A stretch of 33,844 bases of DNA, from assembly GCA_903929135.1 (NCBI GenBank), contig CAIYTH010000047.1, positions 1-33,844 of the forward strand. The letters run 5' to 3'. Shown here piece after piece: positions 1 through 33,844 of this stretch. Below the pieces are notes generated by a model that had not been told where the DNA came from, searched no databases, and was given only the letters and a program-made list of their open reading frames with translations. Source of the DNA: an uncultured Chlorobiales bacterium (lineage in GTDB: Bacteria; Bacteroidota; Chlorobiia; Chlorobiales; Chlorobiaceae). Position 1 is the first letter of the stretch. The number at the start of each line of letters is the position of its first letter. Both the position numbers and the translations under genes were made by a program.

Positions 1-139
1 GGCGGTATGGGCGGCCCTGCAGCTTGCCCTGCGCGAAGAGAACGAAGGCAAGAAGATCGTGGTGATCCTGCCGGATACCGGCGAGCGTTACCTGTCGACC
101 CTCCTCTACCAGTTCGAGAACGAAGCGGTCTCCATCTGA
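1..139 (+). CDS. cysK: cysteine synthase (O-acetylserine sulfhydrylase), C-terminal end only
   Basis: Only the last 45 codons are inside the window; the gene begins upstream. Reading from base 2 gives a tail containing [14 protein letters not shown], which is the conserved C-terminal segment of O-acetylserine sulfhydrylases, enzymes that make cysteine from O-acetylserine and sulfide with PLP. The same segment ([14 protein letters not shown]) occurs in the complete cysK at 11.6 kb, so this is a second paralog of the same family. It stops with TGA at 137-139 and is followed directly by a terminator hairpin. The active-site half is outside the window, so a related PLP enzyme such as cystathionine beta-synthase cannot be excluded. 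Its position upstream of the sulfate importer suggests a role in the same pathway. Confidence 0.8.
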
Positions 140-153
140 ACGATACCTGGACG

Positions 154-190
154 AGGCTGTCCCGGAAGCAATACCGAGGCAGCCTTCTCT
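154..190 (+). terminator. terminator of the partial cysK
   Basis: An 8-bp stem (AGGCTGTC with GGCAGCCT, one G-T pair) is extended by an inner CGG/CCG after one mismatch. It is followed by the pyrimidine tract TCTCTTTC. It lies 15 bp after the cysK stop codon, as expected for a factor-independent terminator. Confidence 0.65.
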
Positions 191-262
191 TTCGGGTTTT
201 CCTTACGCAAAGATCTCCTCGCTGCCACTCTGAAACCGGCGCTGCCGGGTTTGTTGAGAAGA

Positions 263-295
263 GTGGATACTTTTCTTCGCTTTGCTCAGGATGAC
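263..295 (-). repeat. half copy of the ILSEAKN dispersed repeat
   Basis: The stretch contains a diverged form of TTCGCTTCGCTCAGAATGAC, the arm seen twice near 25.2-25.5 kb. Read on the minus strand it encodes VILSKAKK, close to the VILSEAKN peptide that such repeats give when mistranslated. Only one arm of the inverted repeat is recognisable. Confidence 0.6.
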
Positions 296-524
296 AGGAA
301 AGAGAGAAATCGAATACGTCGGCAGCATTACTCTTCTGAGGCGACCACTTTCCCTTATACCCCCCCGGACAAATATCATGAACGGCAAAGGCCGGCACTC
401 CTGCGCGACAGCGAAAGGGTAACCCTTTTGCGGTAGACAAAATACCGGATACGCGGGATTTCACGGATGCCTGTTATTGATGAACTTGCAGATGTAAGGG
501 CATTCCGGCGAAGATCATCAAAAC

Positions 525-761
525 ATGGTACACATGGCACACGAACTGTCGCATACGTCACTCGGCAAGCATGTCGCTTCGGCTGCATCAGCGCCGGTCG
601 TCAAAACCGGGCGGTCGCCACTCCGGAGCACCAGTCGGAATGTGTTCTCCAGGCTGTTTGCGTTTCTTAGCCAGGCACCGGCAAAAAGAGGGGCTGCCAC
701 ACCTGAAGAGAGGATCGTCGCCGACATGGCAAAACAGCACTCTACCCTGTTCATCACCTGA
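525..761 (+). CDS. possible small protein of unknown function, 78 aa
   Basis: I do not recognise this protein. The frame begins with ATG at 525, with a second in-frame ATG at 534, and ends with TGA. Its codon use looks more like a coding sequence than the surrounding DNA, and the predicted product is a basic, soluble 78-residue chain with no clear signal peptide or membrane helix. No good ribosome binding site precedes either ATG, and overlapping frames are also open, as is common at this GC content. It sits alone between the cysK terminator and the leader of the sulfate-binding protein gene. It may equally be non-coding. Confidence 0.25.
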   Translation: MVHMAHELSHTSLGKHVASAASAPVVKTGRSPLRSTSRNVFSRLFAFLSQAPAKRGAATPEERIVADMAKQHSTLFIT

Positions 762-944
762 TAGGGCTAACACTCCAGTACCATATTTGAGGTATTTACA
801 TGGTATGGATGAAGGATTATTCCCTGAAGAACCTTTTTTTACCACCAGTCCACCTGACGATACGAACATGACAGACAAGAACGAACGTCAAGCGCGCTTT
901 TGCCAGGGAGCCATCTGTCGGGTCACCGACGAAACATAAACTGT

Positions 945-1020
945 CCGGCATATGCGTCCGAGGCTTCACAGAGTCTCGCATCCGCCGGTTCCTGTCCTGT
1001 CAGAGAGCCGGTTTTTCTTT
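945..1020 (+). promoter_or_regulatory. candidate attenuator in the leader of the sulfate importer operon
   Basis: Two hairpins share bases and cannot form together. The first pairs CCGGC and ATGCG (945-956) with CGCAT and GCCGG (977-988). The second uses CCGG at 985-988 as its left arm, pairs TC and CTG with CAG and GA inside, closes with CCGG just before 1011, and is followed by TTTTTCTTTT, as in a factor-independent terminator. The start codon of the binding protein is about 40 bp downstream. Overlapping anti-terminator and terminator hairpins are typical of attenuators and riboswitch expression platforms. The sensing part, if any, was not recognised. Confidence 0.45.
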
Positions 1021-1056
1021 TACGAAAACTTTTTGTCAACTGAAATCAATCTCACC

Positions 1057-2079
1057 ATGAAACATTTTGAAATAAAAGCATCCCGCCTGACTGCAGGCAT
1101 CGTCCTCTTCTCGAGCCTGCTCGGCACTGCCGCCCACGCAGCGGCGCCGGCAAACATCACCCTGCTGAACGTCTCGTATGATCCGACCAGGGAGCTCTAC
1201 CAGAGTGAAAACGCCTCATTCGCCAGCTACTGGAAACAGAAAACCGGCCAGACCGTCACGATCAACCAGTCACACGGCGGCTCAGGCAAGCAGGCGCGTG
1301 CCGTCATCGACGGTCTTGAAGCCGACGTCGTCACCCTGGCGCTCGCCTACGACATCGATGCCATCGCCGACACCAAGCTCCTCTCGACCAACTGGCAGCA
1401 GAAGCTTCCGCAGAACAGCACTCCCTACACCTCCACCATCGTCTTCGTCGTTCGCAAAGGCAATCCTAAAGGGATCAAGAACTGGGACGACCTGGTGAAG
1501 CCGGGCATCTCGGTCATCACGCCGAACCCGAAGACCTCGGGAGGGGCACGCTGGAACTACCTGGCCGCATGGGGATACAAGCAGAAGCAGACCAAGTCGG
1601 CGGAGCAGGCCAAGGCCTTCGTCAAGGCGCTCTACAAGAACGTGCCCGTGCTTGACACCGGCGCCCGCGGATCGACCCTCACCTTCAGCCAGCGCGGCCT
1701 CGGCGACGTGCTGATCGCCTGGGAGAACGAAGCGCACCTGATCCTGAAGGAGTTCGGTTCGGACAAGTTCGAGATCGTGGCTCCTCCGGTCAGCATCCTG
1801 GCTGAACCCCCCGTCGCGGTGGTCGACAAGAATGTCGAAAAACACGGCACCAGGAAAGTGGCCGAAGCGTACCTGAACTTCCTGTACACGCCGCAGGCGC
1901 AGGAGATCATCGCCCAGAATTCCTACAGGCCCAGAAGCGCTGCCGCATACAAGAAATATGCCTCGCAGTTCCCTGACATCAAGCTCTTCACGGTGAAGGA
2001 GCTTTTCGGAACCTGGCGCCAAGCGCAGAAGGCGCACTTCAACGACGGCGGCACCTTCGACCAGATCTATACGCCCTGA
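1057..2079 (+). CDS. sbp: periplasmic sulfate-binding protein of the sulfate/thiosulfate importer
   Basis: This 340-residue protein captures sulfate (perhaps thiosulfate) in the periplasm and delivers it to the CysTWA transporter. ATG at 1057 is chosen because it is followed at once by a typical signal peptide: charged start [10 protein letters not shown], hydrophobic core to residue 23, and an AHA/A cleavage site near residue 28. A longer frame upstream would run through the leader hairpins. The mature protein begins with the family motif [12 protein letters not shown] and contains the ligand-binding stretch [13 protein letters not shown]. Length fits the family (about 330-350). It is the first gene of a four-gene plus-strand operon. 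Sbp and CysP are close relatives, so the exact oxyanion preference cannot be read here. Confidence 0.93.
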
Positions 2080-2100
2080 CCGCTTTTCAATCACACTGAA

Positions 2101-2161
2101 CCGCAGAAAATCCTCAGGACCGGAAAACGGGGCAAGCCTCCTCCCCCCGTTTTCCCTGCGG
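2101..2161 (+). promoter_or_regulatory. large intercistronic hairpin between binding protein and permease genes
   Basis: An 11-bp perfect stem (GGAAAACGGGG at 2122-2132 with CCCCGTTTTCC at 2145-2155) sits inside an outer 6-bp stem (CCGCAG at 2101-2106 with CTGCGG at 2156-2161). No T run follows. Such hairpins after a binding-protein gene often stabilise its mRNA or partly stop transcription, giving more binding protein than membrane subunits. Confidence 0.7.
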
Positions 2162-2180
2162 TCTCCATGTACAACTTCAG

Positions 2181-3014
2181 ATGCCGCCTTTCAGCCGTAA
2201 AAAACGACATATCCTGCCCGGATTCGGGCTCTCGATGGGTTACACGGTATTCTACCTGTCAGCCATCGTCATCGTCCCGCTGAGCACCCTCGTGTTCGGC
2301 GCGTTCAGGATGGACCCGCAGGCATTCATCAGTACGGTCACCTCGCCGAGGGTGCTCGCATCCTACCGGCTGAGCCTTTCGACCGCGCTGGTTGCAGCGA
2401 TCTTCAACGCAGTCGCCGGATTCCTCACCGCCTGGACCCTCGTCCGCTACCGGTTTCCGGGAAGGAAGGTGCTCGATGCGCTTGTCGACCTCCCGTTCGC
2501 CCTGCCGACAGCCGTGGCGGGCATCTGCTTCGCCACCCTCTACTCCCCGGTCGGGTGGATCGGTCAGATCCTTGCAAAAGCCGACATCCAGCTCATCAAC
2601 GCTCCATCCGGCATCGTCGTGGCCCTGATCTTCATCGGGTTCCCCTTCGTGGTCCGGACGGTCCAGCCGGTGCTGTCCGAACTCGAACCTGAGATGGAGG
2701 AGTCCGCCCAGAGCCTGGGCGCAAACCGCTGGCAGACGTTCCGCAAAATCCTGCTCCCCCACCTCTTTCCCGCGCTGCTGACGGGAGTGACCCTCGCCTT
2801 TGCACGCGCTATCGGGGAGTACGGTTCAGTCATCTTCATCGCCGGAAACCTGCCGTTCAAGACCGAAATCGCTCCGCTGATGATCATGACCAAACTCGAC
2901 CAGTTCGATTACGACGGCGCCTCGGCTGTGGCTTTCGTGCTGCTCCTGATCTCCTTCACGATGCTGCTCGTCCTCAACGGCATCCAGCGCTGGCAGCAGA
3001 AAGCCTACCAGTAA
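2181..3014 (+). CDS. cysT: sulfate ABC transporter permease CysT (CysU)
   Basis: This 277-residue inner-membrane protein forms half of the sulfate channel with CysW. Several hydrophobic helices are evident, for example around residues 20-42, 65-88, 100-125, 140-160 and 245-265. The ABC-permease coupling loop is the EAA-like segment EESAQSLGANRWQTF followed by RKILLP, which contacts the ATPase CysA. ATG at 2181 has no clear Shine-Dalgarno sequence; an ATG 14 bp upstream is out of frame. The gene lies just after the intercistronic hairpin and 16 bp before cysW. Length and motifs fit CysT; the order CysT then CysW is the usual one. Confidence 0.93.
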   Translation: MPPFSRKKRHILPGFGLSMGYTVFYLSAIVIVPLSTLVFGAFRMDPQAFISTVTSPRVLASYRLSLSTALVAAIFNAVAGFLTAWTLVRYRFPGRKVLDALVDLPFALPTAVAGICFATLYSPVGWIGQILAKADIQLINAPSGIVVALIFIGFPFVVRTVQPVLSELEPEMEESAQSLGANRWQTFRKILLPHLFPALLTGVTLAFARAIGEYGSVIFIAGNLPFKTEIAPLMIMTKLDQFDYDGASAVAFVLLLISFTMLLVLNGIQRWQQKAYQ

Positions 3015-3030
3015 ACCATCTTCAGCAACC

Positions 3031-3885
3031 ATGCAGACGAACCATACCCAGGAAGCACTCATCATCACGAATCCGAACAGGAACGATCATCCTGCGGTGC
3101 AGCTCATCCTCATCCTGCTGACCTTCCTGTTCTTTGCCGGATTCATCTTCCTGCCGCTCGGGCTCGTGTTCGCCCAGGCATTCCAGAAAGGGACCGCACT
3201 CTACCTCGAAGCGATCCGTGATCCCATCGCCATCTCGGCGGTCAAGCTCACCCTGCTGACCGCGGCCATCGTGGTGCCGTTGAACGCCGTGTTCGGTGTC
3301 ACGGCCGCATGGGCAATAACCAAGTTCTCCTTCAGGGGCAAAACCCTGCTCATCAGCCTGCTCGACCTGCCGTTCGCCGTTTCTCCGGTCATCGCGGGAC
3401 TGATCTTCGTTCTCCTTGCCGGAAGCCGGACGTCACTGGGCTCATGGCTCGGGGATCACGGCATCAAGATCATCTTCTCCACACCGGGCATCGTCATCGC
3501 CACCCTTTTCGTCACGTTCCCGTTCATCGCAAGGGAGCTGATCCCTCTCATGGAGTCGCAGGGACGGGAGGAGGAGGAGGCTGCCATAACCCTCGGGGCG
3601 AAAGGATGGCAGACGTTCCGGATCATCACCCTGCCGAACATACGCTGGGGCCTGATGTACGGCATGATCCTCTGCACGGCACGTTCCATCGGGGAATTCG
3701 GCGCCGTCTCCGTCGTGTCGGGACACATCCGCGGCATGACCAACACCATCCCGCTGCACGTGGAAATCCTCTACAGCGAATACAACTACACCGCCTCTTT
3801 CGCCGTCGCGTCGATCCTGGTTTTCCTGGCCCTCGCGACCATCGCCGTGAAGGCCCTGGTGGAAAAAAGAGTCCATAACCAATAA
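3031..3885 (+). CDS. cysW: sulfate ABC transporter permease CysW
   Basis: A 284-residue inner-membrane subunit that pairs with CysT to form the sulfate translocation path. A soluble N-terminal stretch of about 20 residues is followed by hydrophobic helices (about 23-50, 70-92, 105-128, 148-170, 255-278). The coupling loop EEEEAAITLGAKGWQTF and the following RIITLPN match the EAA motif of CysW-type permeases, and ARSIGEFGAVSVVSG is a family block. The gene starts 16 bp after cysT and ends 20 bp before cysA, so it is cotranscribed with them. Confidence 0.93.
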   Translation: MQTNHTQEALIITNPNRNDHPAVQLILILLTFLFFAGFIFLPLGLVFAQAFQKGTALYLEAIRDPIAISAVKLTLLTAAIVVPLNAVFGVTAAWAITKFSFRGKTLLISLLDLPFAVSPVIAGLIFVLLAGSRTSLGSWLGDHGIKIIFSTPGIVIATLFVTFPFIARELIPLMESQGREEEEAAITLGAKGWQTFRIITLPNIRWGLMYGMILCTARSIGEFGAVSVVSGHIRGMTNTIPLHVEILYSEYNYTASFAVASILVFLALATIAVKALVEKRVHNQ

Positions 3886-3905
3886 CTATCCTACCCTGAG
3901 CGTCC

Positions 3906-4979
3906 ATGAGCATCGAGATCAAGAATATCACCAAGCGATTCCCGGGATACACGGCCCTCGACGATATCAGCCTGAGCGTCGGTACGGGAGAACTCATCGC
4001 ACTCCTCGGCCCTTCGGGATGCGGCAAGACGACGCTGCTGCGGATCATCGCGGGTCTGGAAACCGCCGATGCAGGAAGCATCATCCTCGAAGAGAAGGAT
4101 ACGACGAACCTGCCGGCGAGAGAAAAGAACGTGGGTTTCGTGTTCCAGCACTACGCCCTGTTCAGGAGGCTGACCGTGTTCGACAACGTGGCTTTCGGCC
4201 TCAACGTGCAGCCCTCTTCCGTCCGCCCCTCGAAAAGCGAGATCCGCGACCGGGTCGAGCACCTACTCAAGCTGGTACAGATGGACTGGGCGATCAAGCG
4301 CTATCCCTCACAGCTCTCCGGCGGTCAGCGCCAGCGTGTCGCCCTCGCCAGGGCGCTTGCCGTGAACCCGAAGGTGCTGCTGCTCGACGAACCATTCTCG
4401 GCGCTCGACGCCAAGGTGCGCCAGGAGCTTCGGCGCTGGCTCCGGAAACTGCACGACGACATCCATGTCACAAGCATTTTCGTGACACACGACCAGGAGG
4501 AGGCCCTCGAGCTCGCGGACAGGATCGTGGTGATCAACAAGGGAAAAATCGAGCAGCAGGGCTCTCCGCAGGAGGTCTACGACCATCCGGCCAACGCGTT
4601 CGTCTATAATTTCCTGGGGAATGTGAACGTGTTCCACGGACGGGTGCATGACGGCAAGGTGCTGGTCGGGGATCATCTGATCGAAGGCAAGCACGAACTC
4701 GACCTGAATGAGGCCAAAAACGGACAGGCCTTCATCCGCCCCCACGAAATCGGCATCAGCAGAATCCGAAGCGGCGAGAATGACCTTGTCGGCATCATCA
4801 GGGATATCAGGCTCATGGGTGGACAGATCGGCCTGGAGGTCGAAACATCGGGTTTCGACAAGCTCATCGAAGCTGAAATCCCGAGGGAGACCTGGCAGAA
4901 CCTCCAGCTCGTGAAAGGCGACGAGGTGTTCATCACGCTGGACAGGGTGAGAGTGTTCTCGGGTGAGTACGACATCTGA
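3906..4979 (+). CDS. cysA: sulfate ABC transporter ATPase CysA
   Basis: This 357-residue cytoplasmic ATPase powers sulfate import through CysT/CysW. The nucleotide-binding domain fills roughly residues 1-235 and shows Walker A (GPSGCGKTT, near 36-44), the Q-loop (VFQHYALF), the signature LSGGQRQR, Walker B (VLLLDEP) with the D-loop SALD, and the switch histidine in VTHDQ. The C-terminal 120 residues form the TOBE-like regulatory domain, with the family block AFIRPHEI. Length is standard for CysA. It is the last gene of the importer operon and is followed by a strong terminator shared with the convergent cysN operon. Confidence 0.95.
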
Positions 4980-5010
4980 TCCCACAGGCTCAACAGCAGC
5001 CAGAAGGAGA

Positions 5011-5060
5011 AAACGGAAAAGGCCGGCGACATAGGGGATGTTCGCCGGCCTTTTCCGTTT
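5011..5060. terminator. bidirectional terminator between cysA and cysN
   Basis: A perfect 19-bp stem (5011-5029 with 5042-5060) has a 12-nt loop. The arms start with AAACGGAAAAGG and end with CCTTTTCCGTTT, so a T-rich tract follows the GC core on both strands. It separates two convergent operons. Confidence 0.9.
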
Positions 5061-5077
5061 CTTCAGTGCCTGGAAAG

Positions 5078-6910
5078 TCAGATCTGGTAGTCGTGGATGA
5101 TCTCCTTCGAGATCAGCAGGTGTGCGATCAGGTCGACGGCTTCCGGGAAATCGTCCACGGAATCGAGCTGCAGGTCGGGATTCGTGCGGAAGAAATCGTT
5201 TTTGCCGATGTTCACGACCAGAATCTCGTTCGGCTCGTTCAGGCGCTTGAGGGTCTCGATGTCGTAATCGTCGGCGTCGTCGACGGCCGTGATGAAGATC
5301 TGCCCGGCATCGGTCATGATCCTTGCCAGCTCGCCGATCCTGCGAAGCTTCTCCTCCGCATGGTTCCCGTGCTTGGTGAGGTCCGCCTCGAGGCCGTGTT
5401 CGATGGCCGCCATGCCGAGGTAGTAGGTACTGCACCTGTTCCTGAAGAGCATGCTTTCGAGCTCCCTGCCGAGGGCCCGCTTTCCGGTCCAGGGCCTGCC
5501 GGTGATCACGATGAACTTCGCCCGGTGCCGGTTGACCCTTTCACGGTCCGAAGTCAGCACGTTGCCGGTCTCCCAGTGGCTCTCCCGCTCCCTGATATGT
5601 CGCTCCAGGAGGGTTTCTCCACCGGAGAGGTTCTCGAGCACGATACCGCCGCCGGCGATCTCGTAGTTGTCGACGATGACGAAACGGCCGGTTGCCTCGT
5701 TTTCGGCGGCCAGGTCGAACGCGATCGGCCTGGTGGTTTCAAGGATGCACTCGCCCACATCACGGTTGTCGAGCTGCTGTTTCGTCCGGCTGTAGCGAAG
5801 GTCAGAGGCGTCGAGGGTGCTGACGATCCCGGCGAGCTTCACCGTGGCATGAGCCGTTCCCAGCTTCAGCTTGTACTCCTTTTCAGGCGACATCGGCGTA
5901 CGGCCGACCCAGAAGATGTTTGCCCTGATGCGGGTTCCCACCTGCGGCTGAGGGTCTGTTGGCCTTACCATGAGCTCGCCGGGCCTGATGTAGATCTGGG
6001 TGGAGAGGGTGAATCCCGTCGCCTCGCCTGCGGACGCGGTGCTCCTGGCAGGGGTATTGAACGATTCGACCGACGCGATCACCGAACGCTTGCCCGACGG
6101 GAGGAAAAGAACCTCCTCGCCGACCGAGAGGCTGCCGGTTTCGATCGTCCCGGCCACGATCCTGCGATCGTCGCCGGACTGGGTGAACTTGTAGATGTCC
6201 TGGACCGGGAGCCGGAACGGCTTCTCCTGGAGCTGGCCTCCGCTCGAGAAGAGATCGAGCTGTTCGAGCACCGTCGGGCCCGTGTACCAGGGCATTTCTG
6301 CGGATACCGTGGTGATGTTCTCCCCTTCGCGGGCGCTGACCGGGATGAAGCTGACCGGCTCGACGTCGATCTGCCTGAGGTAGGCCGTATAGTCGGCCTT
6401 CAGCGCCTCGAAGTCCGCCTGGCGGTATCCGGCGAGGTCCATCTTGTTGACCAGTACGGTGACCTGCCTGACGCCGAGCATCGCAACCATGTGTCCGTGA
6501 CGTTTCGAGTTCTCGCGGATGCCTTCGTGGGCGTCGATCACCAGCAGTGCGGCCTCGGCCCTCGATGCTCCGGTGATCATGTTCTTCAGGAACTCGATAT
6601 GGCCGGGGGCGTCGATGATGATGTAGTCCCGGAACGCGGTCTTGAAGAAGCAGCGCGCCGTATCGATGGTGATGCCCTGGGCCTGCTCATCCTTGAGCGC
6701 GTCGAGCAGAAAGGCGTATTCGAAAGGCTTCGAATTCCTCCGGCACGACTCCCGGACCGATTCCAGCTTGCCGTCCGGCAGCGATCCGGTATCGGCGAGG
6801 AGCCTGCCGATGACCGTGCTCTTTCCATGGTCGACATGGCCGACGATCACGATGTTCATCTGCGGCTTCGAGTGTGTCGCGACAGCCCTTTCGATGGTTG
6901 GTGTGGTCAT
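5078..6910 (-). CDS. cysN: sulfate adenylyltransferase large subunit CysN with divergent CysC-like C-terminal domain
   Basis: This 610-residue protein is the GTPase subunit of ATP sulfurylase, which with CysD makes APS from ATP and sulfate. The EF-Tu-like domain shows GHVDHGKST (about 24-32), DAPGHIEF and NKMD; beta-barrel domains follow. From about residue 466 the chain resembles APS kinase (CysC), but its P-loop reads GRPWTGKR, with Arg in place of the usual Ser/Thr. The DGDxVR substrate motif is replaced by [10 protein letters not shown] recall similar altered tails in CysN proteins of other anaerobes, so this looks like a conserved variant and not recent decay. ATG at 6910 is chosen; in-frame ATGs upstream fall in or at the edge of a repeat element. 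The 180-bp gap to cysD holds that repeat. Confidence 0.92.
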
Positions 6911-6950
6911 GCGTTCAGTAACTTCTTGTCGATTGTTGTAACTCAGGTTC

Positions 6951-7094
6951 ATGAAATGGTCAGGCATCGTTCGTGAGCGGTTCGAGTGCAAGGCGGAAGG
7001 AGCGCAGAAACCGGAATGTACTTGAGTACATGAGGATTTCGAGCACCTCCCAACGCAGCAATCGGCGCGCGCAACAGATGTCTGACCATTTCAC
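6951..7094 (-). repeat. 144-bp hairpin repeat element, copy 1
   Basis: The element has an 18-nt terminal inverted repeat with two mismatches (6951-6968 with 7077-7094; arm ATGAAATGGTCAGGCATC). The centre holds a perfect palindrome ATGTACTTGAGTACAT, and the whole length folds back imperfectly. A second copy lies at 28137-28280 with a closely similar core of about 100 bp and exactly the same total length. The right end overlaps the cysD stop codon, so the element sits between cysD and cysN inside the operon. Confidence 0.85.
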
Positions 7095-7969
7095 ATGTAG
7101 CCATCCCGGCGCAGCGTCTCGAGCCCCCCGTCCTCCTTGTCCTGGGCCCGGCCCGAACGTTCGGCGATGCCCGACAGGCTTCCGTTTCGCAGCTCTTCGA
7201 TGATCTCGGCGATCGTCTGCGACGGGGATTCGATCGGGTTGGTGCAGGGCGCGCAGCCAAGCGAGCGGTAGCGGCTGCCGTCGCCCTGGTTCAGATAGAG
7301 GGAGACGATCGGGATGCCCTCCCGTTCGATATACTCCCAGATGTTCAGTTCGGTCCAGTCGAGGAGCGGATGGATGCGGACATGCGTACCGGGGGCGAAA
7401 TCGGTCTTGAACTGGTTCCAGAACTCCGGAGGCTGGTCGCCTACATCCCATGAGTTGCCGCTGTCGCGAGGAGAAAAGTAGCGCTCCTTCGATCGGCTGC
7501 CCTCTTCATCTGCCCGGACACCGACGATAACCCCCGTGTAGGGTTCGTTCCGTTCATCATGCTGGTAGCGCTTGAGCTCATGGTTCATGCGGTAGCGCGG
7601 CCACTCACCCGAAAGGGTCCGCTTCAGCGCCTCGCTCTTCAGGTAGCGGCAGCAGGTGATCCTGTCGGTGTTGCCGTCGGGAAAGGTCTGCCGGTTTTCG
7701 ACAGCTTCCCGGTTCTCGCCGTAGATCATGTTCAGGTTCCACTCGAGCGCGATCCGGTCCCGGTAGGCGATCATCTCGGGGATCTTGAAATGGGTGTCGA
7801 TATGCACCAGCGGAATCGGCACATGCCCGAAAAATGCCTTCCGTGCAAGCCAGAGCAGCACGGTACTGTCCTTGCCGATCGACCAGAGCATGCAGAGGCT
7901 CTTGAATTCGCGGTAGGCTTCCCTTAGAATGTAGACGCTCTGCGCCTCAAGCTGGTCAAGATGATCCAT
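7091..7969 (-). CDS. cysD: sulfate adenylyltransferase small subunit CysD
   Basis: CysD is the catalytic subunit of the heterodimeric ATP sulfurylase and transfers AMP from ATP to sulfate; CysN drives the reaction with GTP. The 292-residue protein has the PP-loop motif [17 protein letters not shown] near residues 30-46 and family blocks such as [27 protein letters not shown] and [12 protein letters not shown]. Length is near the usual 300. The start at 7969 has a good ribosome binding site (AGGGA, 4-5 bp spacing) and lies 18 bp after the cysH stop. The stop codon coincides with the end of a hairpin repeat. Confidence 0.96.
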
Positions 7970-7987
7970 GTAATCCCTGTTCCGTAG

Positions 7988-8704
7988 TTACTGTTCCTGG
8001 TGTCGATGGAGACCGCATTCTCGGTGTTCGGCCTGTTCCCACCACCAGCGTCCTGCACGCACATCCTCGCCTGGTTCGACGGCCCTGGTGCAGGGAGCGC
8101 AGCCGATGCTGGGATAGCTGCGGTCATGGAGGCGGTTGTAGGGAACGCCGTGCGCCCTGACGTACTCCCAGACCTCGGCTTCACTCGCGTCGACGAGCGG
8201 ACTGATCTTGAAAAGCCCGAAACTCTCATCCCATTCGACGACGCCGATCCCCACGCGGGTGACCGACTGCTCCCGCCGAAGCCCGCATATCCATGCATCC
8301 AGCTTCGAAAGCTTGCGCTTCAGCGGCTCGATCTTCCTGACACGGCAGCACTCCTTGCGCTTGTCGATGCTTTCGTAAAACAGGTTCGGCCCATGCTGCG
8401 ACACCATCCTCTCGACCGACGAGGCCTCCGGAAACAGCACCTCGATCCGCACCCCGTATCGACGCCTCGTCTCGTCCAGCAGGTCGTAGGTCTCCTGCGG
8501 CAGGCGGCCGGTATCGAGGGTGAACAGCGGCAGATCGAGCCCTTGCCGATGCAGCAGATCGGTGATGAGCTGGTCCTCCACCCCGAGACTGGTCGAAAAG
8601 GCGATGCCTTCGATGCCGAAGGTCTCCGCGGCAAGGCGGAGCACCTCTTCCGGTGATATGCCGCTCCACTGGCGGTTCAGTTCCTCTGCCCGTTCCCTGC
8701 TCAT
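7988..8704 (-). CDS. cysH: adenylylsulfate (APS) reductase, iron-sulfur type
   Basis: A 238-residue assimilatory reductase that converts APS to sulfite and AMP with thiol electrons. The PAPS-reductase fold is shown by STSLGVEDQ (about 37-45) and FTLDTGRLPQET. Two cysteine pairs, CC at 119-120 and CAPC at 202-205, are the ligands of the [4Fe-4S] cluster found in enzymes that use APS, and not in PAPS-specific CysH of E. coli. The catalytic cysteine is C230 in ECGLH near the C terminus. The start overlaps the TusA-like gene stop (ATGA), and cysD follows after 18 bp. Use of APS removes the need for an APS kinase, which fits the altered kinase domain on CysN. Confidence 0.94.
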   Translation of the reverse strand: MSRERAEELNRQWSGISPEEVLRLAAETFGIEGIAFSTSLGVEDQLITDLLHRQGLDLPLFTLDTGRLPQETYDLLDETRRRYGVRIEVLFPEASSVERMVSQHGPNLFYESIDKRKECCRVRKIEPLKRKLSKLDAWICGLRREQSVTRVGIGVVEWDESFGLFKISPLVDASEAEVWEYVRAHGVPYNRLHDRSYPSIGCAPCTRAVEPGEDVRAGRWWWEQAEHRECGLHRHQEQ

Positions 8705-8973
8705 GGCCTCACCTTCTGCTGTTGGATCGTCGGCCTGTTCCTTCCCACGATGATGCCGACCGCGTCGTCATGCTGACGGCTCTTCAGTATCCGGTGGCCG
8801 GCATCGTTGATTGACTGCACCACCCGGATGAGCGATTCACCGGCATCCACGAGCACCTCGATCAGCTCTTCGTCGCCGAGCTCCGAGATGGCCTGCTTGA
8901 CCCTGACGGCGTTGACGGGGCAGGAAACCCCCCGCACGTCAAGGCTTCTGGCTGTGTTGTACTGCTTTTTCAA
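8701..8973 (-). CDS. TusA-like sulfur carrier protein, TTG start
   Basis: A 90-residue member of the TusA/SirA family of small sulfur carriers. The conserved motif DVRGVSCPVN places the sulfur-binding cysteine at residue 18. The start is taken as TTG at 8973, because GGGAGGA lies 5-7 bp upstream and the product then begins MKKQYNTARSLDVRG, as in the family; the only in-frame ATGs lie far upstream inside the sulfite reductase gene. It overlaps the 3' end of the sulfite reductase by 35 bp and overlaps cysH by 4 bp, so the three are translationally coupled. A role in handling sulfur produced by the reductase is likely but inferred from context. The C-terminal 15 residues are longer than in typical TusA. 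Confidence 0.88.
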   Translation of the reverse strand: MKKQYNTARSLDVRGVSCPVNAVRVKQAISELGDEELIEVLVDAGESLIRVVQSINDAGHRILKSRQHDDAVGIIVGRNRPTIQQQKVRP

Positions 8974-9844
8974 ATATCTCCTCCCTGATGTTTTCAAGTC
9001 CGATACGATCGATCGTATGGCCGAACCGTTCCTTTTTCTTCCCATGCTCACGGTAGCAGGAGACTGCCGCATCGACGAGGGCGTAAACCTCCTCCTCGGT
9101 CTCCACGATCCTCTTCAGCACGGAGGCGAATCGCGGTTTCCTTCCCATGGTGCCACCGATGAAGACCGTGTACCCCTTCCTGCCGACGACCCATGCCGAG
9201 GAGGGGCAGAGCGACGAGCAGACGGTGCAGTTGACGCAGGCATCCTCATCCGCTTCATAACTGACGGCTTCGTCGGTATCCTTGCGGGCGATGGCGCCGA
9301 CAGGACAGAAGCTGACGCAGAGGCCGCAGTCGGTGCAGGAATCCTCAAGCCACAAAGGCTCGATAGCCCCCCTGATGCCGATGTCGTTCTCGTTCGCCTT
9401 GGTGCAGTTGCTCGAGCATCCGGTAACCGCGAACTTGAACTTGGAGGGCATCTCCTGCTTGAAATAGCGGGCATCGAGTTCGCGGGCCATCTCCTTGGTG
9501 TCGATCACGCCCCAGCGGCAGGTCTCGCCTCCCGGACAGGCCACGATGCTTCGGACGCGCGGTCCACAGGCCCCCATCTCGACACCGGCCTCTGCAAGCA
9601 GCTCCTTTGCCTTCCCGAGGTTGTCCCGGTGGACGTAATGGATCTCCACACCCTGTCGCGTGGAGAGATGCACGAACCCGCGCCCGTACTGTTCGGCGAC
9701 TTCGGCGATGCGGGCAAGCTGGCGGACCGTGAGGTCCCCTGCGACCGCCTTGAGGCGCATGACATAATAATCGGGCTGGTTCTGGAGCATCATGCCCACC
9801 TTTCCAAGCGCCGCGTGATCGAGTTCGCTGTACGACATCTTCAT
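8939..9844 (-). CDS. ferredoxin-fused siroheme sulfite reductase (anaerobic assimilatory type)
   Basis: A 301-residue enzyme predicted to reduce sulfite to sulfide. The siroheme-[4Fe-4S] ligands are C103/C109 (CPGGETC) and C143/C147 (CSSNC), the Cx5C and Cx3C pattern of nitrite/sulfite reductases. After this come two ferredoxin-like clusters: CTDCGLCVSFCP (170-181) and CVNCTVCSSLCP (203-214). An N-terminal ferrodoxin-like reductase domain with VMRLKAVAGDLTVRQL precedes them. This compact layout is the ferredoxin-fused type and is unlike CysIJ. Start ATG at 9844 is preferred; a longer open frame upstream runs straight through a tRNA-like gene. It heads the minus-strand operon and overlaps the TusA-like gene. 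Confidence 0.9.
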   Translation of the reverse strand: MKMSYSELDHAALGKVGMMLQNQPDYYVMRLKAVAGDLTVRQLARIAEVAEQYGRGFVHLSTRQGVEIHYVHRDNLGKAKELLAEAGVEMGACGPRVRSIVACPGGETCRWGVIDTKEMARELDARYFKQEMPSKFKFAVTGCSSNCTKANENDIGIRGAIEPLWLEDSCTDCGLCVSFCPVGAIARKDTDEAVSYEADEDACVNCTVCSSLCPSSAWVVGRKGYTVFIGGTMGRKPRFASVLKRIVETEEEVYALVDAAVSCYREHGKKKERFGHTIDRIGLENIREEIFEKAVQHSQKP

Positions 9845-9907
9845 CGTGATTTTCCGTTCGAAATACCGGGACTTCGCCGCTGGCGGCAACGCCGTTAACC
9901 GTTCATG

Positions 9908-9985
9908 TGGCGGCGACGGCAAGATTCGAACTTGCGATAACGATGGTTTTGCAGACCCCGGTTTTAGCCTCTCACCCACGTCGCC
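9908..9985 (-). tRNA. unusual tRNA-Cys (anticodon GCA) in front of the sulfite reductase
   Basis: The minus strand reads a near-complete tRNA with encoded CCA. It has a 7-bp acceptor stem (GGCGACG with CGTCGCC), a T arm of GCAAG, loop TTCGAAT, CTTGC, a D arm GGT/ACC with GG in the loop, and an anticodon loop CTGCAAA giving GCA for cysteine. The core departs from normal: there is no free base between D and anticodon stems (position 26), the anticodon stem GGGGT/ACCAT has one G-A mismatch and one G-T pair, and the variable loop is 7 nt instead of 4-5. It ends 63 bp upstream of the sulfite reductase start in the same direction, so cotranscription is likely. Confidence 0.7.
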
Positions 9986-10056
9986 GATTGCCTCCGGCGG
10001 GTTCGGGAGACCGGAAGCGTCCGATCACCTGTTCTGCCAGCAGGACTCTCAGCAAC

Positions 10057-10075
10057 AAAAAAGCCCGTAACGGAC
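10057..10075 (-). terminator. terminator-like hairpin upstream of the tRNA-Cys-like gene
   Basis: On the minus strand GTCCG, loop TTA, CGGGC forms a short stem followed by six T. No minus-strand gene lies upstream to be terminated, so it may act as an attenuator in the leader of the tRNA and sulfite reductase operon. The sequence GCGTCCG at its left arm is also complementary to CGGACGC about 50 nt downstream. Confidence 0.35.
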
Positions 10076-10243
10076 GCATCTGCAACTTAATACCATGAAA
10101 ATACCATAAATGCGGTACCCTTTCCTGGGCGACCGGTCGGGGAACAAAACGAGGTACAATGCGGCCTGGTGAGGGCTTTCCCGCCTCCTGCAGGAAAAAG
10201 TGCCCGAGGGGTCGACAATAGTTTGGAAATGATCCGGCCGGAT

Positions 10244-10259
10244 AGTAACAATTGTTACT
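10244..10259. promoter_or_regulatory. perfect 16-bp palindrome, candidate operator
   Basis: AGTAACAATTGTTACT is an exact palindrome directly next to a second exact palindrome, ATCCGGCCGGAT, at 10232-10243. The AT-rich symmetric site between two divergent sulfur operons is a good candidate for a dimeric regulator; the regulator is not evident in this window. Confidence 0.5.
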
Positions 10260-10281
10260 GCCACCACAAAGAGGAAAAGAG

Positions 10282-10307
10282 CGCCGATGGCTGCAACCGG
10301 CGTTTTT
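10282..10307 (+). terminator. terminator-like hairpin in the leader of the cystathionine enzyme gene
   Basis: CGCCG (10282-10286) pairs with CGGCG (10298-10302) and is followed by five T. It lies about 100 bp before the start codon with no plus-strand gene upstream, so it may be an attenuator. Confidence 0.4.
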
Positions 10308-10408
10308 AACTGCAGAATAACTGTTCGCTGAAATGGAGCCGGTGCATGAAGGATGTCCGCCGGATTCTCGTTACCTTGTCCTTCAGAACACCCAATGAAA
10401 GATGAACA

Positions 10409-11551
10409 ATGCATTTCGAAACCCTTGCGATCCATGACGGGCAGGCGCCCGACCCCGCGACCGGAGCCGTCACCGTGCCGGTCTACCAGACATCGACCTT
10501 CGAACGGGAGGACCTGGAGCACCGACGCGAATTCTTCTATTCCAGGATAGGCAACCCGACCCGTTCGGCGCTCGAGTCAACGCTGGCCCTGCTCGAAAAC
10601 GGCCGGCACGGCATCGCGTTCGCTTCCGGTGTGGCGGCGATCACAGCCGCCCTGCAGGTATTGAAGCCGGGCGACCACGTCGTCGCCGGCAACGACATCT
10701 ACGGCGGCAGCTACCGCATCTTCGAGCACCTCATGCGGCCCTGGGGAGTCGAAACCACCTACGCCCCGAGCGAAGCGGCCGAAAGCTATGTCGAGTGCAT
10801 CCGGCCGAACACCCGGATGATCTGGCTGGAGACCCCGTCGAACCCCCTGATGCAGCTCTCCGACATCAGGGCGATCTCTTCGGTAGCCAGGGAACGCGGC
10901 ATCGTCACCGCAGTGGACAACACCTTTCCGAGCCCCTATTTCCAGCGGCCGCTCGAACTCGGTGCCGATATCGTCGTGCACAGCACGACCAAATACCTCG
11001 GCGGCCACAGCGACGTCATCGGAGGCGCGGTCGTGACTTCTGACGATGCGCTGCACCGCGCCATCAGGAACTACCAAGGTGCAGCCGGCGCCATACCCGG
11101 TCCATGGGATTGCTGGCTGGTGCTTCGTGGCCTCAAGACCCTGAAGATCCGCATGAAGGAGCATGAAGCCACCGCCATGCACCTGGCCAGGGCCCTCGAT
11201 GCCCATCCTGCCGTCGGGCGAGTGTTCTACCCCGGGCTCCCCGACCACCCGCAGCACGAACTGGCGAAGAGCCAGATGAGCGGGTTCGGCGGCATGCTCA
11301 CCGTCTCCCTGAAAGGGGGCTTCCCGGCAGCAAAAAAACTGATCGAAGGCACGAAGCTCTTCATCATTGCCGACAGCCTCGGCGGGGTCGAATCGCTCAT
11401 CTCCTCTCCGGCAAAGATGACCCTCGGCGCCCTTTCGCCTGAGGAGCGTCGCCGCCGGCACTGCACCGACGACCTAGTGCGAATGTCGATCGGCCTCGAA
11501 AACGCCGAGGACCTGGAAGAGGATCTCATGAACGCACTCGCAACCATCTGA
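10409..11551 (+). CDS. cystathionine gamma-synthase/gamma-lyase family PLP enzyme
   Basis: A 380-residue trans-sulfuration enzyme of the Cys/Met metabolism PLP family. The PLP lysine is K195 in [25 protein letters not shown] (44-56) and TPSNPLM are family signatures, and C-terminal [16 protein letters not shown] closes the active site. Members make cystathionine from an activated homoserine, split cystathionine to cysteine, or act as O-acetylhomoserine sulfhydrylases; sequence alone does not decide. The gene starts 9 bp upstream of a cysK in the same operon, so it either moves sulfur from cysteine towards methionine or, with its neighbour, runs the reverse route. It is divergent from the sulfite reductase operon. 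Confidence 0.92.
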
Positions 11552-11560
11552 GAACATGCC

Positions 11561-12493
<933 letters not shown>

Positions 12494-12597
12494 AGAGGTC
12501 GAGCAACAAATTCGGCGCGGCCGCCATGCGGTATCGCGTTGAACATGTATATTGTGCAGCCCCTGACGGCGCATGCAACTATTCCGGAAGAACCCTG

Positions 12598-12807
12598 ATG
12601 AAGATGATTTCCATCACCCTCAACGGTGAACGTCGCGACATCCCCGATGGGTCGACGGTCACCGGTATCCTTGCACTCGCCGGCGCCGGGCAGCAGCCGG
12701 TGGCCGTCGTGGTGAACGAGCAGATCGTCCGCCCTGCGGATCGTGAAACGTCGCTCCTGAAAGAGAACGATCAGGTGGACGTCCTTGTTTTTGCCGGTGG
12801 CGGTTGA
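12598..12807 (+). CDS. thiS: thiamine biosynthesis sulfur carrier ThiS
   Basis: A 69-residue ubiquitin-like carrier that brings sulfur as a C-terminal thiocarboxylate to ThiG. It begins [18 protein letters not shown] and ends VFAGGG; the Gly-Gly end is the site adenylated by ThiF. ATG at 12598 follows GGAAG by about 9 bp; an ATG two codons later is possible, while the longer frame to 12526 would run into the intergenic space. No TPP riboswitch sequence is visible in the 104-bp gap after cysK. thiG starts 32 bp downstream. Confidence 0.92.
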
Positions 12808-12839
12808 GCTGCCGCTCCGTTATTTACATATTGAGACCC

Positions 12840-13619
12840 ATGGATTCACTGCAGTTAGGCACATATGAATTTTCGTCCCGCCTGATCCTCGGAACAGGCA
12901 AGTTCAGCAGCACGCGGGCGATGCTCGATGCCGTCCGGGCATCAGGCACCGGGCTCGTGACGGTCGCGCTCCGGCGCTTCAACCGCGAGCAGGCGGAAGA
13001 CGACCTCTTCGGGCCGCTTTCCGAAATCGGAGGCATCACCCTCATGCCGAACACCTCGGGCGCCGCGACGGCCAGGGAGGCTGTGCGGGCCGCGCACATT
13101 TCGCGCGAGCTCTCCGGTAGTCCGTTCGTGAAGGTCGAGATACATCCCAACCCGCACCACCTGATGCCCGACCCGATCGAGACCTGGGAGGCGTGCCGCA
13201 TCCTCGCCTCCGAAGGGTTCCTCGTCATGCCCTACATCCCGGCAGACCCGGTGCTCGCCAAACGGCTCGAAGATGTCGGCTGCACCTCGGTCATGCCCCT
13301 CGGTTCGGCCATCGGCAGCGGACAGGGGCTTTCGACGGCAGGTATGCTGAAGATCATCATACGCGACAGCAGCATCCCGGTCATCGTGGACGCGGGATTG
13401 CGCTCCCCTTCCGAAGCCTGCGCGGCCATGGAGATGGGATGCGCAGCCGTGCTCGTCAACAGTGCCATCGCCGTCGCGAACGACCCGACCGCGATGGCAT
13501 CGGCTTTTGCGGAGGCCGTGCAGGCCGGACGCAGGGCGAAACGTGCCGGCGTCATGCCCCGGTCGGGTACGGCCGTCGCCACCAGCCCCCTGACCTCTTT
13601 CCTCGGCACCGCCCCATGA
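12840..13619 (+). CDS. thiG: thiazole synthase ThiG
   Basis: A 259-residue TIM-barrel enzyme that forms the thiazole phosphate of thiamine from deoxyxylulose phosphate, dehydroglycine and ThiS thiocarboxylate. [10 protein letters not shown] near the N terminus and K98 in VKVEIHPNP, which forms the Schiff base, are visible, as are [11 protein letters not shown] and the phosphate-binding [11 protein letters not shown]. The start is taken as ATG at 12840, because a longer frame would overlap thiS. The stop overlaps the thiH start (ATGA), so translation is coupled. Confidence 0.95.
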
Positions 13620-14689
13620 ACGCACTGCCGGCATGGCTGACCGACACGCGCCTGTCGGCGGAGATCGTCCCCCTCCTCTCCGGAAGGAGCGAGGCGTCGC
13701 TGGAACAGCTCGCATCCGAAGCGAAGGCAGCCACCCTTCGCCGGTTCGGCCGCATCGTCTCGCTCTACGCACCGCTGTACCTCTCGAACCACTGCTCGAG
13801 CGGATGCGCATACTGTGGCTTCGCATCAGACCGGAAATCGCCGCGCCGACGTCTCGAGCCGGATGAGATCAAGCGGGAGCTGGCCGCCATGAAAGCCCTC
13901 GGCATCGGCGACGTGCTGCTGCTGACCGGCGAACGGACGATCGAAACCGGATACGATTACCTCCGGCAAGCGGTGGAGAGAGCTGCCGGGATCATGCCCC
14001 GCGTTGCCGTCGAGGCGTTCCCCATGACGGTCGCAGAATACCGCGGCCTGGCGGAGTGCGGCTGCACCGGCATCACGATCTACCAGGAGACCTACGACCC
14101 CGAAAACTACGGCAAGCTGCACCGCTGGGGGCCGAAGCGCGACTTCCTCGAAAGGCTCGAAACCCCGGAACGCGCACTGCAGGGCGGGATCCGGAGCATC
14201 GGCGTCGGTGCGCTGCTCGGTCTTTCCGAACCGGTCGCCGAAGCCACGGCCCTCGCTCGACACGTCATGCACCTCTGCCGGAGCTACTGGAAAGCGGGAG
14301 TGTCGGTATCCTTTCCGCGCATCAGGCCGCAGGAGGGTGGCTACCAGCCCGCATGGCCGGTCGACGACCGGTTCCTTGCTCGCATGATCTTCGTATTCCG
14401 GATCGCCATGCCGGACGTGGACCTTGTCCTCTCCACCCGGGAAAACCCGGCGTTCCGGGACGGCATGGCCGGACTCGGCATCACCCGCATGAGCATCGCG
14501 AGTCGCACGACGGTCGGAGGCTACCATGACCCGGAGGGAGCCGGCACAAGCCAGTTCGAGGTCTCCGATGACCGGAGCGCCGAGGAGTTCTGCCGCGCGC
14601 TGCGCTCGAAGGAACTCGAGCCGGTCTTCAAGAACTGGGATCCGGCATTCAACGGACCGATCGTCACCGAGGAGGCCGGATGCCCCTGA
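13616..14689 (+). CDS. thiH: 2-iminoacetate synthase ThiH (radical SAM)
   Basis: A 357-residue radical SAM enzyme that cleaves tyrosine to give dehydroglycine for ThiG, the anaerobic route in place of ThiO. The [4Fe-4S]/SAM motif is C60-x3-C64-x2-C67 (CSSGCAYC). [15 protein letters not shown] and [12 protein letters not shown] are strongly conserved in ThiH. The start ATG at 13616 overlaps the thiG stop; an open frame extends further upstream but is only the shadow of thiG. The 3' end overlaps the next gene by 10 bp. Use of ThiH fits an anaerobe. Confidence 0.95.
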
Positions 14690-15417
14690 ACGACCTCCAG
14701 CGCCAGCGCTACGCCCGCCACCTCGTCCTGCCCGAAATCGGCGAACAGGGCCAGGAGAAGCTGCTCGCATCGAAGGTGCTGGTCATCGGCGCAGGCGGCC
14801 TCGGCTCGCCCGCAGCCTTCTACCTCGCGGCGGCTGGCATCGGAACGCTCGGGATCATGGACGGCGACCAGGTGGAACTCTCGAACCTGCAGCGCCAGAT
14901 CCTCCACACGACGGCCTCGCTCGGCAGCCTGAAGACCGGGTCTGCCCTGGAGCGCATCGCCGCCCTCGATCCCTCGGTCATCGTCGAGCCTTACCCGTTC
15001 CGGCTGGACGAACAGAACGCTCCCGGCATCCTTGCACGCTACGACTTCGTCATCGACGCCACGGACAACTTCGACTCGAAGTTCCTGATCGCCCGCGCCT
15101 GCCACCGTGCCGGCAAAGCCTGGTCGCATGCCGGCATCCGCAACTTCCACGGCCAGACGATGACCGTGCTGCCGGGCAGGAGCGCATGCTACCGATGCGT
15201 GTTCCACGAAGACGGAGCACCCCGCGGAGGCGTGCCGCAGGGACCGCTCGGCGCCCTTCCGGGCGTGATCGGCTCCATACAGGCCATCGAAGCGGTCAAG
15301 CATCTCCTCGGCATCGGCACGCTCCTCACCGATGCCCTCCTCACCTTCGACGCACTCACGATGTCGTTCCGCAGGATTCCCGTGCGCCGCGACCCCGCCT
15401 GCCCGCTCTGCTCCTGA
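14680..15417 (+). CDS. thiF: ThiF/MoeB/HesA-family adenylyltransferase, probably ThiF
   Basis: A 245-residue E1-like enzyme that adenylates the C terminus of a small sulfur carrier, most likely ThiS given the operon. The nucleotide-binding loop VLVIGAGGLGSPAA is at 33-46; NLQRQILH and DATDNFDSKF are family motifs. Zinc is held by C170/C173 (CYRC) and C241/C244 (CPLC). The segment that carries the catalytic cysteine in E. coli ThiF (before GVLG) here reads GVPQGPLGALPGVIG without cysteine. It overlaps thiH by 10 bp. A role with MoaD as MoeB cannot be excluded. Confidence 0.88.
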   Translation: MPLNDLQRQRYARHLVLPEIGEQGQEKLLASKVLVIGAGGLGSPAAFYLAAAGIGTLGIMDGDQVELSNLQRQILHTTASLGSLKTGSALERIAALDPSVIVEPYPFRLDEQNAPGILARYDFVIDATDNFDSKFLIARACHRAGKAWSHAGIRNFHGQTMTVLPGRSACYRCVFHEDGAPRGGVPQGPLGALPGVIGSIQAIEAVKHLLGIGTLLTDALLTFDALTMSFRRIPVRRDPACPLCS

Positions 15418-15525
15418 GGTTCAGGCAGGCACCGGGGCAAAAGAGGCTTTGTTCGGACTGCCGCGTATCGTATCCTTCTCTCATGACCGCTCGTAACCAA
15501 CCATAACTACCCGGAGACCAATGCC

Positions 15526-16326
15526 ATGGAAAGCGCCATCGCAAAAGCTGTCGGCCTCGCCTCCTCCCCTGTCGCCATCCTCGAATCGGACCACAAGCCC
15601 GAAGGGGCGATGCAGTTCAGCGAGGGAGCCTTCGGATGCGTCGTTGCGCTCCTTAAAAGCGCGACCAAAGGCCGGACAGCGGCCTTCAGCCGCAAGACGT
15701 TCGGATGCCCCGGCGGAGGGGTGGGCCTCGGGTTCGGAAACTGCTACGTTAATTTCCCGGGCGGCATCGAACCGTTCCTTTCGACCGGAAACCCGGAGTT
15801 CTGCCGCTCGGAGTTCGGCATGGCCGTCCTGAAGAGCATGCCCGACCTCGATGAGGGCGAACGCTATTTCAAGACCCCGGAGATCGCACACGACTTCGTC
15901 GAATCGCTCCCGATGGTCGATATCGCCTCGGAGTACCTCCTCTTCCGTCCCCTGCAGGACGTCCAGGATGACGAACTCCCGAAAGTGGTCGTGATGCTTG
16001 TCAATCCGGACCAGCTGTCGGCGCTGGTGGTGCTGGCGAACTACGGCCGCAACAGCCAGGACAACGTCATCACGCCGTTCGCGGCCGCATGCCAGAACAT
16101 CGGCATCATCCCGTTCAGGGAGTGCTCGTCGGATCGGCCGAGGGCGGTCGTCGGCCTGACCGACATCACGGTGCGGAGGATGTTCCCGGTCGACACGCTC
16201 TCCTTTGCCATGCCATGGAGCCTGTTCCTCGAAATGGAGTCAAATGTGGAGGGCAGCTTCCTGCAGAAGCGCCACTGGCAGGAGCTCCTCGAACGCAACC
16301 GGAAACAGGGGCCGGCGCAGCCGTGA
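15526..16326 (+). CDS. DUF169 family protein of unknown function
   Basis: A 266-residue soluble protein of the DUF169 family (COG2043), for which I know no function. Recognisable features are the N-terminal substrate-like region SSPVAILESD, the CPGGGVGLGFG loop with a conserved cysteine, and later cysteines in the AACQNIGIIPFRECSSDRP region. The start at 15526 has CCGGAGA about 10 bp upstream. It lies 108 bp after thiF in the same direction and converges on recQ. The cysteine-rich conserved loop would allow metal or cofactor binding, but this is a guess. Confidence 0.75.
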   Translation: MESAIAKAVGLASSPVAILESDHKPEGAMQFSEGAFGCVVALLKSATKGRTAAFSRKTFGCPGGGVGLGFGNCYVNFPGGIEPFLSTGNPEFCRSEFGMAVLKSMPDLDEGERYFKTPEIAHDFVESLPMVDIASEYLLFRPLQDVQDDELPKVVVMLVNPDQLSALVVLANYGRNSQDNVITPFAAACQNIGIIPFRECSSDRPRAVVGLTDITVRRMFPVDTLSFAMPWSLFLEMESNVEGSFLQKRHWQELLERNRKQGPAQP

Positions 16327-16369
16327 TGTCGCTCAGGCTCTGCCCCGCCATCCTCCGGTGACGCCCTCT

Positions 16370-18199
16370 TCAGCCCTTTTCAGACGCGGTGATAAGATCG
16401 AGGAAAGGCCCGCCGTAGCGGCCAAGCTTGACTTCGCCCACACCGGCGATCGAGAGCATCTCTTCGCGGCTCTTCGGCCTTCGGGCGATCATCTCGTGCA
16501 GCGTGCGGTCCGAGAAAACCACATAGGGCGGAACCCCCTGTTCGTCGGCGAGGCTCTTGCGCAAAGCCCTGAAGCGGTCGAAGAGCACCCTGTCGGCCTC
16601 CGTCTCCATCGTTCCTGACCCTTTCGGAATCCCTTTCCCTGCCCGCTTTTCCAGGACCCGGACCATCTCCACCCGGTCGCCGCCCTTCAGGATTCCAAGC
16701 GCGCCATCGAGCAGGTAGATGACCGGATAAAGCCCTTCCGACCTGGCGATCACCTTGCGCACCACCAGCTCGTCGATCAGGCGCCGCCAATAGGTCCGGT
16801 CGTGTCCCTTGCCGACGCCGTAGACGTTCAGGCGGTCGTGGCCGAACTCCCTGATCCTCTTCGTGTCGCCGCCGACGAGGAGGTCGACGATATGCCCGGC
16901 GCCGAAGCGTGCATCGGTGCGCACGATGGCCGACAGGAGCATCTTCGACTCGAGCGTGCAGTCGACGACCTCCAGCGTGCCGAGGCAGACGTCGCAGGAG
17001 GCGCAGTTCTCCTTCGGATAGCTCTCTTCGAAATGGTCGAGCAGCACCTGCCGCCGGCAGACGGTCGACGAAGCGAACGCCACGACTTTCATCAGGCCGG
17101 CGAGGGAGCGGGAGCGCTCCTCTTCGTCGAGCATGGCATCGATGAAGAACCGCACCTTCGGTATGTCGCCCGGCGAGAACAGCAGGATGCAACGGGCAGG
17201 CTCGCCATCCCTGCCTGCACGGCCCGTCTCCTGATAGTAGCTCTCGATGCTTCTGGGAATGTCCGCATGGATGACGAAACGCACGTTCGACTTGTCGATA
17301 CCCATGCCGAAAGCCACCGTGGCCACGATGACCTCCGCCTCCTCGCGGATGAATGCGTCCTGGTTGCGCTGTCGCTCCTCGTCGCTGAGGCCCGCATGGT
17401 ACGGAAGTGCGCGGAGCCCCCTCTTCTGCAGCATGGCCGCCGTGTCGTTCACGCTTTTCCGGCTGGTCCGGTAGACGATGCCTGCCTGGCCCGGGAACTC
17501 CTTCAGCAGGGCTGCGAGCTGTCCCTCCCCCCGATGCTTCTCGCGCACCTCGTAGGTGAGGTTCGGCCGGTCGAAGGAGGCCCGGACGATCACGGGGTTC
17601 CTGAGACGCAGCTTCTGCATGATATCCTGCTGCACCCGGCGGGTCGCTGTCGCCGTAAACGCCGCGACGGGAATGTCGGGACGGATATCCATGATCGCCG
17701 ACAGGGAGAGGTAGTCGGGACGGAAGTCGTGCCCCCACTCGGAGATGCAGTGCGCTTCATCAATCACGGCCATGCTGATCCTGATCCTCCTGAGCAGCTC
17801 CTGGAACCCGTCGAGGGCAAAACGCTCGGGAGCGACGTAGAGCAGGTCGAGCGAACCTTCGGAGAGGGCACGCATCACCTCAGCCCTTTCGTCAGGGAGG
17901 AGGGCGCTGTGCAGGCTGGCCGCACGGATGCCGTTGGCACGGGCTCCGTCGACCTGGTCTTTCATGAGCGAGATGAGTGGCGTGACCACAAGGGCAGTGC
18001 CCGGCATCAGCACGGCCGGAAGCTGGTAGCAGAGGGACTTGCCCCCTCCCGTAGGCATGATGGCAAGGAGGTCCCGACCTTCAAGGATGGCCGAGACGGC
18101 CTCATGCTGGTTCGGCCTGAAGGTGCGGAATCCGAACACCCGGTGCAGTGCGTCCGGTATGGAGGAGGCATCGCCACTGAAGGCCGGGTTATGCTTCAT
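16370..18199 (-). CDS. recQ: ATP-dependent DNA helicase RecQ
   Basis: A 609-residue 3'-5' DNA helicase for recombination and repair. Domains in order: helicase core with TGGGKS (50-55), DEAH (147-150), motif III FTATAT and motif VI QETGRAGRDG; the RecQ zinc-binding domain with C...CASCDVC near 378-402; a winged-helix region; and a C-terminal HRDC domain (about 535-605) with LRKSLADEQGVPPYVVFSD. Length matches bacterial RecQ. It starts 5 bp after the stop of the NusG-like gene, so the two share a transcript. It converges on the DUF169 gene with a 43-bp gap. Confidence 0.95.
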   Translation of the reverse strand: MKHNPAFSGDASSIPDALHRVFGFRTFRPNQHEAVSAILEGRDLLAIMPTGGGKSLCYQLPAVLMPGTALVVTPLISLMKDQVDGARANGIRAASLHSALLPDERAEVMRALSEGSLDLLYVAPERFALDGFQELLRRIRISMAVIDEAHCISEWGHDFRPDYLSLSAIMDIRPDIPVAAFTATATRRVQQDIMQKLRLRNPVIVRASFDRPNLTYEVREKHRGEGQLAALLKEFPGQAGIVYRTSRKSVNDTAAMLQKRGLRALPYHAGLSDEERQRNQDAFIREEAEVIVATVAFGMGIDKSNVRFVIHADIPRSIESYYQETGRAGRDGEPARCILLFSPGDIPKVRFFIDAMLDEEERSRSLAGLMKVVAFASSTVCRRQVLLDHFEESYPKENCASCDVCLGTLEVVDCTLESKMLLSAIVRTDARFGAGHIVDLLVGGDTKRIREFGHDRLNVYGVGKGHDRTYWRRLIDELVVRKVIARSEGLYPVIYLLDGALGILKGGDRVEMVRVLEKRAGKGIPKGSGTMETEADRVLFDRFRALRKSLADEQGVPPYVVFSDRTLHEMIARRPKSREEMLSIAGVGEVKLGRYGGPFLDLITASEKG

Positions 18200-18204
18200 G
18201 GCGC

Positions 18205-18801
18205 TCAGGACCGATCGAGGTGTCGTACGGCCGGATCGAGACCGTCGTCACCCGTGTCGGGAGCACTGACACGCTTTTCGGATTCGCCCGAAGAGATCGG
18301 GGTGAGGAGATCCGGAAGGATCGTGATCTCCACTCCCTGCATGATGCTGTCGAAATAGACGACGAGGTGTTCGTCACGCCCCTCCTTGACAACGACACCT
18401 TCAAAATTCTTGAAGGGACCGGCAAGCACCCGAACCTTCCTGCCCGGAGGGATCGACATGACCGTGCGCCTGACGGCGTCGGGCTCCCTGACCAGGCGTT
18501 GCAGCCATTCGATGTCACGCTCGGAAATCACCGAGGCAGTCCGTCCGATGCCGATGAACCTGACCACGCCGTCGGTATCGAGCACCTTGACATGTTCGCG
18601 ATGATGATCGATGCATACGAACACATAACCCGTGAAAAGAGGATCGGAAACGCGCTTCTTGCGGTCGCTCCACTGCCGCACTGTTTCGAGCAGCGGCAGG
18701 AAACTGGTTATTTCCTGTTCAAGCAGCTGGCGATGCACCTTCTTTTCGTAACGTGATCGCACATACACCGCATACCAGAGGGAGGTCATGTCTCGTTCCA
18801 T
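18205..18801 (-). CDS. NusG-paralog transcription antitermination protein (RfaH/UpxY type)
   Basis: A 198-residue protein with an NGN domain (about 8-108; WYAVYVRSRYEKKVHRQL, FTGYVFVCID) and a C-terminal KOW domain (about 118-160; GRKVRVLAGPFKNFEGVV). Specialised NusG paralogs of this kind ride on RNA polymerase to suppress termination in particular long operons. Core NusG normally lies next to secE and ribosomal protein genes, which are absent here. The tail after residue 165 is hydrophilic and probably disordered. It is followed at 5 bp by recQ. No polysaccharide operon, the usual target of UpxY proteins, is within the window. A start at 18789 is also possible. Confidence 0.85.
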   Translation of the reverse strand: MERDMTSLWYAVYVRSRYEKKVHRQLLEQEITSFLPLLETVRQWSDRKKRVSDPLFTGYVFVCIDHHREHVKVLDTDGVVRFIGIGRTASVISERDIEWLQRLVREPDAVRRTVMSIPPGRKVRVLAGPFKNFEGVVVKEGRDEHLVVYFDSIMQGVEITILPDLLTPISSGESEKRVSAPDTGDDGLDPAVRHLDRS

Positions 18802-18844
18802 GGCCGAAGGGGGTAATATTCAGCGTTGAAATAACATCATGCGC

Positions 18845-18884
18845 CATGCAGCCGGTTCCGGATCGTCCCGGAACCGGCTGCATG
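18845..18884 (-). terminator. strong hairpin after lpd
   Basis: A perfect 17-bp stem (arms CATGCAGCCGGTTCCGG and its complement) with a 6-nt loop lies 8 bp after the lpd stop codon. The T tract after it is weak (GTTATTT about 12 nt on), so it may be a terminator or an RNA-stabilising hairpin. Confidence 0.7.
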
Positions 18885-18891
18885 CGGATGA

Positions 18892-20328
18892 TCACATGTT
18901 GAGGGCTCGCCCGTCAGTGGCGAGGGCCGCTTCCCTGAGCACCTCGGAGAGGCTGGGATGCGGATGACAGGTCCTGGCCACATCCTCGGCAGAGGCGTGG
19001 AACTCCATGGCCAGCGCGGCTTCGGCGATGAGGTCGGAGGCCTCGCTGCCGATGATGTGCACGCCGAGGATCTCGTCGGTGGTTGCATCGACGAGCATCT
19101 TGACGAAGCCGTCGACATTACCAAGGCCGAGAGCCCTGCCGTTGGCAATGAACGGGAACTTGCCGGCCTTGTATGCCCGGCCTTCAGCCTTGAGCTGCTG
19201 TTCGGTCTTGCCGACCCAGGCGATCTCGGGCGAGGTGTAGATGACCCAGGGCATGCAGTTGTAGTCGATGTGCGGTTTCTGGCCGGCAATCTCCTCTGCG
19301 ACCATAACCCCTTCATCCTCGGCCTTGTGGGCGAGCATGGGGCCGCGGACGACGTCGCCGATGGCGTACACGCCGGGCGCCGCCGTGGCACACTGGGCGT
19401 TGACCGGAATGAAGCCCCGTTCGTCGGTCTTGAGCCCGATTGCCTCGAGGTCGAGCTTGTCGGTGTTCGGGATGCGCCCGATGGAGACGATCATCCGGTC
19501 GCATTCGAGCTTGTGGCCTGCCCCCTGGGCATCGGCGTAACTGACGGTGATGCCGTTGCGCCCCTTCTTCACCTCGTCGATCCTGATGCCGAGCACAATG
19601 TTGATTCCCTGCTTCGGGAAGAGCTTCCCGGCCTCCTTGGCAATGCTCTCGTCGCTGGCGGCGAGGAAGGTCGGCATCGATTCGAGCACGGTGACTTCCG
19701 CTCCGAGGCGGCGCCAGACCGAGCCGAGTTCGAGGCCAATCACGCCGGCTCCGATCACGCAGAGCTTCTTCGGTACGGTTTCGAACTTGAGTCCCCCTTC
19801 GTTGTCGCAGATGGTGACGTTGTCGACTTCGATGTTCGGCAGGTGCCGTGCCTTGGAACCGGTGGCGATGATGACGTTGCGCGCGACAACCTCCTCGTCG
19901 CCGGTCGGCGTGCCGATGCGGACCTGGTAGCCATCGTCGGTCCTGCCGACGAACGAACCGTGGCCCTTGAGCAGGGTGATGCGGTTCTTGCGGAACAGCA
20001 GCTTGATGCCGCTGGTCATGCGGGTGACGACATCGGCTTTGCGCTTGATCATCTGCCCGACGTCCATCGTGACGTCAGTTGCTGTGATGCCGTGTTCGGC
20101 ATACTGGTGGTTCACCCGTTCGTACGCTTCCGATGAAGCCACGAGGGCCTTGAGGGGTATGCAGCCTGCGTTGAGGCAGGTGCCGCCCAGGCGGGGTTCT
20201 CCGTCGGGGTCGTCGTAAGTTTTCGATTCGCAGCAGGCCACGGAGAAGCCTAGCTGGGAGGCGCGGATGGCGGAGATGTATCCGCCGGGACCGGCGCCGA
20301 TGACAAGCACGTCGAATTTCTTGATCAT
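18892..20328 (-). CDS. lpd: dihydrolipoamide dehydrogenase (E3)
   Basis: A 478-residue FAD enzyme that reoxidises the lipoyl groups of 2-oxo acid dehydrogenase complexes with NAD. FAD binding is seen in VLVIGAGPGGYISA (8-21) and in GVYAIGDVV; the NAD site is VIGAGVIGLELGSVW. The redox cysteines are C51 and C56 in GGTCLNAGCIPLKAL, where Ala and Leu replace the commoner Val and Ser. The catalytic His-Glu pair is in HPHPSLSE near the C terminus. It begins 16 bp after sucB, so it is the E3 of this 2-oxoglutarate dehydrogenase operon, though it may also serve other complexes. Confidence 0.95.
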   Translation of the reverse strand: MIKKFDVLVIGAGPGGYISAIRASQLGFSVACCESKTYDDPDGEPRLGGTCLNAGCIPLKALVASSEAYERVNHQYAEHGITATDVTMDVGQMIKRKADVVTRMTSGIKLLFRKNRITLLKGHGSFVGRTDDGYQVRIGTPTGDEEVVARNVIIATGSKARHLPNIEVDNVTICDNEGGLKFETVPKKLCVIGAGVIGLELGSVWRRLGAEVTVLESMPTFLAASDESIAKEAGKLFPKQGINIVLGIRIDEVKKGRNGITVSYADAQGAGHKLECDRMIVSIGRIPNTDKLDLEAIGLKTDERGFIPVNAQCATAAPGVYAIGDVVRGPMLAHKAEDEGVMVAEEIAGQKPHIDYNCMPWVIYTSPEIAWVGKTEQQLKAEGRAYKAGKFPFIANGRALGLGNVDGFVKMLVDATTDEILGVHIIGSEASDLIAEAALAMEFHASAEDVARTCHPHPSLSEVLREAALATDGRALNM

Positions 20329-20344
20329 GGTCTTCTGGGCAGGT

Positions 20345-21706
20345 TTAAATATCGAACAGCAGTCTTGACGGATCCTCGATGGCCTCCTTCATGGCGACAA
20401 GGCCGAGCACGGCTTCCCTGCCGTCGATGATGCGATGGTCGTACGAAAGCGCGAAATAGTTCATGGGACGGATGACGATCTGCCCGTTCTCCACCACCGG
20501 CCGATCCTTTGTGGCGTGGATACCGAGGATGGCGGACTGGGGAGGATTGATGATGGGCGTCGAAAGCATGGAGCCGAAGGTGCCGCCGTTTGAAATGGAG
20601 AAGGTGCCGCCGGTGAGCTCCTCGAGGGAGAGTTTGCCCGCCTTGGCCTTCTCGCCGTAGGCGACGATCTGCTTTTCGATATCGGCGAAACTCATCTGGT
20701 CGATGTTACGCAGCACCGGGACGACCAGGCCGCGGGGAGAACCGACGGCGATGCCGATGTCGAAATAACCGTGGTAGATGATGTCGGTGCCGTCGACCGA
20801 AGAGTTCAGCACCGGATATTTCCTGAGAGCGTGCACGGCCGCCTTGACGAAGAAGGACATGAAACCGAGTTTCACGCCGTGCTCTTTCTCGAATTTGTCC
20901 TTGTACCGGTTACGCAGGTCGATGACGGCCTGCATGTTGACCTCGTTGAAGGTCGTCAGGATGGCGTTGCTCTGCTGCGACTGCAGGAGGCGCTCGGCGA
21001 TGCGGGCGCGAAGACGGGACATGGGCACCCGCTCTTCCGGACGGTTGTCGATCAGCGAGGTGTCCATGACGGCTTCGACGGGCTGCAGGGCCGGACGGGC
21101 CGAAAATTCGGGCGCCATCGGCGTCCAGGAGGGCGATGTGGCGACCGGGAGCGGTGCGGCGGCAGCGGCGGCAGGAACCGCTGCAGGCGAATGCGTCGTG
21201 CCTCCGGAAAGCGACGAAATGACGTCACCTTTGGTCACTCGACCTCCGCGACCGGTGCCGGTAATCGATGCGGCGACCAGGTTGTGCTCCTCGATCAGCT
21301 TGGCGGCCGAAGGCATGGGGGCCGTGTTCCCGCCGGAAGCGAGCGGATAGGCCGGCTGCGGCTGCAGGCGCGGTGCGGGTGGCGGTGCAACCGGAGCCGG
21401 GGCCGGAGCGGGCGCCGGAGCTGGGACCGGAGCCGTGACTGCTGGTGCGGCTACGGAAGCTGCAGCTTCGGTATCGATGGTGGCCACGGCCTGGCCCGAT
21501 ACGACGATGTCGCCATCGCTGGCCGTTATGGCTGCAAGCACACCCGAAGCGGGCGCTGGAACTTCGAAAACGACCTTGTCGGTCTCGATTTCGAAAAGGG
21601 TTTCATCCTGAACAACAGCGTCGTCGGTTTTTTTTCTCCAGCCGAGCATGGTTGCCTCGGCAACTGATTCGGACAACGGGGGTATTGTTACTTCGACAAT
21701 TGCCAT
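20345..21706 (-). CDS. sucB: dihydrolipoamide succinyltransferase (E2 of 2-oxoglutarate dehydrogenase)
   Basis: A 453-residue E2 core protein that moves succinyl groups to CoA. The lipoyl domain (1-78) carries the lipoyl lysine K44 in [10 protein letters not shown] flexible Ala-Pro hinge follows (about 90-120), then a peripheral subunit-binding domain ([23 protein letters not shown]), a second Ala/Pro linker and the catalytic domain with active-site histidine in [11 protein letters not shown]. Start ATG at 21706 has AAGGA at good spacing; an open frame upstream overlaps sucA. It starts 28 bp after sucA and precedes lpd by 16 bp. Confidence 0.95.
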
Positions 21707-21734
21707 ACCAGATCCTTGGTTCCTTGAGTTTTTG

Positions 21735-24587
21735 TTATTTGCTGATGACGGTTCCCTGGAGCTTCCCGAACGCCGCGTCCAGGAGCGCCTTCTGCTGCTC
21801 CGTATGCTTGCTGTAGTAGCCGACAGCCGGAGATGCCGATGCCGGGCGTCCTGCGTAGGCAAGCTTCTGGCCGACCTTCAGGAACTCCATGAGGTACTGG
21901 AGCATGAAGAGCCAGTAACCCTGGTTCTGCGGCTCGTCCTGGGCCCAGATGATCTCGCCGAGCTTCGGAAAGCGGTCCAGCTCAGCCTTGAGGGTTTCGT
22001 CCGGGAAGGGGTAGAGCTGCTCCATCCTGATGATCGGCACATCTTTCATGCCGTTCTCCCTGCGTCGGTTGATGATGTCGTAGTAGACCTTGCCGGAGCA
22101 GAGGATGGCGCGGGTAACCTTGCCCGCCTTGACCGAATCGTCCCCGATGACCGTATTGAACGATCCGGCGCTCAGCGCTTCGAGCGTGCTGATTGCCTCT
22201 TTGTGGCGAAGCACCGATTTGGGCGTGAGGATCACGAGCGGCTTTCGGATCGTGCGGATCATCTGGCGCCGCAGCAGGTGGAAAATCTGTGCAGGATTGG
22301 TCGGCTGGCAGACCTGGATGTTGTCGTCCACGCAGAGCTGCAGGAACCGTTCGGGACGCGCCGAGGAGTGTTCCGGGCCCTGGCCTTCGTAACCGTGCGG
22401 CAGCATCATGACGAGCCCCGAAGAGAGGCCCCACTTGACTTCCGCAGAGGTGATGAACTGGTCGATGACGACCTGCGCACCGTTGACGAAGTCGCCGAAC
22501 TGCGCCTCCCAGATCACCATCGTGTTCGGTTCCGCTATGGAATAGCCGTATTCGAAACCGAGCACGGCCTCCTCGGAGAGGACCGAGTCGATGACCGTGA
22601 AGTTCGCCTGGTTGTCGGCAACGTTCTGCAGCGGGATGTAGGCGCCCATGTCCCAGCGCTCCCGGTTCTGGTCGTGCAGCACCGCCTGGCGGTGCGAGAA
22701 GGTGCCTCGGCCCGAGTCCTGGCCGGTGATGCGCACGGCATAGCCGCTCGAGACGAGCGAAGCGAACGCGAGATGCTCGCCCATGCCCCAGTCGAGCGGA
22801 AGATCCCCGGCACCCATGGAGGCACGGTCGCGCACGACCTTCTCGACGAGAGGGTGCAGCTTCATGTTCAGGGGAATCGAGGTGATGCGCTCTGAAAGCC
22901 GCCTGAGCTCGGCCGCCGGAACTCCGGTCTCGGCCTGGTCGGTCCACTCACGGTTGCGGAACGGCAGCCAGTCGACGGCATACTTGTTCTTGGCGTTCGA
23001 GAGCACCGGGTCCACCGTGTGGCGGCCGGCGTCCATCGCCTGCCGGTAAGCCTTGATGAATCCTTCGCTGCAGGCGTCGTCGGCGACGCCCTGCGCCTTC
23101 AGGCGCTCGGCGTAAAGGTAGCGGGTACCAGGGTGCCTGGCGATCTTCTTGTACATGAGCGGCTGCGTGATCGAAGGCGTATCCTGTTCGTTGTGGCCGT
23201 GCTTGCGGAAGCAGACGATGTCGATCACGATATCATGCCGGAAGGTCTGGCGGTATTCGAGCGCAAGCCGGGTGGCGAGGATGACCGCTTCGGGATCGTC
23301 GCCGTTGACATGCAGCACCGGGGACTTGATGACCTTCACCACGTCGGTGCAGTAGATCGACGAACGGGCGTCGCGAGGGTCGGAGGTGGTGAATCCGATC
23401 TGGTTGTTGATAACGATGTGCACCGTGCCGCCCGTGCCGTAGCCGCGGGTCTGGGAAAGGTTCAGGGTCTCTATCACCACTCCCTGGCCGGCGAATGCAG
23501 CATCGCCGTGCACAAGGATCGGCAGCACCTGGTGGCCATCGACGTCGCCGCGGCTCTCCTGCCGGGCCTTGACCGATCCCTCGACCACCGGGTCGACGAT
23601 TTCGAGGTGCGACGGGTTGAATGCCAGCGAAAGGTTGACGGGTCCGTTCGGCGTCGAGACGTCGCTCGAGAATCCGAGATGGTACTTGACGTCGCCCGAG
23701 GGCAGTTCGTCGCCGTGCTTGCCCTCGAACTCCGCGAACAGGTCGGCGGGGCTCTTGCCGAGGATGTTCACCAGCACGTTCAGGCGTCCGCGGTGGGCCA
23801 TACCGATCACGACCTCCTCCACGCCGTAGGTCCTGGCGGACTGCACCAGTTCGTCGAGCGAAGCGATGAAGCTTTCGCCCCCTTCGAGGGAGAAGCGCTT
23901 CTGGCCGACATACCGGGTATGGAGAAAGCGTTCGAACCCTTCGGCGGCCGTCAGGCGCTCGAGAATGTGTTTTTTCTCGTCGGCCGAAAAGTCGGGTTTC
24001 GAACGGATCGTTTCGAGCTTCTGCTGCCACCATCGCTTGCGGTTGCCGTCGGTGATGTACATGTACTCGATGCCGATCGTGCCGCAGTAAGTCTCCCGGA
24101 GGTTCTGCAGGAGCTCCCGCAGGCTCATCGACTCCTTGCCGAAACCGGTGTCGCTGGTATTGAACACGGTATCCATGTCGGCATCGGCCAGGCCGTAGAA
24201 CGACGGCTCGAGGTCGGGCAGCGATGGCCGCTGCTGGCGCTTGAGCGGGTCGAGGTCAGCCCAGTGGGTGCCGAGCGAGCGATAGGACGCGATCAGCTTC
24301 TGGACGGACACACGCTTCCTGCCGAGATCGGTGTCGGCGCCGTAGGCGATCACCTGCCTGATGGGGCCGTTCTTGGCCCTTTCGGTGAACGATGCGACCA
24401 CGGGCGCATGGGCCACGTCGCGCGTATCGCTGCCGTCGACCGCAGGCACATGCTGCATGGCGTCGAACCAGCTCCGCCAGTTTTCAGGTACGGAGGCGGG
24501 GTCGTTCAGGTAGGATTCGTAGAGTTCTTCGATGTATGGGGCGTTACCCCCGTAAAGGTATGAATTCCGGAGGTACTGCGACATCAT
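21735..24587 (-). CDS. sucA: 2-oxoglutarate dehydrogenase E1 component
   Basis: A 950-residue thiamine-diphosphate enzyme that decarboxylates 2-oxoglutarate and passes the succinyl group to the lipoyl arm of SucB. The N-terminal motif [16 protein letters not shown] is the E2-binding helix region of OGDH E1. [33 protein letters not shown] and RKHGHNEQD mark the cofactor and active-site blocks, and the C-terminal block [20 protein letters not shown] is diagnostic. Length is typical (about 930-960). ATG at 24587 is preferred; GTG at 24599 would add four residues. It heads sucA-sucB-lpd and follows a MutT-like gene. Confidence 0.95.
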
Positions 24588-24673
24588 GGACGTTGTCACT
24601 TGGGAGGCCCTATAAGGTTGATGCGGACTGCAGAATCGACTTCAAGCTCATGTAACTTCCGGTAATGTAACAT

Positions 24674-25114
24674 TCATTGACGCAATATCCTCGAAAGAAT
24701 CGTCGGGCTCCCGAGTGCGGCCAGCCTCTGCCGGTACTCGGCGAGTATCGGTGCGTCAGCTTCGGGAAAGTCGTAGCCGGCCGCCTCTTCGATGCTGATC
24801 CAGCGCAGCTCTTCGTGGTCGCAGGCCATGGGCGTGCCCTCGACGATCCGGCACCGGAAGGGAATCAGCCGGAGCGAAAGTTCGGGGTAAATGTGTTCGA
24901 CGGGCGTCAGGCGTTCGAGGATCTCGACCCTGACCCGAAGCTCTTCGTGCAGCTCCCGTTCGAGGGCGGCCGATTCCGATTCACCGGGTTCGGCCTTGCC
25001 ACCGGGGAACTCCCATTTTCGCTCAAGGTGCCGTCCCTCACGCCTTCGGGCGATGAGGAAAAGTCCATCTCGTTCGATGATGGCGCAGACGACGTCTCCG
25101 ATGTGCCTGGTCAT
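24674..25114 (-). CDS. MutT-type Nudix hydrolase
   Basis: A 146-residue small Nudix enzyme, probably hydrolysing oxidised nucleotides such as 8-oxo-dGTP. The Nudix box is complete: GKAEPGE then RELHEEL (pattern Gx5Ex7RExxEE), preceded by KWEFPGG as in MutT. It begins DVVCAIIERDGLFLIARR, the usual first strand. ATG at 25114 is chosen; the frame stays open upstream, but that part is the translated ILSEAKN repeat and not protein. No clear ribosome binding site precedes it. The gene lies 86 bp upstream of sucA in the same direction. Confidence 0.88.
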   Translation of the reverse strand: MTRHIGDVVCAIIERDGLFLIARRREGRHLERKWEFPGGKAEPGESESAALERELHEELRVRVEILERLTPVEHIYPELSLRLIPFRCRIVEGTPMACDHEELRWISIEEAAGYDFPEADAPILAEYRQRLAALGSPTILSRILRQ

Positions 25115-25143
25115 GAAGTATCGTTTTATAACTTCGGCGACAT

Positions 25144-25284
25144 TAGATCGCTGAAACATTCCAGAAAGAGCTCTGTCATCCTGAATGAAGCATAGCGGAA
25201 TGAAAAATCCATCTTCATGTAATACAATAAGATCTGGATTCTTCGCTTCGCTCAGAATGACAACCTGCAGCAAACCTGATTGAT
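25144..25284 (-). repeat. ILSEAKN dispersed repeat, unit A
   Basis: This 141-bp unit matches unit B (25372-25512) colinearly without gaps at a spacing of exactly 228 bp. Within it, 25175-25261 is an 87-nt inverted repeat whose right arm contains TTCGCTTCGCTCAGAATGAC. Mistranslated on the minus strand it gives VILSEAKNP, a peptide found in many spurious annotations. It lies just upstream of the mutT-like gene. Confidence 0.85.
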
Positions 25285-25360
25285 CGTCATTCCGATTGCA
25301 TCGAAAACTTCACTCCCCACGAAGCAACGCGAAATGAAGGATCCATCTTTTATTAATTAC
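25285..25360 (-). repeat. partial ILSEAKN repeat between units A and B
   Basis: It carries a GTCATTCCG start and a GAAATGAAGGATCCATCTTT segment similar to the left arms of units A and B, but lacks the right arm. Confidence 0.5.
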
Positions 25361-25371
25361 TCCGGCACCAA

Positions 25372-25512
25372 TAGATCGCAAATACTTTCGGGAAAGCGCT
25401 CTGTCAGTCTGAATGAAGCAGAGCTGAATGAAGAATCCATCTTTATGTAATAAAATAAGATATGGATTCTTCGCTTCGCTCAGAATGACAATCCGCAACA
25501 AACCTGGTTGAT
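25372..25512 (-). repeat. ILSEAKN dispersed repeat, unit B
   Basis: Second full unit, with its 87-nt inverted repeat at 25403-25489. The rest of the spacer up to the tetR stop at 25633 shows nothing further. Confidence 0.85.
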
Positions 25513-25632
25513 ACCATTAATCGCCGGAGTAATCATTGCAGCAGTTATACCCGGATACTCCCGGATTTGGCAAATGACAAGGGTAACATCCATGGAGCTT
25601 CCCGAACTGCTGGCCTGATTCCATACGATCTT

Positions 25633-26301
25633 TCAGAGCGTCCTGATGCCGGGTGTCTCCGGCTCTTTCAGCACGCCCCGAAGATATGCTTCGATGATGT
25701 TCCTGAATCGATCTTCAAAAGAGCCATGAAGGTTGCCCAATCCGGCAGCCGAAACAGCCTGCTGCTGCTTTGCCGTCAGGTTCGTCATGGGATGCAGGCC
25801 GTTGGCGGTCGCAATCTGCATGATGAGGAACTCTTCAGCCTGCAGCGGCGACATGGCCGGAAGGGCCATGCAGGTGAGCCCTGCCAGGTTGGTCATTTCA
25901 GTTTTCAGACCCGCCTTGAACCAGGTAAGGTTCTCCAGGGAGGCGTTTTTCTCGATGAAGACAAACAGGATGGTCAACGTGTCCAGAAGCCTGACATGGG
26001 CTCGGTATGACCTGGCAACATGGGTCGAGAACTCCTCGATCGAACACCGCCTTCCCTGGAGACGGTGTTGCAGATCCTCCCTCCATGCGACGATGTCCGT
26101 CATGAGGATCTCAAGGAATATCTCATCTTTCGAACTGTAATACTTGTAGAGATTCGACCGGGTGAAATCTGCCTCCCTGGCTATTGCCGCCAGGGTGATC
26201 TCCTCATAACCCATCTCCTCGTACAGACGTTTTGCGGCAGCGATGATCTCCGCGTACCTGACCTCCTTCTGCTCATCGCTGCGAGCTCTCATAAAACCCA
26301 T
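25633..26301 (-). CDS. TetR-family transcriptional regulator
   Basis: A 222-residue repressor-type protein. The N-terminal helix-turn-helix is clear: EIIAAAKRLYEEMGYEEIT, then LAAIAREADFTRSNLYKYY, then SSKDEIFLEIL, the standard TetR block at about residues 18-66. The C-terminal ligand domain is not recognisable to a specific effector. ATG at 26301 has GAGGAG 7 bp upstream. It is 53 bp downstream of a reductase gene on the same strand, so it probably controls that gene and itself; a candidate operator lies in the promoter at 27499-27509. Confidence 0.9.
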   Translation of the reverse strand: MGFMRARSDEQKEVRYAEIIAAAKRLYEEMGYEEITLAAIAREADFTRSNLYKYYSSKDEIFLEILMTDIVAWREDLQHRLQGRRCSIEEFSTHVARSYRAHVRLLDTLTILFVFIEKNASLENLTWFKAGLKTEMTNLAGLTCMALPAMSPLQAEEFLIMQIATANGLHPMTNLTAKQQQAVSAAGLGNLHGSFEDRFRNIIEAYLRGVLKEPETPGIRTL

Positions 26302-26354
26302 ACTGCTTCTCCTCTTCGGAATGGTCTGGACAGATCGCCCTGCCTCCCGCCGTT

Positions 26355-27422
26355 CTATTTCGACTTCCTCACCATGCCATGATCGATCAACTGCTGAAAG
26401 ATCTCTACCATCGACTCCTGCAGCGGACGATAGCTCAATCCCAGTTCACGGACTCCCCGGCTGTTGTCGGCAATCCAGGGAAGATTGACATTGCGGGCGA
26501 TCATCTTTCTCGTCGTCGACTTGACCATGATCGGGAATACCAGCCATACCAGCCACTTGGGCAACGCCCTGCGGGGAATGGGATACTCCTTGCCGAACTC
26601 GGGCAGCAGCGCTGCCGCCATCTCAAGGAAATCGGAGTTGTGGCCTGATACGATATATCGGCCGCCGGCTTCAGGGGTGAAGCCCGCCTTGAAGTGCGCT
26701 TCGGCGAGGTCACGGACATCGACCACGCCCATGCCCCATCGCGTGACGCCGAGCTTCATGGTGCCGTCCCCGAAAAGCTTGATGACACTGAAACTTTCCG
26801 ATGTCGCAAACGGATTGATGCCGGGACCGATGACCATCGACGGGTTGAGCATGACCAGATCCCACCGGTTTTGCCTTCCATGGATTTCCCAGGCCTCCCT
26901 TTCGGCCAACGTCTTGGAATAGGAGTAAGGCTGATGGTCGATGGTCGAAGTGGTATTCCAGACCGCTTCGGTCAATATGCCATTTGGCGCGTTTTTGATA
27001 TCTGCATTGTCGCCAACAATGGCTGCAACGCTTCCAGTCACCACGACGCGCCGGACGGAGGGGGTCCGGGTGGCCTGCTCCAGCACATTGCGCGTGCCGA
27101 GCTTGGCAGGCTCGATGAGCTCCTTCAGCGGATCCTTCACCTTGATACTGAAGGGTGACGCCGTGTGGAACACTAGCTCGCAACCCTCCATGGCCTCTGC
27201 ATAGGAGCCCTCGTCGAGCAGGTCCGCCTTGAAGAACCTTATCGACCCCGGCGCATGCTCCTGCAACCGGTTCAGGTATTTCAGTTTTTCCGGGTCATGC
27301 GGATCACGCACAGGTGCATGGACGGTAAACCCCTCGTCAAGAAGCTTCTTGACGATCCAGCCTGCAACATACCCGGTTGCCCCGGTCACCATCACCGGGC
27401 TGTTTCTGTTGATCGTGGTCAT
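26355..27422 (-). CDS. NAD(P)-dependent reductase of the dihydroflavonol-4-reductase-like extended SDR family
   Basis: A 355-residue extended short-chain dehydrogenase. The nucleotide-binding motif is VTGATGYVAGW (12-22), Arg at PVRDPHD suggests NADP preference, VFHTASPF is the third-strand motif and the catalytic pair is in YSYSKTLAE (YxxxK). VMLNPSMVIGPG is the downstream family block. The substrate cannot be told: relatives act on dihydroflavonols, methylglyoxal or other carbonyls. The start at 27422 has AAGGAG at 5 bp. It is cotranscribed with the TetR gene and may serve in carbonyl detoxification under its control. Confidence 0.88.
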   Translation of the reverse strand: MTTINRNSPVMVTGATGYVAGWIVKKLLDEGFTVHAPVRDPHDPEKLKYLNRLQEHAPGSIRFFKADLLDEGSYAEAMEGCELVFHTASPFSIKVKDPLKELIEPAKLGTRNVLEQATRTPSVRRVVVTGSVAAIVGDNADIKNAPNGILTEAVWNTTSTIDHQPYSYSKTLAEREAWEIHGRQNRWDLVMLNPSMVIGPGINPFATSESFSVIKLFGDGTMKLGVTRWGMGVVDVRDLAEAHFKAGFTPEAGGRYIVSGHNSDFLEMAAALLPEFGKEYPIPRRALPKWLVWLVFPIMVKSTTRKMIARNVNLPWIADNSRGVRELGLSYRPLQESMVEIFQQLIDHGMVRKSK

Positions 27423-27489
27423 GGTTCTCCTTGTTCATGTTCATGTTGCCCGTTGCACTTCGCCTGCCATGAAATGAAGGCGCAACCTC

Positions 27490-27518
27490 AATATAAGAGA
27501 CGCAGCGTCCCGTATCAA
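27490..27518 (-). promoter_or_regulatory. promoter with embedded palindrome for the reductase-tetR operon
   Basis: On the minus strand TTGATA (27513-27518) and TATATT (27490-27495) are separated by exactly 17 bp, a good sigma-70 promoter. The spacer holds the palindrome GACGCTGCGTC (27499-27509), a fitting place for the TetR protein to block RNA polymerase. It lies about 70 bp before the reductase start. Confidence 0.6.
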
Positions 27519-27558
27519 AAAGAAAAAGTCATGGCCTCTTAGACCGGACGTTTTGGGC

Positions 27559-27592
27559 AAAAAAAAGACAAGCCCTCTTACTGACGAGCCTG
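27559..27592 (-). terminator. terminator of ssrA
   Basis: On the minus strand AGGCTC pairs with GGGCTT (two G-T pairs) and is followed by TGTC and eight T. It lies just beyond the tmRNA 3' end. Confidence 0.6.
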
Positions 27593-27599
27593 CCTAAAG

Positions 27600-27999
27600 T
27601 GGAGATGGCGGGAGTCGAACCCGCGTCCAGAACACTGATCGATGCAGTCACCACACTCATCCCCGGTGGTTGTTTTTTCGAAGACCGTTTACATCGCCGG
27701 CAACGTTCGGTCCCTTATCCCTCACATGTATTCATACGCCCCAGTGGGCCTGAACGTATGAATCTTACTTGCGCGAACCGAAGCTCAAGCGCGGGTTATG
27801 CCATCCAGCGCCTTCAGAGTAAGCGCATTCAACGCTGGACGATGGCGTCTGTGTTAACTTTTGTTAATCAGGCAGCCATTGCATACGAATGATCGTCTGC
27901 ATGTATTGTTTACATAGACTTCTTTAACGAGTCCATCCATGCTGAAACTCGGAGTGCAACGACATCTCTCACCTATCCTGTCGAAAGCCTGTCATCCCC
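27600..27999 (-). ncRNA. ssrA: transfer-messenger RNA (tmRNA)
   Basis: The 400-nt minus-strand RNA rescues stalled ribosomes. Its 5' end GGGGATG pairs with CATCTCC at the 3' end to form the tRNA-like acceptor stem; the T arm GCGGG, TTCGACT, CCCGC lies just before. The mRNA-like part encodes ADDHSYAMAA followed by TGA and an overlapping TAA (tag codons around 27870-27905). I recall the C. tepidum tag as ADDYSYAMAA, so this points to Chlorobi. The three bases after the discriminator A are CTT, so the CCA end is not encoded and must be added. Open frames through this region are not genes. Confidence 0.95.
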
Positions 28000-28136
28000 G
28001 CAAAGTCAAAGAACCGTGCCCGTGCACGAGGAGCTATAGATAACCATTCGTGCGAACATTATCAAGAACAATGAATCCCTCCCAATAGGTTCCGCACTCT
28101 TCTACAGATCAACAAAACAGCCTCGTATGATGAAAT

Positions 28137-28280
28137 CAGACACTGTTGGAAATCGTCGTGAGCGATTCGAGTGCAAGGCGGACGGAGCGGAGAAACCGGA
28201 GTGTACACAGTGTACATGAGGATTTCGAGCACCGACCAACGCCGCAATCGGATTGCGCAACAGATTTACAGCGGTGTCGG
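28137..28280 (-). repeat. 144-bp hairpin repeat element, copy 2
   Basis: Same length and core as the copy at 6951-7094. Its terminal arms (28137-28154 with 28263-28280) are self-complementary with four mismatches but differ in sequence from the arms of copy 1. The central palindrome reads TGTACACAGTGTACA instead of ATGTACTTGAGTACAT. It ends directly at the stop codon of yqgE. The remaining spacer, 28000-28136, should hold the ssrA promoter, which I could not place. Confidence 0.85.
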
Positions 28281-28844
28281 TCAGTTCATTCCCGGCATCT
28301 CGGGAGAGTTGGCGATATAGCGGTACTCGCCGCCTTTCGAGCGGACGGTGCGGCTCCACATCCTTTCATACTCTTCGGTGAAGATGAGATCGCTCGACCC
28401 TTCGGCCATGTACCAGGAACCCTCCTCGAACTCCTCCTCGAGCTGCCCGGCGCTCCAACCTGCATACCCGAGGAAGAAACGCACCTCCGAAGGCCTGATG
28501 ACGCCGGTATTGATGAGGTAGCTGAGCTGGTCCTTGTCCCCGCCCCAGAACAGGCCGGGAAGGACCTCCTGCGAACCATCCACGACGTCACCCCTGCTGT
28601 GCAGGAAATGCACCGTATCGACCTGGACCGGTCCACCCATGTGCAGGGGATCCTCGATCTCGTCGAAGCCGGTGATGGCCTCACAGACCTTGAACTCCAT
28701 CGGACGGTTGAGGATGAAGCCGAGAGAACCCTCGTCATTGTGTTCGCAGATGAGCAGCACCGTACGCTTGAAATTCGATTCAAGCAGGTTTGTCGATGCG
28801 ATCAGCAGTTTGCCTGCCTTGAGATTTTCGAATTCGTTCACCAT
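28281..28844 (-). CDS. yqgE: YqgE/AlgH family protein (UPF0301)
   Basis: A 187-residue conserved bacterial protein of unclear biochemical role. Family motifs are visible: GKLLIASTNLLESNFKRTV at the N terminus, LGFILNRPM, MGGPVQ and the block FFLGYAGWSAGQLEEE, with the length expected for the family. Its start is only 3 nt after the bcp stop codon, so it is translated from the bcp transcript. The stop codon touches the hairpin repeat copy 2. Confidence 0.92.
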   Translation of the reverse strand: MVNEFENLKAGKLLIASTNLLESNFKRTVLLICEHNDEGSLGFILNRPMEFKVCEAITGFDEIEDPLHMGGPVQVDTVHFLHSRGDVVDGSQEVLPGLFWGGDKDQLSYLINTGVIRPSEVRFFLGYAGWSAGQLEEEFEEGSWYMAEGSSDLIFTEEYERMWSRTVRSKGGEYRYIANSPEMPGMN

Positions 28845-28847
28845 ACG

Positions 28848-29318
28848 TCAGGTTTTTTGCTCCAGCCACTCGAGCAGTTCAGTGGCATGTGTTTCAGGCT
28901 TAACCTTCGGCCATACCTTTTCAATGTTACCCGTTTCATCGATCAGGTAGGTCACCCGGTTGGTGCCCATATACTCCCGACCCATGAACTTTTTCTTTCC
29001 CCATACTCCGTAGGCTTCGACGATGCTCTTCGCCTCGTCAGACACGAGCCTGAAGGGGAGCTGGAATTTGTCGGCGAATTTGCGGTGGGCTTTTTCGCTG
29101 TCGACGCTCACTCCCAGCACTTCGACGCCCGTCTCTTTGAAATTAGGCAAATTGTCCCGAAAAGAACAAGCCTCCTTCGTGCAACCGGGGGTGTCGTCCT
29201 TCGGGTAGAAGTAGAGGACGACCTTCTTGCCTCGGTACTCTCCCAGGCTCACGGAGTTGCCGTCCTGGTCCTTTGCCGTGAAATCCGGCGCCTTCTGGCC
29301 TGCCTGCAGTAATGACAT
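28848..29318 (-). CDS. bcp: thioredoxin-dependent peroxiredoxin Bcp (PrxQ type)
   Basis: A 156-residue peroxidase that reduces hydrogen peroxide and organic peroxides with thioredoxin. The peroxidatic cysteine is C46 in YPKDDTPGCTKEAC and the resolving cysteine C51 lies five residues on, the atypical two-cysteine arrangement of PrxQ. The N-terminal APDFTAKDQDGN and the GTNRVTYLID block fit the family. It is the first gene of a two-gene operon with yqgE and is divergent from the zinc-ribbon Nudix gene across a 192-bp gap in which no clear regulatory site was found. Confidence 0.95.
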   Translation of the reverse strand: MSLLQAGQKAPDFTAKDQDGNSVSLGEYRGKKVVLYFYPKDDTPGCTKEACSFRDNLPNFKETGVEVLGVSVDSEKAHRKFADKFQLPFRLVSDEAKSIVEAYGVWGKKKFMGREYMGTNRVTYLIDETGNIEKVWPKVKPETHATELLEWLEQKT

Positions 29319-29510
29319 GTCGATCGGGATTGAGGTTCATGAAACCGTTCAGTCGCAAATAATCGGAAGTGTTTGCAAAAAGTTTCACAGATCGCCGACA
29401 GGTTCTTCAATGAGGGATATCCGGCAAGAATTTTTTACCGGGGGCCCGCGTTGGTCTCAAAAAGAGCAGCGATCATCGCTGAAAAGATTTGAAGCAACGA
29501 ACCGAGCAGT

Positions 29511-30008
29511 ATGAAGCCTTACACCTTCTGTCCCTTTTGCGCAACGCCCCTGAACATGGCCTTTGTCGACGGCCGGAATCGCATGACCTGCGCATCGTGC
29601 GGCTGGATCCATTACATCAATCCCCTGCCCGTTGCCCTGGCGCTGACGGTGAACAGCAACAACGAACTCCTGGTGATCCGACGCGCCCACGAACCGGCGT
29701 TCAATGAATGGGCCCTGCCCGGAGGATTCCTCGAGGCCGGAGAAAATCCCGAGGAGGGATGCCTTCGCGAACTCTTCGAGGAGACCTCGCTCGAAGGGAC
29801 CGTGGAGGGGTTGATCGGGGTCTACCACCGGGAGTCCGAACTGTATGGGTCGCTGGTGGTGGTGGCCTACCGTGTAGCCGCAGCACATGAGAACATCGTC
29901 ATCAACCACGAGGTGTTCGAGGCCGGCTTTTACGCTCCCGACCTCCTGCCGCCGGTCAGGATCCCGCTGCACCTGCAGATCATCGAGGAGAGCCGGTGGA
30001 AAAACTGA
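29511..30008 (+). CDS. Nudix hydrolase with N-terminal zinc ribbon
   Basis: A 165-residue protein with a zinc ribbon formed by CPFC (7-10) and CASC (27-30), followed by a Nudix fold. The Nudix box is intact: GGFLEAGENPEEG then RELFEETSL, preceded by NEWALPGG. Zinc-ribbon Nudix proteins include NADH pyrophosphatase NudC, but the NudC signature SQPWPFPxS after the box is missing and the protein is much shorter, so it is a different subgroup of unknown substrate. It converges on the phoR gene with a 15-bp gap and is divergent from bcp. Confidence 0.88.
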   Translation: MKPYTFCPFCATPLNMAFVDGRNRMTCASCGWIHYINPLPVALALTVNSNNELLVIRRAHEPAFNEWALPGGFLEAGENPEEGCLRELFEETSLEGTVEGLIGVYHRESELYGSLVVVAYRVAAAHENIVINHEVFEAGFYAPDLLPPVRIPLHLQIIEESRWKN

Positions 30009-30023
30009 AGCCCGACTGCCAGG

Positions 30024-31790
30024 CTACGCTGCCGGCAGGGTGACGGTGAAAACCGACCCCTGGTTGATACGTGAGCGGACCTGGATGTCCCCTTTGTGCC
30101 CGAGCACGATGTGCTTGACGATCGAGAGGCCGAGACCGGTGCCGCCGAGTTCCCTCGAACGCGCCTTGTCGACGCGGTAGAAGCGTTCGAAGACCCTGTC
30201 AAGGTCGCCCTGGGGGATGCCGATGCCGTTATCCTCCACCTCGATGCTCACGCTTCCCGGGTTGCCGAAAGCCCTTATCCTCACCAGGCCGCTCTTCTCA
30301 TCGACATATTTGACGGCATTATCCACAAGGTTGCGCATCACGACGCCGAAGTAGTTGCTGTCGGCCATGACCGGCGGCAAGCCTTCCGGCACCGCAATCT
30401 CGATCCGTACCCCCTTCTTCTGCGCCGCAGGGCCGAATATTTCCACGCTCTTTTCGATCTGCGACTTCACGTCCACCGGACCGAAGGTATAGACGATCTT
30501 TCCCGACTCGATCCTCGACAGGTCGAGCACGTCGTTGACCAGCGCCGTGAGCTGCTCGCTCTCCTGAAGGATGATGCGCAGGAATGCCGCCGCGTGGTCC
30601 GGATCGTTCATGGCGCCTTCGAGCAGGGTTTCGGTATAGCCCCTGATACTCGCCAGCGGCGTCCTGAGCTCGTGCGATACGCTCGATACGAAATCGCGCC
30701 GCATCCTTTCGAGGTTGCGCAACCGGGTGATGTCGTTGATCACCAGCACCGTGCCGTCAAAGCGGTCTCCCTGCATCACGGGCACCGCGCTGACCTTCAG
30801 GACGCGCTCCCCCTTCGAGGTCATGGCCGTCAGCTCCTCCCCGAAAAGCCTGTTGCCGTTTGCCTGTACCCGTTCGAACAGCTCGCGCATCGTCCTGTCC
30901 GCGATCTGCTTGACCGGCATGGCGCGGTTCATGGCGCCCTCGATCGGAAAGAGCCTCGACGCGGCAGGATTGACCAGGACGACCTCACCGGCGTCGTTGG
31001 TAACGATGATGGCCTCGCGGATGCTCGAAAGCACCTCCCGCAACCACTCCTCCTGCCGGCTCATCCTGACGATCTCGTCAGCCATGTAGTTGAATGCCAG
31101 CGAAAGCCGCCCGATCTCGTCAGGGCGCTTTGCCGCTATCCTGATGCCCGTTTCGCCGTGCAGGAACCGGTCGGATGCCTCGGCGATGCGCTCGAGCGGA
31201 CGGGAAAGGAAAAATGCGGAGAGGGTACCTGCGACGAGCGAGATGAGCAGCGCCCAGAGCAGGCCGCCTTCGATGCCGTTACGAACCTCGGCTTCGAGCA
31301 TGCGGATGTCGCGGAGCGGCTTGGCGAAGCGGAGTACTCCCCATCGTTCAGGCGTGCCGACGGGCATGGCCAGGTACATCATCTCTTCCCTGACGGTTTC
31401 GCTGTACCTGATCGATTCGCCGAATCCTCCGGCAAGGGCATCGCGCACCTCCGTGCGGTTCGCATGGTTCTGCAGGAATGCAAGCCGGCCGGCATCGACG
31501 TAGGAGTCGCCGATCACAGTGCCGTCGAGGTCGATCAGTGTAACCCGGACGTCGAGGGCTTTGCCTACCCTGGTGGCCCACTGTTCGGATAGGGCGACAT
31601 CCCGCCACTCGGGAGGTCGTTCGGCAAGCATTTCACTGTTGAGCCGGAGCTCGCGCTGGAGATCGGTGCGCACCCCCCTGATGAACAGCTCGCGCAACTG
31701 GCGTCCCTGGTAGACGTAGCTGAAGGAGAGGGAAAAAAAGACAATCAGGCCGAAGAAGGCGCCGAGCCTGATCGAGAGCCTACCCTGCAT
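30024..31790 (-). CDS. phoR: PhoR-like sensor histidine kinase
   Basis: A 588-residue membrane kinase. Layout: transmembrane helix about 8-27, extracytoplasmic sensor about 28-174, second helix about 175-197, HAMP domain (197-247), PAS domain (250-355; LVNPAASRLF), HisKA with phosphorylated H373 in SHELRTPL, and the ATPase domain with NLVDNAVKY, DNGIGIP and GGTGLGLSIVKH. This order matches PhoR-type kinases of phosphate control, which often have only a short loop; the sizeable sensor domain leaves the stimulus open. It overlaps the response regulator gene by 11 bp. No phosphate transport genes are inside the window, so the Pho assignment is by similarity only. Confidence 0.88.
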   Translation of the reverse strand: MQGRLSIRLGAFFGLIVFFSLSFSYVYQGRQLRELFIRGVRTDLQRELRLNSEMLAERPPEWRDVALSEQWATRVGKALDVRVTLIDLDGTVIGDSYVDAGRLAFLQNHANRTEVRDALAGGFGESIRYSETVREEMMYLAMPVGTPERWGVLRFAKPLRDIRMLEAEVRNGIEGGLLWALLISLVAGTLSAFFLSRPLERIAEASDRFLHGETGIRIAAKRPDEIGRLSLAFNYMADEIVRMSRQEEWLREVLSSIREAIIVTNDAGEVVLVNPAASRLFPIEGAMNRAMPVKQIADRTMRELFERVQANGNRLFGEELTAMTSKGERVLKVSAVPVMQGDRFDGTVLVINDITRLRNLERMRRDFVSSVSHELRTPLASIRGYTETLLEGAMNDPDHAAAFLRIILQESEQLTALVNDVLDLSRIESGKIVYTFGPVDVKSQIEKSVEIFGPAAQKKGVRIEIAVPEGLPPVMADSNYFGVVMRNLVDNAVKYVDEKSGLVRIRAFGNPGSVSIEVEDNGIGIPQGDLDRVFERFYRVDKARSRELGGTGLGLSIVKHIVLGHKGDIQVRSRINQGSVFTVTLPAA

Positions 31791-32490
31791 TGCGCTGATC
31801 CCCGGTTTCGTCGAATTTGTAGCCGAGACCCCGCACGGTCAGGATCTTCCTGCCGCAGTCGCCGAGCTTTTCGCGCAGCCGGGTCACGTGGGTGTCGATG
31901 GTCCGCGTGTTGATCTCCTTGTCCACGTCCCAGACGTCGCTGAGCAGCACTTCACGGCTCTGCGCCTGCCCCTTGCGTTTCATCAGGAGCGTCAGGAGCT
32001 TGAACTCCATCAGCGTCAGGATAAGCGGCTGGCCGTCGAGCGTGGCGGTATGGCGGCCGATGTCGATCTCGATGCCTTCGGAGCGCAGCACCTCCTGCAC
32101 CTCGTGGCGGTGGCGCCGGTCCCGTTTCAGGATGGCCCTGATCCTGAGGTTGAGCTCCCTCGGGCTGAAGGGCTTGACCACGTAATCGTCGATGCCGAGT
32201 TCGAAGCCGAGCACCTTGTCGATCTCCTCCCCTTTGGCCGTGAGCATGACGATGGGCAGGTCTCCCCAGAGCGCATTCTGACGGATTTTCCGGCACACAT
32301 CGAAGCCGTCCATGCCCGGCAGCATGATGTCAAGCAGCACGAGGCTGAACGCATGCTCCCGAAGCTCGAACATGGCATCCTCGCCGCTTGCTGCATGCCG
32401 GCATTCATATCCGGCCTTTTCCAGGTTGTACTTGAGGAGTCCGGCAAGGTTCCGGTCATCTTCAACGATCAGGATGGAGGGGTCTGGCAT
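31780..32490 (-). CDS. phoB: PhoB-like response regulator (OmpR family)
   Basis: A 236-residue two-domain regulator. The receiver domain shows D11/D12, phosphorylated D54 in LLDIMLPG, T84 and K106 in VVKPFSP. The C-terminal winged helix (about 140-228) has LTLMEFKLLTLLM, RTIDTHVTRLREKL and ILTVRGLGYKF, typical of OmpR/PhoB DNA-binding domains. It partners the overlapping sensor kinase downstream. Start ATG at 32490 has no clear ribosome binding site. The gap to the ABC ATPase gene is 30 bp, so the three genes may be read together. Confidence 0.9.
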   Translation of the reverse strand: MPDPSILIVEDDRNLAGLLKYNLEKAGYECRHAASGEDAMFELREHAFSLVLLDIMLPGMDGFDVCRKIRQNALWGDLPIVMLTAKGEEIDKVLGFELGIDDYVVKPFSPRELNLRIRAILKRDRRHRHEVQEVLRSEGIEIDIGRHTATLDGQPLILTLMEFKLLTLLMKRKGQAQSREVLLSDVWDVDKEINTRTIDTHVTRLREKLGDCGRKILTVRGLGYKFDETGDQRNAG

Positions 32491-32520
32491 GCTGCTTACG
32501 GTTTTTGCGCTTTGCGCGGT

Positions 32521-33486
32521 TCAGGTGATTTTCCAGCAGGCAGCCTGGTGGCCGGGCTCATACTCGAGCAGGGGCGGCTGGGCTTCGCGGCAGTGGCTGT
32601 CGGCCAGCGGGCAGCGACCGGCGAAACGGCAGCCCTCGGGAAGCCTTGTGGCGCTTGGCACGTTGCCCTCGATGACGTTCAGTCGCTCCTTCCGGGCGCC
32701 GAGCCTCGGTATGGATTTCAGGAGCCCCCTGGTGTAGGGGTGGAGCGGATTTTCGAAGATATGCCTCACCGTGCCGCTCTCGGCCACCCGTGAAGCATAC
32801 ATGACCACAACCTCCTCACACAGTTCTGCGACGACGCCGAAGTCGTGCGTGATGAGCATGACGCTCATGCCCGTCTCGGCGCGAAGACGCCCGAGCAGTT
32901 CAAGGATCTGGGCCTGCACGGTAACATCGAGGGCAGTTGTCGGCTCGTCGGCGATCAGGAGTTCGGGTCCGCAGGAGAGGGCCATGGCGATCATGACGCG
33001 TTGCCGCATGCCGCCGGACATCTCGTGCGGATAGGAGTCGATGCGTTCCGACGGGTTCGGAATGCCGACCAGGTTCAACAGCTCGACGGCCTGGCGGCGG
33101 GCTTCAGGTTTCCCGACGTCTCGGTGGGTCCGGATCTGCTCCATGATCTGGGCTCCGCAGGTGTACACCGGGTTGAGGGAGCTCATGGGCTCCTGGAAGA
33201 TCATGGCGATCTCATTGCCCCTGATCCGGCGCATCTCATCTTCGGTGGCACCGACGATGCTCTTGCCTTTCCAGATGATGTCGCCCCCGGCGAAATAGCC
33301 GGGTGGCATCGGTACGAGGCGCATGATCGATAGCGCGGTCACGGACTTGCCGCAACCGGACTCCCCGATGATGCCGATGGTGCGGTTCCTGCCGAGCGAG
33401 AAGCTGACGCCGTCGACGGCTTTGGCGATGCCGTCGTCAGTGTTGTACCAGGTCTTCAGATCCCTTACTTCGAGAATTCGATCCAT
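32521..33486 (-). CDS. oligopeptide/dipeptide-type ABC transporter ATPase (OppD/DppD family)
   Basis: A 321-residue ATPase that would drive peptide or nickel import, or a related ABC system. Walker A is GESGCGKS (41-48), the Q-loop [11 protein letters not shown], signature MSGGMRQR, Walker [13 protein letters not shown] and switch [10 protein letters not shown]. The C-terminal oligopeptide-transporter domain is present, including HPYTRGLL and the cysteine-bearing block [17 protein letters not shown] at 33486 is chosen because the product then begins with the family start [11 protein letters not shown]; upstream open frame has no similarity. Partner permeases are not in the window. Confidence 0.92.
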
Positions 33487-33844
33487 AGAAAATTGTTCAG
33501 CCCGAAGGCGGATTGCCGCTTCGGCCCGACACCACCGTTCGCTGAATGCCGTCAGGGAGCCGTTGCCGTTGCTCAAGTTACGATAACGATACGGGAGAAA
33601 ACCAGTGGCAGGAAGGCCATATGGTTTTGTTTGCAGAAAATTCACAAACCGGAGAGGCGAAGTGCGTTGCGAGAGTGCCGTCGCCGACCCTGCATGGTGA
33701 TCAAGTTACGCATTTAAGCCAATGCGGAAAACAGCGAGTTGTCCCTGACTCCGGGTTCAACTGAAAAGCTGCCTCGAACCGTTGCCGATCGGCCATGCAT
33801 AAACCGGCAGCCCTGTTCCGAAGCCTTTGTGAAAGTTTTGCAAC
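33487..33844. other. upstream region of the ABC ATPase gene with no recognised feature
   Basis: The last 358 bp hold short overlapping open frames only. I see no gene, strong hairpin or repeat shared with the rest of the window. It should contain the promoter of the ABC ATPase gene. Confidence 0.5.

Follow-up and report, generated by a model that had tools for sequence, protein, structure and literature searches.

The tRNA Gene and Its Surroundings

The window, that is, the whole 33,844-nt stretch of chlorobial DNA analyzed here, carries on its minus strand a minor tRNA-Cys(GCA) gene (9908..9985) that is followed, 63 nt downstream on the same strand, by the gene of a 301-aa sulfite reductase with an inserted ferredoxin domain (Fd-SiR; 8939..9844; NIR_SIR, NIR_SIR_ferr, and Fer4). 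The minus strand continues with a TusA-like sulfurtransferase whose start codon is provisional (8701..8937), the adenylylsulfate/PAPS reductase CysH (7988..8704), a CysD-like sulfate adenylyltransferase subunit (7091..7969), and a CysN/CysC-like protein with GTP_EFTU and APS kinase domains (5078..6991). A sulfate-type ABC transporter, consisting of a binding protein, two permeases, and an ATPase with a CysA C-terminal domain, is encoded on the plus strand (952..4979). According to excerpts of PMC8125076, Chlorobium ferrooxidans gets its sulfur through assimilatory sulfate reduction. Elsewhere in the window there are a tmRNA gene at 27597–27999 (-) with the tag ADDHSYAMAA (ARAGORN and Rfam) and a tandem repeat at 21391–21435 (12-bp unit, 3.8 copies). 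Only the tmRNA and the tRNA reach an Rfam gathering score, and no T-box is found in the window.

The tRNA gene is real. ARAGORN calls tRNA-Cys(GCA) at 9985–9908 (-), and the Rfam tRNA family RF00005 matches the same interval with 44.6 bits against a gathering cut-off of 29. The acceptor stem (GGCGACG/CGTCGCC) and the T arm pair perfectly, and the gene encodes CCA. The core is aberrant: the D stem abuts the anticodon stem without an intervening base, the anticodon stem is topped by a G-U and a G-A, and the variable loop measures 7 nt. The absence of base 26 can alternatively be read as base 26 being present and followed by a 4-bp anticodon stem. Apart from that alternative, these features, including the GCA anticodon and the position ahead of the sulfite reductase gene, had been claimed in a preliminary description of this DNA and are confirmed here. 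That description lacked the main oddity, which is that the discriminator base is G73 and not U73. Folding energy alone lends the gene no support and is uninformative: 52 of 200 shuffled sequences fold equally well and the predicted fold is not the full cloverleaf, and the same program gives no cloverleaf for canonical tRNA-Cys either.

The source genome also contains a canonical tRNA-Cys gene (L028) with U73 and 61.3 bits, which rules out the window tRNA as the sole tRNA-Cys of the genome. The preliminary description had proposed a minor tRNA-Cys-like gene beside a normal one, as opposed to a single, normally scoring tRNA-Cys gene, and this proposal is borne out. Among the canonical tRNA-Cys genes with loci returned by our search, U73 is found in 30 of 30. 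One genome (G004) seemingly lacks a canonical gene, probably due to an assembly gap given that the flank search stops at a contig start.

Conservation among Chlorobiaceae

We searched 61 related genomes, the source genome included, with the tRNA and its short flanks and obtained matches in 22; the match in G059 is to a canonical tRNA and that in G005 covers a 23-nt piece, so that neither represents the whole gene. Thus, a near full-length relative of the window tRNA is present in 20 of the 37 genomes of the family (Chlorobiaceae). In 15 of these 37 genomes, representing 15 species, the relative has G73; we refer to these genes, the window tRNA among them, as type A. Their pairwise identity is 86–100% (mean 0.91), compared with means of 0.40 over the 60 nt upstream and 0.35 over the 60 nt downstream, and identity of this order next to diverged flanks is more than chance. 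The three type A genes that were scored with Rfam reach 44.6, 49.6, and 51.5 bits, versus 61.3 and 62.5 for canonical tRNA-Cys.

The acceptor 5' strand, D stem, anticodon loop (CTGCAAA), T arm, G73, and C74 are constant in the 15 aligned type A genes, the sole deviation being one changed acceptor base in one genome. All 15 lack base 26 and have a variable loop of 6–8 nt. Variation is concentrated in bases 27–28/42–43 and in the variable loop, both of which are hypervariable, and anticodon-stem mismatches occur in 4 of the 15. CCA is encoded in just two type A genes, with C74 kept; this is not odd, since only 23 of 74 distinct tRNA genes in four Chlorobi genomes (G000, G004, G016, and G034) encode CCA while C74 is present in nearly all. 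The unconstrained changes across stems that mark a pseudogene are absent from the 15 genes, and most copies are not decayed.

The remaining relatives, type B, combine U73 with base 26 and an ordinary variable loop, and are found in seven genomes of the sister genus. Two genomes (G021 and G034) possess a type A, a type B, and a canonical gene.

Association with Sulfur Genes

Type A genes are consistently placed with genes of sulfur metabolism. Ten of the 15 lie in the leader of the Fd-SiR operon, and three (G021, G025, and G034) lie ~50–60 nt before an O-acetylhomoserine sulfhydrylase gene. The remaining two (G002 and G016) lie behind a promoter-like block of the sulfite reductase type, beside a cystathionine synthase/lyase gene, in genomes in which no Fd-SiR was found. 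Near relatives of the sulfhydrylase (at least 73% identity) are encoded in 27 of the 37 family genomes, and the tRNA is directly ahead of them in three. The order DUF4395 gene, G73 tRNA, O-acetylhomoserine sulfhydrylase, on one strand and without a palindrome of the kind described below, is seen at loci L037, L038, and L045. Type B genes are far from the reductase in two of the seven type B genomes, at ~9 kb (G035) and ~29 kb (G034). Across the 37 genomes, 17 have both Fd-SiR and a type A or B tRNA, 3 have the reductase only, 3 the tRNA only, and 14 neither (Fisher p 5.6e-5, hand-counted and uncorrected for relatedness).

The tRNAs of the two genomes without Fd-SiR match at all 77 nt, whereas about one-tenth of the positions differ, as read by eye, in the stretch between palindrome and tRNA. 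By eye, a terminator-like hairpin directly follows the tRNA in G016. Retention of the tRNA in this pair is weak evidence of an independent function because the loss of the reductase there may be recent.

To cover reductase loci more widely, an alignment of 12 reductases was used to collect 78 Fd-SiR loci in named genomes, 50 from Chlorobi and 28 from other phyla, with a few genomes contributing two loci. ARAGORN finds a same-strand tRNA-Cys upstream of the reductase in 28 of the 50 Chlorobi loci: 11 of type A, 14 of type B, and 3 that we call B2, which are U73 copies within the leader (L169–L171). The distance from tRNA to reductase is 39–70 nt for type A, 52–99 nt for B2, and 249–3738 nt for type B. 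One type B gene (L155) is cut by a contig end. No tRNA-Cys was found by ARAGORN upstream of the 28 reductases of other phyla, and Rfam detects a single, unrelated tRNA-Phe there. Local alignment over up to 1500 nt upstream of these 28 loci, some of which have little upstream DNA (82 nt in L179), gave scores of 16–35, none of which exceeded the top score of ten shuffles by more than 6, and one (L185, 30 vs. 24) was exactly at that margin. An association of tRNA-Cys and Fd-SiR outside the Chlorobi was therefore rejected for these 28 loci. Fd-SiR also occurs in Methanoregulaceae, in Methanospirillum, and in another archaeon of the Methanomicrobiales (L186, L191, and L196), with no tRNA beside the reductase.

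Some Chlorobi loci retain pieces of the tRNA. Clear remnants are found at L136, where the acceptor stem is kept and the anticodon arm is lost (4883–4922), and at L154, where only the 3' half is left. Four loci of one clade (L130, L133, L135, and L138) have, ~100 nt or less before the reductase, 16–17 nt from the 5' half that include the D-arm motif; this piece, which was recognized by eye and has one mismatch in L133, is a probable remnant even though its alignment scores are close to the shuffle scores (34/35, 30/30, 34/32, and 38/32, respectively, the last for another stretch). At L130 the two ends still pair over 7 bp with different letters, possibly by chance. A further remnant (L149) is doubtful. 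Within the sequence available, no tRNA is detected upstream of the reductase in 10 of the 50 Chlorobi loci, one of which (L160) is assigned to G035, the genome with its type B gene 9 kb away; four additional loci (L158, L163, L189, and L203) have too little upstream sequence. The ten loci without a detectable tRNA, together with up to seven that have a remnant, indicate that the tRNA is dispensable to the operon. As L154 keeps only the 3' half, we considered that the tRNA might serve as the attachment site of a mobile element. Carriage by viruses was likewise considered and rejected, as viral contigs gave no exact match to a type A/B pattern.

A quick tree was built from 52 reductases, comprising 47 Chlorobi loci, the window, and four outgroups (the fragments L189, L202, and L203 were omitted). 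The 11 type A rows and the remnant L136 form one group with an SH-aLRT support of 97. When all seven labels, including outgroup and unknown, are mapped on the tree there are 16 changes versus 32.5 in shuffles, and the five tRNA states alone require 12 changes.

A Promoter-Like Block Upstream of the tRNA

Upstream of the window tRNA lies a conserved block (10057..10117 (-), ends approximate) composed of a palindrome, a GGTA repeat, TTGNA, and a T-rich box, and on account of its conservation the block is taken as the putative promoter region of the tRNA and the sulfite reductase. Its palindrome is an operator-like site, TACCGCATTTATGGTA (10102..10117 (-)). In the source genome (2.14 Mb, 91.7% complete), this is the sole exact match to TACCRYRTTTRYGGTA, and there are two matches with one mismatch. 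One of these, at 779..794 (+), lies upstream of the sulfate transporter genes and is followed by similar spaced motifs; the other is at G000:C50:92918-92933 (locus L287). An operator-like palindrome with spaced companions thus precedes both units, which makes it likely that the sulfate transporter and the sulfite reductase units have a common regulator. A sigma-70 consensus scan of the leader in the window returned no promoter. A terminator-like match at 10075–10063 (two found, 0.9 expected) falls inside the conserved block and is not taken as an attenuator.

When up to two mismatches are allowed, 45 of the 50 Chlorobi loci have the palindrome no more than 420 nt from the reductase, in most cases accompanied by additional spaced motifs, and none of the 28 loci outside the Chlorobi has it. 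The palindrome also precedes both tRNAs that lack a reductase (G016 and G002). It stands closely ahead of the tRNA in 9 of 11 type A loci (L150 has none and L156 only a distant one) and in all three B2 loci. In type B, the site nearest the reductase comes after the tRNA in 13 of 14 loci and is missing in L142, so that 13 of the 14 type B genes would be outside the reductase mRNA. Two type B loci (L167 and L168) have another, weaker palindrome match lying under 200 nt ahead of the tRNA, and some type B genes may thus own a site. Eight type B loci (L153, L157, L159, L161, L164, L166, L167, and L199) have a second palindrome match, with 1–2 mismatches and mostly TACCATATTAACGGTA-like, at a similar distance of ~1.7–2.4 kb before the reductase. 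No palindrome occurs in the 2.9–3.1 kb examined around the three sulfhydrylase-linked type A genes, and a shared promoter therefore fails for 3 of the 15 type A genes.

The earlier suggestion that the window tRNA is made with sulfate assimilation is supported as probable, since a promoter-like block common with the sulfate transporter lies upstream of the tRNA. In the window and in most type A genomes, the tRNA should accordingly be the first product of the sulfate assimilation unit.

Identity Elements and Synthetases

The bacterial cysteine determinants are U73, G2-C71, C3-G70, the GCA anticodon, and a core tertiary interaction; U73 is the main identity base for cysteinyl-tRNA synthetase (CysRS) and suffices for the cysteine identity of minihelices (PMC9976931, in part). 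Type A genes keep GCA and G2-C71 in 15 of 15 and C3-G70 in 14 of 15 (C3-A70 in G025). They all have G73 and hence do not qualify as bacterial tRNA-Cys by U73. The loss of the main cysteine determinant to G73 makes efficient cysteine loading of type A doubtful. In the core, G15 is accompanied by C48 in 14 of 15 genes and by T48 in one, and the G15-G48 of the Escherichia coli kind is absent. C48 does not separate type A from canonical tRNA-Cys because canonical Chlorobi tRNA-Cys also has C48.

The bacterial serine determinants are G73, C72, G2-C71, R4-Y69, C11-G24, a large variable region, and G30-C40 (PMC9976931, in part). Five of these seven (G73, C72, G2-C71, R4-Y69, and G30-C40) are present in type A, and C11-G24, replaced by G11-C24, and the large variable region are missing. 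Canonical tRNA-Cys has every serine determinant except G73 and the large variable region, and shares C72, G2-C71, R4-Y69, and G30-C40 with type A. Relative to canonical tRNA-Cys, therefore, type A gains G73 alone.

CysRS (PF01406) has exactly one strong match in 35 of the 37 family genomes. The exceptions are G012, with two matches, a listed contamination of 9%, and no type A, and G018, an incomplete genome with type A that has none over the cut-off. Fourteen of the 15 type A genomes thus have exactly one CysRS, and a second CysRS serving the G73 tRNA was not found in these 14 genomes with a match over the cut-off. No residue tracks the presence of type A cleanly among 36 CysRS sequences; the best column, position 203, has an uncorrected p of 4e-4 among several hundred columns. 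An indirect cysteine route through SepRS (TIGR00470) and SepCysS (TIGR02539) was rejected given that neither enzyme exceeds its cut-off in a set of 37 genomes (23 Chlorobiaceae, including 13 of the 15 type A genomes), where any matches are weak and far below it.

Proposed Origin and Role of the Minor tRNA

We favor, with moderate confidence, the hypothesis that type A is a trans-acting minor tRNA(GCA) that is matured, made together with sulfate assimilation, and charged weakly or in an altered way. The conservation of the gene, its G73, the promoter-like block upstream, the single CysRS in 14 of 15 genomes, and the existence of U73 relatives are observed, and we infer its descent, transcription, processing, and decoding as follows. 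Type A would have arisen from an unremarkable tRNA-Cys with U73 in the vicinity of this operon when one lineage fixed G73, the loss of base 26, and a longer variable loop. The tRNA would be the first product of the sulfate assimilation operon, it would be excised from the leader like any normal tRNA by RNase P, RNase Z, and the CCA enzyme, and it would read cysteine codons when sulfide must come from sulfate. Given G73, the absence of base 26, and the longer variable loop, the single CysRS is expected to use it poorly. Between slow or condition-dependent loading with cysteine and loading with a different amino acid, we consider the former somewhat more likely. The presence of relatives with U73 beside or close to this operon suggests that tRNA-Cys and sulfite reductase became linked before, or independently of, the G73 change.

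The recurrent placement in the leader could also mean that the tRNA-like element acts in cis on the reductase mRNA, whether as a sensor of cysteine charging, as proposed in the preliminary description, by binding CysRS, or through mRNA maturation by RNase P. The tRNA lies 39–70 nt before the gene in all 11 type A reductase loci of the contig scan, at ~50–60 nt before another sulfur gene in three genomes, and at 52–99 nt in the three U73 copies within the leader, and the four related loci with a 5'-half piece retain it, by eye, in the leader with its D-arm motif. Nevertheless, we regard a cis role as unlikely, and as less likely than a trans role even though the leader placement recurs. The sequence adjoining the tRNA is unconserved, the window has no T-box, no tRNA is seen at 10 of the 50 Chlorobi loci, the tRNA persists behind the block in two genomes that lack the reductase, and 13 of 14 type B genes are upstream of the block proximal to the reductase, with no block found for the remaining one. 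Furthermore, a sensor that uses CysRS should retain U73. The earlier proposal of a charging sensor is unsupported on the first four of these grounds. A trans-acting tRNA fits better than a leader element because the parts needed for folding, maturation, and the reading of UGY are fixed along with G73, whereas the flanks and the variable loop are free to vary.

Alternatively, G73 might pass type A to another synthetase, serine being the obvious candidate, such that cysteine codons would receive a sulfur-free residue under sulfur limitation. The five of seven serine determinants in type A (PMC9976931, in part), the invariant anticodon loop, and the probable expression with sulfate assimilation are all in keeping with such missense decoding. 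We nevertheless judge it improbable, as the large variable arm is absent (6–8 nt), G11-C24 takes the place of C11-G24, G73 is the only gain relative to canonical tRNA-Cys, and the benefit is putative. There is likewise a small chance that the gene is a neutral or decaying copy that hitchhikes with the operon. Its anticodon-stem mismatches in 4 of 15 genes, the hypervariable bases 27–28/42–43 and variable loop, and the clear, probable, and doubtful remnants would all agree with decay, but free decay would spread changes evenly, as in the flanks, and a single base is all that varies among the 15 species in the acceptor, D stem, anticodon loop, T arm, and G73. Random decay among relatives, which the preliminary description had set against its own reading, does occur in a minority of loci (two clear, four probable, and one doubtful remnant of 50) and does not extend to most copies.

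A bolder and tentative hypothesis, to which we attach a low probability, is that type A may be a dedicated tRNA for cysteine codons that is switched on with sulfate assimilation and that G73 has uncoupled from cysteine loading, so that it either carries another amino acid or serves, when undercharged, as a signal of cysteine supply. If another amino acid were loaded, cysteine codons would be translated partly without sulfur when sulfur is scarce. The combination of a cysteine anticodon loop and cysteine acceptor pairs with the wrong discriminator, in genomes with one CysRS, constitutes a natural test of how strictly U73 is required, for which the natural U73 relatives at the same operon are ready controls. 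The recurrent siting with genes that make or use sulfide suggests a tRNA pool tuned to the sulfur source.

Comparison with Known Systems

We found no published account of the Chlorobi type A tRNA in the open-licence literature, outside of which most subscription papers lie, and the excerpts of PMC5424206 and PMC8125076 contain nothing on it. A report of minor tRNA-Cys species near ferredoxin-fused sulfite reductases, mentioned in the preliminary description, could not be traced. The nearest system in print, selC* tRNA-Cys, is different, and the excerpts of PMC7609411 do not mention sulfite, ferredoxin, or Chlorobi. According to these excerpts, selC* tRNA-Cys has U73, an 8/4 acceptor branch, a bulged A51a, and a long variable arm (PMC7609411), and its partners in some lineages are selB*/cysS*, with selB* downstream (Mukai et al. 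2017, cited in PMC7609411). Type A resembles it, so far as these excerpts describe it, in being an additional, structurally odd tRNA-Cys of anaerobes. We reject type A as a selC* tRNA-Cys because of its 7/5 branch, absence of a bulge, G73, variable loop of 6–8 nt, and lack of a second CysRS in the 14 type A genomes with a match over the cut-off.

G73 itself has a precedent in the tRNA-Cys of some Methanospirillum and Methanoregula, where it is accompanied by changes in CysRS (Perona et al. 2018; PMC8762117, in part). Those tRNAs, as described there, are archaeal and have a possible SepRS split in addition to the CysRS changes, whereas here no SepRS was found in the 37 genomes searched and there is one CysRS for the U73 and G73 tRNAs. 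G73 is shared with tRNA-Ser and allo-tRNA as well, from which type A differs in having neither a large variable arm nor an 8/4 or 9/3 acceptor branch. Canonical bacterial tRNA-Cys and type A are alike in GCA, G2-C71, C3-G70 (14 of 15), the 7/5 acceptor-T branch, and the standard tRNA invariants, and unlike in the G73, missing base 26, 6–8-nt variable loop, and sulfur-gene placement of type A. Finally, in tyrU-tufB and metY-nusA of E. coli, tRNA genes lead protein operons. There, as would be the case for type A, a tRNA is the first product of a protein-coding transcript; in those operons normal tRNAs are joined with translation genes, whereas here an odd tRNA-Cys is joined with sulfur assimilation.
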